64,000 bases of DNA from Fluviicola sp. Lineage in GTDB: Bacteria > Bacteroidota > Bacteroidia > Flavobacteriales_D > Crocinitomicaceae. Each line of letters opens with the position of its first letter. Position 1 is the stretch's first letter. The notes under the pieces are model-generated. The model did not search any database and was not told where the DNA came from. It saw nothing but the letters and a program-made list of their open reading frames with translations. Both the position numbers and the translations under genes were made by a program. The DNA lies in contig NZ_JBCNJT010000001.1 in assembly GCF_039596395.1 (NCBI RefSeq), forward strand, positions 434,001 to 498,000, read 5' to 3'. Shown one piece after another: positions 1 through 64,000 of the stretch.

Positions 1-522
1 GCACATCCGAAAAAATGCCAGGTAAAAGTGGTTGCGAAGGAAATAAAAAGCCGCAGTGGAAATGGTTTTCATTTAGCAATTGCACCGACTAAAAACCTGG
101 ATCGCATGGAATGGATGGTGGAGAAGATCGTTGAGATCGGCGCTACAAAATTGACCTTCCTGAATTGTGAACGGTCGGAACGTGTGCAATTAAAACCAGA
201 CCGTTTGCAGCGTGTTGCTATTTCTGCCATGAAACAGGCTCAGCACGATTTTTTGCTGGAGATCGAAGCATTGCAAAACTTCTCGGATTTCGTAGCAAAC
301 AACCCGAATGGCGGAATTGCTCATTGTATGGAAGGCGAGAAGAAATCAGTGCGCGAATTGAATCATCCGTTTCGTATTTTAGTGGGCCCGGAAGGCGATT
401 TCAGTGAAAAGGAAGTACAACTTGCTTTGAAACACGGATACGAAGCCGTACATTTGGGAGAATCGCGTTTGCGAACAGAGACAGCCGGAATGGTTGCCTG
501 CGTACTAGCCGTTAACAGTTAA
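1..522 (+). CDS. rsmE: 16S rRNA (uracil(1498)-N(3))-methyltransferase RsmE, 3' part
   Basis: Methylates N3 of U1498 in 16S rRNA using S-adenosylmethionine. The reading frame is open to base 1, so the gene is cut by the window edge; the GTG at position 28 is internal, not the start. The visible part includes the SPOUT-fold signatures of the family: EWMVEKIVEIGATKLTF near its start, then ILVGPEGDFSEKEV and the C-terminal LGESRLRTETAGM knot region. The N-terminal PUA-like domain is largely missing. The next gene starts 4 bases downstream, so the two are probably co-transcribed. Identification is from family motifs and is firm. Confidence 0.93.
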   Translation, partial: AHPKKCQVKVVAKEIKSRSGNGFHLAIAPTKNLDRMEWMVEKIVEIGATKLTFLNCERSERVQLKPDRLQRVAISAMKQAQHDFLLEIEALQNFSDFVANNPNGGIAHCMEGEKKSVRELNHPFRILVGPEGDFSEKEVQLALKHGYEAVHLGESRLRTETAGMVACVLAVNS

Positions 523-526
523 AAGC

Positions 527-1183
527 ATGAAAGTATTCATTATAATCACCGTCCTTTTTTGGAGCGCGACCGGATTCGCCCAGGGAAGCTATCAAATTGC
601 ATTTTTGAAATACAGCGGAGGTGGAGACTATTACGCCAATCCGACTGCTTTGCCGAATTTGGCCGCATTCTGCAATGCAAACCTCGGAACTACCATTTCG
701 AAAGAAGCTCCTTACGTGGATGTCGGAAGTCCCGAATTGAGCTTGTACCCGTTTATCCACATGACTGGTCACGGAAACGTGGTTTTCTCACTCACGGAAG
801 CTGAAAACCTGCGCAATTACCTCTTGGGAGGTGGATTTTTGCACATCGACGACAACTATGGGATGGATAAGTTTATCCGCGAAGAACTAAAGAAGGTATT
901 CCCGAATAATTCGCTGGTGGAACTTCCGTTTTCGCATCCCATTTTTCATCAGAAATACGATTTCAACGGTTTACCCAAAATTCACGAGCACGACGGAAAA
1001 CGTCCGCAGGCGTTCGGGATCATTATTGAAGGCCGGTTGGTTTGTTTGTATACTTTCGAAACGGATTTGAGCGATGGCTGGGAAGACCAGGCCGTGCACA
1101 ACGATTCAGAAGAAAAGCGCAAGCAAGCACTTCAAATGGGTGCGAACATCCTGATGTACGCCTTCCTGGGCGACTCGAAGTAA
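527..1183 (+). CDS. Exported DUF4159 domain protein
   Basis: A 218-residue protein with a cleavable signal peptide (hydrophobic to about residue 17, ending in GFAQG). The body resembles the DUF4159 family, which has a class I glutamine-amidotransferase-like fold but no known activity; the segments YSGGGDYYANPTALPNLAAF near residue 30 and GGGFLHIDDNYGMD near residue 100 are typical. The expected place is the periplasm. It follows rsmE by 4 bases, an arrangement suggesting a shared transcript, but the functions look unrelated. No catalytic residue can be assigned. Family call moderate to good; function unknown. Confidence 0.8.
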   Translation: MKVFIIITVLFWSATGFAQGSYQIAFLKYSGGGDYYANPTALPNLAAFCNANLGTTISKEAPYVDVGSPELSLYPFIHMTGHGNVVFSLTEAENLRNYLLGGGFLHIDDNYGMDKFIREELKKVFPNNSLVELPFSHPIFHQKYDFNGLPKIHEHDGKRPQAFGIIIEGRLVCLYTFETDLSDGWEDQAVHNDSEEKRKQALQMGANILMYAFLGDSK

Positions 1184-1362
1184 CAGAGCAGGCACGAGAC
1201 CGGGAATGAGGACTTGAAAAGGTGTTCTTGCTTTCGGACTAATTACTTTCTTCATTCTGTTTCTCATTCTCATTCTGTCCTTGTTAACAGATGCTAAAAC
1301 CTTTTTTTGTTTCATCACTTTTAGCTACATTCAAAACAGTTCACATCTAAAAATAGGAAGTT

Positions 1363-1614
1363 ATGAGTTGGTTATGGGCATTAATTATAGGAGGTGTCGC
1401 CGGTTGGTTAGCCGGGGCAATCATGGATAGCGACAGAGGAGGAATTTTCTTCAATATCGTACTGGGAATCCTGGGTGGTATTGTCGGGGCATGGCTTTTC
1501 GGCTTACTGCATATTTTCGCACCCGATAATATTTGGGGAGTTTTGTTGACGGCAACGGTCGGGGCGGTCGTCATCATTGTAATAGCCCGGTTGATTACGG
1601 GTGGTAAGGTTTAA
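1363..1614 (+). CDS. GlsB/YeaQ/YmgE-type small membrane protein
   Basis: An 83-residue, glycine-rich, very hydrophobic protein with three predicted transmembrane segments (about residues 3-20, 28-47 and 56-76). The GGVAGWLAGAIM start and the GIVGAWLFGLL middle segment match the transglycosylase-associated/GlsB-YeaQ-YmgE family of small stress-associated inner-membrane proteins. Its biochemical role is not established. It stands alone, with an AGGAAG ribosome-binding-like stretch just upstream of the ATG and a strong hairpin downstream. Confidence 0.85.
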   Translation: MSWLWALIIGGVAGWLAGAIMDSDRGGIFFNIVLGILGGIVGAWLFGLLHIFAPDNIWGVLLTATVGAVVIIVIARLITGGKV

Positions 1615-1686
1615 AAGGAGAGATCAGCTACTGCTGATCCACTAAAGCAAATTGTCTGCTAAAGGCAGTACGATTTGGGTTAATAA

Positions 1687-1716
1687 AGGAGGCACGCGAT
1701 TAATCGCGTGCCTTCC
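1687..1716. terminator. Hairpin between convergent genes
   Basis: A near-perfect inverted repeat with arms containing GGCACGCGATT and AATCGCGTGCC, followed on the plus strand by TTCCTGGTTTT. It lies between the converging GlsB-like gene and argS and probably terminates both. A smaller hairpin (GATCAGC/GCTGATC) lies at 1622-1639. Confidence 0.65.
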
Positions 1717-1724
1717 TGGTTTTA

Positions 1725-3620
1725 TTACATTCTGTTAGGTACTGTAATTCCCAACAAATTCATGGAGCTCTTTATCACCTTCGCCACATTCTGACTTACC
1801 GTCAGGCGTAATGCTTTTTGATTTTCATCCGTCTCACTCAGGATCATCACATTCTGGTAGAATTGATTGAACAACTTCACCAGTTCGTACGTATAGTTCG
1901 CCACCACAGAAGGAGCGTACGTTTTTGCTGCTTCCTCAATAACGGAAGGATACAACACCAATTGTTTGATGATTTCCTTTTCGGAAGCACCGATTTCTGT
2001 GTTTGTGTCCAGTTTAAAGTCGCTTGCTTTCCCCAAAAGTGATTGGATACGTGCGTGAGCATACTGGATAAACGGACCTGTGTGGCCATTCAATTCGATG
2101 GATTCCGCCGGGTTGAACATCATGCGTTTCTTCGGGTCTACTTTCAGCAAATAATACTTTAAACCTCCCATCCCGATCGTCTTATACAAGGTTTCCCGAT
2201 CGGCTTCGCTCATTCCGTCCAAATGTCCGCGCTCTGCCGTCATTTCTTTGGCGCTTTCAATCACTTCGTCCATCAGGTCATCTGCGTCAACCACCGTTCC
2301 TTCCCGCGATTTCATTTTTCCGGAAGGAAGGTCTACCATTCCATAAGATAAGTGGAAGCATGATTTCGCCCAGGAATAACCCAGTTTGTCCAAAATCAGG
2401 AATAACACTTTGAAGTGGTAATCCTGTTCATTACCTACGGTATAAATAATTCCGGTCAATTCCGGGTAATCGTTGAAACGGTCAACGGCAGTTCCCAAAT
2501 CCTGCGTCATATACACGGAAGTTCCGTCCGAACGCAATAAAAGTTTGTGGTCCAATCCGTCGCCTGTCAGGTCGATCCAGACAGAACCGTCTTCTTTTTG
2601 GTAGAAAACGCCTTTGCTCAACCCTTCGTTTACCAGGTCTTTTCCAAGAATAAATGTATCGGACTCGTAGTACAAACGATCGAAATCAACGCCCATTTTT
2701 TCATAGGTTTGATTGAATCCGTCGTATACCCAGCCGTTCATGGTTGTCCAAAGCAGATACACTTCCGGGTCTCTTCCTTCCCAGCGAACCAGCAAGTCTT
2801 TGGCTTCGCGCAAAATGGAAGTTTCGTTTTTAGCCAGTTCCTTGATCTTATCGTCCAGTCCTGCAATGGCCTTTTCGTCTTTACCGGCTTTCGCTGCCGT
2901 AAATTCGTGGTATTTGGCAATTGCGGCTTCGGAATAACCTTCAAAGTTTCCGGTATTCCATTCCGCGATGATTTCTTTGGCTTCTGCGTTGAATTGCTTG
3001 TCGAATTCCACGTAGTACTTTCCAACCAGTTTATCGCCTTTCATACCGGTGTTTTCCGGATTCTCACGTTCTCCTTTTTCATTCAGAGGCGAGAATTTCT
3101 GCCATGCAAGCATGCTCTTACAGATGTGGATCCCGCGATCGTTGATGATCTGCGTTTTGATCACTTTGTGTCCGTAAGCATCGAGAATCTGAGCAACCGA
3201 ATATCCCAGGAAATTGTTGCGTAAATGTCCCAAATGCAATGGTTTGTTCGTATTCGGGGAAGAGTATTCCACCATGATTTCCGGTTTGGAATGCTTTGCT
3301 GCCAGTCCGAATGATGCATTTGAGTCTATTTCGCTCAATTGTCTGGTCCAGTAATCATTCGGGAAACTGACGTTTAAGAATCCTCCGATAATGGAATAAT
3401 CACTGATACAGCGTATATCGTCCCTTAAAAAATCACCAAGCACTTTTCCAATTTCTTGCGGAGCTTTTCCGGCAAGTTTCATCAAAGGAAACAATACCAA
3501 AGTAGTATCGCCTTCGAATTCTTTTTTCGTTTTTTGAAACTGAATCAGCGAGTCAGAACATTCGAAACCAAATAATTGATTGGATTTCTCAATGATTGCC
3601 GACTTGATTAAATCTTCCAT
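1725..3620 (-). CDS. argS: Arginyl-tRNA synthetase
   Basis: Class I aminoacyl-tRNA synthetase charging tRNA-Arg in the cytoplasm. The 631-residue product is slightly longer than average for ArgS. The HIGH signature reads HLGH at residues 129-132, preceded by the ArgS-typical EYSSPNTNKPLHLGHLRNN context. The KMSKS-equivalent loop is GKMKSREG (KMKS at 435-438), a normal ArgS variant. The N-terminal additional domain (first ~100 residues) and the C-terminal DALR anticodon-binding domain (last ~120 residues, ending in LGITVPNRM) are both present. The start is the ATG at 3618-3620. A TTCAA-rich repeat separates it from the arginase-family gene upstream. Confidence 0.97.
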   Translation of the reverse strand: MEDLIKSAIIEKSNQLFGFECSDSLIQFQKTKKEFEGDTTLVLFPLMKLAGKAPQEIGKVLGDFLRDDIRCISDYSIIGGFLNVSFPNDYWTRQLSEIDSNASFGLAAKHSKPEIMVEYSSPNTNKPLHLGHLRNNFLGYSVAQILDAYGHKVIKTQIINDRGIHICKSMLAWQKFSPLNEKGERENPENTGMKGDKLVGKYYVEFDKQFNAEAKEIIAEWNTGNFEGYSEAAIAKYHEFTAAKAGKDEKAIAGLDDKIKELAKNETSILREAKDLLVRWEGRDPEVYLLWTTMNGWVYDGFNQTYEKMGVDFDRLYYESDTFILGKDLVNEGLSKGVFYQKEDGSVWIDLTGDGLDHKLLLRSDGTSVYMTQDLGTAVDRFNDYPELTGIIYTVGNEQDYHFKVLFLILDKLGYSWAKSCFHLSYGMVDLPSGKMKSREGTVVDADDLMDEVIESAKEMTAERGHLDGMSEADRETLYKTIGMGGLKYYLLKVDPKKRMMFNPAESIELNGHTGPFIQYAHARIQSLLGKASDFKLDTNTEIGASEKEIIKQLVLYPSVIEEAAKTYAPSVVANYTYELVKLFNQFYQNVMILSETDENQKALRLTVSQNVAKVIKSSMNLLGITVPNRM

Positions 3621-3654
3621 CAGGACTGTTTATTTTTATTTTGTGTTATTATCA

Positions 3655-3748
3655 TGTTCAAATGTTTCAAATGTTCAAGTTGAACTGTTTAAAACTTTGG
3701 AACTTCTTGAACTATTTTTGAACCTTTTGAACTGTTCAACCCTTCAAC
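3655..3748. repeat. TTCAA-rich intergenic repeat, copy A
   Basis: A block built from TTCAAATGTT, GTTGAACT, ACTTTGGAAC and TTTTGAAC units. It overlaps the last codons of the arginase-family gene (stop at 3736-3738). A second copy follows ftsK at 8769-8864 with the same order of units, so this is a dispersed element and not simple low complexity. Confidence 0.7.
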
Positions 3749-4689
3749 GCAGCGGTAACCGATTCCAACAAAGAAAAAGCCGTTTCTGCCATGGCGTTCA
3801 CTCTGTTATCCAGGCACGGATTTACTTCAACGAACTCGATGCAAACCGTTTTTGGATTTTTAGCTAACAAAGTTAATATTTCTTCGGCTTCCTCGGGAAA
3901 AATACCGTTTCCAACCGGTGTTCCTGTTCCGAAAGAGGTGATTTCCGGGTCCATGGAATCCACGTCAAAGGAAACATAGATGAGTTCGCACGCTTCCAAT
4001 TGCTTTAAAACGTGTTGTACAATTGCCTCCGCGCCTTCTTTTCGCACAAACTCTACCGTGTGATTGGTAATGTTATTCTCGGCGATTAACTGGTTTTCTT
4101 CGAATTCCGTATCCCTCACGCCGATAAATACCAAATCTGAAGGATTCAGTTTAACAGCGTTGGTGTATTTGTATTTAAGATCGTTCCAGATTCCTGTTGT
4201 TTGCCCGGAAGGAGTATTTCGCTGATAAGCCAGATTATCATTTCCCAGTGAAAGGCTCAACGGCATTCCGTGGATGTTCCCGGAAGGAGTAGTGTATGGA
4301 GAATGCAAATCTCCGTGTGCATCGATCCAGACAACTCCCAGGCGTTTTTCAGGATAAGCTGCCTTGATACCCGCAATTGTTCCTGCAGCCGATCCGTGAT
4401 CCCCGGCAAGAATAATCGGGAAAGAACCTTTATTCAGCAAGTCTTTGGTCTTTTCGGCTACAGATTCGAAAACCAATTTGAATCCCAACAGGTTTTTGGC
4501 AAATTCAGTTTCGTTTTTCTGATCGAGAAATCCATTGTAATCCGGCAAAGGGTGAAGCGGGTATAATCCGAAGTAAGGATTGTTTGCTTTTCTGGCCGCT
4601 GTCATAATAGCTCCGGGCCCAAGGGATGATCCGCGGGTTCCTGCTGCCAGTTCTGAGGTATTTACAATGATTTCAATTTTCCGATGCAT
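3736..4689 (-). CDS. Arginase/agmatinase/formiminoglutamase-family hydrolase
   Basis: Manganese-dependent ureohydrolase family, probably arginase (arginine to ornithine and urea). The metal-binding motifs are visible: GDHG at residues 96-99, DAHGD at 123-127 and SFDVDSMDP with aspartates 242 and 244. The 317-residue length is normal. The family usually has GGDHS at the first site; here it is AGDHG. Substrate among arginine, agmatine, guanidinobutyrate or formiminoglutamate cannot be fixed from motifs, but the RGSSLGPGAIM start is arginase-like. A TATTTTTG promoter element lies upstream. It sits upstream of argS on the same strand, an arginine-linked pairing that may be chance. Confidence 0.85.
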   Translation of the reverse strand: MHRKIEIIVNTSELAAGTRGSSLGPGAIMTAARKANNPYFGLYPLHPLPDYNGFLDQKNETEFAKNLLGFKLVFESVAEKTKDLLNKGSFPIILAGDHGSAAGTIAGIKAAYPEKRLGVVWIDAHGDLHSPYTTPSGNIHGMPLSLSLGNDNLAYQRNTPSGQTTGIWNDLKYKYTNAVKLNPSDLVFIGVRDTEFEENQLIAENNITNHTVEFVRKEGAEAIVQHVLKQLEACELIYVSFDVDSMDPEITSFGTGTPVGNGIFPEEAEEILTLLAKNPKTVCIEFVEVNPCLDNRVNAMAETAFSLLESVTAALKG

Positions 4690-4707
4690 AACATATTGTT
4701 AATAGCG

Positions 4708-4715
4708 CAAAAATA
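4708..4715 (-). promoter_or_regulatory. Bacteroidota -7 promoter element for the arginase-family gene
   Basis: On the minus strand this reads TATTTTTG, an exact match to TAnnTTTG, about 19 bases before the ATG ending at 4689. No convincing -33 TTG was found at the standard spacing. Confidence 0.55.
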
Positions 4716-4798
4716 CATATTTGGTTTAGTCTGACTCTTTCAAGTTCCCGAAACCTTTTCAACAATTTGCCGTATTAAGTTCTTATTAAAGATCTTAT

Positions 4799-5491
4799 AT
4801 GTTGGTAAAGCAGTCATCCATATTCTTAGGAATTTGCATTTTTCTGTTGTGTTCGTGCACTTCCAAAAAGGAAGTCATCAGTGAGGGGACGATCATTTAT
4901 TCGGCTGATTATCCGAACCACAAGAAGAATATATTCCTGTACAATATCCTGCCGAAAGAAATCCAGATCAGTTTTAAGGACGGAAAGGTCCGCAACGATA
5001 TCAGTCGCGGTAATTTTCAAAATGTTTTGCTGTTCGACTGTAACAAAAAACAAATGGACATTTATTTTCAATACGGGGAAGAAGCATTTAAAACAAAACT
5101 GACCCCGGATGAGATCCGTAAAATGTTAAACGATCAAACAAAATACGACATCCGCTTTTCGGATGAAACCGATACGCTGGCAGGTTTTAATGTGAAAAAA
5201 GCCATTGCTACGAGCAAGAAAAACAAGTCGGATGTGATTACGCTTTGGTATACGGAGGAAATTGCATTGAAGAATCCGAACTGGTACAATACATTTAACG
5301 AAGTCCCCGGAGTTTTACTGGCTTATTCTGTCGACCGTTTCGGGATTCGCATGGACTATAAAGCCACGAGATTTATTCCCAAAGCAGACGAATCTAACAA
5401 ACAGTTGTTTACTTTGCCGGCAAAAGGTACGACCATTAGCTACAATGAGTACAACCAAAAAATGAACAGTTTATTTGCAACATTTGAATAA
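4799..5491 (+). CDS. Putative lipoprotein, DUF4412/GLPGLI-like
   Basis: A 230-residue protein whose N-terminus ends in a lipobox (FLLCSC, cysteine 20), so it should be a lipid-anchored envelope protein. The body is beta-rich with the plan of DUF4412/GLPGLI-like proteins: a GTIIYSADYP opening strand, a middle KAIATSKKNKSDVITLWYTEEI segment (modified tracking of a target turning over), and a closing LAYSVDRFGIRMDYKAT segment. Function unknown. The next gene starts 1 base after its stop and encodes a similar but signal-peptide-type protein, so this is a two-gene operon of distant paralogues (inference). Confidence 0.7.
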   Translation: MLVKQSSIFLGICIFLLCSCTSKKEVISEGTIIYSADYPNHKKNIFLYNILPKEIQISFKDGKVRNDISRGNFQNVLLFDCNKKQMDIYFQYGEEAFKTKLTPDEIRKMLNDQTKYDIRFSDETDTLAGFNVKKAIATSKKNKSDVITLWYTEEIALKNPNWYNTFNEVPGVLLAYSVDRFGIRMDYKATRFIPKADESNKQLFTLPAKGTTISYNEYNQKMNSLFATFE

Positions 5492-5492
5492 T

Positions 5493-6134
5493 ATGAACAA
5501 ATTCCTTGCTGCTTTCAGCATTACCCTACTTACTGTATTTACAGCGTTTTCCCAAAAACCGTTTTCAGGAGTTTTGAAGTACAAAGCAACCGTGATGGCA
5601 CCGGATTCAAACGTGGTCTGGAAATCCTGGAATGTAACGCTTTACACCAATGATACGGTGGTTCGGGTGGAAACGGAAACCGAGCAATTCGGGGTGCAGG
5701 TCTATATCCGCAATATGACTTTGAACAAAGCGTATTTATTGCTTGAACTGGATGGGAATAAATATGCGATCCATACAGACTTGTCGAAGAAAACGGATAC
5801 CATTCCAAAAACCTACACCGTTACGAAGAAAACGGGATCTAAAAAAATAGCAGGCCAAAAAGCAAAAAAATACCTGGTGAAGGATGAAAATACCGAAGGA
5901 TTTTACTGTTATTTCGCCAAAAACCTGGGAAATAAATACCTGCAGGTTTACCCGGAAGTAAAAGGCCTGGCTTTGGATTATTACATTCCTTCCCAGGATG
6001 GTTTGATCCACTACGAATTGGTAGAGAAAAAGGACGAAACCGTGAACCGTGATTTATTCGGGATTCCTTCTGATTATAAGCGTATCAGCTTCGAAGAATT
6101 CATGCGCGCCTTTTATTCGAATAATGAACAGTAG
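5493..6134 (+). CDS. Exported DUF4412-like protein
   Basis: A 213-residue exported protein from the ATG at 5493, which begins one base after the upstream stop. An in-frame upstream ATG at 5475 lies inside the previous gene and would place six extra residues before the signal peptide, so 5493 is preferred. The signal peptide ends around FTAFSQKP. The body (FSGVLKYKATVM, then KKTGSKKIAGQKAKKYLVK, then GLALDYYIPSQDG) matches the DUF4412-type beta-sandwich plan seen in the preceding lipoprotein. Function unknown; the pair may act together in the envelope. Confidence 0.72.
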   Translation: MNKFLAAFSITLLTVFTAFSQKPFSGVLKYKATVMAPDSNVVWKSWNVTLYTNDTVVRVETETEQFGVQVYIRNMTLNKAYLLLELDGNKYAIHTDLSKKTDTIPKTYTVTKKTGSKKIAGQKAKKYLVKDENTEGFYCYFAKNLGNKYLQVYPEVKGLALDYYIPSQDGLIHYELVEKKDETVNRDLFGIPSDYKRISFEEFMRAFYSNNEQ

Positions 6135-6210
6135 TTTGTTTATAGTTAAATCGAAAACCATTAACCAAACCCCTCTGATGTCGTTATCTTCGTAAGATAC
6201 TTCGTGAAGA

Positions 6211-8751
6211 ATGGCATTGGAAAACGAATACAGGCAAAAAAGCGAGCAAACAGCTGACGAAAAAATCAAAAAGGAACCCAAGGGAAAGCCTGCGAAAGAA
6301 CGCAAGCCTTCCGATAATGCCTTGTTGGAACGTCTGTCGAACCGCTTCGATAAAAAAAGATTTAAAACAATCCTTGGGATTGCAATGATCCTGTTTTCCT
6401 TTTTTACGTTTCTTTCCTGCCTTTCCTATTTCTTCACCTGGACTTCAGACCAGGACCGCGTTCTGGATGTTTCCCTGTTTACATTCCTGTTTGACAGCAA
6501 CCCGGAACCGGTGCAAAACTGGCTGGGAAAATTCGGTGCGTGGATGGCTCATTTATTCATGTATCGCTGGTTCGGAGTTTCGTCTTTTGCCATTTCGTTC
6601 ATCATTTTCCTGATCGGTTTCAAATGGACACTGAACATTTTACTCCTTCCTATCAGACGTTCAATTGCGGTAGCGGCCTTGTTCATGGTTTGGAGCTCGA
6701 TCTTCCTGGGGTATTTCGTAGAACACATCGATTACTTAGGCGGGACTTTCGGTTTTGCAATCAATAACTGGCTGCGCTTAACGATCGGAAGCTTCGGAAG
6801 TTTCGTTGCAATTGTAGCGCTTCTGTGGGTGGTACTGGTAGTGCTGTTCAATGCAGATATTATGTCCTGGTGGAACCGGGCGAAAGGTGCGAAAGAATCG
6901 TTCTTCGAAGACGATCAGCCTGTTACGGCAAACATGACGGATATCCACGTGGTGAATACGATCCGTGAAGACCAGATCCGTGCGGAACAGGATGCAGCGG
7001 AAGTCAATTTCGACGAAGAAGAGGAAGAAGACGAATCGTATGGAGACGGGGAAGAAGATAGTTTCATCGTGATCCAGTCAGGAGCAGAAAAAATAGAGGA
7101 GGAGCCTTTTGTTGAAGAAGAACCGGTTGAGGTATTCGAAGAAGATGAAGAAGAGGAAGAAGGCGATTTCAAAGTCAGTATTGCGAAAGCAGAAACAACG
7201 CTTTCCGATGACGAGTTCAATTCCATTCGCCAGGAATACGGGGATTACGATCCAACCCTGGAGCTTTCCGGTTACTTGCTGCCCCCGATCGATTTGTTGA
7301 AAGACTACGGAAACGGGCAGGTTTCGATCAATAAGCAGGAACTGGAAGACAATAAGAACAGAATTGTCGAAACACTTTCTCATTACAAGATTGACATCGC
7401 GAAGATCAAGGCAACGGTTGGTCCGACGGTAACTTTATATGAAATTGTACCGGCTCCGGGAGTCCGTATTTCGAAAATCAAAAACCTGGAAGACGACATT
7501 GCATTGAGTTTATCCGCACTGGGAATTCGTATTATTGCACCGATTCCGGGGAAAGGAACAATCGGTATTGAAGTTCCGAACAGTAAGCCGGACATGGTTT
7601 CCATGAAATCACTGATCGCTTCGGAGAAATTTCAGAATTCCGATTTCGAATTGCCTATCGTGATGGGGAAAACCATTACGAATGAAACCTATACGTTTGA
7701 TCTCACAAAAGCGCCACACTTATTGGTTGCCGGAGCTACCGGACAAGGTAAATCCGTTGGTTTGAACGCGATTTTGGTTTCCATCCTTTACAAGAAGCAC
7801 CCGGCGCAGGTCAAATTTGTACTGGTCGATCCGAAAAAGGTGGAATTAACGCTGTACAACCGCATTGAACGCCACTTCCTGGCCAAACTTCCTGGAGAAG
7901 AAGATGCCATTATTACGGATACTTCCAAAGTTGTCAATACCCTGAATTCTCTGTGTATTGAGATGGATAACCGCTACGAATTGCTGAAAGATGCCCAGGT
8001 GCGTACGATTAAGGAATACAACGCGAAATTTATTGCCCGCAGGCTGAACCCGGAAAAAGGACACCGTTATTTGCCGTACATTGTAGTATTGATCGATGAG
8101 TTCGCGGATTTGATCATGACAGCCGGAAAAGAAGTGGAACACCCGATTGCCCGTTTGGCGCAGCTGGCCCGTGCGATTGGTATTCACCTGATCGTGGCAA
8201 CACAAAGACCTTCCGTAAACGTTATTACGGGTATGATCAAGGCAAACTTCCCGGCACGTATTGCATTCCGCGTACTTTCGAAGATCGATTCGCGTACCAT
8301 CCTGGATTCTTCGGGTGCAGATCAGCTGATCGGCCGCGGGGATATGCTCATTTCACTGGGTCAGGATTTGATCCGTGTACAATGTGGTTTCGCTGATACA
8401 CCGGAAGTAGAAGATATTTGTAAGTTTATCGGGGAGCAGCGAGCTTATCCGGAGGCATTGATCCTTCCGGAGTATGTTGGCGCAGATGGCGGCGGAGATA
8501 ATGATATCGACCTGGATGAAATAGATTCCATGTTTGCAGATGCGGCGCGTATAGTTGTGATCAACAATCAAGGTTCGGCGTCCTTGTTGCAGCGTAAACT
8601 GAAACTGGGTTACAACCGGGCAGGACGTATCGTGGATCAATTGGAAGGTTACGGAATTATCGGCCCGTTCCAGGGAAGTAAGGCGCGTGAAGTGCTCTTC
8701 AGTGATGTAGAAAGCCTGGAAGAATTCCTGCGTGCAAAAGGGATCAGTTAA
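6211..8751 (+). CDS. ftsK: DNA translocase FtsK/SpoIIIE family
   Basis: Hexameric ATP-driven DNA pump that clears chromosome ends from the division septum. The 846-residue product starts with a lysine-rich cytoplasmic tail and has about four transmembrane segments between residues 50 and 220. A strongly acidic Glu/Asp linker (about 260-340) follows, then the alpha and beta motor domains with Walker A GATGQGKS at 508-515 and Walker B VVLIDEFADL. The gamma winged-helix domain that reads orienting sequences is at the C-terminus (NQGSASLLQRKLKLGYNRAGRIVDQLE). Complete. A TATCTTCG element, one mismatch from the -7 consensus, lies about 20 bases upstream. Confidence 0.97.
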   Translation: MALENEYRQKSEQTADEKIKKEPKGKPAKERKPSDNALLERLSNRFDKKRFKTILGIAMILFSFFTFLSCLSYFFTWTSDQDRVLDVSLFTFLFDSNPEPVQNWLGKFGAWMAHLFMYRWFGVSSFAISFIIFLIGFKWTLNILLLPIRRSIAVAALFMVWSSIFLGYFVEHIDYLGGTFGFAINNWLRLTIGSFGSFVAIVALLWVVLVVLFNADIMSWWNRAKGAKESFFEDDQPVTANMTDIHVVNTIREDQIRAEQDAAEVNFDEEEEEDESYGDGEEDSFIVIQSGAEKIEEEPFVEEEPVEVFEEDEEEEEGDFKVSIAKAETTLSDDEFNSIRQEYGDYDPTLELSGYLLPPIDLLKDYGNGQVSINKQELEDNKNRIVETLSHYKIDIAKIKATVGPTVTLYEIVPAPGVRISKIKNLEDDIALSLSALGIRIIAPIPGKGTIGIEVPNSKPDMVSMKSLIASEKFQNSDFELPIVMGKTITNETYTFDLTKAPHLLVAGATGQGKSVGLNAILVSILYKKHPAQVKFVLVDPKKVELTLYNRIERHFLAKLPGEEDAIITDTSKVVNTLNSLCIEMDNRYELLKDAQVRTIKEYNAKFIARRLNPEKGHRYLPYIVVLIDEFADLIMTAGKEVEHPIARLAQLARAIGIHLIVATQRPSVNVITGMIKANFPARIAFRVLSKIDSRTILDSSGADQLIGRGDMLISLGQDLIRVQCGFADTPEVEDICKFIGEQRAYPEALILPEYVGADGGGDNDIDLDEIDSMFADAARIVVINNQGSASLLQRKLKLGYNRAGRIVDQLEGYGIIGPFQGSKAREVLFSDVESLEEFLRAKGIS

Positions 8752-8768
8752 GTTCAAAGAATTAAAAT

Positions 8769-8864
8769 TGTTCAATTGTTCAAATGTTTCTGCCCCGGCA
8801 GATTCAAATGTTCAAATTGAACTATTAAACTTTGGAACCTTTTGAACCTCGTTAAACCTTTGAT
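8769..8864. repeat. TTCAA-rich intergenic repeat, copy B
   Basis: Second copy of the block at 3655-3748, with the same order TTCAAATGTT, TTCAAATTGAACT, ACTTTGGAACC, TTTTGAACC. It differs by carrying a small hairpin (TCTGCCCCGGCAGA, 8788-8801) inserted in the middle. It follows ftsK directly. Confidence 0.7.
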
Positions 8865-8943
8865 CTTTTTCGCAGAAAATCTTTTAAATATGTAATACTA
8901 TTCTTGGCACAATTTCTGATATTTGCACAGAAAAATGTGAAAC

Positions 8944-9582
8944 ATGAAATACTTACTTATTTGCTTGACTTTATTGGGGGGAACATTGGCGTACAGCCAG
9001 GATGCCAAAGCAGACGGAATTCTTGATAAAGTTTCTGCTAAAATAAAGGGGCTTAAAACATTCTACGTAGAATTCAGTGCAACTATCAAGAACAGTACAA
9101 ACGGAACGAACTCCAACATGTCCGGAAAAGGATGGGTAAAAGGAGATAAGTTCAGTGCTGTTTACGGAGAAACCACTTTGATTTCTAACGGTATTAAGAA
9201 ATGGTCTATCGTAAAAGAAGAGAAAACCGTTTATGAATCAGATGCTTCCGGAGACGATGAAGATGCGATCAACCCGAAAAAACTGATGACTATCTGGGAA
9301 TCGGGATTCAAGAGCAAATACGAAAAAGAAGAGACATTGAACGGTGAAAAAGTTCACATGATCTATTTGTACCCGAAAAACCCGAAGAAAGCGAATTACC
9401 ATACAATCATCGTGTATGTTTCGAAAGAAGACAACGAAGTGAAAAAGGCAATCATGAAATCAAATGACGGAACGGTTTCCACATTTACCATGACCAAGTT
9501 TACTTCCAATCCGGCTATCGAAGACAGTAAATTTGTATTTGACAAGTCAAAATACCCGGGATACACGGTTGTGAAAGATTAA
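8944..9582 (+). CDS. LolA-like outer-membrane lipoprotein carrier protein
   Basis: A 212-residue periplasmic protein with a signal peptide ending in AYSQDA. The body fits the LolA/LolB-like fold: DGILDKVSAKIKGLKTFYVEFSATIKN opening, a GKGWVKGDKFSA strand pair, and VYVSKEDNEVKKAIMKSNDG toward the end. LolA ferries lipoproteins from the inner membrane to the outer-membrane receptor. Bacteroidota encode several LolA-like proteins, so it may not be the main carrier. It lies downstream of ftsK, a gene order common in the phylum, and is followed by a terminator. Confidence 0.85.
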   Translation: MKYLLICLTLLGGTLAYSQDAKADGILDKVSAKIKGLKTFYVEFSATIKNSTNGTNSNMSGKGWVKGDKFSAVYGETTLISNGIKKWSIVKEEKTVYESDASGDDEDAINPKKLMTIWESGFKSKYEKEETLNGEKVHMIYLYPKNPKKANYHTIIVYVSKEDNEVKKAIMKSNDGTVSTFTMTKFTSNPAIEDSKFVFDKSKYPGYTVVKD

Positions 9583-9605
9583 GATTAAATTAATTGATAT
9601 ATGAA

Positions 9606-9638
9606 AGGCGTTCAGGTTAAACCGGGACGTCTTTTTTG
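9606..9638 (+). terminator. Rho-independent terminator after the LolA-like gene
   Basis: Hairpin AGGCGTTC/GGACGTCT (with G-U pairs) followed by a run of six T. Confidence 0.65.
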
Positions 9639-9764
9639 TTGTTAGTGTGTTGTAATTGTAATTCCGCCTGGTCATTTCTTCCATTATTTGGTTGCTTCGT
9701 TTTGATCAAAAAGTTTCTATTTGTGGTGAACAGACAGATTTAGTTACCACTTATAGCCTTATTT

Positions 9765-11513
9765 ATGATTTTAAGTTTTCTTCGGTTTCATGCGTTGATT
9801 ATTCCGGCGCTTGTATTTTGCTTTCATGCCCGTTCCCAGTTAACCACCAGCACCCTGGATGCTACAATTGATGCACAAGTTTATTCGGGCAATCCAACAA
9901 CCAATTTCGGGACATTGGCGACATCAAACGTTTCTGTAGTTTCTGGGCCACGTGTCTACCGGTTTTATGTAAATTTTGACATCAATAGTTTAAGTATTCC
10001 TGCGAATGCAGTTGTCACAAGTGCGATTTTAAGGCTTACACCTACGGCAACCGGTGAAGGTGGTGCAGGAAGCTCCGATTTTGTGGTTAACGGAGTAACA
10101 AGCAGTTGGACAGAGACTGGGATTACCTATGCTTCACAGCCATTTCAGACAGTCGTTAATCAAGGTTTTACTTCTGCACTGGTAAGCAGTAAACGGGAAT
10201 TTAATGATTTGAAAAATATGGTTCAAAACCATGTAAACGGAACCATTCCGATTGTTGGTTTCTGTGTGATGCGAATCCAGGAAACTACCGCAACAACAGC
10301 CTGTCAATACAATACAAGAGAAGCAACCACATCAACGGATCGTCCCAAACTGGAAATCAAATGGTACATTCCTTTTGCAATGACTACTGCCACAGTTACT
10401 CAGGCATCAACCGCAACCAGTGCGGACGGAGCAATTTCACCCACCATCACCGGGGGATCCGGAAGTAACACTTATTCCTGGATCAATAGCGGTGGATCAA
10501 GTGAAGGAACAACTTTGAATATTACCGGTAAAGCCCCCGGCTGGTATGGTTTGCAGGTTACTGGAAGTTTGGGTGATAAATTCTATATGTCCTTTATTAT
10601 CGGGGCGAAATGTGAGGTGATTAATGTACTTTTTCGACAGGATCCGAATTTTATTGATAATGCAACAGTTATCCTGGGAAGTACTCTTTTTAATAATAGT
10701 AATTTCGGTACCGGTATCAACGCAGATGCAGGAGGAAAAGCATTGAGTGATAATTATTTTTTTCTGAGATATCGCCTCTGGTTTGACCCCAATAATTATT
10801 TCTACCAGGTCAATCAATACCTTTTCGGAAGTGCTCATTCCACTCAAACAAATGCTTGTATTTTAAACAGAGTCACGGCGGATTGGAATGAATTAACCAT
10901 TACAGGAGCAAATCAACCGGGTGTGAATATATCCACACCTCCCGGAGTTTCGCTTCCTGCAACAGCAACTACTACGGAAAATAAAACACTGGATATTACG
11001 GCATATTTCCGCTACTGGACATTGAATCCAACAGCTAATTATGGATACCGTGTTAGCGGTACGGTTTCATCTCCGACGATCGGTTACCAGAGCTACAACT
11101 CTGACGATGCTACAACTGCTTCCCTGAGGCCTTATGTATCCATGGTCGTTGAAGACAATAATTGTGACAGGACGTCACACGTTTCATTCAAGGCCGCTTT
11201 GGACGGCCAGTTATATCTTGCTTACAAAGGAAATTTAAAACTGCAGTTTACTGAAGAATACCAGCAGGAAGGAGGTAAAAAATGGCCACTGAAACTCTAC
11301 GACTATAATCGGACACTGATTGCAGGAATTAATTACAATGGCTCTCAGATTGGGTCCAATCCGCTATTGCCTGCGATCGATTATGTCTTTGGCGACAACC
11401 GGACAACACTCAATTTCAGTAGTTATGGTTTGCTTGACGGAGGATACTATATCCTTGAATTGACTAAGAGCACCGGAGAAAAAGAATACGTTGAATTTAT
11501 TTACAAGAAATAA
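9765..11513 (+). CDS. Exported DNRLRE-domain protein, first gene of the RHS operon
   Basis: A 582-residue exported protein (signal peptide to about residue 24). It carries two DNRLRE-type beta-sandwich domains: one at about residues 27-200 (ATIDAQVYSGNPTTNFGT, then SAILRLTPTA) and a second at about 285-460 (NATVILGSTLFNNSNFGTG). A SprB-repeat-like segment lies between them (TTATVTQASTATSADGAISPTI, ending GLQVTGSLG). The C-terminal ~110 residues form another beta-rich unit of unknown family. DNRLRE domains are found in secreted carbohydrate-active or surface proteins. The stop overlaps the next gene's ATG by one base (TAATG), so translation is probably coupled. Its role beside two RHS-like giants is not known. 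Confidence 0.75.
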   Translation: MILSFLRFHALIIPALVFCFHARSQLTTSTLDATIDAQVYSGNPTTNFGTLATSNVSVVSGPRVYRFYVNFDINSLSIPANAVVTSAILRLTPTATGEGGAGSSDFVVNGVTSSWTETGITYASQPFQTVVNQGFTSALVSSKREFNDLKNMVQNHVNGTIPIVGFCVMRIQETTATTACQYNTREATTSTDRPKLEIKWYIPFAMTTATVTQASTATSADGAISPTITGGSGSNTYSWINSGGSSEGTTLNITGKAPGWYGLQVTGSLGDKFYMSFIIGAKCEVINVLFRQDPNFIDNATVILGSTLFNNSNFGTGINADAGGKALSDNYFFLRYRLWFDPNNYFYQVNQYLFGSAHSTQTNACILNRVTADWNELTITGANQPGVNISTPPGVSLPATATTTENKTLDITAYFRYWTLNPTANYGYRVSGTVSSPTIGYQSYNSDDATTASLRPYVSMVVEDNNCDRTSHVSFKAALDGQLYLAYKGNLKLQFTEEYQQEGGKKWPLKLYDYNRTLIAGINYNGSQIGSNPLLPAIDYVFGDNRTTLNFSSYGLLDGGYYILELTKSTGEKEYVEFIYKK

Positions 11514-14500
11514 TGGAAAAAAGGATAATCAGTAAAGAAGCGTCTAATCAAACGCGGCTCATTGCCGGATGTTTGTCGGTTTTAATGCTTATTCAAATAG
11601 GTCAACCGGTTGTCTATGCAGCAACGATCCGGGAGGCAAATCGAAATTTCAATCGGTTGAAAATGAATCTGCCTGCAGATGGTTTGGGATCAGCCCGCGT
11701 GAAGCAGGATCGAATGGATTTAAAGGAACACACAATCGACCGCCTCATTGACCGGGAAATAACAACAGATTTTATCGAGGAGCAAGGATCAAACAGCTTG
11801 GCAGTTGCCGCGTTGGGTGGGCCCGGACAATCGGAGTCATCCGGTTTTTCACTGACCAGCACGGATGGAATGGTGGATAAATTCTCCGGTGATTTCACGT
11901 ATTCCATTCCCTTGGCGGATGTGGAAGGGTATCCGCTGGTACTGACTTACAATTCAGGGGTGAATATGCAATCAGAAGCATCCTGGGTTGGTTTGGGCTG
12001 GGATTTGAATGTGGGGGCGGTGAGCCGGGAAATGAGAGGTTTACCGGATGAGTTTAACGGACGCCAGACGATTGTAAAAACATTTCATCAAAAATCCAAT
12101 ACGGATTACGGGAATAAATTCGGTCTTTATGCGGGGGTGAAAATTCAAACACCGGGAGATGACAATCCACTTGCTCTTCAAACACAAATCACTGCCTTGA
12201 TAGGAAAATATACCGATAACTACATCGGAAAGGGAAGAACATTCGATTTCCGCCTGCAATCTTCTCCTTCATTGGTGGTGGCGGATAAAGACAGTTATGG
12301 TCCGTCGATCGGTGGAACATTCGGTCTCGGATACAGCCGAGATTCCAAGCGCGGAATCGGCAGAAGTAATGATATTGGTTTTAATGCCGGTTACGCAAGC
12401 CCTAATTTACCTAGCGGAGCAGAGTTTTCTCTTTCATCCGGTAAAAATTACAATTCACGCCAGGGATTGGTATCGAAAACCACTTCTTTTGAATTGGGGG
12501 GAAAATTGGTCGGCGATAATGCCGGAGTGGGTGGAAGTTATGGAGCATCGTCTACCGTTATGTACGGAACACAAACTGCCATCCCTTACATTTCCATGCG
12601 TAACAGGAGTGTATCCAGTTCCAGCGAATTGAACATTCACATTGGTAAGGAAATAGGTAAAAGTTTTGTTTTGACTGCCGGGATAATTACCCAAACTCAA
12701 AGCCGGTCAACAGATGTGGTACTGAATTCCAATCACCAGATCTTTCAACCTGCCATCGGGTATTTCCACAACGGGAAATACTACAACTATTCTGTTACGG
12801 ATTTTCAATATCCGTTAATGGATTTCAACCGAACCAATGATGTGGAATATTCGGAAGAAATGAAAAACCTGGCCTTTTCTGTTCAGACATACGACATTTT
12901 CCGGGTAAATGCCCTTGGACTGGGTGCTACTTTCAGGGGAAGAAGAAACGATTTCGGAACTTACAGGGATCCGGAAAAATCCAATGACAATAGCGTAAGC
13001 GGGACAAACCTTGCGGGGGGATATGTTAATGGAGCCCCATCGGTAATTAGCGTCAACCCGAGTGTGACAGTGGGGAATTCCAGTACAAAGGCCGGGGTGC
13101 TTAAAAAAGAAGACGGCAGCTATGCGATGGAATTTACGCAGGAGCCGGTGACAAATAAGTTTGATAAAGCGGTTTATTTCAAGGGAGTCGGTGAAATGAC
13201 TCCGGAAGATATGACCGATGAAACAGCGTTGGGCGGAGCGAATAAAAGCTATGTCAGGCTGGCGAAAAGCAGCAACGGAAAAGATATTGTTCTGACGAGC
13301 GACCTGGTTACAAACGGTACTTCTTCAACAATCAACCCAACTGCTTTGAACCAGCCGGAAGCATTAGTAAGAGCAACCAGTTATTTACCGTATACGGCGG
13401 AAGATTACGCTGCCATCGGGTCTAAATATACTTCCTATAGATCGTATACACTGAATAGTTCTCCGGTAAATTTTACGTTGATCAACAGGTTGCAAACGAG
13501 CGCAGCCAATTCACCGAACTATTCCAACCATCTTTCGGCAATCGAAGTGGTTAATGAGGAGGGAATGAAGTATGTTTTCGGAATTCCTGCTTATGACCTG
13601 AATTCGTCGCAGGTAATGTTTTCTGCTGACGGATTGAGCACTACCACGAATACGGTTACATACAATACCGGTGATAACACGGTCAATAATCCGCATGGTG
13701 TTTCGGGGTATTATGATCAAACCATTGTTCCGGCGGTTGCCCATTCCTTTTTATTGACCGAATTACAAAGTTCGGACTACATTGACCGCTTGAATGATGG
13801 CCCTACACTCGATGATGTGGGATCTTATTACAAATTCAATTACACGCGCCTTTACGATGCTACCAATCCGTACAAATGGCGGATGCCCGTTGAGTTAAGA
13901 TCGGCTTATTTCGATGAAGGAAAGCTGGCTACCAACACGGATGATATGGCCAATTATGCGTATGGCGAAAAAGAAATTTGGTACACCAATTCGGTGGAAT
14001 CCAAAAATGTAATTGCTGAGTTTGTATTGAGTGACGCAACGAATCCGCGCATGGATGGTTGTGCCGTGAATGGCGACAACGGAGGTTTGAATCCTGCCAA
14101 TCGACTGAAATATTTGAAGAAGATCGTGATTTACAACCGTTCAGAGCGCATGAATCCTACTACCGGTTCAGCAGCAGTTCCATTACAAATCATTGAATTC
14201 GAATACAGTTATGAATTGTGTAAGAACCATCCAACCAACGTAAATACGGGGACCAATTATAATGAATCCGGTAAACTGACATTGAAAGCTATCCGCTCCT
14301 ACAGCGGTAAATCGGAAGAAATGGGTTTATATGCTTACAAATTTGATTATGAAACTGAAGAGAACCTTGATTTCACATACAATGTAGATGCATGGGGAAA
14401 TCCAAAAATAGCGAGTCTTGCAAATACTAGAAAACCGCTGACACAATTTCCGTATGCTGATCAGGATGCAACCAATGCGGGTGATGTGGCAAAAATGTGG

Positions 14501-17500
14501 AAACTGAATAAGATCACCAATCCGACAGGAGGAACACTGGAAATCGTATACGAACCGGATTCTTATGCAACAGTGCAGAACACACGTGTTATGAAACATA
14601 CGGATGTAGCAGGATTCACCAATATCTATGATTTACTGACAATTACCGGTGGATCAACCTGGAACGGAACAACCGGATTACATACGGATTTCCATCAGAA
14701 CTTAAGCGGTTCCATGTCGGGAACCAATAAAACAAAAACAGAGAAATATTATGGCGATTTGGGAGTTCTGAATGAAAGCATGGTCCCGAATAATGTGGTG
14801 TTGTTTAAACTGGAACAAACCATTCCTAATTCGGTGACGGATGCCAATTCGGAGTTGAAAAAACTGTATTTCTCCCAGAATGAGGGAGCTCATCTGCCTT
14901 TAAAAGAACTGTTATTTAAATTGCATGTCAATGTAAAAGGATCGGCATTCGGAACCGAATTGATCAATGCTTTCGCCGAGATCCAGGAAGATATGGATGA
15001 TATTGCATCGATCGGTGTACTTCCTCCGCTGGGAACCGATAATTTCTATTCCTACGGATATGTGATCCTGAAAACATCACAGGTAAAGAATAATGATACA
15101 AAACAAAAAGGAATTGTATTCAATAACATGGAATTATCAGCGATCCAATTTATTCGCAGGGAATTACCGGACCTGGTTTATGGAACCTGTGTGGGGTGTG
15201 CCGGTGACCTGAGCATTGATAAAGCATTGAAAAAAGACGGTGATGTGGATTTGATCATGCATCAGAACGGTTGGGCGAATTCAATTAGTACGGATATTAA
15301 CTATGCGTTGACAACTGTTCGCCTGTACATTCCGGGGAATCTGAAATATGGTGGAAACGGTCGTGTGAGACAATTGATCTATACTGATAAATGGAATGCT
15401 ATTTCGACCGAAAATGACGGGAAATACACGTGGGATTATTTGTACCCTTCCAGGTTTACAACTTCGGGAAATGCTGCTTCCGAGCCGGTTCCGGTTTTGG
15501 ACGAATGCGAATTCTACCGGTGGGAAACCTATATCAACAGGATTGAGAAGTATCCGGATGAGTCAAGGTATTCTGTTGCTCCGGTATCAGCTATCCTATT
15601 ACCGCCCGCGATGGTCGGCTACGAGGAAGTACGAGTGCAAATCAATGGAACCCCGAACAAAGGGTATTCGAAAAGTAACTATTACACCACTCATCAGTTT
15701 CCGATGATAACCAACAAAACGGATGTGATCAAAGGACTCGATATTGATGAGCCGACATCTGTTCTCTTGGGGAATTCTACGAGTAAACATGGCTACAGCC
15801 AGGGATTTGTGGTGGAAACGAATGATTTCCATGGAAAACCCAAAGAACAGGCAATCATTAATTCTGAACAAGCTGGAAACGGAGCAGTGAATGAAGTGGT
15901 GCAATCACGAACCACGTATAACTATTCGGGATTAACCAATACACACAAAGTTATTAAACGAAACGGAACCGTTGTGGATGCAAACCTGGCACAGGAAACA
16001 GATGTGCACCTGGATGCGCGGTACGTATTGAGTAAAAGTTTACATCAGCAGTTCGGGATCAATTTGAGTATCCTGCTGGTAGGACTACCACCGGTTCCAA
16101 TCATACTGCCGTCTTATTCACGGGCAGAAACAGTAGAAGGTTTTTCCTCTGCGGCATTGATAAAACACATCAATCGTTCTGCGATCGTAGAAAGTGTGGT
16201 GACAGAAAACCTGGGATCGATCAATACAGCCCAAAACGAGTTATATGATTACCACACCGGAAATGTCTTGTTATCCAGCCTGAACGATGAGTACAATGAC
16301 CGTTTGTATTCCTTTTCTTACCCGGCTCACTGGTATTACAAAATCCTTCGGGAATATGCCGAAAGTCATCGCGCTACAGTTTCAGTGATCATTAATTCGG
16401 ACAATACGTTTTCCAATGCGGATGACGTCCTCACCGAAGGAGATTATGTGCGCTTGCTGGATATTTCCGGTCAGCCTGAAGCTTGGGTGGCACGCCACAA
16501 TGTAACCAATCAATTGTATTTAATGGGCCAGGGCGGAAGTATTACAGCAACTTCTATCTCCAGTCCGGGAACGTTGCACAGTGTGCTTATTCTCCGATCA
16601 AACAGAGCCAATAAACAGGGAATGATCATGCAGAGTGTTGTTACAAAACACAACCCATGGTCGGGGTCCGCTATTGTGATGCCCGTATCGGAAATCATCA
16701 GCTCAAGTGCCATAACGCTACGGAACCGCAGAAGTATGAAATGCGGCATGGAAATGAAAGAAGAAACAAGGATGAACAACAACGAAGTGACCGTTGGATC
16801 AGTCGTTAATCCATACCTGTACGGTGTGCGGGGTGATCTGGTTCCGGATATCCAGTATACGTGGCAAAGTGAACGTCTGAATGCGCAGCATCCTTATAAA
16901 ACGCGTTTCGACGGAACATATACCTCCTACAAACCATTCTATCAGATTCCTGCTATCGGAAGTACAAGCGGCTGGTTCCAGATCAACCAGAACGGACACC
17001 CGGATTACATCAGTCCGACGGATTTCTATTACTGGAGAAAAAGCGGAGTGGTTACAGCTTATGATCCGTACGGAGCTCCCCTGGAAAGTAAAAACCAGAT
17101 CGATGTGAGATCATCTGTTTTGTACGGCTATAACAATTTATTTAATCTGGCTCCGATTGCGCAGGCTATGAATGCCCGTCAGCAGGATATTGGTTACGAT
17201 GGGTTTGAAGATTACGGGTACTACAACTACCTGATCGATGATGCCGCAGGTGGTTCCAATACAAACGGGATTATGGTAAACAATACTCATTTTGACTTTA
17301 AGGCAGCAGATGCAGCCAATTCAAATGTTTCAATCAGCAATACGGTTCGTCACAGCGGCTTAGCGTCCCTGAGTATCGGGAATCTGTCTTCCGTAACCAA
17401 TACGTATACGATTTCACCTTCCAATTGCCCGGTAACGGAACCGAATGACCGGCAGACACCTGCCTTGGGATTTGTTGCCAATTCCTGTTACTGTGTACAG

Positions 17501-17950
17501 CCTTTTGCTCCCGATGCGGTAAAATATGTAATCAGTGCATGGGTGAAGGTTAGTAATCCAGCAATAGCGGATGGACAAATAGTGGTTACCATTGCGGGAG
17601 CTCCGTACACGTTTACTCCGACAGGAAATATCCTGGATGGCTGGAGACGTGTGGAAGGAGTGTTTGATATTCCGGCGTCAGGCAGTATTTCTATCAAGCT
17701 GCAACACATCAATGGGGCAGCCGCTTATTTCGATGATTTGCGGATACATCCGTATACAGCCGGAATGACGACAACCGTCTACGATCCCAAAACCATGCTG
17801 CCGATGGCTACACATGACGGGTATAACTATACGACTTTCTACAATTACGATGAAAATTTGAACCTGGTTCGCATGAGAGTGGAAACCATTGAAGGGATCA
17901 AAACGGTATCGGAAAGCGAAATGAGTGGATTCAAACAACCAAAACCTTAA
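11513..17950 (+). CDS. Giant SpvB/RHS-N-like exported protein
   Basis: A 2145-residue protein with a membrane-export signal near residues 15-37. About residues 105-180 carry the VDKFSGDFTYSIPLADVEGYPLVLTYNSG and ASWVGLGWDLNVGAVSREMRGLPDEF block, characteristic of SpvB-like/RHS-system N-terminal regions in Bacteroidota. The long middle is beta-rich without an assignable domain. Near residues 1925-2090 is a jelly-roll carbohydrate-binding-like module (ISAWVKVSNPAIADGQ, then AYFDDLRIHPY), followed by a short YD-like segment (TTVYDPKTMLPMATHDGYNYTTFYNYDENLNLVR). There is no RHS core. The next gene, 5 bases on, supplies the core, so the two behave like a split RHS protein (inference). Molecular function not established. 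Confidence 0.75.
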   Translation: MEKRIISKEASNQTRLIAGCLSVLMLIQIGQPVVYAATIREANRNFNRLKMNLPADGLGSARVKQDRMDLKEHTIDRLIDREITTDFIEEQGSNSLAVAALGGPGQSESSGFSLTSTDGMVDKFSGDFTYSIPLADVEGYPLVLTYNSGVNMQSEASWVGLGWDLNVGAVSREMRGLPDEFNGRQTIVKTFHQKSNTDYGNKFGLYAGVKIQTPGDDNPLALQTQITALIGKYTDNYIGKGRTFDFRLQSSPSLVVADKDSYGPSIGGTFGLGYSRDSKRGIGRSNDIGFNAGYASPNLPSGAEFSLSSGKNYNSRQGLVSKTTSFELGGKLVGDNAGVGGSYGASSTVMYGTQTAIPYISMRNRSVSSSSELNIHIGKEIGKSFVLTAGIITQTQSRSTDVVLNSNHQIFQPAIGYFHNGKYYNYSVTDFQYPLMDFNRTNDVEYSEEMKNLAFSVQTYDIFRVNALGLGATFRGRRNDFGTYRDPEKSNDNSVSGTNLAGGYVNGAPSVISVNPSVTVGNSSTKAGVLKKEDGSYAMEFTQEPVTNKFDKAVYFKGVGEMTPEDMTDETALGGANKSYVRLAKSSNGKDIVLTSDLVTNGTSSTINPTALNQPEALVRATSYLPYTAEDYAAIGSKYTSYRSYTLNSSPVNFTLINRLQTSAANSPNYSNHLSAIEVVNEEGMKYVFGIPAYDLNSSQVMFSADGLSTTTNTVTYNTGDNTVNNPHGVSGYYDQTIVPAVAHSFLLTELQSSDYIDRLNDGPTLDDVGSYYKFNYTRLYDATNPYKWRMPVELRSAYFDEGKLATNTDDMANYAYGEKEIWYTNSVESKNVIAEFVLSDATNPRMDGCAVNGDNGGLNPANRLKYLKKIVIYNRSERMNPTTGSAAVPLQIIEFEYSYELCKNHPTNVNTGTNYNESGKLTLKAIRSYSGKSEEMGLYAYKFDYETEENLDFTYNVDAWGNPKIASLANTRKPLTQFPYADQDATNAGDVAKMWKLNKITNPTGGTLEIVYEPDSYATVQNTRVMKHTDVAGFTNIYDLLTITGGSTWNGTTGLHTDFHQNLSGSMSGTNKTKTEKYYGDLGVLNESMVPNNVVLFKLEQTIPNSVTDANSELKKLYFSQNEGAHLPLKELLFKLHVNVKGSAFGTELINAFAEIQEDMDDIASIGVLPPLGTDNFYSYGYVILKTSQVKNNDTKQKGIVFNNMELSAIQFIRRELPDLVYGTCVGCAGDLSIDKALKKDGDVDLIMHQNGWANSISTDINYALTTVRLYIPGNLKYGGNGRVRQLIYTDKWNAISTENDGKYTWDYLYPSRFTTSGNAASEPVPVLDECEFYRWETYINRIEKYPDESRYSVAPVSAILLPPAMVGYEEVRVQINGTPNKGYSKSNYYTTHQFPMITNKTDVIKGLDIDEPTSVLLGNSTSKHGYSQGFVVETNDFHGKPKEQAIINSEQAGNGAVNEVVQSRTTYNYSGLTNTHKVIKRNGTVVDANLAQETDVHLDARYVLSKSLHQQFGINLSILLVGLPPVPIILPSYSRAETVEGFSSAALIKHINRSAIVESVVTENLGSINTAQNELYDYHTGNVLLSSLNDEYNDRLYSFSYPAHWYYKILREYAESHRATVSVIINSDNTFSNADDVLTEGDYVRLLDISGQPEAWVARHNVTNQLYLMGQGGSITATSISSPGTLHSVLILRSNRANKQGMIMQSVVTKHNPWSGSAIVMPVSEIISSSAITLRNRRSMKCGMEMKEETRMNNNEVTVGSVVNPYLYGVRGDLVPDIQYTWQSERLNAQHPYKTRFDGTYTSYKPFYQIPAIGSTSGWFQINQNGHPDYISPTDFYYWRKSGVVTAYDPYGAPLESKNQIDVRSSVLYGYNNLFNLAPIAQAMNARQQDIGYDGFEDYGYYNYLIDDAAGGSNTNGIMVNNTHFDFKAADAANSNVSISNTVRHSGLASLSIGNLSSVTNTYTISPSNCPVTEPNDRQTPALGFVANSCYCVQPFAPDAVKYVISAWVKVSNPAIADGQIVVTIAGAPYTFTPTGNILDGWRRVEGVFDIPASGSISIKLQHINGAAAYFDDLRIHPYTAGMTTTVYDPKTMLPMATHDGYNYTTFYNYDENLNLVRMRVETIEGIKTVSESEMSGFKQPKP

Positions 17951-17955
17951 TCAAG

Positions 17956-20900
17956 ATGAGATCATTAGTAATCCTTTTTTTAGTTGTTTTTTCAGGCTTG
18001 CAGGTGCATGCAGGAATAGAACAGTTCAGCGCACGTAAATCGGGAGGTACGGATTTGGTAGTTTCCCCGACCGTTCCTTTGCTGAGGGTCTATGATGACC
18101 GGTATAATGAAATGTTTTCAAATCCTTCCTGGAGTTCAAATTACACGATCAAGAGTGTGAAGAACAGGGTTCGGTTGGGAATCAATCCGGCGGTAGCACA
18201 GACCAATGATTTGATCGGGAATATCACCGTTCAGATTAAAATGTGGAAATGGGTGAGCGGTAGCTTCACCATGAGTACAACTACACAAACGCTGAGTTTG
18301 AACTACGTTCATGCAACACCTACCGGTTCAGCCATTGATCTGCAAACGTATGCATTTTCGGATGCCCACCGGGTAGAAGTCTACCTGATTGCGATGGATG
18401 CCAGTTTGGATAAAGAGGATATCTATATCAGTTCTGAAATCGAAGTAGACCGAAATTATACGCTGACACCGGGAATGGTAACCGGTTTAAGTGTGGACGC
18501 CAGCGATGCGAATTATTACGAATTCAATTGGGACCAGAAAGTGGGTGCCGAAGGTTATGAGTTGGAATGGGTGCATGTGAGTGATGTAACAATGACCAGT
18601 AATCCGAATACGTTGGGCGGAACCTACCTGACAACGGGACAATTGAGTTATGACTATTACTTAAATTCCACCAGGGTATTTGTATTGGGGAATACCTGGC
18701 GCATACCGAAGGTTTTTAATAGCGGGTATATTGTCTACAGGATCCGCCCGATCGGTTATATCGGTAATACAACAGTTAGGAATGAAGGAGACTGGACAAA
18801 TGTGGAAAGCGGGTTGATTGCTCTACACGTGGGGGCCAACGTGATCAACGTAGTTGGTGATTATGATCCGAATATGAACTGGAGTCACCAGGTGAGTTAC
18901 GACGACAAAGGAAACCGTTTTGAAGGAATTTCCTATGCGGATGGACTTGGTCGTGGCCGCCAGCAGGTAGGACACAATACCGCAACCAAACAAGCTGTCG
19001 TGTCGAACGTCTATTACGATGAATTGGGAAGAGGAGTGATCGCAGATTTACCCACCCCCGTTGATGGAGAAGATTTGCATCACAAACCGAATTTCAATGC
19101 ATTCCAGACAGACAACAGTCCTTCCGGGATTGACTACAAGGATTTTGATGCTGCAACAACCACAGCCTGTAATACCGTTACCGCGCCATTTTCCAATGCA
19201 AGCGGGGCCGGAAAGTATTATTCGTCGGCTAACACCACCCAGGATGGTGCCAACAAGCGCATTCCGGATGCAGAAAAGTATCCGTATTCCCGGGCTTATT
19301 ATATGAATGATTTTACCGGTCGACTGGAAAAAACGGCTGGAGTAGGAGGAACCCTGCGTGGCGGAAATGGTCACGATTCCTGGTTCTATTACCCGACCCC
19401 GAACCAGGCTGAACTGGACGGATTGTTCGGTGCAGAAGTGGGTCAGGCCAGCCACTACGAGAAAATGGTGACCGTAGATGCAAATGGTCAGGCGTATATC
19501 CAGTATTCCGATATGGCCGGTAGAGTAATTGCCAGTTACCTGGCCGGAGATGCTCCGTCTTCCTTATCACCGATCGATGGGAACGGAGGTGTAACGGCAA
19601 CAACCAATATTTTACCGCAAAACCAGCAGCACATTGATTGGAGTGTGCCGTCTTCTACTTTGACTTATAATGAATACTTTACGACATCCGGAAATTACAC
19701 CATTAATTACGCCTTTACTCCGGCACAATTCCACAATGCATGCATGACAGAGAACTTCTGTATGGACTGTGTCTACGATATGACGCTTTCTGTAGTGGAA
19801 GAATGCTCCGGAACCGTAAAATATTCCAATACCATCACACTTGCTGGAGAAGATGTGGGAAATGTGTGTGCTGCTGATGCAGAAGAAAGCTTCACAAGTC
19901 CGGCTTTTTATTTGGACAAGGGCCTTTACCAGATTGTTAAAAAACTCAGTCTTCACGAACAGATTATCCAGGATAACTGGTGTGTTTATAGTGCGCAGTC
20001 TACTTGTCTGACACCATTGTCTGAGTTGTTTAATCCAGCTTATGCGGCTGAACCGTTTGAGAATTGTATTGACGAAATAACAGAGCAGGAAACGGACGAC
20101 TGTACATTTTACCGGGCTCAGATGCTTGCAGATATGACACCGGGAGGTCAGTATGCCGGTTATATCAATACATCAGGATCATATAGCCCTTATATAGGTG
20201 GCTCTACAATACATTCTGTTTTAACGGAGGATGCTTTGGGAGCCAATATGGACTGGAAACATCCGCGTAAAGCAGATGATTCCGGTTATGATCATTATAA
20301 AGAGGCAGATGGAGTTACTGATGCCATGATCGATGGAAACTACGCAGAATATGCTTCATTTCAACGCTTTATTGAAAGTTTTCAACCAAGTTGGGCAAAT
20401 GCATTGCTGCCTTATCATCCGGAATACTGCTTTTTAAAATTCTGTGAAAGTGATTTGACTGCATCGAATAATTACGACCGGGAGATGCTGAATACGTACG
20501 ATTATGCCACTGCCTGTTCGGAAGGGTATTTTGCTCCGTTTACAGGATGTGACGTAACTCCGATTCCTTGTACGGCAACGGGAACAGATCCTTATTTCAG
20601 TACGCATGGAACGGATATTCCACAGATGTTAAGCCTGATGAATAATTATATGAGTTCGGGACACAGCGCGTGGGAAGAAGCAGTTTACCAGGCTTACTGT
20701 GGCGGAACAGGAGATTTTTCGTCCTGTATCTCTGCATTTAGTGATTCAAGCAATACCGATCAGGGATGTTACCTGGATTTGGTCTGGATCAATTACCGCT
20801 CGATTTACCTTCAACTGAAAAACATCGTTACTTACGGTGCACAAACCAAGATCTGTAATAATACCCAGATCGGAAGCGGAGACTGGTCCAACCAACATGC

Positions 20901-23900
20901 ACTTTGGGGCAATTCGAATATGCTCGCCGGTTTTGATGCCAATATGGATGGAAGTATTTCAGCGAGTGAAGCTCAAACTACTCTGGAAACTTATTCGGCA
21001 AGTGCATGCCAGAGTGCGTGTCAGCAATATGCCAATGATTGGGTAGCACAACTTGCCGGTTGTGAACAGTATTGGGCATTAAGCGCTATGGACAGCGTTC
21101 AGTTCTACAATGACCTGGTGACGCTTTGTATGAGTGGTTGCGATACGGCTCATCCTGCCGGATCAACTACTGCACCTCCGGGATACGGTGGAACTTACAG
21201 CACGATCGATGAAATTCTTGCACATTATTTCGGATCGGGGTATGAAGACGAATTGTGTACTTCTTTGCTGATCTCTGAACCCGGTCCATATATTTCAAAC
21301 GGGGCGCTGGATTCCATGCTGGTTCATCCGTTGGATACCTGCGGATGCCGGGCTATCGAACAAGCCAATTACGATCTGACCCATAATAACCCGTTAGGAT
21401 ACAACCTGGAACAAATGCTCGCGCACAATACGGGAATAGAATTACAGGATGCCAACTACTTGCTGTGTGAATGTGATAAGTTCGTAGAAGGGGCATATGA
21501 TCCGAATGACCCGAATCCATGGGTTGCGAACGCGAATACGAACCTGATGAATCAGGATTTGGAAGTACCTGCAACATTAAGTTGCACGGAAGGATCCGGC
21601 TGTGTGGATTGTGCTGTTATTGATAGCCTGATGAATCTATTGGAAGACCGTTTTGACGATGTGGATGATTTTGAGAACACACAGACGTATACAACGATCG
21701 TTACCAATTACCTGAACAATTCCCTTAATTTTCATTTGACTTATCCGGATTATTTGTCCTATATCAATAAGTGTCATGCAACAAGCGGATCGCCGTATTG
21801 TTATACCAATCCGGTATTGAATGAATGGGCGGAGGTGATGACCTTGGTTAGCTACCAGGGAAAGATCATTACTCCATCGGGCACACCTGTAAATCTGCTT
21901 ACTGGTAACATTGTATTTGCTAATAGCCAATTACAGGACGAATTGAATGGACACCAATACTGGTCTTCGTTGAGCGGGAATGTATTGACAACTACTTTCG
22001 GAAGCACGGAAGAGAATTGTTCCATTACATTAACGCTTCCTGACAATGCCGGTTTCACGTTTAAAGACATCATCCGTTTCGGTATGATTCAGCCGGTAAG
22101 TACCAATTGTTCGGAAAACAACGGTTTCACAGTAATGGTTTCTTACCTGAGTTGCGGAGAAGTAAAAACGGCAGAGCTTACCGGAACCAGCAGTTGCTTA
22201 CGGGCTACGATTTGTTATTGTTCCGAAACCACCGAGTTGCTTTGTGACAAACTTCCTTCATACGATGATGGAAAAACTTGTTATCAGCCACGCCTGGATG
22301 AGTTGTATCAAAATGCGCTGGAACAATACCTATCGAACGTAGCAGATGCATACACTGCGTACGAAACGGAATACAGAAGCGATTGTGCCGCGGCATTCTC
22401 TACAGAAAAATTGAGTTACACAGGAATGCGCAACAATTATCACTATACCTTGTTCTTCTACGACCAGGCAGGAAACCTGGCGCGTACGGTTGCGCCGTTG
22501 GGGATTCCGTCAAGCTTTAATACGGCCAATGTAACTGCAGCAAGAAATTCGGTAGTAGATTTTTCTACTTACAATCCGTTGAGTATGTACAGTTCGGCAC
22601 CGCCTTTCCCTGGAAATAGCTACGAAACCAAATACGAATACAATAGCTATAACCAGTTGGTGAGTACTACGAATCCTGATCAGCTGGATCCTGTTAATCC
22701 TTCTTTAACAGGGAAAACAAACTATTGGTACGATTATTATGGACGAATAGTGGCTTCCCAGAACCCGGTCCAGGCAATCGAATTTAAGTACAGCTATATT
22801 CTGTATGACAAATACGGAAGACCGGTAGAAACCGGGCAAATTGACCAGCAAGTTCCTCAGAAAGGAGGTGGAATGATTTCCATCCTTCCGATCAGTGAAG
22901 CAACAATTAAATCAGATGATAAGGGAGCCGGTTTCCAGGCCTGGGTGTATTCCGGGACACGAACCGAGGTGACCTATACCGTTTACGACAACGCGATGTC
23001 TCCGGCTGTAACAGCTAAATTTGAAACAGCACCTAAAAACCTGCGTTTGCGGGTTGCCAGTGTGGTGTATTTTGACGCAGTAAGCAGTTCTGTGATGCCA
23101 TTGACAGGCTATGCTTCAGCGATCCATTATTCCTATGACGAACATGGGAATGTATTGGAAAACCTGCAGGATGTTCCGGCATTGGCCCCGGTGAAACAAG
23201 ATGTGAAATCGACCCGCTACGAGTTTGAACTGCTGAGCGGAAATGTGAAGAAGGTCAAATACCAGGAGAAAGAGTACAACCAAACGACTGCTGTCTGGGA
23301 AGCAGGCCGCGACCGTATTACGCACGAATATGTATACGATGTACTGAATCGCCTCACCGAAGTATTCAGTACCAAAGATGCCGGTGTGCACAAAAACAGG
23401 GAAGCACATTACCGCTACTTCGATTACGGACCGATGGCTCGTGTGGAAATCGGTGAGTATAAGGTACAAGCCAACGATTTCAGCTATACGATCAACGGCT
23501 GGATCAAAGGAATGAACAGCAGTTCGCTGCAACCGGCTACGGATCCGGCGAGAGACGGAGCAAGCGGATTGACGTCCGGTTACTATGCTAACAACCTCAT
23601 GGCGCATGACCTGGTTGCAAAAGACCTGGTCGGTTACACCATTGGTTATTTCCAGGGTGATTACAAAGGAATCAATACCACCGCTGCCAATTTTGAAGCA
23701 GATCCGTATTCCGGAAGTAACCCGATGGCAGCCGCAATCAAGTCTTTGTATAACGGAAACATTTCCCATTCGGTGACTTCGGTTTCCGGCCTGACAAACC
23801 AAACGCAGGCAGGTGTGTATGTGTATGACCAGTTGCAACGTCTCAAATCGATGGATGTCTACCGGGGAATCAATACATCCGCGAATAACTGGACCGCAGC

Positions 23901-26154
23901 AACTCACACGGATGATTACAAGTCGACATACAGCTACGACAAGAACGGAAACCTGAAAAGCTTGTTCCGGAACGGTTTTGTTAGCTCAGGTCCGCCTGCG
24001 ACTGTTTTGGGAATGGATGATTTATCATACAACTACGTGTCGGGAACGAACAAACTGAGTTACGTGTCGGATGTATCCGCAACAGACGGGAATTATACCG
24101 ACGATATTAATTCGGGGCAAAGTGCCGGCAACTATAAATACGATGAAATCGGCCAGCTGCTCAGTGATAACCAGGAAGGAATTACGAGCCTGGTATGGCG
24201 TTTCGGAGATAAAAAACTCCAGTCGGAGCAGGGGCCAAATACAGCATTGGAGTTCATCTACAATCCGTTCGGTCAGCGTGTAGTGAAAATCACGAAAAGC
24301 GTGCTTGGCAATACAATCGTGAAACAATCATCGGATTACTCCTGGTTGTATACGTATTATGCCTATGATGCCAACGGGCAGGTCATGGCTACTTACGATG
24401 TAATGATGAACAGTTTTGCAAGTACTCAGAAAGCAACGCTTAACGAACAACTATTGTATGGAGCATCCCGCCTGGGTGTGGTGAGCGCACAAAAAGTAGT
24501 GTACAACAATGCCTACACGGCTCTGGAAGACCCGGTGTTTACCAACGAAACCGGGAAGAAACGTTACGAGCTGACCAATTATTTGGGGAATGTAAATGCG
24601 GTGATCACCGATCGGAAGATAGTGACCCAGAACACACAGTTGAACGATATCAACACGTTTGACAGCGGGCTCACAGGTTGGGCAGCAAGTTCCGGTACGC
24701 CAACGGTAAGTGGTAGTCAGCTGAACATGACCCAAACCGGTTCTACGATCTACGTGTTTGAAAATTACAGTACGACGGTAGGAGAGGATTATGTGGTTTC
24801 CATCACTCCGATCCAGGGAACGACGAGCGGATTGAGTACTGTGATCAATGGTGTGACCTATGCGTTGGTAAGCGGTGTAACAAATAACTTCCGTTTCACA
24901 GCTACTTCAACCACCACCAGCGTGCGCGTGAAACCAACAACCGGTTCTGGAACGTATACGTATTACCTGCAGGACGTGACGATCAGGCAACGTGCCAAAT
25001 ACAACGCAGTAGCTTTGATGCAGGCAGATTACTACCCGTTCGGGATGGAAATGCCGGGCAGAAATAACAACATCGATAAGTACCGCTACGGTTACAACGG
25101 CATGGAATTAGACAACGAAGTGAAAGGAAACGGAAAATCCTACACCACCGAGTTCCGACAATACGACCCGAGACTGGGAAGATGGATGAGTTTGGATCCG
25201 TTGATGGCAGAATTTCCGTGGATGAGTCCGTATGTCGCGTTTAATGATAATCCTGTTTATTACACAGATCCATTAGGATTGAAAGGAGGTCCAGCTGTAG
25301 AATATATGTACGGAGCTGTAGATACTGAATATGAGAAAAAGGTTGTTTTGGATTTAGAAAATGTAACAGATTATCAAACACAATCATTTAGATATGATCA
25401 GGGAGGTGATCAATACTTGTTTCGAACATATACCTATTTTAATAAAAAATGGACGGTAACGGAAAAATCAATGACAAGAACTGGAGGACAGGATACGCAT
25501 AACAATGAACATAGAAAACCTTTAGATGATATAGATGCTTCTTTAAAAAATCTTTCAGTACCATCTATTACTAAACCTGCTTCTGCTGTTTCAAATAGTG
25601 TTTCAAGAGCTAAGGATGTTACAGGAATATCTTCGGGCATAAGTAAGGGAGATCCGTACCGTGTCAATGGAACTGGAGGGACAAGTGACTTATATACGAA
25701 AAATGGAGAAAGACTACTTAATCAGACCGGAACAATAAAGAATGGTACTGCTGGGAAACAGATGTTTAAAACACTTGATGCGGTGGATAAGTATCTTGGA
25801 CCAATTGGAACTGCAGCAGAGGTTATTGATATTGGTCAAGATATTGCAAATCATGAATGGGGAAGTGCTGCGGAAAAAACAGCCTTAGCTACGGCGGATA
25901 TGATAGCCGATAGGTTATTAATGATTCCTACTCCAGTGACTGTAGCGACAGGAGCTTTGATAAAGATAACTGTGGTGGCTTGGGATTATTTCCCCATTCC
26001 TAAGCCTGTTTCAACTCCGCCTAAGTCTAAACCTATTGGAGGGTTGAATATAGACATAGATAGTATGGACCCTGTTAATGTTATTCCTTATAACATACGG
26101 AATTTAAATTTATATTATAATGTATTATCCGTTCAGAGGTTAACATTTAGATAA
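17956..26154 (+). CDS. RHS repeat protein with core domain and variable C-terminal tip
   Basis: A 2732-residue exported protein (signal peptide ending in LQVHAG). A DUF6443-like N-terminal region is near residues 310-360 (MNWSHQVSYDDKGNRFEGISYADGLGRGRQQ). A long cysteine-rich region follows (about 590-1480) holding a canonical EF-hand loop, DANMDGSISASE, at 994-1005. YD repeats occupy about 1490-2220, interrupted by a carbohydrate-binding-like insertion (about 2229-2345). The RHS core ends with DYYPFGMEMPGR, RQYDPRLGRWMSLDPL and NPVYYTDPLGL (about residue 2442). The last ~290 residues are unrelated and AT-richer, typical of a polymorphic-toxin tip, but no known toxin fold was recognised. A hydrophobic, small-residue-rich stretch lies near 2620-2680. 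No immunity-like gene follows. Confidence 0.88.
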   Translation: MRSLVILFLVVFSGLQVHAGIEQFSARKSGGTDLVVSPTVPLLRVYDDRYNEMFSNPSWSSNYTIKSVKNRVRLGINPAVAQTNDLIGNITVQIKMWKWVSGSFTMSTTTQTLSLNYVHATPTGSAIDLQTYAFSDAHRVEVYLIAMDASLDKEDIYISSEIEVDRNYTLTPGMVTGLSVDASDANYYEFNWDQKVGAEGYELEWVHVSDVTMTSNPNTLGGTYLTTGQLSYDYYLNSTRVFVLGNTWRIPKVFNSGYIVYRIRPIGYIGNTTVRNEGDWTNVESGLIALHVGANVINVVGDYDPNMNWSHQVSYDDKGNRFEGISYADGLGRGRQQVGHNTATKQAVVSNVYYDELGRGVIADLPTPVDGEDLHHKPNFNAFQTDNSPSGIDYKDFDAATTTACNTVTAPFSNASGAGKYYSSANTTQDGANKRIPDAEKYPYSRAYYMNDFTGRLEKTAGVGGTLRGGNGHDSWFYYPTPNQAELDGLFGAEVGQASHYEKMVTVDANGQAYIQYSDMAGRVIASYLAGDAPSSLSPIDGNGGVTATTNILPQNQQHIDWSVPSSTLTYNEYFTTSGNYTINYAFTPAQFHNACMTENFCMDCVYDMTLSVVEECSGTVKYSNTITLAGEDVGNVCAADAEESFTSPAFYLDKGLYQIVKKLSLHEQIIQDNWCVYSAQSTCLTPLSELFNPAYAAEPFENCIDEITEQETDDCTFYRAQMLADMTPGGQYAGYINTSGSYSPYIGGSTIHSVLTEDALGANMDWKHPRKADDSGYDHYKEADGVTDAMIDGNYAEYASFQRFIESFQPSWANALLPYHPEYCFLKFCESDLTASNNYDREMLNTYDYATACSEGYFAPFTGCDVTPIPCTATGTDPYFSTHGTDIPQMLSLMNNYMSSGHSAWEEAVYQAYCGGTGDFSSCISAFSDSSNTDQGCYLDLVWINYRSIYLQLKNIVTYGAQTKICNNTQIGSGDWSNQHALWGNSNMLAGFDANMDGSISASEAQTTLETYSASACQSACQQYANDWVAQLAGCEQYWALSAMDSVQFYNDLVTLCMSGCDTAHPAGSTTAPPGYGGTYSTIDEILAHYFGSGYEDELCTSLLISEPGPYISNGALDSMLVHPLDTCGCRAIEQANYDLTHNNPLGYNLEQMLAHNTGIELQDANYLLCECDKFVEGAYDPNDPNPWVANANTNLMNQDLEVPATLSCTEGSGCVDCAVIDSLMNLLEDRFDDVDDFENTQTYTTIVTNYLNNSLNFHLTYPDYLSYINKCHATSGSPYCYTNPVLNEWAEVMTLVSYQGKIITPSGTPVNLLTGNIVFANSQLQDELNGHQYWSSLSGNVLTTTFGSTEENCSITLTLPDNAGFTFKDIIRFGMIQPVSTNCSENNGFTVMVSYLSCGEVKTAELTGTSSCLRATICYCSETTELLCDKLPSYDDGKTCYQPRLDELYQNALEQYLSNVADAYTAYETEYRSDCAAAFSTEKLSYTGMRNNYHYTLFFYDQAGNLARTVAPLGIPSSFNTANVTAARNSVVDFSTYNPLSMYSSAPPFPGNSYETKYEYNSYNQLVSTTNPDQLDPVNPSLTGKTNYWYDYYGRIVASQNPVQAIEFKYSYILYDKYGRPVETGQIDQQVPQKGGGMISILPISEATIKSDDKGAGFQAWVYSGTRTEVTYTVYDNAMSPAVTAKFETAPKNLRLRVASVVYFDAVSSSVMPLTGYASAIHYSYDEHGNVLENLQDVPALAPVKQDVKSTRYEFELLSGNVKKVKYQEKEYNQTTAVWEAGRDRITHEYVYDVLNRLTEVFSTKDAGVHKNREAHYRYFDYGPMARVEIGEYKVQANDFSYTINGWIKGMNSSSLQPATDPARDGASGLTSGYYANNLMAHDLVAKDLVGYTIGYFQGDYKGINTTAANFEADPYSGSNPMAAAIKSLYNGNISHSVTSVSGLTNQTQAGVYVYDQLQRLKSMDVYRGINTSANNWTAATHTDDYKSTYSYDKNGNLKSLFRNGFVSSGPPATVLGMDDLSYNYVSGTNKLSYVSDVSATDGNYTDDINSGQSAGNYKYDEIGQLLSDNQEGITSLVWRFGDKKLQSEQGPNTALEFIYNPFGQRVVKITKSVLGNTIVKQSSDYSWLYTYYAYDANGQVMATYDVMMNSFASTQKATLNEQLLYGASRLGVVSAQKVVYNNAYTALEDPVFTNETGKKRYELTNYLGNVNAVITDRKIVTQNTQLNDINTFDSGLTGWAASSGTPTVSGSQLNMTQTGSTIYVFENYSTTVGEDYVVSITPIQGTTSGLSTVINGVTYALVSGVTNNFRFTATSTTTSVRVKPTTGSGTYTYYLQDVTIRQRAKYNAVALMQADYYPFGMEMPGRNNNIDKYRYGYNGMELDNEVKGNGKSYTTEFRQYDPRLGRWMSLDPLMAEFPWMSPYVAFNDNPVYYTDPLGLKGGPAVEYMYGAVDTEYEKKVVLDLENVTDYQTQSFRYDQGGDQYLFRTYTYFNKKWTVTEKSMTRTGGQDTHNNEHRKPLDDIDASLKNLSVPSITKPASAVSNSVSRAKDVTGISSGISKGDPYRVNGTGGTSDLYTKNGERLLNQTGTIKNGTAGKQMFKTLDAVDKYLGPIGTAAEVIDIGQDIANHEWGSAAEKTALATADMIADRLLMIPTPVTVATGALIKITVVAWDYFPIPKPVSTPPKSKPIGGLNIDIDSMDPVNVIPYNIRNLNLYYNVLSVQRLTFR

Positions 26155-26242
26155 TAATGATACCTTCCTAGTTAATAACTTTCAGCGTAACATTAAGGAA
26201 TGGTAATAGAGAAAATTCTAGATTTCTATCCGTATGAGCAAC

Positions 26243-26275
26243 AAAAAAATCCCGGTGTGAAAACACCGGGATTTA
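26243..26275 (-). terminator. Terminator of the E1 dehydrogenase gene
   Basis: Perfect 12-bp stem AAATCCCGGTGT/ACACCGGGATTT with a GAAA loop. On the minus strand it is followed by a run of T, so it best serves the leftward dehydrogenase gene; it may also stop rightward RHS transcription. Confidence 0.8.
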
Positions 26276-26302
26276 TATTATCTGCGCTATCAGCGGGAGA
26301 AA

Positions 26303-28309
26303 TCAGAATTCATACAACTCCACCAAAGCCTGCTTAAACCGTTCTGCCGGCAGGAATTGTTTTTCCAATGCTACTGCAAATGGCACCGGTGTATCCAAAG
26401 ATGCCACACGTTTCACCGGAGCATCCAATGAATCGAAGCAGTTTTCGTTGATCAGCGCCACCAATTCACCACCGATTCCTCCTGTCATGCAGTCTTCGTG
26501 CAGGACGATTACTTTCCCGGTTGCGCGAACCGCTTCATAAATCGTTTCCGTGTCCAAAGGAAGCAGGGTTTTCAGGTCAACCAGGTTTGCAGAAATCTCC
26601 GGATGTGCATCCAGCGCTTCCATCGCCCAGTGAACTCCCAAACCGTAGGTAATGATGGTTAAATCGTCTCCTTTGCGCACATATCCTGCTTTCCCGATTT
26701 CAGTTGTGTAGTAATCGTCGTGAATGTCCTCGCGGATACTTCTGTACAGGTATTTGTGCTCGAAGAACAGAACCGGGTTCGGATCTTCAATGGAAGCATT
26801 CAGTAATCCTTTTGCATCACCCGGGAAAGCAGGATAAACCACTTTCAGTCCCGGAGTGTGGAAGAACCAAGCTTCGTTACTTTGACTGTGGAATGGTCCG
26901 GCAGCAGTATTTGCTCCGGTAGGCATGCGGACAACCACGTCTGCATTTTGCCCCCATCTCCAATGGATCTTCGCTAAGTTATTGATGATCTGGTTGAATC
27001 CGCAGGTTACGAAGTCTGCAAACTGCATTTCCACAACTGCTTTCATGCCTGCAATGGATAACCCGAGTCCGGCACCAACGATTGCTGATTCACAAATCGG
27101 CGTATTGCGCACGCGTCCTTTTCCGAATTGCTCTACAAAACCTTCGGTTACTTTGAAAGCACCTCCGTATTCGGCGATATCCTGTCCCATGATTACTAAA
27201 TCCGGGTAGCGGACCATGCTTTCTCTCAAGGAGTCGGAAACGGCATCAATCAGGCGTTTTTCCGTTTTTTTATCGCTGATCGGCTCAATAACGGTTTGCG
27301 TAAAAGGAGCGTAAATATCGTCCAGTTCTCTTTGAAGATCCGCTTCGATAGGACCTTCGGCAAATGCGATCTCCAGACCGTTCTGAATTTCGTCTTTGAT
27401 TTCCTGCCGGATCTGTTCAACCGTTTCTTCGGTCAAAACTCCTTGTTCCAATAAGTACATTTCGTAATTGGTCACAGGATCTTTCTTTGCCCATTCGTCC
27501 TGGATTCCTTCCGGGTAGTATTTCGTACCGGAAGCCTCTTCGTGACCGCGCATACGGAAAGTCATACATTCCAATAAGAACGGACGAGGTTTCTGACGGA
27601 TGGAATCTGCAATTTTGCGTACTGTGCGGATCACATCCAGGATATTGTTTCCGTCGACCTGGAATGCATCCATTCCATAGCCGATTCCTTTATCGATAAA
27701 CTGCTTGCAGCGGAATTGCTCTACACTTGGAGTAGATAATCCCCAGGCGTTATTTTCAACGGCAAAAATTACCGGAAGATCCCAAACTGCCGCCACGTTC
27801 AGTGATTCGTGGAAATCACCTTCAGACGCACCACCGTCGCCGGTAAATACGATCGTAGCGTTATTATTCCCCTTTAATTTGTTTGCCAATGCGATCCCGT
27901 CTGCGATCCCCAATTGAGGTCCCAAATGTGAAATCATCCCGACAATGTTGTAATCTTTTGTTCCGAAGTGGAAAGAGCGGTCACGGCCTTTCGTGAATCC
28001 CGACATTTTTCCCTGGAATTGAGCGAAAAGGCGGTTCAAAGGAATTCCGCGTGTAGTGAAAACTCCTAAATTCCGGTGCATCGGAAGAATGAATTCTTCT
28101 TCCTTCATGGCGTAGGCAGATCCTACTGAAATACCTTCCTGTCCCCAGCCGGAAAACCACTTGGAAATTTTCCCCTGACGCAGAAGAATCAGCATTTTTT
28201 CTTCGATCAAACGCGGTTTTGCAATCGCTTTATAGATAGTGACAAGTTCTTCGTTTTCGAAACCTGTCCGATCGAAATCAATCAATCGTTTTGTTTTTTC
28301 TTTTTCCAT
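26303..28309 (-). CDS. Fused E1 alpha/beta 2-oxoacid dehydrogenase
   Basis: Thiamine-diphosphate-dependent E1 component of a 2-oxoacid dehydrogenase complex (branched-chain or pyruvate type). The alpha and beta subunits are joined in one 668-residue chain. The alpha half has the ThDP/Mg motif TGDGGASEGDFHESLNVAAVW with ENNAWG; the beta half starts near residue 340 (LIDAVSDSLRESMVRYPDLVIMGQDI) and ends with the transketolase C-domain (GKVIVLHEDCMTGGIGGELVALI). The start is placed at 28309, giving MEKEKTKRLIDFDR, because the only upstream in-frame start would lie beyond the TACATTTG promoter element. Fused E1 proteins are common in Bacteroidota. Exact substrate is open; no E2 or E3 gene is adjacent. 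Confidence 0.9.
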   Translation of the reverse strand: MEKEKTKRLIDFDRTGFENEELVTIYKAIAKPRLIEEKMLILLRQGKISKWFSGWGQEGISVGSAYAMKEEEFILPMHRNLGVFTTRGIPLNRLFAQFQGKMSGFTKGRDRSFHFGTKDYNIVGMISHLGPQLGIADGIALANKLKGNNNATIVFTGDGGASEGDFHESLNVAAVWDLPVIFAVENNAWGLSTPSVEQFRCKQFIDKGIGYGMDAFQVDGNNILDVIRTVRKIADSIRQKPRPFLLECMTFRMRGHEEASGTKYYPEGIQDEWAKKDPVTNYEMYLLEQGVLTEETVEQIRQEIKDEIQNGLEIAFAEGPIEADLQRELDDIYAPFTQTVIEPISDKKTEKRLIDAVSDSLRESMVRYPDLVIMGQDIAEYGGAFKVTEGFVEQFGKGRVRNTPICESAIVGAGLGLSIAGMKAVVEMQFADFVTCGFNQIINNLAKIHWRWGQNADVVVRMPTGANTAAGPFHSQSNEAWFFHTPGLKVVYPAFPGDAKGLLNASIEDPNPVLFFEHKYLYRSIREDIHDDYYTTEIGKAGYVRKGDDLTIITYGLGVHWAMEALDAHPEISANLVDLKTLLPLDTETIYEAVRATGKVIVLHEDCMTGGIGGELVALINENCFDSLDAPVKRVASLDTPVPFAVALEKQFLPAERFKQALVELYEF

Positions 28310-28324
28310 ATTGAATATCGCACA

Positions 28325-28332
28325 CAAATGTA
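28325..28332 (-). promoter_or_regulatory. -7 promoter element for the E1 dehydrogenase
   Basis: Minus-strand TACATTTG, an exact TAnnTTTG match, 15 bases before the chosen ATG at 28309. It decides the start by excluding the in-frame codon at 28378. Confidence 0.65.
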
Positions 28333-28333
28333 C

Positions 28334-28376
28334 TGAATTCAACTTACGAATGCAGAATTCCGAATGCTGAATTGAC
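28334..28376. repeat. ATTCxGCATTC-type intergenic repeat, copy 1
   Basis: On the minus strand the segment reads AATTCAGCATTCGGAATTC then TGCATTCGTAAG. A related block of ATTCGNCATTC units occurs at 56849-56886 before map. The two copies sit just upstream of a promoter in both cases. Confidence 0.45.
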
Positions 28377-28382
28377 AAAAAA

Positions 28383-28414
28383 CAGTAGGGGCGTAAAATT
28401 TTACGACCCTACTG
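28383..28414. repeat. GTAGGGGCG palindrome, copy 1
   Basis: A 32-bp inverted repeat with 16-bp arms, one mismatch, centred on AAAATTTT. The arm is CAGTAGGGGCGTAAAA. A perfect relative lies at 46639-46670. It sits between gdhA and the E1 gene, separate from the gdhA terminator. Confidence 0.8.
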
Positions 28415-28418
28415 ATAA

Positions 28419-28454
28419 TAAAAAAACCGCCCCGGCTTAGCCGGAACGGTTTTC
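28419..28454 (-). terminator. Terminator of gdhA
   Basis: On the minus strand, AAAACCG...CGGTTTT stem with an inner CCGGC/GCCGG pair, followed by a run of seven T. Confidence 0.8.
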
Positions 28455-28472
28455 GGGTATTTGTTTTTTCGA

Positions 28473-29828
28473 TTATACCAATCCCTGGTCAATCATAGAA
28501 TCTGCAACTTTCACGAAACCTGCAATGTTTGCACCTTTCACGTAGTCAACATTTCCGTTAGCATCTTTTCCGTATTTCACACAAGCTTCGTGGATAGAAA
28601 CCATGATTCCGTGTAAACGTTGATCCACTTCTTCAGCAGACCAGCTTAAACGCAAAGAGTTTTGAGACATTTCCAATCCGGATGTTGCAACACCACCTGC
28701 GTTGGATGCTTTCCCCGGAGAGAACAATACATTAGCAGCCTGGAATGCAGCAATACCTTCCGGTGTAGTTGGCATGTTAGCTCCTTCAGCAACACAGATT
28801 ACTCCGTTTGCGATCAAAGCTTTTGCTTCATCACCGTTCAATTCGTTTTGAGTAGCACAAGGCAACGCGATGTCAGCTTTTACTTCCCAAGGACGTTTTC
28901 CTGAAACGAATTTCGCAGAAGGGTATTGTTTTACGTATTCTTCGATACGTCCGCGTTTCACGTTTTTCAATTCCATAACGAAAGCTAGTTTCGCAGCGTC
29001 GATACCTTCCGCATCGTGGATATAACCTGAAGAGTCAGACAAAGTAACTACTTTACCACCCAATTGAGTTGCTTTTTCACAAGCGTACTGAGCTACGTTT
29101 CCTGAACCGGAAATAACAACTGTTTTCCCCAGGAAAGAATCGTCTTTAGTAGCCAGCATTTCTTTTGCAAAGTATACTGTTCCATAACCTGTAGCTTCCG
29201 GACGGATCAAAGAACCACCCCAGTTACGAGCTTTTCCTGTCAATACTCCTGTAAACTCGTTACGGATACGCTTGTACTGTCCGAACATGTAACCGATCTC
29301 ACGGCCACCAACACCGATATCACCTGCAGGTACGTCCGTATCAGCACCGATGTGACGGGAAAGTTCAGTCATGAAAGATTGACAGAATTTCATCACTTCG
29401 TTATCTGATTTTCCTTTCGGATCAAAATCAGAACCACCTTTACCACCTCCCATTGGAAGTGTAGTCAATGAATTTTTGAAGATTTGTTCAAATCCTAAGA
29501 ACTTCAGGATAGAAAGGTTCACAGAAGGGTGGAAGCGAAGACCTCCTTTGTATGGTCCGATTGCAGAGTTGAATTCTACACGGTATCCACGGTTTACCTG
29601 GATATCACCATTGTCATCCAACCACGGAACTCTGAAGATGATCGTTCTTTCCGGCTCAACGATTCGATCCAGAATTTTTGCAGTCTTATATTTTGGATTT
29701 TCCTCCATAAAAGGAATAACTGCTTCAGCAACTTCATGAACAGCTTGTAAAAATTCTGCTTCGTGACCGTTGGTAGCTTTTACTTTTTCCATAAAAGCGT
29801 CAATCTGTGCTTGGTATTTACTTGACAT
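28473..29828 (-). CDS. gdhA: NADP-type glutamate dehydrogenase
   Basis: Interconverts 2-oxoglutarate plus ammonia and glutamate; the central nitrogen-assimilation enzyme. The 451-residue length and sequence fit the hexameric, NADP(H)-preferring GdhA type. Visible are [54 protein letters not shown] with the catalytic lysine region, and [19 protein letters not shown]. The Rossmann part has [15 protein letters not shown], and the C-terminus has [17 protein letters not shown]. The start is the ATG at 29828 ([10 protein letters not shown]); a longer version from 29867 would overlap the TACATTTG promoter element. Complete, with its own promoter and terminator. Confidence 0.96.
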
Positions 29829-29864
29829 ATTATTTATTATTAATGCTTTTGTTTTACTTGGGAG

Positions 29865-29894
29865 CAAATGTAACTAATTTTAAAAATGGACAAG
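29865..29894 (-). promoter_or_regulatory. gdhA promoter
   Basis: Minus-strand TACATTTG (-7 element, 29872 to 29865) preceded by TTG (29893 to 29891) with an 18-base spacer, close to the Bacteroidota TTG-N19-TAnnTTTG pattern. The predicted leader is about 30 bases. Confidence 0.7.
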
Positions 29895-30045
29895 AAATTT
29901 TAGGAAACATTCTAATGGTTTCTGAAATTAATCGATGTGAACCCCATTTTGATTGTTCAAAGGCTTGAATTGATAATAATTTAGGAAACAACAGACAACC
30001 TAATTTTAATAATTCCGTCTTTTGCATGTCATACAATAATCCAAA

Positions 30046-30429
30046 ATGAAGAAATATTTACTACTAATCGCATTCAGCACCGTTTTTTTGACCTTCAAAT
30101 CCTTCGGTCAGGTTTATGAGAAAATCTACAGCTTGTCGAGTTCTGAAGTTCAAAATCACATGAATCAAAACAAAATTTCAGGTGTTGATATCCTGACCGG
30201 CGTAAGAGCACACCATGTTATTGGTCTTTCAGGAATTGGAATTGCTCAAAAATCTGCTTTGGAAACATTATTAAACAATGATTCCAGAGTTATTTCCTTC
30301 GTGTTAAGCGAAGATGGCACCTCAGTGATCATTGAATCACAAGCAGTATTTACGAAAGAAGAATTCCAAACGATGCTTCAATCGTTGAACGGTACGATTA
30401 CCGGATACGCTGCAGAATACTCAATCTAA
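30046..30429 (+). CDS. Small exported protein of unknown function
   Basis: A 127-residue protein with a signal peptide ending near KSFGQVY. The mature ~105 residues have no cysteine and an alternating alpha/beta look (SLSSSEVQNHMNQNKISGVDIL, then SALETLLNNDSRVISFVLSEDGTSVIIES, then FTKEEFQTMLQSLNGTITGY). No family recognised. It ends 25 bases before the first T9SS surface protein and is probably co-transcribed with it, so a role in surface display or as a partner protein is possible (inference). Confidence 0.7.
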   Translation: MKKYLLLIAFSTVFLTFKSFGQVYEKIYSLSSSEVQNHMNQNKISGVDILTGVRAHHVIGLSGIGIAQKSALETLLNNDSRVISFVLSEDGTSVIIESQAVFTKEEFQTMLQSLNGTITGYAAEYSI

Positions 30430-30454
30430 CCCAATTACCAAGAGATTTTTGAAT

Positions 30455-33004
30455 ATGAAAACAATTAAACATACATTACTGTCACTAGGCCTGCTAATGA
30501 ATTTGAGTGTACTTGCGCAACTTGCCCCGGGAGCAAACTGTAACCAGGCAGGATGTTCAACCTCCGGTTCTTACTCAAGCCTTACAGGTGTTGCAAGTAT
30601 GGGAAGCTTCCAGTGTTTAGGATCTACACCTAATGCAAACTGGCTGGCGTTTTCCATTGGTTCCAATGGAAGCATTCACTTAGTATTAACACAAACAACC
30701 AGCAGCGGTTCAGGTATTGATGTGGATTTCGCATTATACGGACCTTATTCAAGTGTTGCAGCCGGTTGTCCGATCGGGCCTAATACTCCGACTGTTGACT
30801 GTTCTTATTCTGCTTCTTCCACGGAATATGTGGATATCAGTGGTGCAGTTGCAGGACAGGTATATATTCTATTGGTTACAAACTTCAGCGGTTCCCCGGG
30901 AACAATCAGTTTGCAGCCTAGTACAAGTACCCCTTCTACCGGAACGGTTAACTGTAACGGGATTAACTTTAATGCTACAGCAACTTCAACTCCTGCTACC
31001 TGTAACCAGGCAACAGGTTCTGTTACCGTAACTCCAAACGGCGGAGTTGCACCATATACTTATTCCTGGAACATTCCGGGAAACCCGACAACGCAAACAG
31101 TAAATAACGTTCCTCCGGGTACTTATACTGTTACGGTTACTTCCAGTAATAACCCGGCTAATGGTCAGCCGGTTCCTCCTACAACAGCAACCGTTACCGT
31201 TTCAAATATCAATGCAGCTTTCAGCGGAACAACTACCAATGCTTCTTGTCCTATGGGACACAACGGTACGGCTACTGCAAACTATGCTATTCCCGGAAAC
31301 CCTACAAGTGCAGGTGTAACTGCGACTTATCAGTGGAATGACCCGGCTGCTCAAACAACAAAAGTGGCGACGGGACTTTTACCGGGAACTTATGTTTGTA
31401 ACGTGACCCTGTCAAACGGATGTACCGGAACGGTAACAGTAACAGTGAATGCTAATCCGGTTTCATATTCGGCTACTTCTACATTGGTTTCATGTCCCGG
31501 TGGTGCCGATGGTACTGCAACGGCTAATATGGCTCCGGTAGTCGGTACATTGTCTTATGCATGGAATGATCCGGCTTCCCAGACATCACAAACAGCAACA
31601 GGGTTATCTGCAGGTTCTTATTCTTGCGTGATTACTTCCAATATCGGATGTACGGGAACTGTAAACGTAACAGTAACAGAAATCCCGGGAATGACTTCGA
31701 CGTTCACACAAAACATTCCTGTAAGCTGTAATTCCGGAAATGACGGAGTGTTAACAGTTGCTGTAGCTCAGGGAACACCTCCTTACTCTTATTCATGGGA
31801 TCATTCGGCTTCAACAAGCAGCACAGCAAATGACTTGTATGTCGGAATCAGTACTGTAACTATTACGGATTCTCACGGTTGTATCATTACAGCAAGTGAT
31901 AGCCTGGCACAACCTCCGGCTTTACAGGTTACTTATGTGACACCGGATCAAATTATCTGTCCGGAAGATTCAACAACAATCACTGTTGCGGGAACAGGTG
32001 GTAATGGACCATTGAACAACAATTATACATTTACCTGGAAAGAAAACGGAACAGTTATCGGAACAGGTGCGTCCATTACGGTTAATCCGGATGCAACAGG
32101 AACGGTTTACTGTGTGGAATTGACTGAAGCATGTGGTTCACCAAGCGCTGATTCATGTATGACCATTACGTTCCCTACGCCGATCAACGCACTATACAGG
32201 GCGAATAAGCCTTACTCTTGTTTACCCGGAGATTTGGTATTCTATTTAGATACTGCAAACATGGTGGATTTTGATTACGATGACCCGATCGATTCGGTAA
32301 TGGTTACATTCGGTAACGGAGACGAAGGTGTGGTGTACGGAAATGACAGTATTCACTATGTATACACGGCTGCAGGAATTTATACGATCGATGTTGTTGT
32401 GGTTTCTGAATTGGGTTGTGTAACGACAGGTACTTATCCGGGAATTGCAAACATCATTGCAAACCCGGTAGCTGATTTCACCATGTCAGCCAATCCGACA
32501 ACCATCTTTGAAACGGTTGTAAAAATGCAGGATAAATCGAGTCCGAATGTGGTGAACTGGACGTGGTCTTCACCGGGTTCCGATCCGAACAACAGTACTT
32601 ACCAGAATCCGACATTCCACTTCCCGGAAGGCGTTGTAGCAACTTACCCGATTCAATTGATCGTTGAAACTCCGGAAGGATGTATCGATACGGTTGAACG
32701 CGTACTGACGGTAAACAGTGATGTGATTTTCTATGCACCGAATGCATTTACTCCGGATGGGGATGAATTCAATCAAACATGGAAATTCTTCGTTTCAGGA
32801 ATCGATGAATACAATTTTGAATTGCTGATCTTCGACCGATGGGGGGAAATCATCTGGGAAACACATGATGTAAACTCAACCTGGGATGGAACGTATAACG
32901 GAGTGAAAGTTCGTGAAGGAGCTTATACCTGGATTGCCCGGGTGAAAGAACTCTACACGGATGCGAAAAGAACTTTCAACGGATCCATCACGATTATTAA
33001 GTAA
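30455..33004 (+). CDS. SprB-repeat surface protein with T9SS type B C-terminal domain, copy 1
   Basis: An 849-residue secreted protein, starting at the ATG at 30455 (the TTG two codons earlier is less likely). The signal peptide ends in SVLAQLAPG. Residues ~25-150 form a beta-rich domain with PPC-like features (DVDFALYGPYSS, then YILLVTNFSGSPGTI). Four to five SprB-type repeats follow (about 160-490), each with the PYTYSWN ... GTYTVTVT plan. An Ig-like region and one or two PKD-type domains come next. The last ~85 residues are the gliding-motility-associated C-terminal domain (FYAPNAFTPDGDEFNQTWKF, FDRWGEIIWET, YTWIARVKE), which directs secretion by the type IX system. Likely a surface adhesin. 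Confidence 0.9.
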   Translation: MKTIKHTLLSLGLLMNLSVLAQLAPGANCNQAGCSTSGSYSSLTGVASMGSFQCLGSTPNANWLAFSIGSNGSIHLVLTQTTSSGSGIDVDFALYGPYSSVAAGCPIGPNTPTVDCSYSASSTEYVDISGAVAGQVYILLVTNFSGSPGTISLQPSTSTPSTGTVNCNGINFNATATSTPATCNQATGSVTVTPNGGVAPYTYSWNIPGNPTTQTVNNVPPGTYTVTVTSSNNPANGQPVPPTTATVTVSNINAAFSGTTTNASCPMGHNGTATANYAIPGNPTSAGVTATYQWNDPAAQTTKVATGLLPGTYVCNVTLSNGCTGTVTVTVNANPVSYSATSTLVSCPGGADGTATANMAPVVGTLSYAWNDPASQTSQTATGLSAGSYSCVITSNIGCTGTVNVTVTEIPGMTSTFTQNIPVSCNSGNDGVLTVAVAQGTPPYSYSWDHSASTSSTANDLYVGISTVTITDSHGCIITASDSLAQPPALQVTYVTPDQIICPEDSTTITVAGTGGNGPLNNNYTFTWKENGTVIGTGASITVNPDATGTVYCVELTEACGSPSADSCMTITFPTPINALYRANKPYSCLPGDLVFYLDTANMVDFDYDDPIDSVMVTFGNGDEGVVYGNDSIHYVYTAAGIYTIDVVVVSELGCVTTGTYPGIANIIANPVADFTMSANPTTIFETVVKMQDKSSPNVVNWTWSSPGSDPNNSTYQNPTFHFPEGVVATYPIQLIVETPEGCIDTVERVLTVNSDVIFYAPNAFTPDGDEFNQTWKFFVSGIDEYNFELLIFDRWGEIIWETHDVNSTWDGTYNGVKVREGAYTWIARVKELYTDAKRTFNGSITIIK

Positions 33005-33011
33005 ATACCAA

Positions 33012-33033
33012 CTACTTTAATATATAAATCAGG
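33012..33033 (+). repeat. 22-bp 3' UTR block, copy 1
   Basis: Starts CTACTTTAATAT and ends AAATCAGG; identical over 22 bases to 35999-36020. Both copies sit just after the stops of the two paralogous surface proteins and run into their terminators, showing that the duplication took in the 3' flank. Confidence 0.8.
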
Positions 33034-33075
33034 GAATCCCGTCTCGGCATAGCCGGGGCGGGATTCTTTTTTTTT
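33034..33075 (+). terminator. Terminator of the first T9SS surface gene
   Basis: GAATCCCG/CGGGATTC stem with an inner CGGC/GCCG pair, followed by nine T. Confidence 0.85.
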
Positions 33076-33271
33076 GACTTTTTTACCGGAAAATCATTGT
33101 TGTGTCAATGACTTGCTCAATTCCATAAAGGGCCTGTTATCCATGGATGAAATAAATGTGTTTTATTTTCGTTGTTTTGGTAATTTATCCGTTGATTTTT
33201 ACGTTTTATCGACATTTTAAAGCAACCTGACATTAAAAAAATCGTTTTAAAAACAACACAATAAGGTAATT

Positions 33272-35989
33272 ATGAAGAGGATAATATTAATATGTACGTT
33301 GTTGTTTCTTTCAAACAGTGTATTAAATGCTCAGGTAACATTATGCCTGGGGCAGGATGCTACGGTTTGTGCCGGTCAAACGGTTCAGATAACAAACTGT
33401 GGTGGGGGCGGACCTGTATTGGGTAATGGAATTACTTTGGACAACCCGGTGACAATTCCCCAATTGTCGGATGATATGTTTTCAGGGTTGATTCCGATGG
33501 GTTTTACCTTCAATTTTTATGGAACGAACTATACCAATTGCGTCATCGGATCAAACGGTTTGGTAAGCTTTAACGCAACTAATGCAAACGCGGGATGTCC
33601 GTGGAGTTTGGTTGGTATGGGAACGCTTCCTAACACTGGTTTGACAACAGCAAGAAATTCTGCGATGCTCTTTTATTCTGATATTAACCCGTCTCAGCCG
33701 CCAATTGGCCCGATTAAATACCAGACTATAGGAACCGCACCAAACAGAAAATTCGTAGTGTTGTTCGAAAGTGTAAACGCATTCTCTTGTTTGAATACCT
33801 GTTACTACGGAGCATTGGTGTTTTACGAAACAAGCAATATGATCGACATGATGATCGGTCAAAAACCCAATTGTGCAAGCTGGAACGGAGGCTTGGCCAT
33901 CCAGGGGCTTGAAAATGCAGCCGGAACAGTTGCAACCATTACACCGGGAAGAAATAACAGCGTTTGGGCCGCAAACCAGGATGGAAAACGTTTTACACCG
34001 ATCGCACCGGGAAATACATCTAGTTATTCGGTAGCTACCGTTCAGTATTATACAGTTACTTCTTCGTCAAACAACTCTATCCAATGGGCAAGTACAACCG
34101 GTGGATTGTATCCGTATAACGGAGGAGTTTTAAATATTACGACCGTTCCACCGGGAACTACCGGGTATTATTTGACTGCTTCTGCGTGTAATGCCGCCGT
34201 GGGTGGGGTGAGTGATACCACATTTATTACCAGACAAGTGGTAACGGGCACAACTACCGCAACCACAGATTATTGTTTCGGAGGTGTCGGTACGGCAACG
34301 GTGAATACGACACAAGGTTCAGCACCGTTTACTTATTCCTGGACACCGGGAGGACAAACTACCCAAACGGCAACCAACCTGGTTTCAGGTCCTTATACGG
34401 TTCATGTAACGGATGCATTGGGGTGCAGCGCGAATATCAATGTGAATGTTCCGAATACCAATGCTACTTTCAGCGGCTCATCGACTTTAGTGAGTTGTCC
34501 GGGAGGAAATGACGGTACCGCAACTGCAACAATGACTCCACCGCTGGGAGTGGTTTCCTATAACTGGTATGACGCAGGCGGACAAACAACGCAAACAGCA
34601 ACCGGATTAACGGCAGGAACTTATCACTGTGTTGTGACAACTTCCCAGTCGACAGGTTGTACCGATACGGTTGAAGTAATCGTTTCCGAAATTCCGGGAA
34701 TGGTATCCACCATTGTGAACCAGCAGGATGCAACCTGTAACAGTGCAAACGATGGTATAATTGAAGTAAGTGTTGTTGCCGGAACGGCTCCGTATACGTA
34801 TTCCTGGGATGCTTCGGCTTCTACAGGTCCGTTGGCGAACGATCTGTATGCAGGAACACATACCGTAACAATTACAGATGCGAATGGCTGTGTGATCACA
34901 ACAACAGCAACGATCGGTGAGCCGGTGGCGCTGAAGATTACCAGTTTGACTCCTGATACGATCATTTGTCCGGAAGCTTCCATTGTATTGAACGTTCAGG
35001 GAACGGGTGGTAACGGAAGCCAGTATTATACATTCACCTGGAAAGAGAACGGAACGGTTATCGGAACGGGAACATCCATGACGGTTGACCCGGAAGTTTC
35101 CGCCACTCAATATTGTGTGGAACTGACTGAAACTTGTGGTTCGCCAAGTACTGATTCCTGTATGACGATTACTTTCCCTCCGGCAATCAGACCGAACTAT
35201 GTTTCCAATGTACCTTATTCCTGTCTTCCGGGAGAGTTTGTATTCCTGAACAATTCAGACAATAAGGACCAGATCGATTCGGTAATAGTAGACTTCGGGA
35301 ATGGTGATATGGGAGTTTTCTACGGCGATTCCAATATTACTTACACTTACACAGCTGCAGGAATCTATACGATCAGTGTGATTGCTACGTCAACACGCGG
35401 TTGTATCACCGACAGCACTTTTGTGGGAATTGCCAATGTGATCGCAAACCCTGTGGCTGACTTTACCATGTCTGCAAACCCGACAACCATTTTTGAAACA
35501 GTTGTAAAAATGCAGGATAAATCCAGTCCGGGAGTCGTGAACTGGACCTGGAGTGCTCCGGGAGCAACTCCGAATAACAGTACGTATGAAAGTCCGACCT
35601 TCCATTATCCGGAAGGTGTGGTAGGCACCTATCCGATTCAGCTGATCGTTGAAACGGCAGAAGGATGTATCGATACCATAGAACGAGTATTGACGGTAAA
35701 CAGTGACATCATTTTCTACGCTCCGAATGCATTTACGCCTGACGGGGATGAATTTAACCAAACATGGAAATTCTTTGTTTCGGGAATTGATGAGTATAAT
35801 TTTGAGTTGATGATCTTTGATCGTTGGGGAGAAGTTATTTGGGAAACGCACGATCCGAATGCAGCTTGGGACGGAACCTACAACGGTAAGGTTGTTCAGG
35901 CCGGAGCTTATTCCTGGATTGCACGTGTGAAAGACATTTATACAGATACCAAGAGAACGTTCAACGGAGCCATCAATATTCTCAAATAG
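33272..35989 (+). CDS. SprB-repeat surface protein with T9SS type B C-terminal domain, copy 2
   Basis: A 905-residue paralogue of the preceding gene. The signal peptide ends in VLNAQVT. The N-terminal ~250 residues differ from copy 1: a cysteine-containing beta-rich domain (IPQLSDDMFSGLIPMGFTFNFYGTNYTNC, then GALVFYETSNMIDMMIG) that resembles nidogen-like or lectin-like surface domains. Then come SprB-type repeats (PFTYSWTPGG, PYTYSWDAS), an Ig-like segment, PKD-type domains and the gliding C-terminal domain. From about residue 720 on it is nearly identical to copy 1. Secreted by the type IX system and probably cell-surface attached. It has its own terminator, and a ~270-base gap separates it from copy 1. 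Confidence 0.9.
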   Translation: MKRIILICTLLFLSNSVLNAQVTLCLGQDATVCAGQTVQITNCGGGGPVLGNGITLDNPVTIPQLSDDMFSGLIPMGFTFNFYGTNYTNCVIGSNGLVSFNATNANAGCPWSLVGMGTLPNTGLTTARNSAMLFYSDINPSQPPIGPIKYQTIGTAPNRKFVVLFESVNAFSCLNTCYYGALVFYETSNMIDMMIGQKPNCASWNGGLAIQGLENAAGTVATITPGRNNSVWAANQDGKRFTPIAPGNTSSYSVATVQYYTVTSSSNNSIQWASTTGGLYPYNGGVLNITTVPPGTTGYYLTASACNAAVGGVSDTTFITRQVVTGTTTATTDYCFGGVGTATVNTTQGSAPFTYSWTPGGQTTQTATNLVSGPYTVHVTDALGCSANINVNVPNTNATFSGSSTLVSCPGGNDGTATATMTPPLGVVSYNWYDAGGQTTQTATGLTAGTYHCVVTTSQSTGCTDTVEVIVSEIPGMVSTIVNQQDATCNSANDGIIEVSVVAGTAPYTYSWDASASTGPLANDLYAGTHTVTITDANGCVITTTATIGEPVALKITSLTPDTIICPEASIVLNVQGTGGNGSQYYTFTWKENGTVIGTGTSMTVDPEVSATQYCVELTETCGSPSTDSCMTITFPPAIRPNYVSNVPYSCLPGEFVFLNNSDNKDQIDSVIVDFGNGDMGVFYGDSNITYTYTAAGIYTISVIATSTRGCITDSTFVGIANVIANPVADFTMSANPTTIFETVVKMQDKSSPGVVNWTWSAPGATPNNSTYESPTFHYPEGVVGTYPIQLIVETAEGCIDTIERVLTVNSDIIFYAPNAFTPDGDEFNQTWKFFVSGIDEYNFELMIFDRWGEVIWETHDPNAAWDGTYNGKVVQAGAYSWIARVKDIYTDTKRTFNGAINILK

Positions 35990-35998
35990 TATTACCGG

Positions 35999-36020
35999 CT
36001 ACTTTAATATATAAATCAGG
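35999..36020 (+). repeat. 22-bp 3' UTR block, copy 2
   Basis: Identical to 33012-33033, directly after the second paralogue's stop. Confidence 0.8.
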
Positions 36021-36059
36021 AACCCCGATCTGCACGAGCAGTTTCGGGGTTTGTTTTTT
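36021..36059 (+). terminator. Terminator of the second T9SS surface gene
   Basis: AACCCCGA/TCGGGGTT stem with an inner CTGC/GCAG pair followed by TTGTTTTTTG. Confidence 0.8.
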
Positions 36060-36102
36060 GAATAAATCCGGGTTTTAGCGTGAAAAGCTGTGTTGTCATG
36101 CT

Positions 36103-36110
36103 TATTTTTG
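36103..36110 (+). promoter_or_regulatory. -7 promoter element for the outer-membrane barrel gene
   Basis: TATTTTTG, exact TAnnTTTG match, 20 bases before the ATG at 36130. It rules out the TTG at 36112 as start. Confidence 0.6.
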
Positions 36111-36129
36111 TTTGCTCCATCAAACAAAA

Positions 36130-37464
36130 ATGAATATGAAGAACTTTTTGGCGGTATTGCAATTGTTAGTATGCTCCATAAGCATTCATGCCCAAACAAA
36201 GGATTCGAGCAGGATTGTGATTCCGGAATTGAAGCTGAATTTCAATAAATCCGGGACCAGCTATATCAAAGCCACTTTTACGGCGCAAACCTGGGCCAGG
36301 TATTCCGAATTGAACCCGGGAACAACGATTGACGGGACACCTAAATCCGATTTGGGAGACATCGGGATCAGAAGATGGCGTATCCAGCTTTTCGGGCAAC
36401 TGACCAACCGCGTTTATTTCTATACGCAATTCGGACAGAATAATTTCAGTTTCCTGCAGCCAAGACATACCGGAGCTTTCCTCCACGATGCCATTACAGA
36501 ATTCAGAATTGCCAAACAACTGCAAATAGGTATGGGTTTGACTGCCTGGGGAGGAGTTTCCCGCTTTTCGGCACCTGCAGTAGCAAATATCATGGGATTG
36601 GACGCCCCCATTTATCAGCAGGCAACGAACGGAATAAATGATCAGTTCGGGCGAAAACCATCGGTTTACCTGAAAGGAGAAATTTCGCGGTTGAATTACC
36701 GCATTGCCTTATCAAGACCGATGTCGGTTAGAAATAGCACGGTGGCCATTCCTCCGATTAGCGCAAATTCAAATTTCAGCACAGAAGCACCGGAAGCACA
36801 AACTTCGGGATATTTGTTCTGGCAGTTTTTTGATACCGAAACAACACCGAATCCCTATATGAGCGGAACGTACCTGGGGAAAAAGAAATTGCTGAACCTG
36901 GGAGTCGGATGGATGCATCAAAACCGGGCCATGTGGCATACCACAGAAACCGGCGACACAAGCAGGACAGCTTTATTGTTGGTGGGAGCAGATATTTTCC
37001 TGGATTTACCGGTAGGAAAAAAAGGAGCGGCATTGAATGCATATGCAGCCTATAATTATTTCGATTACGGGAAGAATTATCTGCGGATGCTGAACGGAAT
37101 GAATCCTGCAAACGGGGTAAATGCAGAAGCATCGCTGAATGGCCCGGGAGTCAATTACCCGATGATGGGAACGGGGAATATTTTATTTGCACAAGTAGGT
37201 TACAAATTAAAGGATGATCTGTTTGCAAAAGACAATGGAACGCTGATGCCTTACCTGGAAGTTCAGTATTCCCGATTCCAGGCATTGAAAGATCCTTCGG
37301 TCATGTGTGAAGCCGGTATCAATTGGCTGATTCACGGAACGCACGGGGCGAAATTGTCTTTAGGTTTACAGAACAGGCCTGTTTTCGAAAACAATGCATT
37401 GGGAGAAGCTATTCAGAAGACACGAAAAAATATGTTGGTACTTCAGTATCAAATTGCCTTTTAA
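36130..37464 (+). CDS. Outer-membrane beta-barrel, porin-like
   Basis: A 444-residue protein with a signal peptide ending in SIHAQTK. The rest is made of amphipathic strand pairs with aromatic girdles (TFTAQTWARYSELN, RRWRIQLFGQLTNRVYFYTQFGQNNF, then MLVLQYQIAF at the very end, whose terminal phenylalanine is the usual signal for BAM-assembled barrels). It resembles phosphate-selective-porin-like proteins of Bacteroidota, but no substrate can be inferred. The start at 36130 (alternatively 36136) follows from the promoter element. Confidence 0.78.
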   Translation: MNMKNFLAVLQLLVCSISIHAQTKDSSRIVIPELKLNFNKSGTSYIKATFTAQTWARYSELNPGTTIDGTPKSDLGDIGIRRWRIQLFGQLTNRVYFYTQFGQNNFSFLQPRHTGAFLHDAITEFRIAKQLQIGMGLTAWGGVSRFSAPAVANIMGLDAPIYQQATNGINDQFGRKPSVYLKGEISRLNYRIALSRPMSVRNSTVAIPPISANSNFSTEAPEAQTSGYLFWQFFDTETTPNPYMSGTYLGKKKLLNLGVGWMHQNRAMWHTTETGDTSRTALLLVGADIFLDLPVGKKGAALNAYAAYNYFDYGKNYLRMLNGMNPANGVNAEASLNGPGVNYPMMGTGNILFAQVGYKLKDDLFAKDNGTLMPYLEVQYSRFQALKDPSVMCEAGINWLIHGTHGAKLSLGLQNRPVFENNALGEAIQKTRKNMLVLQYQIAF

Positions 37465-37512
37465 CTTTTCTATATTTAATGTATTATAGGTTTAACAACA
37501 TTCACAAGCAAC

Positions 37513-38001
37513 ATGAAATATTTAAGCATTCTGGCATTTGCTCTCGTGTTTTCTTTCCATGGAAAGACACAAAAGATTCAACGCTGTGATTCCGTTCCGG
37601 CTTTGAATGCAGAGATATTGAACCTTTTAAAACCGTACACGGGACAGAAAATTCTTCGGGGCGAGTGCTGGGATGTTTTGAGCCTGGCTTTGAATGAAAC
37701 TCATGCCGACTGGAATGGCTACGATGTATTCGGAACTCCTTATGATTACAAAAAAGAATGTGTTTCTCCGGGAGATATCATTGCTTTTAAAGGAGTGAAA
37801 TTCGGCGGGATCCAGAACGGGCAAAAGTATTTCGAGGAAATGGAAAAGCATTTCGCGGTTGTAAAAGAAGTTCGCCCCAACGGAGAATTATTGCTCCTAC
37901 ACCAGAATACAGGCAGATTCGGAAAAAAACTCGGAGAATCGAGTATTTTTCTGGGAGATCTGAAGAAAGGAAAAATGGAATTCTTTCGCCCCAAGCGTTA
38001 A
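37513..38001 (+). CDS. Small exported protein, possible NlpC/P60- or CHAP-like fold
   Basis: A 162-residue protein with a signal peptide ending near HGKTQKI. The segment ILRGECWDVLSLALNETHADW, then VSPGDIIAFKG and EKHFAVVKEV, has the order cysteine ... PGDI ... histidine found in papain-like NlpC/P60 and CHAP amidases, with cysteine near residue 52 and histidine near 117 as candidate catalytic residues. This is a motif-level inference; the family itself was not recognised with certainty. Substrate unknown. Its last four bases overlap the end of the convergent methyltransferase gene. Confidence 0.6.
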   Translation: MKYLSILAFALVFSFHGKTQKIQRCDSVPALNAEILNLLKPYTGQKILRGECWDVLSLALNETHADWNGYDVFGTPYDYKKECVSPGDIIAFKGVKFGGIQNGQKYFEEMEKHFAVVKEVRPNGELLLLHQNTGRFGKKLGESSIFLGDLKKGKMEFFRPKR

Positions 38002-39335
38002 TCGATCCGCATCCGGATCCGCCATTCTTTGGGAAACAAATTGTTGAAACGGTTTCCCAGGTGTTTGATCCATCCCAATTTCGTCCCTTCAAATGAAACG
38101 GTGTTAAATCCCGGTTTTCCTTCCAGGTTAAATGTTTCGCCTTTCAGGTAGTGCAATGCCTGTTCCTGTGTCAAAGGAATATCCGGAATTTTTCCGGATA
38201 AAATACCTGCGTCGAAAACCAGCGCTTCATTCGGGATCAGTCCTTTGCGGGAAAGTTCTCCCAGTTCAGTGCCTAATTTGATTATCCGCAGCTGGGAATG
38301 CAGCGTTTCCACCAATTCGGAAAACCCTTCCGGAATCGCAAATACGTAATTGTTCCACTGAATGAGTTCCGATTTCGAATCATTGATCCATTCATTGTAC
38401 CAGGCTTCCCGTTTTAAGCGTGTAAGTGCACTTTTTTTGCGCGATTTGTTCTTTTGAATGCGTTCTTCACCCAATTTCTGAATGACAACAACATAAAATC
38501 CTTCCGTTTTCAATTCGGAGGGAAGTGCATAATACCCGGTTCCGTCTCGTCCCGGTCTTGCAAAAGGAAGGTCTATCGAATGGATTTGTGAATCGGTTTG
38601 TTCCAGGATCCAGCGCACATTGTCTTCGTTCTCCTGCGCATTGAACGTACAGGTCGAATAAATCAAAAAGCCCCGTGGTTTCAACGAATCCCATACATCC
38701 ATGACGATGCGTTTTTGCCGCGCTGAACACAAATTCACGGATTCTTCCGACCATTCATTGCGTGCTTCCTGGTCTTTGCGGAACATACCTTCCCCGGAAC
38801 ACGGAGCATCTATCAGGATGCAATCAAACGTGTTTTTTAATCCGTCGAAATCTTGGGGGTCATTGTTACTCACCAGGGAGTTTTTCGCACCCCATTTGGT
38901 GAGATTTTCCTTCAGTATCTTGGATCGTCCCTGGATGACTTCATTGGCAAGCAATAAGCCTTTTCCCTGGAGAAAATCTGCGATCAATGTACTTTTTCCT
39001 CCCGGAGCGGCGCACAAATCAAGGATTACCGGCTCATCCGGAAGTTCCAGTTGCCGCAATATGCTGTCGATGAATTGAGAACCTGCTTCCTGCGGGTAGT
39101 ACCTGCCGCCGTGAAAATGCGGATCAAGTGTAAAAACCGGCCGTTCGGGAAGGTAAAATCCGTTTTGTGACCAAGGAATTTTTTCCAAACCATTGAAAAC
39201 CGAACTTCCTTTGGAAGAATTGATCCGGATCGCAACGGGTTGTTCTTCATTCAAAGCCTGAAGCAGCGAATCTCCTAAAAACGGGTCCTTACTGACGCGT
39301 TCAACAAATGCTTTGGGAAGTTCAACTTTTTTCAT
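37998..39335 (-). CDS. RsmF/NOL1-NOP2-Sun-type RNA cytosine-C5 methyltransferase
   Basis: SAM-dependent 5-methylcytosine methyltransferase acting on RNA, most likely rRNA. The 445-residue product shows the AdoMet-binding region PVILDLCAAPGGKSTLIADFLQ, motif IV DAPCSGEGMFRKD (with the PC cysteine) and motif VI STCTFNAQENED (the TC nucleophile). The C-terminal ~140 residues fit the PUA-like tail of the RsmF type. The N-terminus begins MKKVELPKAFVERVSKD. Its ATG overlaps the end of tsaD by 4 bases (ATGA), so tsaD and this gene form a translation-coupled operon concerned with RNA modification. Confidence 0.9.
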   Translation of the reverse strand: MKKVELPKAFVERVSKDPFLGDSLLQALNEEQPVAIRINSSKGSSVFNGLEKIPWSQNGFYLPERPVFTLDPHFHGGRYYPQEAGSQFIDSILRQLELPDEPVILDLCAAPGGKSTLIADFLQGKGLLLANEVIQGRSKILKENLTKWGAKNSLVSNNDPQDFDGLKNTFDCILIDAPCSGEGMFRKDQEARNEWSEESVNLCSARQKRIVMDVWDSLKPRGFLIYSTCTFNAQENEDNVRWILEQTDSQIHSIDLPFARPGRDGTGYYALPSELKTEGFYVVVIQKLGEERIQKNKSRKKSALTRLKREAWYNEWINDSKSELIQWNNYVFAIPEGFSELVETLHSQLRIIKLGTELGELSRKGLIPNEALVFDAGILSGKIPDIPLTQEQALHYLKGETFNLEGKPGFNTVSFEGTKLGWIKHLGNRFNNLFPKEWRIRMRID

Positions 39336-40360
39336 GGTCTTGCAAAAGGTAATCGGGCGTTGGCACTCACTTCCTGGGTGGCAAATTGTTGTTTTTCAGC
39401 CAGGAATTTTCCTGCAATGGCTATCATTGCTGCATTATCGGTGCAGTATTCAAACTTGGGAATAAACACGTTCCAGCCGAGTTTTTGGCCTTCTTCAGCC
39501 AATTTGGCCCGCAACCCGGAATTGGCAGAAACACCGCCTGCTATAGCAATGTCTTTGATTCCCGTATCAGCTGATACTTTTCGCAACTGCCGGAACAGGA
39601 TTTCCAAAATCGTGGACTGGATCGATGCACACAGATCCGCTTTATGTTCTTCAATGAAATTCGGGTTTTTGGCCACTTCTTTTTGGATAAAATAAAGCAC
39701 GGAAGTTTTTAGCCCGCTGAAGCTGAAGTTGTAACCTTCCACCTGTGGTTTTGCAAACGAAAACGCATTCGGATTTCCTTCTTTGGCATATTTGTCGATC
39801 AAAGGCCCGCCCGGATAGGGGAAACCCAAAATCTTTGCAGTTTTGTCGAAAGCTTCTCCGGCTGCGTCATCGATTGTACTTCCCAAAACAACCATTTCAG
39901 TCGGGGAATCAATCCGCACCAGTTGCGTATGCCCGCCCGAAACGGTCATGCAAATAAACGGAAAACCCGGAACAGGAACTCCTTCATTGATGAAATGTGC
40001 AAGAATGTGCGCATGCATGTGATGGACCGCAACCATCGGTTTGTTCAGCGCCAGGCTCAGTGATTTGGCAAATGCAGTTCCCACCACCAATGAACCCATC
40101 AATCCCGGACCTTGTGTAAATGCGATTAAATCGATATCTTTAAGTGTCAGAGCCGCCTTTTTTAGGGCTGCGTCAACTACCGGGATGATATTCTGTTGAT
40201 GCGCACGCGAGGCCAATTCAGGGACTACGCCACCATATTGTTCATGGATCGCCTGGGTTGCCGTCACGTTAGATAAAATGGTATCATCTTTGAGAATAGC
40301 AGCAGAAGTATCATCACAAGATGATTCAATTCCGAGAATTACTAATGATTGTTGGCTCAA
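39332..40360 (-). CDS. tsaD: tRNA N6-adenosine threonylcarbamoyltransferase TsaD
   Basis: Transfers threonylcarbamoyl to A37 of ANN-reading tRNAs with TsaB and TsaE; ASKHA fold. The 342 residues start LVILGIESSCDDTSAAIL. The metal-binding HMHAH lies at 114-118, FTQGPGLMGSLVVG near 81-94, and the phosphate loop VSGGHTQLV and AIAGGVSANSGLR follow. The start must be the TTG at 40358-40360: no ATG precedes the conserved IESSCDDT in frame, and a TACTTTTG promoter element lies just upstream. TsaB and TsaE are not in the window. Overlaps the downstream methyltransferase by 4 bases. Confidence 0.95.
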   Translation of the reverse strand: MSQQSLVILGIESSCDDTSAAILKDDTILSNVTATQAIHEQYGGVVPELASRAHQQNIIPVVDAALKKAALTLKDIDLIAFTQGPGLMGSLVVGTAFAKSLSLALNKPMVAVHHMHAHILAHFINEGVPVPGFPFICMTVSGGHTQLVRIDSPTEMVVLGSTIDDAAGEAFDKTAKILGFPYPGGPLIDKYAKEGNPNAFSFAKPQVEGYNFSFSGLKTSVLYFIQKEVAKNPNFIEEHKADLCASIQSTILEILFRQLRKVSADTGIKDIAIAGGVSANSGLRAKLAEEGQKLGWNVFIPKFEYCTDNAAMIAIAGKFLAEKQQFATQEVSANARLPFARP

Positions 40361-40366
40361 CTTTGT

Positions 40367-40374
40367 TAATTTTG
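40367..40374 (+). promoter_or_regulatory. -7 element for the TamB-like gene
   Basis: TAATTTTG, exact TAnnTTTG match, 10 bases before the ATG at 40385, so the leader would be very short. Confidence 0.55.
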
Positions 40375-40384
40375 TATATAATAC

Positions 40385-43300
40385 ATGGCAAAAGTACTCA
40401 AAATACTAGGTAGAATAGTAGGGATTTCTTTTGAATGGGTGCTTTTGGTGCTCATACTTTTCGCTTTTGCCATTCGTACGAGCCAATTTCAGACCTATTT
40501 GGGCTCCCTCGCAACCAATTTTTTATCCAAAGAATTAAATACCGAATTGCGTATCGGGAAGATCGATATCGTCTTTTTCGATAAAGTGTATTTGAAAGAT
40601 GTATTTGTGCGGGATCTTCACGGCGATACGCTGGCTTCTCTGAACCAGATCATGGTGCGTGTCAAAAGTTTCGATCCGGGAGGTGATTACATCCACCTGA
40701 AAAGCGTCGGGTTGTCGAAGGGAAGAGTAGGTATCGAACGCGATACGATTACCGGGGATTACAATTACGAGTTTATTGCAGATTATTTCTCCGGGAAGAA
40801 ATCGAATAAACCTAAATCGGATCCGCCTACGGTGACAGTTGATAACGTGGATATCGAATGGGTGACTATTTCCTACGATGATAACCGGAAAGGTAGAAAT
40901 ACCTATGGAATGGATTACGACCACCTGAAATTCAAGGACGTCATTCTCCATATTGAAGATTTTAAAGAAGAAAAAGGAGTTTTGGCTTTCCGGCTGGAGC
41001 ACCTCCAAACGCAGGAAAAATGTGGTTTCTGGCTGAAGCATTTATTTGCCAATGCCGTTATCAACCCGCACAAGGGAATTTTATTGAACAAGGTAGAGAT
41101 CAATACTTCCCGGTCGAATATTTATGCTTCTAAACTGAACATGTTGATGAGTTCCATGGAGGGACTTCGTGATTTTGTCGACAGTGTGGCATTTGATGCG
41201 GTTATTGATTCCTCCAGAGTCAGTTTTTGGGATATTTCCCAGTTCGGAACAGCCCTGGAAGGAATGAATGAAGTGGTTTCACTAAGTGCAGAAGTAACCA
41301 AAAAGGTCAAAGACCTCAAAATAGACAACCTGGACCTGCGTTTCGGAAAACGAAGCATTGTCCGCGGAAATTACTCCCTGCCGGATTTCAGGAATCTTTC
41401 GGCATCTAATTTTAACCAGCGCATCGATTATGCCCTCATTGATTTTTCGGATGTGGAAAAGATCCAATTGCCCAAAGATGCGGGGCAAAGCCGGTTGAAA
41501 TTCAGTGAAATGGTCGACAGGCTGGAATATGCCCAGGTACGGAATACAACGGTGCGCGGTTCTACAGATAAATTCGCGCTGAAAAGTGATAAATTGCAAT
41601 GTATGCTGGGCTCCGTTCAGCTGGATAATGAAATTACATTTACCAAACTGAAAGAAGGCGGTTATTCCTTCAACCGCACAAAAGGAGAACGCTATGACAT
41701 TGTAGTCGATAGTTTTAACCTGGCGAAATTCCTAGATAATCCAACCTTCGGAAATGTGGAAGGCCAGGTTTACCTGAGCGGAGTTGTCGGTCAGAAAGAC
41801 ATGATCCGCCTGGAAACACTGGAAGGTGAAGTGACCAAATTCCAGTTCAACAATTACGCGTATTCAAACATTACGGTATCGAACGGTTCATTCATTAACA
41901 ATATCCTGGATGCAGATCTGAAAGTGGATGATCCGAACCTCAAACTGGCATTCAACGGCTTGATAGATGTTTCGAAAGTGCAGCATTTTGATTTTAAAGT
42001 CGGTATTGAGGAAGCCAACCTCGGAAAGCTGAATTTTGTGAAGGACCCGGAATCATCTTTCGTTGGGAATTTAGACATGGACCTGAGAGGGAACTCGCTG
42101 GAAACTTACGAAGGATTGATCAATGCCAATGGTATTGAGTTTGTCGACCAGGGCAAAAAAATGGCCCTTCCGGAACTGAGCCTTTACATCGAACGAAATC
42201 CGGAAAATGACCGTTTTGAATTGAGAAGCGATATCATAGATGCCGATCTGAGCGGAAAGATTAATTTCAAAACCATTCCGATTGCCGTAAATAACGGACT
42301 TTCAGATGCATTTCCTTCTTATTTTTCTCCGAAAGAATACCCGAGAGGAGTTGAATCAACAGATCACTTTGAGTTAAATGCGACCATCAAGAATTCCCAG
42401 GATTTCCTCAATATTTTTGTTCCGAAACTGGAAATAGCTTATGGAACCGTCGTAAAGGTAGAGCTCGATTCCCGGGCCCATCACCAGATGCTGGATATCC
42501 AATCTTCTAAAATCAGCTACGAAAAGCTGATGAACGACAAGAGTGATGCGTATATGACAAATATGGTCCTGCACCAGGAGTTTACGCAAGGGACCGGAAC
42601 TCTGACCATCAACGCGGGAAAAACCCAATTGAGAGATTCTCTGGATGTGGAGAACATTCAGCTTTCGATGGATGGGACTAAAAATGTGTATCAAACAGAC
42701 CTGATCTGGAATAAAGATGTTCCGAATACTTCCGACTTTGATTTCGTGATCGATGTACGAGAAGAAGGAGAATTTGACATTCAGGTAAAACCATCTTACT
42801 TCTCGGTGAAGAATAATCGATGGGACATTATGAATACCGGTCAGATGGTTTACCAGAAAAAGCATTTCGAGATCAAGCACCTGATGCTGGAGCGTGACAA
42901 TCAATACCTGGCTGTGAACGGTGTTCTATCCGAGAATCCGGAAGATTACCTGACCATTAAAGCACACGAATTACATGTGGAAGAATTCTCTTCCCTGCTT
43001 GGTACGGGAGTTAAAATGCAGGGAAGCCTGGACGGAACGGCACGTTTGGCAACACCGTTTACAGATATCAAAATTGATGGTGATTTTGTCCTGAACGATT
43101 TCATCCTGGAAGGACAGGAAGTAGGAGATGTGCATGTGAATGGAATCTGGATTGACCTGGAACAAAAGATTATCCTGAACGGGGATTTGAAATACAAAGA
43201 CCTTCAGACTTTCGATTTCAACGGGTATGTACTTCCAATGAAAAAAGAGGACAATATCAACTTTGACCTTGAATTCAAGGACATGAATTTGTCGTTTGTC

Positions 43301-45037
43301 AATGCATTCATGGACCCGGAAGTGATTTCCGATATCAGCGGAACGTTGAAAGGAGTTATTCATGCAACGGGAAGTTTTGATGAACCGGAAATTGCCGGAG
43401 ACCTGCAGCTGAAAAAAGGAGGCTTGCGTGTGGGAATCCTGGGTACACACTACAGTTTGGGCGGGCCGTTGAAATTTGACGGTAAAAACGACGGTATTTA
43501 TGGTGCTTTCCCTGTTCTGGACGACGAAGGAAATACGGCCTATGCCATCACTACAATTTTCCACAACAATTTCAAGGACTTCTCCATGAGCTTTGATATT
43601 AAGTTCGATGAAACGGTTGGCGGCTTCCGCGATCCGATCAGTAAACGTCCATTGAGTGCTCCGAGAAGGTTCATGGTTCTGAATACCGGGTACAAGGAAG
43701 GGACGGTGTATTACGGAAAAGCGTACGCTACCGGAACAGCGAGTATTTTGATCGAGAAAGGAAATACCGAGATCACGGTGGATGCAAAAACCGAAAAAGA
43801 TACGGAAGTAAACCTGCCGATGTACGGAGCAAAGGAGATCAGCGAATTTGATTTCATTGACTTCAATACCGATTCCATTGCCGGAGATAAAGAAATCGAT
43901 CTGACGGGTGTCGACCTGAATTTGAATATAGAAGCAACACCGGATGCGAAAATTAAACTGATCCTGAACGATCAGACAGGGGAAGAGATTTCTGCAACCG
44001 GACGTGGAAATATCGAACTTTCGATAGACAACCAGAACCATGTTGCTATGTCGGGGCGCTATGTAATCAACAGTGGACAGTACTTATTTGTTTTGAATCC
44101 TTTGAAAAAGGAGTTCCAGATCGCACAGGGAAGTAGCATTACCTGGACAGGAAGCCCGGAAGAAGCCAACCTGGACATCAAGGCCTATTACAAAGTAAAC
44201 GCCAGTCTGGACGAATTGAACCGCGACCAGATCGGGGGATCAGCCGAAACCAAATCGGAAGTACACTGTGTGTTGCTGATCGGGCAAACGCTTTCCAATC
44301 CATCCATTACACTGGATATCGAGGTTCCGAATGTCAGCGAATCCGGGAAAGCCGTTTTGAGCAAGATCCGCTCGGATAAAGACGAACTGCAAAAACAATT
44401 CTTCTCCTTGCTGGCATTCAACCGTTTCCAGGGAACAGGAAATAACTCAAACGGAAGTTATGGAGGTGTGGCCGAAATTATTACCCAGAAAATGAATGAG
44501 GCATTCGACCAGCTGTCCAAAGAAACGAAGATCAATGTCGGGTACAACGATAACACCGTGACCGGTGATAAGAACTTCCAGTTGGGATTACAGCGTGCTT
44601 ACGGTGCGAAGCAGAACATTGTCCTGAAAACGTCTTTGGGGGTTTCCAACAACACAACTACGGGAACGGCGCAAAACTCCCTGATCGGTTCCTTCAACCT
44701 GGAATACCTGATCAATGATGACGGTACATTCCGCGTATCGATCTTCAACGAATCGAATGATAAAGGAATTTTGAGCAACAAGGACAAAGGTGAATTTACC
44801 CAGGGTGTCGGTTTGCATTACGAAGAAACGTTCAACAATATTTCCGAATCCCGGATCATTGAGTTTTTTGCCAATTTGTTCCGGAAAGAGAACAAGGTGA
44901 ATAATTCCAAGCGTAAAAACCGTGTTCCGGTAGATTACATTCCGGGACAATCCCCGGCTATTCCGGTAGAACAGAAGGAAGAAGAAAACAACATTCCTGC
45001 CGGAGAAAAGGAACCGGAACCAATTCCAGGTAATTAA
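40385..45037 (+). CDS. TamB-like translocation/assembly module protein (DUF490)
   Basis: A 1550-residue envelope-spanning protein. A single N-terminal membrane anchor (about residues 12-32) is followed by ~1200 residues of repetitive beta strands as in TamB/AsmA-like lipid-transfer bridges. The C-terminal DUF490 domain is about 1070-1480, with SGRYVINSGQYLFVLNPLKKEF and the DIKAYYKVNASLDEL, LLIGQTLSNPSITLDIEVPNVS block. The tail after 1500 is charged and disordered. TamB-like proteins work with an Omp85 partner and in phospholipid transport to the outer membrane; no such partner is adjacent. Divergent from tsaD with overlapping promoters. Confidence 0.88.
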   Translation: MAKVLKILGRIVGISFEWVLLVLILFAFAIRTSQFQTYLGSLATNFLSKELNTELRIGKIDIVFFDKVYLKDVFVRDLHGDTLASLNQIMVRVKSFDPGGDYIHLKSVGLSKGRVGIERDTITGDYNYEFIADYFSGKKSNKPKSDPPTVTVDNVDIEWVTISYDDNRKGRNTYGMDYDHLKFKDVILHIEDFKEEKGVLAFRLEHLQTQEKCGFWLKHLFANAVINPHKGILLNKVEINTSRSNIYASKLNMLMSSMEGLRDFVDSVAFDAVIDSSRVSFWDISQFGTALEGMNEVVSLSAEVTKKVKDLKIDNLDLRFGKRSIVRGNYSLPDFRNLSASNFNQRIDYALIDFSDVEKIQLPKDAGQSRLKFSEMVDRLEYAQVRNTTVRGSTDKFALKSDKLQCMLGSVQLDNEITFTKLKEGGYSFNRTKGERYDIVVDSFNLAKFLDNPTFGNVEGQVYLSGVVGQKDMIRLETLEGEVTKFQFNNYAYSNITVSNGSFINNILDADLKVDDPNLKLAFNGLIDVSKVQHFDFKVGIEEANLGKLNFVKDPESSFVGNLDMDLRGNSLETYEGLINANGIEFVDQGKKMALPELSLYIERNPENDRFELRSDIIDADLSGKINFKTIPIAVNNGLSDAFPSYFSPKEYPRGVESTDHFELNATIKNSQDFLNIFVPKLEIAYGTVVKVELDSRAHHQMLDIQSSKISYEKLMNDKSDAYMTNMVLHQEFTQGTGTLTINAGKTQLRDSLDVENIQLSMDGTKNVYQTDLIWNKDVPNTSDFDFVIDVREEGEFDIQVKPSYFSVKNNRWDIMNTGQMVYQKKHFEIKHLMLERDNQYLAVNGVLSENPEDYLTIKAHELHVEEFSSLLGTGVKMQGSLDGTARLATPFTDIKIDGDFVLNDFILEGQEVGDVHVNGIWIDLEQKIILNGDLKYKDLQTFDFNGYVLPMKKEDNINFDLEFKDMNLSFVNAFMDPEVISDISGTLKGVIHATGSFDEPEIAGDLQLKKGGLRVGILGTHYSLGGPLKFDGKNDGIYGAFPVLDDEGNTAYAITTIFHNNFKDFSMSFDIKFDETVGGFRDPISKRPLSAPRRFMVLNTGYKEGTVYYGKAYATGTASILIEKGNTEITVDAKTEKDTEVNLPMYGAKEISEFDFIDFNTDSIAGDKEIDLTGVDLNLNIEATPDAKIKLILNDQTGEEISATGRGNIELSIDNQNHVAMSGRYVINSGQYLFVLNPLKKEFQIAQGSSITWTGSPEEANLDIKAYYKVNASLDELNRDQIGGSAETKSEVHCVLLIGQTLSNPSITLDIEVPNVSESGKAVLSKIRSDKDELQKQFFSLLAFNRFQGTGNNSNGSYGGVAEIITQKMNEAFDQLSKETKINVGYNDNTVTGDKNFQLGLQRAYGAKQNIVLKTSLGVSNNTTTGTAQNSLIGSFNLEYLINDDGTFRVSIFNESNDKGILSNKDKGEFTQGVGLHYEETFNNISESRIIEFFANLFRKENKVNNSKRKNRVPVDYIPGQSPAIPVEQKEEENNIPAGEKEPEPIPGN
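40389..40396 (-). promoter_or_regulatory. -7 element for tsaD, inside the TamB-like coding sequence
   Basis: Minus-strand TACTTTTG, exact TAnnTTTG match, 28 bases before the TTG start of tsaD. It overlaps codons 2-4 of the divergent gene. Confidence 0.5.
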
Positions 45038-45121
45038 TTTCTCCATTTTGTTAGTAAAGTCTGCGAATCTTTTGCAGCATTCATTGCACTTTGCTTATTT
45101 TTACCGCCATTGAAATGATCT

Positions 45122-46606
45122 ATGAAAAAAGTTTTAATTGCAAATAGAGGAGAGATTGCGCGAAGAGTAATCCGCTCATTAAAGAAAATGAACATCGCTA
45201 CCGTAGCGATCTATTCGGATGCAGATGCGAATGCACCGCACGTTCACGAGGCCGATGAAGCAGTTTATGTAGGAAAATCCCCGTCTTCGGAATCTTATTT
45301 GCAACAGGACCTGATTTTAAAATACTGCAAGGAATTAGGAGTGGAGGGAATTCACCCGGGATATGGTTTCTTGTCTGAAAATGCCGGTTTTGCCAGAAAG
45401 GTGAAAGAAGCAGGGATCAAATTCATCGGGCCTTCTCCGGAAGCCATGGAAATCATGGGAGATAAGCTTTCAGCGAAACAAGCTGTGAAGAATTACAACG
45501 TTCCCCTGGTTCCTGGAGTAGATGAAGCCATTACGGATGTGGAAGCAGCGAAGAAAATTGCTGCGGAAGTAGGTTTTCCTATCCTGATCAAAGCATCTGC
45601 CGGAGGTGGAGGAAAAGGAATGCGTTTGGTTGAAAATGTTGCAGAATTTGAGGAGCAGATGAAAATGGCTCAGAGTGAAGCGCGTTCTTCTTTCGGAGAC
45701 GATGCGGTTTTCATCGAGAAATTCGTAACAAAACCACGCCACATCGAGATCCAGGTTTTTGCCGACCAACTGGGAAATACAGTTTACCTGTTCGAGCGTG
45801 AATGTTCGATCCAGCGCCGTCACCAGAAAGTGGTGGAAGAAGCTCCTTCAGCGGTTTTAACCCCGGAATTGCGCAAGCGCATGGGAGAGGCCGCAGTTGC
45901 CGTTTGTAAAGCTTGTAACTACGAAGGTGCGGGAACTGTTGAGTTCCTGTTGGATGCCGACCTGAATTTCTACTTCCTGGAAATGAATACCCGTTTGCAG
46001 GTAGAACATCCGGTTACGGAAGAAATTACAGGAACAGACCTCGTTGAATGGCAGGTTCGCGTAGCACGCGGAGAGCGTTTGCCCAAATTGCAGGACGAAT
46101 TAAGCATTCACGGACATTCCATCGAAGTGCGTGTGTATGCAGAGGATACTTTGAACGGATTTATCCCGGATATCGGAACATTGAACCGTTACCGCAGGCC
46201 ACGCAGAGACCTGGCTCGGGTAGACGATGCGTTCGAAGAAGGAATGGAAGTTCCGATCTACTACGACCCGATGATCGCCAAATTGGTAGTTTGGGGTGAA
46301 ACCCGCGAGGAAGCCATGGATAAAATGATCGTTGCTATCAACAATTACGAGATCTCAGGATTAAAAACAACCCTAGATTTCGGAAAATTTGTGATGATGC
46401 ACCCGGCATTCCGCTCCGGAGATTTCGATACAAATTTTGTGAAACATTTCTTCCACGATCCAACAGTGATGTGGGACATGTTCAAAGACGAAAAAGCAGC
46501 ATTGGAAGCCGGAATCGGGCAGATCTGGAAAGACCTGACAGAAAAAGCGAATAAAAATGCCGCATCGCGCAACATTACTTCTACGTGGAAATTGCATGCG
46601 CATTAA
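45122..46606 (+). CDS. accC: Biotin carboxylase (acetyl/propionyl-CoA carboxylase subunit)
   Basis: ATP-dependent carboxylation of biotin on the carrier protein. The 494-residue protein has the biotin carboxylase N-domain (MKKVLIANRGEIARRVIRS) and the ATP-grasp glycine loop AGGGGKGM near residues 161-168. It also has FIEKFVTKPRHIEIQVFAD and the EMNTRLQVEHPVTE catalytic block near 288-301, and the C-terminal barrel. It is about 45 residues longer than the classical AccC. No accB or carboxyltransferase gene is adjacent, so assignment to acetyl-CoA versus another acyl-CoA carboxylase is open. A TATTTTTA element with TTTG 19 bases earlier is a plausible promoter. Confidence 0.93.
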   Translation: MKKVLIANRGEIARRVIRSLKKMNIATVAIYSDADANAPHVHEADEAVYVGKSPSSESYLQQDLILKYCKELGVEGIHPGYGFLSENAGFARKVKEAGIKFIGPSPEAMEIMGDKLSAKQAVKNYNVPLVPGVDEAITDVEAAKKIAAEVGFPILIKASAGGGGKGMRLVENVAEFEEQMKMAQSEARSSFGDDAVFIEKFVTKPRHIEIQVFADQLGNTVYLFERECSIQRRHQKVVEEAPSAVLTPELRKRMGEAAVAVCKACNYEGAGTVEFLLDADLNFYFLEMNTRLQVEHPVTEEITGTDLVEWQVRVARGERLPKLQDELSIHGHSIEVRVYAEDTLNGFIPDIGTLNRYRRPRRDLARVDDAFEEGMEVPIYYDPMIAKLVVWGETREEAMDKMIVAINNYEISGLKTTLDFGKFVMMHPAFRSGDFDTNFVKHFFHDPTVMWDMFKDEKAALEAGIGQIWKDLTEKANKNAASRNITSTWKLHAH

Positions 46607-46638
46607 TGAATTGTGTGTGATTAATCGATATTTAGGTT

Positions 46639-46670
46639 GTGTAGGGGCGAAAAATTTTTCGCCCCTACAC
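46639..46670. repeat. GTAGGGGCG palindrome, copy 2 (perfect)
   Basis: A perfect 32-bp palindrome with 16-bp arms GTGTAGGGGCGAAAAA, centred at 46654/46655, between accC and sucC. Related to 28383-28414. As RNA it would form a very stable hairpin, so it could also act as a terminator for accC. Confidence 0.88.
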
Positions 46671-46773
46671 GCATTTAATAATTTTACAAATCCGTCGAAT
46701 TTTTATGGAATTCCAATTACTTCGAACCAATTAAATGTTTACCTTTAGCGCACCAAAAATTTAAAAAGTTGTC

Positions 46774-47985
46774 ATGAACTTACACGAATATCAAGGAAAA
46801 TCAATTTTACAAAAATACGGCGTGGCAATCCAGCGCGGAGTTGTTGTAGAAAAAGTAGAAGATGCAGTTGCTGCAGCTAAAAAATTGACAGAAGAAACTG
46901 GAACAGGTTGGTATGTGGTAAAAGCACAGATCCACGCTGGAGGTCGCGGTAAAGGGATCGTTCAGGAAACCGGTTCTAACGGTGTAGTTTTGGCAAAAGG
47001 AATTGACCAGGTTGAGGAGAAAGTAAAAGGAATTCTTGGTGGTCACCTGGAAACAGCTCAAACAAACGGGAAAGGGAAATTGGTGAACAAAATTTTGTTG
47101 GCCGAAGACGTTTATTACCCGGGTGAAGCTGAAGTGGAAGAGTTCTACATGTCCGTATTATTGGACCGTGAAAAAGGACGTAACACGATCATGTACTCCA
47201 CAGAAGGAGGAATGGATATTGAAACAGTTGCTCACGATACGCCACATTTGATCTTCAAGGAAGAAATCGATCCGCGTGTAGGAATTCAAGGGTTCCAAGC
47301 TCGTAAGATTGCCTTCAATTTGGGATTGTCAGGAGAAGCGTTCAAGCAAATGACGAAATTCGTTGTGAGCCTGTACAATGCTTACGAAGGATGTGATGCT
47401 GCGATGTTCGAAATCAACCCGGTATTGAAAACTTCAGACAACAAGATCATTGCAGTGGATGCGAAAGTAACTCTGGATGGAAACGGATTGTACCGTCACC
47501 CGGATTACGCAGCTATGCGCGATACTTCAGAAGAAGATCCGTTGGATGTAGAAGCAGATGCAGCAGGATTGAACTTCGTGAAACTGGACGGAAACGTTGC
47601 ATGTATGGTAAACGGAGCTGGTTTGGCGATGGCAACCATGGATATCATCAAGTACTCAGGTGGTAACCCGGCTAACTTCTTAGATGTAGGTGGAACTGCT
47701 GATGCTGAGCGCGTTGAGAAAGCATTCCACATCATTTTGAAAGATCCAAACGTGAAAGCGATTTTGATCAACATTTTTGGTGGTATCGTTCGTTGTGACC
47801 GCGTTGCTCAGGGAGTTGTTGATGCTTACAAGAGCATCGGGAATATTCCTGTTCCGATCATCGTTCGTTTGCAGGGAACAAATGCTGAAGAAGCGAAGAA
47901 AATCATTGACGAGTCAGGATTGAACGTACATTCAGCGGTATTGTTGCAGGAAGCAGCAGATAAAGTGAAAGAAGTATTGGCGTAA
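46774..47985 (+). CDS. sucC: Succinyl-CoA synthetase beta subunit
   Basis: ADP- or GDP-forming succinyl-CoA ligase beta chain of the citric acid cycle. The 403-residue length is normal. It starts [17 protein letters not shown], with the ATP-grasp [12 protein letters not shown] loop, [26 protein letters not shown] (Mg ligands) and the C-terminal flavodoxin-like region [18 protein letters not shown], then [20 protein letters not shown]. The alpha subunit gene sucD is not in the window, as is usual in this phylum where the two are often unlinked. A strong terminator follows. Confidence 0.96.
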
Positions 47986-48005
47986 GTCAATCCAACAATA
48001 ACAGG

Positions 48006-48036
48006 AAAGCCCCGGTCATTATGGCCGGGGCTTTTT
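48006..48036 (+). terminator. Terminator of sucC
   Basis: AAGCCCCGG/CCGGGGCTT stem followed by TTTTTG. It marks the end of the core region; the DNA from here to about 49.6 kb is much richer in A and T. Confidence 0.88.
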
Positions 48037-48040
48037 GTTT

Positions 48041-48064
48041 CGCAAAGAGGTACACAGATAAAAA
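48041..48064. repeat. ACACAGATAAA-type dispersed repeat, copy 1
   Basis: CGCAAAGAGGTACACAGATA. Read on the minus strand it is TATCTGTGTACCTCTTTGCG, related to ATCTGTGCATC at 49840 and to the inverted copy near 49730. The rest of the 305-base gap up to 48290 is AT-rich and holds no recognised gene. Confidence 0.45.
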
Positions 48065-48290
48065 TATGATTTCGTATTTCAAAACCTTATTTGATGTTTT
48101 CCTCCAACATACAATAAACTTACCAAGTGAAAAATGCTTTGCGAAAGAACATTGAACCTTTACAAAACTTACTTGAACTAAATGTGAAATGGGTTGAATA
48201 AGATTTATTGGTGAATATTTACTTAAATAAATATTTGTAATAGCGCTATAAAATAGAATGTTAATTTAGAAGTGTCAATTTAAATCATAA

Positions 48291-49319
48291 ATGGAAACAA
48301 ATGAGATTATTAATAAATACATAGGCTTAAGGCCATTGTATAAAAAATTAGCGGCTAATGTCTCAATCATTATTGAAGAATTATTAGAATTACACAATGT
48401 CAACTTTCATGCAGTTAACTATAGAGCTAAGACCGTGGAAAGTTTTTCAGAAAAAATTAAAAAACCTAAATATACTGATCCATTGATTCAATTAACAGAT
48501 TTCGCTGGAATAAGGATAATTGGATATGTAGAAGATGATGTTAATCAGATTGCCAAAATAATTGAAGCCAATTTTGAGATTGATAAAAATCACAGTCTTG
48601 ACAAAAGTTTAGAACTTGGAGTTGATAGAGTGGGATATAAGTCGGTACATTATGTTTGTACTTTACCCAAAAACCGGACAATATTACCAGAATTTGATCG
48701 GTTTAAAGATTTAAAATTTGAGATACAAATAAGAACTATATTGCAACATTCGTGGGCAGAAATAGAACACGATAAGAATTATAAGTTTTCGGGGGAGCTC
48801 CCTCCAGAAATTCAAAGGAGATTCAAATTAGTTGCTGGAAGTTTAGAGCTTGCAGATAGAGAGTTTAATCAATTATCTCGAGAGATTGATAATTATTCAA
48901 AGACTGTTCAGGAAAGTGCTGAAAAAGGTGATTTAGACATTAAACTAAATTCAACAGCCTTAAAACAATTCTTAACTGTTAGATTTGAAAAATTAATTTT
49001 AACAGGTTTGAGGCCCGATTTTAATGGACGAGAATCATATATATTGGGCGAACTTAGAAGATTTGGGATTAAAACATTGTCTGATCTTGATAAAATAATA
49101 GATAAGAGAATTACTGGGCTCAATCTTAAAGGGTCTGTATATGGTAACTTTCTTGGACTTGTTCGTAATATCATGATGTTGAATGATTTAGAAAAGTATT
49201 TCACTAAGTCACATAGAAATGATTGGGGCGTTTTAGATGCATCAAGTAAGCGTGTGTTAGCAAAATTAGGCGTTGATACTTCTAAAGTTGAAGAATATTT
49301 ATCCAATGCTGATAAATAA
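48291..49319 (+). CDS. RelA/SpoT synthetase-domain protein, probably horizontally acquired
   Basis: A 342-residue protein with a complete nucleotide-pyrophosphokinase domain: NYRAKTVESFSEKIKKP near 43-59, DFAGIRII at 70-77, GYKSVHY at 115-121, and EIQIRTILQHSWAEIEHDKNYK from residue 144. No HD hydrolase, TGS or ACT domain is present. The C-terminal part is helical, with a helix-hairpin-helix-like segment near residue 252 (LGELRRFGIKTLSDLDKI). Members make (p)ppGpp-like alarmones or, in toxSAS/CapRel-type proteins, pyrophosphorylate tRNA. Codon use is far AT-richer than neighbouring genes, with TTA, AAT and ATA codons abundant, suggesting transfer. It stands alone between the sucC terminator and a small transcription unit; no antitoxin-like gene touches it. 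Confidence 0.87.
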   Translation: METNEIINKYIGLRPLYKKLAANVSIIIEELLELHNVNFHAVNYRAKTVESFSEKIKKPKYTDPLIQLTDFAGIRIIGYVEDDVNQIAKIIEANFEIDKNHSLDKSLELGVDRVGYKSVHYVCTLPKNRTILPEFDRFKDLKFEIQIRTILQHSWAEIEHDKNYKFSGELPPEIQRRFKLVAGSLELADREFNQLSREIDNYSKTVQESAEKGDLDIKLNSTALKQFLTVRFEKLILTGLRPDFNGRESYILGELRRFGIKTLSDLDKIIDKRITGLNLKGSVYGNFLGLVRNIMMLNDLEKYFTKSHRNDWGVLDASSKRVLAKLGVDTSKVEEYLSNADK

Positions 49320-49403
49320 AGATTTTTTTATTACTACGTAATAAAGGACCCGCCTCCAAAATTTTTTTTCATTTTGTTGACAACCATGTCATTTTTTATG
49401 CGT

Positions 49404-49411
49404 TATCTTTG
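49404..49411 (+). promoter_or_regulatory. -7 promoter element of the short transcription unit
   Basis: TATCTTTG, exact TAnnTTTG match. TTGACA lies upstream at 49377-49382 but at an unusual distance. The transcript would start near 49418, inside a small hairpin TGCCG/CGGCA (49412-49436). Confidence 0.6.
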
Positions 49412-49472
49412 TGCCGTCGAAAAAATAGTGTCGGCAATAACAAGAAGTATAACAATTTTAAAAACCGAAGCA

Positions 49473-49550
49473 ATGATCAATTTCAGTATGACATTAGGAG
49501 CTCCAACCGGCAAGGATGCTGGTGTGCTCGGGCTTTGGGTTTTTCAATAG
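49473..49550 (+). CDS. Candidate 25-residue small protein
   Basis: ATG to TAG giving a 25-residue peptide that starts MINFSMTLGAPTG and ends GVLGLWVFQ. It has a hydrophobic C-terminal third and one tryptophan. No clear Shine-Dalgarno is seen, which is normal in Bacteroidota. It is the only sizeable ORF in a transcript bounded by a consensus promoter and a strong terminator. No family recognised. It could be a leader peptide, a small toxin-like peptide, or chance. Confidence 0.35.
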   Translation: MINFSMTLGAPTGKDAGVLGLWVFQ

Positions 49551-49576
49551 CGATTTCAAAAATCATCTTTATATGA

Positions 49577-49609
49577 AAATCCGAAGCTGTTAGAGGTTTC
49601 GGATTTTTT
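49577..49609 (+). terminator. Terminator of the short transcription unit
   Basis: AAATCCGAA/TTCGGATTT stem followed by seven T. Confidence 0.82.
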
Positions 49610-49886
49610 TGTTTTAGGTACCACCAAAATTTCCCCGGAATCTCTTTTTAATCAAGGTCAGAAATGACTGCAATCAAAAACAGGATTAATCCTTTGTGGG
49701 ATGCATCGACAAGTCGATGATTACTTTCCCGCAAATGCACAGATTTTTTTGCTCGCCTGATGCTTATGCTGAAGCTTCGGCATAGGCGCACCGGACTCGC
49801 TTTTGGAGTTCAAAGGACGACTGGTAAGCGCCATATTTTATCTGTGCATCGGCGGTGAAAAAGGATTTGATCCCAAAGAAAGAAAA
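49610..49886 (+). promoter_or_regulatory. rtcB upstream region with nested inverted repeats
   Basis: No convincing gene here. It holds CATCGAC/GTCGATG (49703-49718) and a larger imperfect hairpin CGCCTGATGC.../GGCATAGGCG near 49754-49788. An exact 10-bp inverted pair, ATGCACAGAT (49735-49744) and ATCTGTGCAT (49840-49849), encloses the large hairpin. The right arm also contains TATCTGTG (49839-49846), one mismatch from the -7 element, 40 bases before the rtcB ATG. The arms match a dispersed repeat also seen at 48041. Confidence 0.45.
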
Positions 49887-51272
49887 ATGGGAAATAAGAT
49901 TAAGGGGAAAGACTTGCTTAAAATAGGCTTCCCCAACGACAACTCTGTAAACATCGCCTTAGGGCTGATCAGCAGGTATAAAAAAAGAGAAACAAAAGAC
50001 CGCGTTCTGAAAGAACTTTCCGAATTGCTTTACGCTCCGGATGAATACATCGGAGACGGGATTTGGGGCAAAGTTGCAGAAGGACTGGTTGCACCGGTTG
50101 AGGTGAAATTCAACGAATTGAAGATCGAACGTTCACCGTTTTTGATTTACGGTGAGAATGAAATTGATGACAAAACAAAACATCAGTTTTACCAGGCTTT
50201 GAAACTTCCTGTTTCAGTACAGGGAGCACTGATGCCTGATGCACATTACGGTTACGGCTTACCGATCGGAGGCGTTTTGGCAACGGATAATGCGGTGATT
50301 CCCTATGGGGTCGGAGTAGATATCGGTTGCCGGATGTCGCTGAGCATTTTCGATGCACCGGCTTCGTTTTTCAACGGGAAAACACATCAACTGGAGAATT
50401 TGCTTTCGGACCACACGAAGTTCGGAATGTACGAAACACACAAGATCAAGCACGATCATTCGATTATGGAAAGCAAGCTGTTTCGGGAAATTCCGCTTCT
50501 GAGAAAGTTGAAAACCAAGGCATACCAGCAATTGGGAACTTCCGGCGGAGGAAACCATTTCGTGGAATTCGGAACGGTAACCATTACCGCTACGGATGCA
50601 GGAATTCCTCCGGGTTCGTACTTCGCATTGCTGAGTCATAGCGGTTCACGCGGTTTAGGTGCAGCGATTGCCAAACAGTACACACAATTGGCAGTGAAAC
50701 AATGTCCTTTGCCGAGATCCGTGCAGCATTTGGCCTGGTTGAACCTGGATACGCACGACGGACAGGAATACTGGAATGCCATGAACCTCGCCGGTGAATA
50801 TGCAAAAGCTTGCCACGATGATATTCACGCACGATTGACCAAAAAGTTGGGGCTCCGCATGTTGATGACGATAGAGAACCATCACAATTTTGCATGGAAG
50901 GAAACCGTAAACGGCAATGAATGCATTGTGCACCGGAAAGGAGCAACCCCGGCAGGCCTGGGAGAACTGGGAATCATTCCCGGAAGTATGACTGCTCCCG
51001 GATTTATTGTCCGCGGATTGGGAAATGCTTCCAGCCTGAATTCTGCTTCACACGGCGCCGGACGCGTATTTTCCCGTTCGGAGTGTAAGAGCAGGTTCAC
51101 GAAAAGTGAGATGATGAAAACCCTGAGTAATGCTGAAGTCAGTTTGATCGGAGGTGCGGTGGACGAATGCCCGATGGCATATAAGAATATCCACCATGTG
51201 ATGGGAAATCAGCAGGAACTGGTAGAAACGATCGGGACATTTACTCCGAAGATTGTACGAATGGATAAGTAA
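49887..51272 (+). CDS. rtcB: RtcB-family RNA ligase (PrfH-associated type)
   Basis: GTP- and Mn-dependent ligase joining 2',3'-cyclic-phosphate or 3'-phosphate RNA ends to 5'-OH ends. The product is 461 residues from the ATG at 49887; a longer TTG start at 49803 would add a non-conserved stretch crossing the promoter-like element. Family signatures are present: MPDAHYGYGLPIGGVLATD, GVGVDIGC (metal cysteine 148), GGGNHFVEFG (histidine 224), LLSHSGSRGLG, IENHHNFAW, and SHGAGRVFSR with the histidine that carries GMP at 389. It is followed 6 bases later by prfH, an association known for a distinct RtcB subgroup that repairs cleaved ribosomal RNA. Confidence 0.94.
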   Translation: MGNKIKGKDLLKIGFPNDNSVNIALGLISRYKKRETKDRVLKELSELLYAPDEYIGDGIWGKVAEGLVAPVEVKFNELKIERSPFLIYGENEIDDKTKHQFYQALKLPVSVQGALMPDAHYGYGLPIGGVLATDNAVIPYGVGVDIGCRMSLSIFDAPASFFNGKTHQLENLLSDHTKFGMYETHKIKHDHSIMESKLFREIPLLRKLKTKAYQQLGTSGGGNHFVEFGTVTITATDAGIPPGSYFALLSHSGSRGLGAAIAKQYTQLAVKQCPLPRSVQHLAWLNLDTHDGQEYWNAMNLAGEYAKACHDDIHARLTKKLGLRMLMTIENHHNFAWKETVNGNECIVHRKGATPAGLGELGIIPGSMTAPGFIVRGLGNASSLNSASHGAGRVFSRSECKSRFTKSEMMKTLSNAEVSLIGGAVDECPMAYKNIHHVMGNQQELVETIGTFTPKIVRMDK

Positions 51273-51278
51273 CAAGAC

Positions 51279-51974
51279 ATGGAAACTAAATTATTACATA
51301 TCACAACGGCAAAAGGCCCTTTGGAATGCCAGCTGGCAGCCGGAAAAATTTTGGGGGCTTTGCTGGCAGACCTGAGACAAAAAGGCTTGCAGGCCGAAAC
51401 AATGGATCGGGTAGCAGGCCCGGAAAGCGGAACAATTTTATCCGCCACCATCCAGGTCAAAGGAATTGCGATTCAGACAGCAATTCAATCCTGGTTAGGG
51501 ACGATACAATGGATTCAAAAGAGTCCGTATCGTCCCAATCATGGGCGAAAAAACTGGTTCGTAGGGATTTTTGAAATCAATCCGGCAGAAACCATTCGCT
51601 GGGACGAAAACGAGATCGTTTACCAGTCCGTTCGAAGCAGTGGTTCCGGCGGACAGCACGTGAATAAAGTCAGTTCAGCAGTTCGGGCAACACATACTCC
51701 AAGCGGAGTATCGGTCTTTGTACAGGAAAGCCGTTCACAGCTGCAAAACAAGAAAATTGCCCGCGAACGCATCCGTGAAAAACTGGAAAAGGCCCAAAGT
51801 GAAAAACTGGTCGAAGTGGTCAATCAAACCTGGTCACAGCATCATGAACTGGAACGCGGAAACCCGGTGAGAACGTTTACTGGAATGGACTTTAAGCCGA
51901 AAAAGGCAGAAAAGAACTTTAAGAAACAACGGAATCAGTTGAAAAAAGAATTATACAAAGAATTGAAGCAATGA
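51279..51974 (+). CDS. prfH: Peptide chain release factor homologue PrfH
   Basis: A 231-residue class I release-factor homologue. It has the peptidyl-tRNA hydrolysis motif GGQ at residues 124-126 in the context [21 protein letters not shown], then the conserved basic tail region ([22 protein letters not shown]). The domain that reads stop codons (PxT/SPF region of RF1 and RF2) is absent, which is what separates PrfH from RF1/RF2. PrfH is thought to release the nascent chain from ribosomes damaged in the decoding centre so that RtcB can religate the rRNA. It lies 6 bases after rtcB and overlaps the next gene by 4 bases. Confidence 0.93.
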
Positions 51975-52450
51975 CAGCAAACATTTACTTAGTAAAAGCA
52001 CTGGATTATTATCCGTATAACCTGGAAGAAGCCCTGGAATCGTTGAATTATGCCATGGCTTATGAAGAAAACAATCCGATTGCACTTTGCCTGATGGGGC
52101 GGGTGCAATTGGAAATTTTCAAGGATTATCCGCAGGCAAACAGTTATTTCAGGGAAGCATTGGCAGCCAGTGTGAATTACCTGGAAACCTACACCTATTT
52201 TTTGGATTGCCTGTTGATCCAGGAAGAATTTGAAGAGATGGCGAAATTACTGGCCTTTGCCCGAAAACGCAAAGGAATCGACCGGGCGCTGATGTTCTAT
52301 TACGAAGCATTGCTTTTGGAGAAACAACTCAAATTTAAAAAAGCGCAGAAAGCCATTAAAGAAGCAATGATGCTGGCTCAAACCGGTTCGTTTATGTCGG
52401 ACCTGGAAGAAATGAAAAAGCGGATTGAGAAAAAAGTGGCGCTGAAATAA
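51971..52450 (+). CDS. TPR-like helical protein, third gene of the rtcB-prfH operon
   Basis: A 159-residue, all-helical cytoplasmic protein with about four TPR-like units: [32 protein letters not shown], then [30 protein letters not shown], then [32 protein letters not shown]. There is no signal peptide and no membrane segment. Its ATG overlaps the prfH stop (ATGA), indicating coupled translation. TPR proteins mediate protein-protein contacts; here it may bind RtcB, PrfH or the ribosome (inference). A terminator follows, so the operon is exactly these three genes. Confidence 0.82.
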
Positions 52451-52499
52451 TAGAATAGATTCGTTCTTGCATAACCATCTTTATGAATTCTGCACAATT

Positions 52500-52531
52500 C
52501 AACAGAAAGCACTTTCGGGTGCTTTTCTGTA
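52500..52531 (+). terminator. Terminator of the rtcB-prfH-TPR operon
   Basis: ACAGAAAGCAC/GTGCTTTTCTGT stem with a TTTCGG loop. The 3' T-tract is short, so strength is uncertain. Confidence 0.55.
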
Positions 52532-52544
52532 TTAAAATTCGTTG

Positions 52545-52552
52545 TACTTTTG
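52545..52552 (+). promoter_or_regulatory. -7 promoter element for the S41 protease
   Basis: TACTTTTG, exact TAnnTTTG match, 20 bases before the TTG start at 52573. It supports that start. Confidence 0.6.
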
Positions 52553-52572
52553 TTGCCTGAAAATAACTGATC

Positions 52573-54660
52573 TTGCGTTTAAAATCTTTCATTACAGCCA
52601 CCTTACTTAGCAGTTTCTTTACCTGTTATTTGTTTGCCGGAGAACCAGATTCTTTATCGGTGAATGCGCGCTTATTGATCAAAAAGATCCAAAGCAAACA
52701 TGTGAAACCCCGGACAGTTGATGCCGGATTCGGGAACCAGGTGCATGATTATTTCTATTCCTTCATGGATGTAAAAAAGGAAATTTTCAGAGCGGAAGAT
52801 CTGATTTATTTGAAAGGATTGAGCGCAAAATTGGATGAAGATATCAAGGAAGGAAATTCCCGCTATTTCTCAGAATTTAACCGTATTTTTCTGGAACGGA
52901 CCAAAGAAATCCAGGCAATTCGCAAAACGTATTTCAGTAAGCCGGTTCAGTTGAACAGTACGAAAAAGTACGATCCGGCGATGCAGAATAAGCTCACAAC
53001 CGCTAATTATAAGTCATTTTGGGAGAATCATTTAAGCCTTATGGTGTTCTCCGAAATCGTTTCCATGCACCCGGAAGATTCGAAAATGCTGTTGAAGGAT
53101 TCATTACCTTCCTTTGAAAAAAGAGCACGCGCGAAGATCGAAACAAATTATTCCAATTATTTTGAGCTTTTGACGGGCAAAAAAATGATGCAGGAAATGT
53201 ATCTGAATGCCATTGCCATGAGCTTTGATCCGCACAGCTTGTATTTCAGCCCAAGCCAAAAAGAAGGATTTGTGGAAGAACTTTCCACTCAGAAGGAAAA
53301 ATTTGGGATCAGTTATGGATTGGATGAACAAAACCGGGTGATCTTAACCGATATTTTACCCGGAAGTTCAGCCTGGTTGAGCAATGAACTCTTTTCCGGT
53401 GATCAGATCCTGCGAATCAGGTTCGGCTGGAAAAACACCAATTGGCTGGAACTAAAAAACGGAGTTGCCGGGCTCAAAGAGTTGTCGGAGGCTTTCAAGA
53501 ATTTCCAGGGAAGGGAAATCACACTCCTGGTTCTGGATAAAGATGGAATGGAAGTGCAGGTAGATCTCGAAAAAACAGTTGTTTATAATGACAACGACAA
53601 CATCAAAAATGCCCTGATGAGCGGCCCGAAAAATATCGGTTATATCAGTCTGCCGGATTTTTACACCTCTTATTCTACAGATGGAAATGAATTGGGCTGT
53701 GCCAATGACATGGCGAAATGCATTTTAAAATTAAAGAAAGACGGTATTGAGGGATTGATCCTTGATTTACGGGGAAATGGTGGAGGTTCTCTGTATGAAG
53801 CCGTTGCTCTTTCAGGAATTTTCATCGACTACGGGCCGATTTTGGCAACCACGGATAATACGGGAGCGGTACAGGTCCTGAAAGACATTAACCGTGGATT
53901 TATCTATGACGGGCCATTGATGGTATTGATTGATGCCGGAAGCGCTTCAGCTTCTGAAATAGTTGCCGCTGTTTTACAGGATTACAAAAAGGCACTTGTT
54001 GTAGGTGTTCCGAGTTTCGGAAAGGCGACCAGTCAAATAGTCTATCCCCTGGATCCGCTGGTGGGAGATTTTTCCAGGCTTCAGGAAAACCCGGATTACG
54101 GATATGCGAACATTACCGGTGGGTTCCTGTACCGTGTAACCGGGAAATCGAATCAGGGAGTTGGAGTAATGCCCGATATTGAGTTGGGAATGACTGCTTT
54201 TGATTCCATTGAAGAGCGTGAACGCAAGTATCCGAATGCCTTGATTCCGGGAGCAATTGATAAGAAAATGGTGTATACACCCGCTGCAACGGACTTACCG
54301 GTACAATCATTGAAAGCTTTTTCTGAAAAACAGCGTAAGGAAGGAATTTATGCGACCTACTACCAAATAATGGATTCGATCGGGAAGAGTTATGATGAAA
54401 ACCAGGTGGTGACTTTAGATATTTTAAGTTATTGGAAGGAATCACAGAAGGAGGATGTTATCAAGGACCGGTTAAAAGCATTAAAGAGCGATGTGAACTG
54501 GACTTACGGGATAAAATCCAATTCTTTTGATCAAACGGTTTACGACAAAAATCCCATCCTGAAAAAATATTTTGAAGATTTTGCAACGCGCTTAAAGCTG
54601 GACATAGAACTGTTTGAAGCAATCGGAATAATGAATGAATGGCTACAATTAAACAAATAA
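52573..54660 (+). CDS. Exported S41-family (C-terminal processing) peptidase
   Basis: A 695-residue serine peptidase of the tail-specific protease (Prc/CtpA) family. Translation must begin at the TTG at 52573, because a stop lies three codons upstream and the signal peptide (MRLKSFITATLLSSFFTCYLFAG) has no other start codon. A PDZ-like domain lies near residues 245-335 (GISYGLDEQNRVILTDILPGSSA). The catalytic region has LILDLRGNGGGSLYEAVAL, the serine box SASASE at 457-462 and the lysine K484 in GVPSFGKATSQ. Acts in the periplasm on misfolded or tagged proteins. The following exported gene starts 10 bases later. Confidence 0.9.
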   Translation: MRLKSFITATLLSSFFTCYLFAGEPDSLSVNARLLIKKIQSKHVKPRTVDAGFGNQVHDYFYSFMDVKKEIFRAEDLIYLKGLSAKLDEDIKEGNSRYFSEFNRIFLERTKEIQAIRKTYFSKPVQLNSTKKYDPAMQNKLTTANYKSFWENHLSLMVFSEIVSMHPEDSKMLLKDSLPSFEKRARAKIETNYSNYFELLTGKKMMQEMYLNAIAMSFDPHSLYFSPSQKEGFVEELSTQKEKFGISYGLDEQNRVILTDILPGSSAWLSNELFSGDQILRIRFGWKNTNWLELKNGVAGLKELSEAFKNFQGREITLLVLDKDGMEVQVDLEKTVVYNDNDNIKNALMSGPKNIGYISLPDFYTSYSTDGNELGCANDMAKCILKLKKDGIEGLILDLRGNGGGSLYEAVALSGIFIDYGPILATTDNTGAVQVLKDINRGFIYDGPLMVLIDAGSASASEIVAAVLQDYKKALVVGVPSFGKATSQIVYPLDPLVGDFSRLQENPDYGYANITGGFLYRVTGKSNQGVGVMPDIELGMTAFDSIEERERKYPNALIPGAIDKKMVYTPAATDLPVQSLKAFSEKQRKEGIYATYYQIMDSIGKSYDENQVVTLDILSYWKESQKEDVIKDRLKALKSDVNWTYGIKSNSFDQTVYDKNPILKKYFEDFATRLKLDIELFEAIGIMNEWLQLNK

Positions 54661-54670
54661 TAAAACAAAA

Positions 54671-55705
54671 ATGAAAAATCGATTACTAAAAATCACCTGC
54701 ATGATCGCCTTTTTCGGAGCGGCGAATAGCTACGCGCAAACGGCGGTAGAATATATGAATGTATTTACTGCCGAATACGGCAAAATCCAGCAGGACATGT
54801 GGGATTATACCAGTTCCGTTTCGCACGGAAAAAGTGCCCGAAAGGTAGAAAAAAGAAGAGGAGAATTAATCCAGACATCGAATGCTGCTTTGGGTAAAGC
54901 AAAATCAGCCAAAGGGTTCAATGGTTCCACCCAGTTCCGTGATTCTGTGATTGAGTATTTCAGAATTTCCAACCTGGTTTTGAAAGAAGATTATGCTAAA
55001 ATTGTTGATATGGAGGCAGTTTCAGAAGAATCTTACGATGCAATGGAGGCATATATGCTGGCAAGAGAGCGTGCAAATGATAAACTGGTTGCCGCTTCTG
55101 AAATGATCAGCAGAGAGCAAAAAGCGTTTGCAGCGTCAAACAATATCAACCTGATTTCTTCAGAAGATGCTTTGGATAAAAAGATGGCCATTGCCGGAGA
55201 AGTTTACGATACTTACAACGAGATCTACCTGCTTTTCTTCAAAAGTTTCAAGCAGGAAGTATATCTGACAGATGCCATTACCCGTCAGGACATCAACGCC
55301 ATTGAACAAAACAGAAATGCATTGATTGCTACCGCTGAAGAAGGATTGAAAAAACTGGAGGCTGTAAAACCATACAAGAACGATAAAAGTATGGTTGAAG
55401 CAACAAAGAAACTATTGAATTTCTATATCGAAGAAGGGAAAAACGACATTCCTAAAATGGCTGATTATTTCATGAAAACGGAAAACTTCAACAAAGTGAA
55501 AAAAGCGTTTGACGAAATTCCTGAAAAGAAAAGAACCCAGACGGATGTAAACGAATACAACAAAGCTGTAAACGATATGAATGCGGGTGTAAATACCTTT
55601 AATACAACCAATCAGAATTTAAATAAAAAACGTGCTGCATTGATTGATGGCTGGAATGCAGCAGCTGATAAATTCACAGATACACACGTTCCGAAAGGGA
55701 AATAA
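54671..55705 (+). CDS. Exported helical protein of unknown function
   Basis: A 344-residue protein with a signal peptide ending in SYAQTAVE. The mature part is almost entirely helical and rich in charged residues and alanine (YDAMEAYMLARERANDKLVAASEM, then AIEQNRNALIATAEEGLKKLEA). It has the look of the LIC11966-like surface-protein group, but this match is from memory and uncertain. No cysteine pair or catalytic motif. It follows the S41 protease by 10 bases, so it could be its substrate or adaptor (inference), and ends in a terminator. Confidence 0.68.
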   Translation: MKNRLLKITCMIAFFGAANSYAQTAVEYMNVFTAEYGKIQQDMWDYTSSVSHGKSARKVEKRRGELIQTSNAALGKAKSAKGFNGSTQFRDSVIEYFRISNLVLKEDYAKIVDMEAVSEESYDAMEAYMLARERANDKLVAASEMISREQKAFAASNNINLISSEDALDKKMAIAGEVYDTYNEIYLLFFKSFKQEVYLTDAITRQDINAIEQNRNALIATAEEGLKKLEAVKPYKNDKSMVEATKKLLNFYIEEGKNDIPKMADYFMKTENFNKVKKAFDEIPEKKRTQTDVNEYNKAVNDMNAGVNTFNTTNQNLNKKRAALIDGWNAAADKFTDTHVPKGK

Positions 55706-55722
55706 GCCCGGAGATTAAATAG

Positions 55723-55753
55723 AAACCGATTCAGCAATGAGTCGGTTTTTTTT
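55723..55753 (+). terminator. Terminator of the S41 protease operon
   Basis: AAACCGA/TCGGTTT stem followed by eight T. Confidence 0.82.
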
Positions 55754-55816
55754 ATGAAAAAGAATTTGGGTTCACGGAGATTCCTTATCTTGGAACAAAC
55801 TTGAAACCATCAATCC

Positions 55817-56674
55817 ATGAACAAATTAACACTTGCGTTCTATTCCGGTTGCTTCCTTCTGATTGCTTCTTGTAATCTCAATCCGCCGAAAACCGTTGAC
55901 GGGGTAAATGCTTCGGAACAATTGATCGACACTTCGGGTACGACCATAGCCACGCGCTTTTTGCCCCCTGAAGGTTACGGGCGAAAATCACAGGACAGCA
56001 GCAGTTTCGGGTTTTATTTGCGGAACCTGCCATTAAAAAAACATGGCTCGGAAGTGCATTTATACAACGGAAGCCTGAAGGGAAACCAAACGGCTCATGC
56101 GGCGGTTGTCAACATGTCTGTCGGGAATCGTGATTTGCAGCAATGTGCGGATGCGGTCATGCGTTTGCGCGGAGAATATTTGTTCCACAACAAGCGATTT
56201 TCAGACATTCATTTCCGGTTTGTAAGCGGGTTTAATTGCGAATATTCGAAATGGCGGGAAGGAAATCGGGTGGCTCTCAATGGAAATTCGGTCTTTTGGC
56301 AGAAATCGGCAGCAGCTGATAAAAGTTATGCATCTTTCCTGAAGTACATGGAAACAGTTTTCAATTATGCCAGTACACTTTCGCTGGAAAAGGAATTGCG
56401 TTCCATCGAACTGAAAGATGTGGAGATCGGTGATGTACTGATCCGTGGTGGAGCTCCCGGACATGCGGTCATTGTAGTGGACATGGCTGAAAATGCGGAT
56501 GGAGAAAAGTTGGTGCTTTTGGCTCAAAGCTACATGCCGGCGCAGGAAATACAGGTGCTTCTAAACCCGATGAACAGGAATACCTCACCCTGGTACAACC
56601 TGGAAGAGCGCGCGAAGATTTACACACCGGAATGGACGTTTGAAGCGCACCAGTTAAGAAGATTTGAGAAGTAA
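55817..56674 (+). CDS. DUF4846 lipoprotein
   Basis: A 285-residue lipoprotein (lipobox IASC, cysteine 19). The body matches DUF4846: an N-terminal FLPPEGYGRKSQDSSSFGFYLRNLPLK block, AAVVNMSVGNRDLQQCADAVMRLRGEYL in the middle, and DVEIGDVLIRGGAPGHAVIVVDMA toward the end. The last has the GD ... GHAVIV pattern seen in papain-fold (NlpC/P60-like) proteins. The family's biochemical function is not known. A TATCTTGG element, one mismatch from consensus, lies 30 bases upstream. Confidence 0.82.
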   Translation: MNKLTLAFYSGCFLLIASCNLNPPKTVDGVNASEQLIDTSGTTIATRFLPPEGYGRKSQDSSSFGFYLRNLPLKKHGSEVHLYNGSLKGNQTAHAAVVNMSVGNRDLQQCADAVMRLRGEYLFHNKRFSDIHFRFVSGFNCEYSKWREGNRVALNGNSVFWQKSAAADKSYASFLKYMETVFNYASTLSLEKELRSIELKDVEIGDVLIRGGAPGHAVIVVDMAENADGEKLVLLAQSYMPAQEIQVLLNPMNRNTSPWYNLEERAKIYTPEWTFEAHQLRRFEK

Positions 56675-56728
56675 AAATCTAAATCAAAAAAGAACATTGA
56701 TGTATTTTTAGTTTTTTGTATATCAGAT

Positions 56729-56757
56729 TGTTACCGTTAAAAGTGTTCGTATCTTTG
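56729..56757 (+). promoter_or_regulatory. Consensus promoter without an obvious gene
   Basis: TTG, 18-19 bases, then TATCTTTG at 56750-56757: one of the best -33/-7 matches in the window. The transcript would start near 56763, 160 bases before map, and contains no ORF of note. It may give map a second, longer leader or drive a small RNA. The rest of the 250-base gap holds only the repeat at 56849. Confidence 0.5.
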
Positions 56758-56848
56758 GGAACACCCAAATTTGGAAATTCCTGAATACCATCATTTGGTA
56801 AATCAAGAGTAATCTTTCTTAATTCTAAGGAATAATAAGGGATCACTC

Positions 56849-56886
56849 AATTCGTCATTCATAATTCGGCATTCGCAATTCAATTT
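56849..56886. repeat. ATTCxGCATTC-type intergenic repeat, copy 2
   Basis: Tandem ATTCGTCATTC, ATAATTCGGCATTCGC and AATTCAATT units, related to 28334-28376 on the opposite strand. Confidence 0.45.
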
Positions 56887-56890
56887 GAAG

Positions 56891-56898
56891 TATCTTTG
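56891..56898 (+). promoter_or_regulatory. -7 promoter element for map
   Basis: TATCTTTG, exact match. Transcription would start around 56903-56905, on top of the ATG at 56904, so the ATG at 56925 is the better start. Confidence 0.6.
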
Positions 56899-56924
56899 CA
56901 TCGATGAATTTCCTGAATAAGAGT

Positions 56925-57707
56925 ATGATCAAATATAAAACAGCCGAAGAAATTGAAATTATGCGCCAGGCAGCTTTAGTAGTTAGCCGGACATTGGGGA
57001 AAGTAGCAGAAATGATGCGTCCCGGAGTAACTCCGCTGGAATTGGACAAAATGGCGGAAGCTTATATCCGTTCCCAGGATGCAATTCCCGGATTTTTGGG
57101 ATTGTACGGATGTCCGAGTACCTTGCTGATTTCTGTCAACGAACAGGTCGTTCACGGATTACCTACTGAAAGACCGATCCAGGAAGGCGATATTGTTTCT
57201 GTGGATTGCGGAGCTGTTTACAAAGGATACTACGGAGATCATGCTTACACATTTGCTGTGGGGAAAATCTCGGAAGCAAAAAGAAAGTTGCTGGATGTGA
57301 CTTTGGAATGCTTGTATTTGGGAATCGAACAGGCAAAAGTTGGAAACCGCATTGATGATATCGGCTGGGCTATTCAGACACATGCCGAAAATAACGGTTA
57401 CGGTGTAGTTCGTGAATTGGTAGGACACGGATTGGGGAAAACCCTGCACGAAGACCCTCAAGTTCCGAATTACGGGAAAAGAGGTCGCGGCAAAAAAATC
57501 ATGAATGGCCTTACGATCGCTATTGAACCGATGATCAATATGGGAACCGAAAAAGTGATCCAATTGGAAGATAACTGGACAATCGTAACTGCTGACGGCC
57601 AACCGAGTGCGCATTTTGAGCACGATATTGCGGTAGTTGACGGAAAACCGGTTATCCTTTCCACATTCGACTATATCGAAGAAGCTTTGGCGAAGAAAAA
57701 TGATTAG
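56925..57707 (+). CDS. map: Type I methionine aminopeptidase
   Basis: Removes the N-terminal methionine from new proteins. From the ATG at 56925 the product is 260 residues (MIKYKTAEEIEIMRQAALVVSRTL), the standard length for MapA-type enzymes; the upstream ATG at 56904 coincides with the expected transcription start. Metal ligands are in VSVDCGA, YYGDHAYTF, the VGHGLGKTLHEDP histidine, AIEPMI and FEHDIAV. The substrate-pocket motif VHGLP is present. The next gene overlaps its last 8 bases. Confidence 0.95.
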   Translation: MIKYKTAEEIEIMRQAALVVSRTLGKVAEMMRPGVTPLELDKMAEAYIRSQDAIPGFLGLYGCPSTLLISVNEQVVHGLPTERPIQEGDIVSVDCGAVYKGYYGDHAYTFAVGKISEAKRKLLDVTLECLYLGIEQAKVGNRIDDIGWAIQTHAENNGYGVVRELVGHGLGKTLHEDPQVPNYGKRGRGKKIMNGLTIAIEPMINMGTEKVIQLEDNWTIVTADGQPSAHFEHDIAVVDGKPVILSTFDYIEEALAKKND

Positions 57708-58290
57708 TGAACGCATCGTTTTACTAGCCGTTCTGACCGCCTCCATGTACGGATTATCCACCTTTATGAAGGATGGAGCATTCATTTTTCCGTTTGGATT
57801 ATATAAAGTGGGATTGTTCCTGGTGGCTGCAATTTTGCTGATCGCCAACCGGAAAAAAATCCGGTTGAAAGAAGTAACCCTGATCCTTTGGACCGTTTTT
57901 TTAGCAGTTTCCTCCAAATTTGTGATGCAACTGCTTTTCTCAGACCTGGATTTTGAAGAAGAACCCGATTCGATCATTGTCTTTTCATCCTGGTTTTTCC
58001 TGGGATTCGTGGTTTTCTTTTTTTTCTGGCAGATCTTGCTTGCATTCGAAGATAAAACCATGTATCGCTGGCTTCAGATTGCCAATGGAGCAGCTATGTC
58101 GGTGTGTTTGATGATAGGCCTGTTCGAATGGCTGATCGTTCCTACGTGGATGTGGCTACTGAGTGTTTTCCTGAGTAAATCCGAAAACCCGATGCACAAA
58201 TCCGTAGTTGGTTTGGTTGGATTTGTGATTCTCAGTTCCTGGTGTTCGGCGTTGTATTTCGGAAAGGAAGCCATCCTGGGAAACCTGTAA
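57700..58290 (+). CDS. Membrane protein of unknown function
   Basis: A 196-residue integral membrane protein starting at the ATG at 57700, which overlaps the end of map by 8 bases. About five to six hydrophobic segments are visible (VLLAVLTASMYGLSTFM, GLFLVAAILLI, LILWTVFLAVSS, IIVFSSWFFLGFVVFFFFWQ, GAAMSVCLMIGLFEWLIV, SVVGLVGFVILSSWCSALYF). No family recognised and no catalytic residue evident. Co-translation with map is likely, but a functional link is not implied. Confidence 0.72.
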   Translation: MISERIVLLAVLTASMYGLSTFMKDGAFIFPFGLYKVGLFLVAAILLIANRKKIRLKEVTLILWTVFLAVSSKFVMQLLFSDLDFEEEPDSIIVFSSWFFLGFVVFFFFWQILLAFEDKTMYRWLQIANGAAMSVCLMIGLFEWLIVPTWMWLLSVFLSKSENPMHKSVVGLVGFVILSSWCSALYFGKEAILGNL

Positions 58291-58303
58291 CATTTCGGGC
58301 CGG

Positions 58304-59929
58304 ATGCATTATGGAATGAAGAACCAACTGAATATGCGATACCGTTTACTCCTTCTGATTTTAGTTCCCTGTTTTTTGAATGCTCAAAGTATTCCGGAAC
58401 AAATCAATTTCATTTTAAAGAAAACTCCGCGAACGGTTGAGAAATATACCAAACCGTCAAAAAGCAATGTGATTTTCCTGGAAACTGCGTTTAATAATGC
58501 CGTTTTTAAAGACAAGGAATTGCTCAATTCGGTCAAGGATAAAGTAATCCTGAAAATTGAACTGATCTATACGACTTACCGCAAATCGGAAACATTTGAT
58601 CAGCACGGTTTGAGCAGAAAACGCCTGGAGAATTTATTTTTAACTGCTCCGAACAGTCTGGAACAATCCGGAATCGAGTGGATCTTAATTGCCCAGTCGG
58701 GCTGTCAGTCTGCCGAAGAAGGGAAGGATTATTTTCACGGTTTTGCGATTACGTATCGCGATTTGCCGGATGTCATTACAACGAAAGTGGAATCAAACTT
58801 TATCCGCGATGTTACGGCCGGGAAGATCAAATCGTATGCCTACGATACCTATCTGAAAAGGGAAACCGAGAAAATGGAGAAAGATTCGGTAGACGATGCA
58901 GAGCCGGTTATTGTACTTCCGAAATTTCCGCACAGCGAACAGGCACGAATCAATTACTTTTCGAAATACCTCAATTTTCCTCCGGAAGCATCCGGACCGA
59001 AGAAAGTAGATGTACAGTTCATCATCAGCAAGGAAGGGAAGATTACACAAATCAATTTCCCGACGCTGCCCGGCCCTTCGCCGTATAAAGAAGAAATCCG
59101 GGAGTTTATTAAAACCATGCCGGATTGGACGCCGGGAACACTGAACGGAAAACCAACGGAATGCATGGTGCAGTTTTCGGTCGATTTTATGAACCGGGGA
59201 AGTGTCATTCCTTCTCCGCTGGAGATTTTCGCTACAGAAGTTCCTCCGAAATTAAAAGCAAAAATGCCGGCTTATGATTACAATGCGATTAAGCCGCAGC
59301 CATCGTCCAACCAGGTCAGTAAAGCGCTTGCGAAAGTAGATTGGTCAAAAGCTACGCTGGTGTGTGATGTAACGGGCAGTATGGCCCCGTACAATGCGCA
59401 GGTGATGGAATTTATTGCAGCCCAGTTAAAGAACAAACTCCAGGCGCCTAAGCAATTTGTATTTTTCAATGACGGAGACAACCGGAAAGATAAAACGAAG
59501 AAAGCCGGGCAAACCGGAGGCGTTTACAATTATACTTCCGGTAACCTGGATTCAATTTCCGAATTCATGATCTATGTAATGAATCAGGGTTCGGGAGGTG
59601 ATTTACCGGAAAACAATGTGGAAGCACTGATCTATTCATTGAAAAGTTATCCGCGAACGGAGAAATTGATTCTGATTGCAGACAATTTTGCTTCACCGAG
59701 GGATATGTCGCTGATCGGGAGTATCGGTATTCCGGTGCATGTGGTGGTTTGCGGCGGAACAATCCTGAATGAGGATTACCTGGACATTGCCTACAAAACG
59801 AAAGGTTCTTTGAGCTTTAACGGAACTGATTACAAAGATTTCTACACCTTTGAAGACGGATCGACAATGCATATCGGGAAAACGACTTATGTGTTGAAGA
59901 AAGGGCATTTTGTGCAGAAGAGAGACTAA
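58304..59929 (+). CDS. Exported TonB-C / von Willebrand A fusion protein
   Basis: A 541-residue exported protein; the compact signal peptide MRYRLLLLILVPCFLNAQS suggests that the ATG at 58334 is an equally good start. Residues ~235-297 look like a TonB C-terminal domain (KKVDVQFIISKEGKITQINFP, then FIKTMPDWTPGTLNGKPT). Residues ~350-530 form a von Willebrand A-like domain with the metal-site motif DVTGS at 355-359 and later ILIADNFASPRDM and VHVVVCGGT. There is no N-terminal TonB anchor or proline linker, so it is not a normal TonB. Role unknown. Its stop overlaps the convergent barrel gene by 4 bases. Confidence 0.75.
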   Translation: MHYGMKNQLNMRYRLLLLILVPCFLNAQSIPEQINFILKKTPRTVEKYTKPSKSNVIFLETAFNNAVFKDKELLNSVKDKVILKIELIYTTYRKSETFDQHGLSRKRLENLFLTAPNSLEQSGIEWILIAQSGCQSAEEGKDYFHGFAITYRDLPDVITTKVESNFIRDVTAGKIKSYAYDTYLKRETEKMEKDSVDDAEPVIVLPKFPHSEQARINYFSKYLNFPPEASGPKKVDVQFIISKEGKITQINFPTLPGPSPYKEEIREFIKTMPDWTPGTLNGKPTECMVQFSVDFMNRGSVIPSPLEIFATEVPPKLKAKMPAYDYNAIKPQPSSNQVSKALAKVDWSKATLVCDVTGSMAPYNAQVMEFIAAQLKNKLQAPKQFVFFNDGDNRKDKTKKAGQTGGVYNYTSGNLDSISEFMIYVMNQGSGGDLPENNVEALIYSLKSYPRTEKLILIADNFASPRDMSLIGSIGIPVHVVVCGGTILNEDYLDIAYKTKGSLSFNGTDYKDFYTFEDGSTMHIGKTTYVLKKGHFVQKRD

Positions 59930-61071
59930 AACCATAAACCAATACTAGCAATCCCTTCCCAGCGAATATTGTTGGAATGTTCATTGTAGTAGAAAATCTT
60001 CTCGCTTGCTTTCGTTTTCAATACCCGCGATTCAATGCGGAAAAATGCATTCGGAATCGGTTTGTATTCGAATCCAAGCGTTCCGCCCAAAATGTCCAGC
60101 CCTGTAAGGTTGTGATTTTCATTTTCAATAGGACCTGTGAGGATTTCATCCGGATCACTGAAGATCTCAGCACGGGTATATGCGGCAATAAAATGCGTAA
60201 AACGGTATTTGAAAGCGGCAATTCCGGAGAAAATATAGGCCGTTTGATTGGGATTATTTAAACGGCTGTTTTGCTGGTACCCGAAATTTGCTTCCAGTCC
60301 GAGAACAATGTGATTGGTTTTAAAAACCCCGATGTAATTGGTGTAATGGCGAAAATGGTTCTGGGAAACATAACTGGGATATTCGTCGCAGACAATGGAA
60401 CTTAAAGTGTGTGTCCAATGATTCCCGGTGTATGCCACTGAAGCTCCGATCGCTTTGTTCTTGTTTGTTTCGATAAAGGTGCTGAATCCGTTGAAAACAT
60501 TGATTTGGTAGGTCCATTTATCGGATTGTTGCCAGGTCAATTTGGCCCCACTTAAAAAGTAGGGTTCAAAATAAGTGGTCATGGCAATGCTGGTCGTGAT
60601 GTTTTCGCGTGGCTGAATGGATTCCAAACCGATGTGAGTCCGGAAATAACCGGCATCGATCCATAATTTCTTATAGATCCGGAACCCGACATTTGCTTCC
60701 TGGATCAGGTTGAGGTTTTGCGACCAGGCACTTAAAGGAATATCGCCGTAAAAAAGTGTGGCAATTCCACGCATGCGGCGGCTCTCGTATTTGGCAGAAA
60801 TCTGGATGATATTGATCCCGAATTGATTGTTTTTCGGGGATGAGGTAGGAAATTTGGAATATCCTCCTGCGCCTAATGTATCGGTGTAATAGCTGTAGTA
60901 CGTATCAATGTACCCCGAAACTTTGACTTTTCCGGTCGTATCGTATTCCTGGTGGTAAGGATTTACCCGGGTTCCCGTAAAAGTAAGGTCCGTAGTATCT
61001 TTTTTAAAGATCTGGCTACGAACAAACGGTGAACATAAAACAACCAAACAAACGGTGACGAGCGCTTTCAT
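59926..61071 (-). CDS. Outer-membrane beta-barrel, OmpL/porin-2-like
   Basis: A 381-residue exported protein (signal peptide ending in FVRSQIF). It consists of amphipathic strands and ends in WEGIASIGLWF with a terminal phenylalanine. The opening VKVSGYIDTYYSYYTDT, then NQFGINIIQISAKYESRRMRGIATLFYGDIP and AGYFRTHIGLESIQPRENITTS, match the beta-barrel-porin-2 (OmpL-like) family of Bacteroidota. It is predicted to be an outer-membrane channel with unknown substrate. The upstream gap contains an inverted repeat and the divergent dusB promoter. Confidence 0.82.
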   Translation of the reverse strand: MKALVTVCLVVLCSPFVRSQIFKKDTTDLTFTGTRVNPYHQEYDTTGKVKVSGYIDTYYSYYTDTLGAGGYSKFPTSSPKNNQFGINIIQISAKYESRRMRGIATLFYGDIPLSAWSQNLNLIQEANVGFRIYKKLWIDAGYFRTHIGLESIQPRENITTSIAMTTYFEPYFLSGAKLTWQQSDKWTYQINVFNGFSTFIETNKNKAIGASVAYTGNHWTHTLSSIVCDEYPSYVSQNHFRHYTNYIGVFKTNHIVLGLEANFGYQQNSRLNNPNQTAYIFSGIAAFKYRFTHFIAAYTRAEIFSDPDEILTGPIENENHNLTGLDILGGTLGFEYKPIPNAFFRIESRVLKTKASEKIFYYNEHSNNIRWEGIASIGLWF

Positions 61072-61099
61072 CGAGTAATATTGAGTCGCGAATTTAATG

Positions 61100-61182
61100 A
61101 TTCTAAGGTAACTTCGACTCCGCTCAGTCTCCTTAGAATAAATTAGATCAAATGAAAAAGTTGCCTGAGCCGAGTCGAAAGC
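61100..61182. repeat. CTGAGCGGAGTCGAA-type inverted repeat pair
   Basis: CTTCGACTCCGCTCAG (61112-61127) faces CCTGAGCCGAGTCGAA (61164-61179). The first lies in the loop of a 9-bp stem ATTCTAAGG/CCTTAGAAT (61100-61139). A further single arm is at 62314-62328. This is a dispersed intergenic element, not part of a gene. Confidence 0.6.
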
Positions 61183-61207
61183 ATTTTTTTCATTTTGAAT
61201 TTAGCCG

Positions 61208-61215
61208 TATCTTTG
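61208..61215 (+). promoter_or_regulatory. -7 promoter element for dusB
   Basis: TATCTTTG, exact match, ending 5 bases before the dusB ATG at 61220. The transcript would start at or next to the start codon. Confidence 0.6.
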
Positions 61216-61219
61216 CACC

Positions 61220-62221
61220 ATGGTAAAAATCCGGGATATTGAGTTGGGTGAATTTCCGCTCCTTCTGGCACCAATGGAAGACGTGAGTGATCCGCCGTTC
61301 AGGGCTTTGTGTAAGAAACACGGAGCTGATTTGATGTACACTGAATTCATTTCTTCCGAGGGATTGATCCGTGATGCAATCAAAAGCCGTCAGAAACTGG
61401 ATATTTTCGATTACGAAAAGCCGATCGGGATTCAAATCTTTGGTGGTGATGAGGAAGCAATGGCCATGTCGGCAAAAATTGTGGATGCTACCAATCCGGA
61501 TATCCTGGATATTAACTTCGGTTGTCCGGTAAAGAAAGTGGTTTCCAAAGGAGCAGGAGCAGGAGTATTGAAAGATGTGGATTTGATGGTCCGTCTCACA
61601 AAGGCGTGTATCAATTCCACGAAACTACCCGTTACCGTTAAGACGCGTTTGGGCTGGGACCATTCAATGATCAACATCATTGAAGTGGCCGAGCGCCTGC
61701 AGGATATCGGAGTGGAAGCTTTATCCATTCACGGACGTACACGCGCCCAGATGTACAAAGGTGAAGCTGATTGGACCCACATTGCAGAAGTCAAGAACAA
61801 TCCGCGCATCAAGATCCCGATTTTCGGGAACGGGGATATCGATTCACCGGAAAAAGCATTGGAATATAAAAACCGTTACGGAGTAGACGGAATCATGATC
61901 GGTCGCGCAAGTATCGGTTATCCGTGGATTTTCAATGAAATCAAACACTTTATGGAAACCGGTGAACATTTGGCGGTTCCGGGAGTGAAAGACAGGGTAG
62001 AAGCTGCCCGTGATCACTTAATGATGAGTGTGAAATGGAAAGGTGAACGATTGGGAGTTGTTGAAATGAAACGCCATTATACGAATTACTTCAAAGGAAT
62101 TGCCCATTTCAAGGAATACCGTACCAAGTTGGTGACTTCGTTTGATTTGCAGGAAATACTGGATACGCTTTCGTACCTGGAAGAAAACGCGGAAGAGTTT
62201 ATTTTTTCGAACCCGGTTTGA
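61220..62221 (+). CDS. dusB: tRNA-dihydrouridine synthase
   Basis: FMN-dependent reduction of uridine to dihydrouridine in tRNA D-loops. The 333 residues include the FMN-binding start FPLLLAPMEDVSDPPFRALCKKHGADLMYTEF and DINFGCPVKKVVSKGAGAGVLK, where the cysteine is the proton donor. Also present are VKTRLGWD, SIHGRTRAQMYKGEADW, FGNGDI and DGIMIGRASIGYPWIF. The DusB subtype is the usual one in Bacteroidota. The start is firm because the conserved APM lies only 19 residues in. The promoter position predicts an almost leaderless mRNA. Confidence 0.94.
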   Translation: MVKIRDIELGEFPLLLAPMEDVSDPPFRALCKKHGADLMYTEFISSEGLIRDAIKSRQKLDIFDYEKPIGIQIFGGDEEAMAMSAKIVDATNPDILDINFGCPVKKVVSKGAGAGVLKDVDLMVRLTKACINSTKLPVTVKTRLGWDHSMINIIEVAERLQDIGVEALSIHGRTRAQMYKGEADWTHIAEVKNNPRIKIPIFGNGDIDSPEKALEYKNRYGVDGIMIGRASIGYPWIFNEIKHFMETGEHLAVPGVKDRVEAARDHLMMSVKWKGERLGVVEMKRHYTNYFKGIAHFKEYRTKLVTSFDLQEILDTLSYLEENAEEFIFSNPV

Positions 62222-62313
62222 CTTCGATTCAGCCACGGCTGACTCAATCACTGATTCTATGAATTAAGATAAGACAGGAACAAATCGTTCCGCTCGGGAA
62301 TCTGTTAAGGAGG

Positions 62314-62328
62314 CTGAGCGGAGTAGAA
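62314..62328. repeat. CTGAGCGGAGTAGAA repeat arm
   Basis: One arm of the element described at 61100-61182, with one base changed, in the gap between dusB and the small TonB-C-like gene. Confidence 0.45.
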
Positions 62329-62330
62329 TC

Positions 62331-62672
62331 CTACTGTACTTTATACGTATACTTCACGCGCACATGTTCGAATGCTGCGTAACGTGTTCCGGCTGTAAAC
62401 TTCAGTTTTTTAGCAGCATTTTCAGCTTTCATGCGGGAAGGTGTAGATTTAATGGTCGATTGCTCACCAATGATCTTGGTTCCTGTTACCACTCCTTCGC
62501 GATTCACCGCTAATTCAACTACAACTACTCCTTCAGCGGCAGAAGAAAGCGTGAAATTTTCTGTTGTGGTCAGTAGTTTCCGACCTGAGTCAACCAATGT
62601 TCCGGTAAGTACCTGAGAGTCAGCCTGGGAATAGCTTAAGCATAAAATTGCGAGTAGAATCAGTTTTTTCAT
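62331..62672 (-). CDS. Small secreted TonB-C-like protein
   Basis: A 113-residue protein with a signal peptide ending in SQADSQV. The mature ~93 residues carry the TonB C-terminal-like strand-turn-strand GVVVVELAVNREGVVTGTKIIG, a helix (SRMKAENAAKKLKF) and a final strand VRVKYTYKVQ. It has no membrane anchor and no box for contact with ExbB/D, so it cannot be a classical TonB; it is a free periplasmic domain. Function unknown. It begins 9 bases after the end of recG on the same strand and may share its transcript. Confidence 0.68.
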   Translation of the reverse strand: MKKLILLAILCLSYSQADSQVLTGTLVDSGRKLLTTTENFTLSSAAEGVVVVELAVNREGVVTGTKIIGEQSTIKSTPSRMKAENAAKKLKFTAGTRYAAFEHVRVKYTYKVQ

Positions 62673-62681
62673 TGTTCAAGT

Positions 62682-64000
62682 TTACGAAATTTCTGCCCAA
62701 TTTGGCTTGTCTTGGAGTCTTTTTATTGCCTCCAAACGCAAGAAAACATGTTCCTGTTTTTCCAAACGCGGGTCGTCTTGTAAAAGCTCTCTTGCTTTCT
62801 CCCGGGCCAGTGCAACAAGCGGGCCATCTTTCGCCAAATCGGCAATTTTCAAGTCCAGCTGGCCACTTTGCTGCGTTCCCATGATATCTCCGGGCCCACG
62901 CAATTCCAAATCGACTTCCGAAATTTCAAATCCGTCATTGGTACGAACCATGGTGTGAATGCGCTTTTTGGTATCGGCAGATAATTTATTCCCGGTCATC
63001 AGCAAACAGTATGACTGTTCGGCGCCACGGCCAACACGGCCACGCAGCTGGTGTAACTGCGACAATCCGAAACGTTCTGAGCTTTCGATCACCATCACGG
63101 AAGCATTCGGTACGTTCACCCCGACTTCAATTACGGTAGTAGCAATCATAATTTGTGTTTTCCCTTCCACAAACTGCTGCATTTCGTAGTCTTTGACTTC
63201 GGGTTTCATTTTCCCGTGAACAATACTCACACGGTAATCAGGAAGCGGGAAAGCCCGGCTAATGGCTTCGTAACCATCCATCAGGTTGTTGTAATCCAGC
63301 GTTTCGGATTCCTGGATGAGCGGATAGACGATGTAGATCTGCCTTCCAAGTGCAATTTCCCTGCGGATAAACCCGAAAACCAACGACCGGTCTTTTTCAA
63401 AATGGTGTTTGGTAGTGATGGGTTTTCTTCCCGGAGGAAGTTCGTCAATGACAGAAACATCCAAATCGCCATAATAAGTCATTGCCAGTGTTCTCGGGAT
63501 CGGAGTTGCCGTCATGACCAGAATATGCGGTGGCGAAGTATTTTTCTTCCACAGACGTGAACGTTGTTCCACACCGAAGCGGTGCTGCTCATCAATTACG
63601 ACCAATCCTAAATTCTTGAATTGCACGATGTCTTCCAGCAAAGCATGCGTTCCGACCAAAATATGGATCTCGCCATTCAGTAATTGCTCGTGAATGATTT
63701 TACGGGCAGATTTTTTGGTAGAACCGGTCAGCAAGGCAATTTTTACCGGCGTTCCTTCCAGTAATTCGCTCAGGCCGGTAAAATGCTGATTTGCCAGGAT
63801 TTCTGTTGGCGCCATCAAAGCTCCCTGTAATCCCGAGCCGATTCCCATAAGGATCGTCAGCAAAGCAACGACGGTTTTCCCGCTTCCCACATCGCCCTGC
63901 AGCAACCGGTTCATCTGGAATCCGGATCCGATATCCCTGCGAATTTCGCGGAGCACTTTCTTCTGGGCATTCGTCAGTGGGAAAGGCAGGTTGTTTTCGT
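62682..64000 (-). CDS. recG: ATP-dependent DNA helicase RecG, 3' part
   Basis: Branch-migrating helicase acting on stalled forks and Holliday junctions. The frame stays open to the window edge, so the N-terminal wedge domain is missing; the GTG at 63956 is internal. The visible 439 residues start in the LPFPLTNAQKKVLREIRRDI region. They contain Walker A QGDVGSGKTVVALL, motif II DEQHRFGVEQR, TATPIPRTLAMTYYGDLDVSVIDELPPGRKPI, and motif VI HQLRGRVGRGAEQSYCLL. The C-terminal wing ends normally at LQDKPNWAEIS. Identification firm. Confidence 0.95.
   Translation of the reverse strand, partial: ENNLPFPLTNAQKKVLREIRRDIGSGFQMNRLLQGDVGSGKTVVALLTILMGIGSGLQGALMAPTEILANQHFTGLSELLEGTPVKIALLTGSTKKSARKIIHEQLLNGEIHILVGTHALLEDIVQFKNLGLVVIDEQHRFGVEQRSRLWKKNTSPPHILVMTATPIPRTLAMTYYGDLDVSVIDELPPGRKPITTKHHFEKDRSLVFGFIRREIALGRQIYIVYPLIQESETLDYNNLMDGYEAISRAFPLPDYRVSIVHGKMKPEVKDYEMQQFVEGKTQIMIATTVIEVGVNVPNASVMVIESSERFGLSQLHQLRGRVGRGAEQSYCLLMTGNKLSADTKKRIHTMVRTNDGFEISEVDLELRGPGDIMGTQQSGQLDLKIADLAKDGPLVALAREKARELLQDDPRLEKQEHVFLRLEAIKRLQDKPNWAEIS

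Follow-up and report, generated by a model that had tools for sequence, protein, structure and literature searches.

A putative translation-reading leader upstream of a conserved rtcB-prfH-TPR operon in Bacteroidota

Introduction

A cell whose ribosomes have been cut has to notice the damage, yet its response itself depends on ribosomes. In E. coli, the RtcB2-PrfH pair is reported to release stuck peptidyl-tRNA and reseal cut 16S rRNA, and in strain ATCC25922, as at the locus described here, an rtcB-type ligase gene and prfH lie in tandem, their products acting on ribosomes cleaved by colicin E3 (PMC9223846). Regulation by a leader is not described in the available text of that report, in which the word 'leader' does not occur. 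Unlike the Fluviicola operon, the one E. coli record examined contains no TPR gene after prfH. In vitro, cleavage by colicin E3 lowers the initiation efficiency of ribosomes by about 30% and makes them halt within a few codons, according to the available part of another study (PMC2615495).

A similar control is proposed for PA5471.1-armZ-PA5470 (prfH) in P. aeruginosa, where, as suggested here for Bacteroidota, an RtcB-like gene next to prfH would be switched on when translation of a leader ORF stalls or is lost (PMC12057347, PMC13041342). In the model given in the accessible text of PMC13041342, complete translation of the leader gives the 3:4 terminator, and deletion of PA5471.1 or an amber codon in it raised ArmZ. 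The leader logic itself has therefore already been proposed, with experimental support, and a 2025 review asks for further work on attenuation in Pseudomonas (PMC12057347). Unlike the Bacteroidota operon, armZ also controls an efflux pump, and no TPR neighbour is described for it in the available texts.

In 2019, Burroughs and Aravind put a TPR gene, encoding a possible scaffold like Rqc1, first among the accessory genes of RFH-RtcB, with the note that RFH-RtcB operons in some cases also accrete a Pol-beta NTase, a Zn-ribbon and a charged protein (PMC6514570, section 2.4). That section contains no leader, PrfH tail or counts.

Results

Organization of the operon

The window, meaning the whole stretch of 64,000 nucleotides analysed here (positions 434,001 to 498,000 of contig NZ_JBCNJT010000001.1, Fluviicola sp.), sits in a 4.6-Mb genome. 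No tRNA genes were found in the 64-kb window. The operon comprises the following features.

49887..51272, + strand: rtcB, PrfH-associated RNA ligase of a divergent branch, 461 aa (Pfam RtcB, 2.7e-80)
51279..51974, + strand: prfH, peptide chain release factor H with a basic C-terminal extension, 231 aa (NCBIfam TIGR03072)
51971..52450, + strand: TPR scaffold-like protein, 159 aa, start overlapping the prfH stop
about 52503..52529, + strand: hairpin of 10 bp 3' of the TPR gene, its terminator function being without support from the terminator scan

A preliminary description, confined to 49887-52450, had placed rtcB, prfH and a 159-codon TPR gene in tandem, with the ATG of the last overlapping the prfH TGA; all three genes are present and the junction reads ATGA. 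The same 4-base overlap is present in L067, L068, L069, L071, L072 and L073, start codons being too ambiguous for a reliable count over all loci. The terminator claimed after the TPR gene stands only as a hairpin, as no T-run follows it and the terminator scan does not list it.

PrfH of the window scored 227.7 bits with TIGR03072, above the curated cut-off of 166.65. RtcB scored below the cut-offs of both NCBIfam models of known PrfH-linked RtcB (PRK09588, 173.5 bits against 407; TIGR03073, 147.2 bits against 271.8) and was therefore placed in a divergent RtcB branch. The key residues said to be intact, C148, H224 and H389 of RtcB and the GGQ of PrfH (124-126), are all present, those of RtcB being its metal and guanylylation residues. 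The reading of the rtcB-prfH pair as rescue-and-repair genes is supported, and the operon, judged from sequence, is real and conserved and a probable ribosome rescue-and-repair module. An upstream RelA/SpoT-like gene (48291-49319) was considered as the Pol-beta NTase partner of PMC6514570 and rejected, being absent at all 25 other loci compared, several of which have a short upstream region.

Distribution of the TPR gene and its neighbours

Two sets were searched, a sample of 150 genomes from the family of the window and a phylum sample of 395 Bacteroidota genomes. In the family sample, PrfH exceeded the cut-off in 22 genomes and a strong TPR match (E <= 3.9e-24) was found in 18. All TPR genes except that of G042 adjoin a prfH (17/18), the prfH of G007 and G124 being below the cut-off or a fragment; PrfH genomes without TPR were G112, G020, G107, G134, G120, G033 and G048. 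In the phylum sample, PrfH was over the cut-off in 28/395 genomes and the TPR family, delimited at E <= 5.8e-38 with the next match only at 9e-16, was found in 29/395. PrfH occurred alone in G166 and G270, and TPR alone in G515, G374 and G483. Surveyed as a neighbour of prfH in Bacteroidota, the TPR gene was thus adjacent in 26 of the 28 PrfH genomes of the phylum sample, where the two genes lie side by side, and in 15 of the 22 of the family sample, and it is not missing from nearly all related loci.

After merging and removal of duplicates, 121 unique loci were compared: 98 with TPR and PrfH, 13 with TPR and without PrfH, and 10 with PrfH and without TPR, a contig end cutting L136 (TPR-only) and L081 (PrfH-only). 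Four of the 13 PrfH-less TPR loci (L140, L156, L166 and L222) retain an adjacent rtcB of this type. The 'fixed third partner' of the preliminary description is therefore conserved, with 'fixed' too strong a word for these TPR-only and PrfH-only loci. Its supposed novelty did not hold either, as the TPR gene beside RFH-RtcB is already listed in section 2.4 of PMC6514570.

One representative of each neighbour cluster was scanned with Pfam. Among the recurrent neighbours, an NTase-like protein (about 182 aa) was present at 23 loci, with a Pfam hint at 0.003, and a Zn-ribbon-like one at 8 loci, with hints at 0.035-0.037, all of these hints being below cut-off. A protein rich in Lys and Arg (about 240 aa), with no Pfam match, was present at 38 loci, and an exonuclease (RNase_T, 1.2e-16) at 24. 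The recurrent neighbours fit the accessory list of PMC6514570, section 2.4, where a TPR gene beside RFH-RtcB is likewise accompanied by NTase-like and Zn-ribbon-like genes, and we infer that the TPR family found here is the one of those neighbourhoods.

Structure of the leader upstream of rtcB

Outside the coordinates treated in the preliminary description, a leader was found at 49453-49614. It contains an ORF of 25 codons, and its antiterminator and terminator hairpins exclude each other. The leader and the sequences preceding it are as follows.

49328..49344, no strand assigned: inverted repeat TTATTACTACGTAATAA, a possible operator judged from its sequence, kept in aligned relatives
49373..49411, + strand: putative Bacteroidota-type promoter, TTTG near -33 and TATCTTTG at -7, conserved in relatives
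49460..49471, + strand: segment 1, AAAAACCGAAGC, immediately 5' of the leader start codon
49473..49550, + strand: leader ORF of 25 codons, MINFSMTLGAPTGKDAGVLGLWVFQ-stop
49532..49546, + strand: segment 2, antiterminator 5' arm within the end of the leader ORF
49575..49587, + strand: segment 3, arm common to antiterminator and terminator
49575..49611, + strand: intrinsic terminator hairpin (segments 3:4) with T-run

The inverted repeat shows paired changes, to TTATAACTATGTTATAA in L068 and TTATAACTACGTTATAA in L072. The promoter was assigned by the Bacteroidota consensus, and the promoter string TATCTTTGTGCCGTCG has a single match in the window. On folding, the end of the leader ORF, GCUUUGGGUUUUUCA, can pair with the 5' arm of the terminator. 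In the window, the terminator and rtcB lie about 275 nt apart, and the stretch between them is poorly conserved. Rfam at gathering score gave no match in the whole window, and a permissive search of 49200-50000 gave chance-level matches alone (best E 1.8). A literature search found no published description of this Bacteroidota leader, and it has no Rfam family.

Distribution of the leader

A finder requiring a terminator plus an ORF of 15-45 codons identified a leader in 93 of the 121 operon upstreams, including 85 of the 92 TPR+PrfH loci whose upstream sequence reaches 300 nt or more, 7 of 12 TPR-only loci and 1 of 9 PrfH-only loci, the last being the contig-cut L081. Shuffled upstreams gave none in 20 rounds x 121. 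Elsewhere in the loci there were 8 matches in 2.16 Mb (both strands summed); those of L166 and L177 belong to the same operon at a greater distance upstream, and in L145 the match is the locus's own leader read on the reverse strand. By eye, a leader or variant was recognized upstream in L062, L063, L176 and L191, L062 and L063 being TPR-less, and a leader with different segment sequences in L074-L076. Among the 93 loci, 91 have an ORF of 24-29 codons at the leader position, and in 88 the motif C(G/A)(A/G)AG stands no more than 16 nt from the leader ATG.

In 14 genomes of the genus, strong leader matches were found in the nine with the TPR operon. G010, G030, G059 and G112 gave short matches alone (best 24 bases, E 7e-4), and G046, without the operon, gave a partial match of 72% over the first half.

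A model built from 44 leaders (R2) was searched in the 395 phylum genomes with stricter filters, by which some weak matches were lost, and matched at E <= 0.01 in 36. All 29 TPR genomes had a match upstream of the TPR operon, by coordinates on the operon strand and 5' of the first gene; since the phylum sample contributed at least nine of the model rows, recovery of those genomes is not independent, and absence elsewhere is. The E-values in TPR genomes were <= 3.5e-10 in 27, 8.4e-5 in G515 and 3.0e-4 in G483. The best match among the 366 TPR-less genomes was 8.4e-4 (G216), and the two PrfH-only phylum genomes gave no leader match. A partial match elsewhere in G393 reached 2.4e-5, so that the leaders of G515 and G483 rest on position, not score.

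Other candidate leaders were also seen: one short ORF whose product ends in AIGKS; short ORFs of TPR-less Bacteroidota, among them MTERTLISPMPLTA and MKHLTSISPLSLIA; and, before E. coli rtcB2, an ORF of 15 codons. Like PA5471.1 of Pseudomonas, these look unrelated to the leader of the TPR operons. Short upstream ORFs were noted in L058, L194, L201 and L237 as well as in E. coli.

Covariation and coding of the leader

In Flavobacterium, Chryseobacterium and Aquimarina, segment 2 continues behind CTTCG and a single bulged base with GGC, GGT or GAC, and segments 3 and 4 change in step with these variants. Across 91 of the 93 loci, 2:3 was paired in 424 of 455 cells (mean 379 and maximum 395 in 2000 shuffles) and 3:4 in 445 of 455 (mean 409, maximum 421); as the leader rows are related, the shuffle counts are not probabilities. 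For 64 non-redundant loci, 2:3 was paired in 289 of 320 cells, against a shuffle maximum of 267. In alignment A6, 2:3 was paired in 91.4% and 3:4 in 96.9% of cells; none of 500 shuffles came as high, and sliding by 1-3 columns made pairing far lower. The number of pair types in 2:3 is not above that of shuffles, 272 of 500 of which reach it. By these alignments, the antiterminator 2:3 and the terminator 3:4 both covary.

The leader ORFs are open, and their shuffled interiors would stay open with a mean probability of 0.26 (42 of 44 A6 rows). Differences fell on codon positions 3, 1 and 2 in 721, 648 and 725 cases, and 1200 of 1606 changed codons were non-synonymous (214 pairs, not independent); this even spread and the mostly non-synonymous changes indicate no obvious selection on the peptide. 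The leader peptide therefore appears to drift while the frame stays open.

Predicted switching of the leader

Of 42 RNAs ending just after segment 3, 41 are predicted to form 2:3 when free, all 42 when a ribosome occupies the start codon or codon 4, and 1 when it occupies the stop codon. At full-length equilibrium, 2:3 beat 3:4 in only 5, 11 and 14 of 42 RNAs (free, ribosome at start and ribosome at codon 4, respectively), and in the window leader with a ribosome at the start 3:4 stood at 0.997. As the full-length equilibrium favours the terminator, the switch must be kinetic (co-transcriptional), as in attenuators. Segment 1 as a strong competitor, in the manner of the full trp scheme, was rejected, 1:2 exceeding 0.5 in 1 of 42 free RNAs. 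The predicted logic is default ON, with finishing of the leader turning the operon OFF.

TPR protein and PrfH tail

Pfam TPR matches to the 159-aa protein were sub-threshold (best E 0.0048; best TPR_11 score 17.0 bits against a gathering score of 26.8). The AlphaFold model, from an alignment of 46 sequences, has nine helices with a mean pLDDT of 95.2, and the best PDB matches of this model in Foldseek were TPR proteins (top E 6.9e-5). The label 'TPR-like' was therefore right, despite the sub-threshold Pfam scores. In its own genome the protein matched itself alone, a profile search counting a second, weaker match, and it had no match in a phage collection. Among the best 80 of 387 relatives from named genomes, 79 are Bacteroidota by name and one carries the doubtful label Glaciecola, and the closest named relative is from Fluviicola (94%). 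Across 107 loci, the net charge had a median of -8 in the core and +10 in the C-terminal tail.

PrfH of the window ends in a basic extension of about 25-26 aa. At least 27 residues follow the GNP motif of PrfH in 85 of 91 measurable TPR+ loci, 7 further TPR+ loci without the motif not being counted. Short tails occur in L127, L168, L130, L076, L080 and L173; for three of these (L080, L130 and L173), residues resembling the tail follow in another frame. Among TPR- loci, the tail is 12 aa or shorter in 8 of 9 measurable cases, that of L061 having 29 aa of different composition. The tail as a proven TPR ligand was nevertheless rejected, as the link between the two amounts to 3 TPR changes on a tree, too few for significance in an independent-pair test; this tree had 54 rows, with L066, L127, L168, L080, L130 and L173 omitted (short or motif-less PrfH) and the TPR+ rows thinned to about every second.

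Discussion

The leader carries marks of an attenuator, namely a short ORF before a terminator and an antiterminator supported by covariation, and it lacks runs of control codons. In our interpretation, a healthy ribosome at the leader stop would cover segment 2, so that 3:4 forms and transcription stops, and no initiation, or a stall after a few codons, would free segment 2, so that 2:3 forms and the operon is transcribed. Because cleaved ribosomes initiate poorly and halt early, they should leave segment 2 free. PrfH would then release stuck peptidyl-tRNA and RtcB would reseal the cut 16S rRNA. Finishing the leader ORF would thus form the terminator, and failing to finish it would turn the operon on. 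The preliminary description had suggested that the TPR protein might sense the damage; the RNA leader upstream of rtcB explains sensing better.

In the trp and his leaders, the 2:3 and 3:4 hairpins are mutually exclusive and the ORF stop lies beside segment 2. The present leader shares this architecture, which raises the question of a classical amino-acid-starvation attenuator, stalling at control codons, to which the repair operon would be incidental. The Fluviicola leader peptide ends LWVFQ, clues to leader-peptide attenuation are given for amino-acid operons of Flavobacterium psychrophilum in the available part of PMC9723704, and Gln and Phe codons of PA5471.1 matter for one inducing condition according to that of PMC13041342. 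We nevertheless regard starvation control as quite improbable: unlike in trp-type leaders there are no control-codon runs (of 93 peptides, 45 never have the same residue twice in a row, 47 have a longest run of 2, and a single one has a run of 3) and segment 1 pairing is negligible in the prediction, Trp makes up 0.7% of leader-peptide residues, the peptide sequence drifts, and prfH or this rtcB lies downstream in 27 of 29 leader genomes (G515 and G374 having TPR without them). It is unlikely, if somewhat less so, that the leader ORF encodes a small protein in its own right and has its own terminator, or that the leader is a stand-alone small RNA, rtcB having another promoter in between; the poorly conserved stretch between terminator and rtcB would suit such an arrangement, but the peptide is not conserved, a plain terminator has no need of 2:3 covariation, and in 29 of 29 genomes the position goes with the operon.

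As for the TPR protein, its most likely role would be that of a scaffold keeping PrfH and/or RtcB on the damaged ribosome, one possible means being its binding to the basic tail of PrfH; this final step carries the least certainty in our interpretation, and we give it rather less than an even chance. The basic tail of PrfH and the acidic core of the TPR protein with its basic end make it plausible that the latter holds the PrfH tail and rRNA. The tail idea is weakened by TPR genes at loci without PrfH (13/111, 4 of them with rtcB alone). These four, together with the charge of the TPR tail relative to its core, which suits rRNA contact, would agree with RtcB or the 30S subunit, not PrfH, as the partner; prfH is, however, adjacent in 26 of 29 TPR genomes and its tail tracks TPR presence, leaving such a partner somewhat less likely than not. 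A passenger gene with no part in repair would account for the absence of TPR from 7 of 22 prfH genomes of the family of the window and after prfH in the single E. coli record, but it is very improbable given the close adjacency, the common leader and the residues conserved between genera.

Taken as a whole, with the TPR scaffold included, a ribosome rescue-and-repair operon under control of the leader is the probable explanation of this locus. The proposed translation-reading leader is its new part and makes damage sensing testable. Compared with PA5471.1 as described in the available texts, the Bacteroidota leader is a separate family, mostly of 24-29 codons and with CGAAG/CTTCG segments. That leader-ORF control is general to rtcB-prfH repair modules, failed translation of a test ORF being the damage signal, is a proposition we hold to be evenly balanced; the CGAAG/CTTCG family was the one analysed, and the other families are known from single sequences or small sets. 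A default-ON leader with a 25-codon test gene would answer the problem of damage sensing for these Bacteroidota. The leader would be a compact, testable reporter of ribosome damage, and one scheme may suggest why the Pseudomonas RtcB-like gene sits behind a leader peptide.

Sequences flanking the operon

The following features lie at the upstream side of the rtcB-prfH-TPR operon.

48291-49319: AT-rich RelA/SpoT-domain gene, just upstream of the operon region
49328-49344: inverted repeat TTATTACTACGTAATAA, upstream of the promoter

The RelA/SpoT-domain gene was unmatched in a comparison with 25 other related loci; the upstream part of several of these is short. The inverted repeat shows paired changes in relatives, and a version of it is located before a different ORF in G046 (locus L233), a genus-mate genome from which the operon is absent. 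Between the leader and rtcB, a 62-bp stretch (49801-49862) has an 81% copy on a different contig of the genome.

Operon composition and upstream ORFs in other loci

The TPR gene is placed directly 3′ of rtcB in L140, L156, L166, and L222, with no prfH called between the two. In the L074, L075, and L078 operons, three further genes lie 3′ of the TPR gene: one with an RNA_ligase domain, one HD plus AAA kinase-like, and one amidase-like. A PcfJ-like gene sits between rtcB and prfH in L074 and L075. A third leader type, containing an ORF with an AIGKS end and different segment sequences, was found in L074-L076.

Short ORFs were also located upstream of rtcB in E. coli and in TPR-less Bacteroidota rtcB-prfH loci.

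L236:1747-1794: 15-codon ORF MTNPLSMTLCRPFQD, before E. coli rtcB2
L058, L194, and L201 (in the region preceding the rtcB operon), and L237:1845-1877: short ORFs, peptides MTERTLISPMPLTA, MTEQFYISSLFIAA, MKHLTSISPLSLIA, and MLVYHSNIAL

The E. coli ORF is preceded by AAGGAGG and ends approximately 64 nt upstream of rtcB; no mention of it was found in the available part of PMC9223846. Among the four TPR-less loci, a strong GGAGG is present in front of the short ORF in L058 and L237. The short ORFs of the TPR-less rtcB-prfH operons possibly represent a second leader family.
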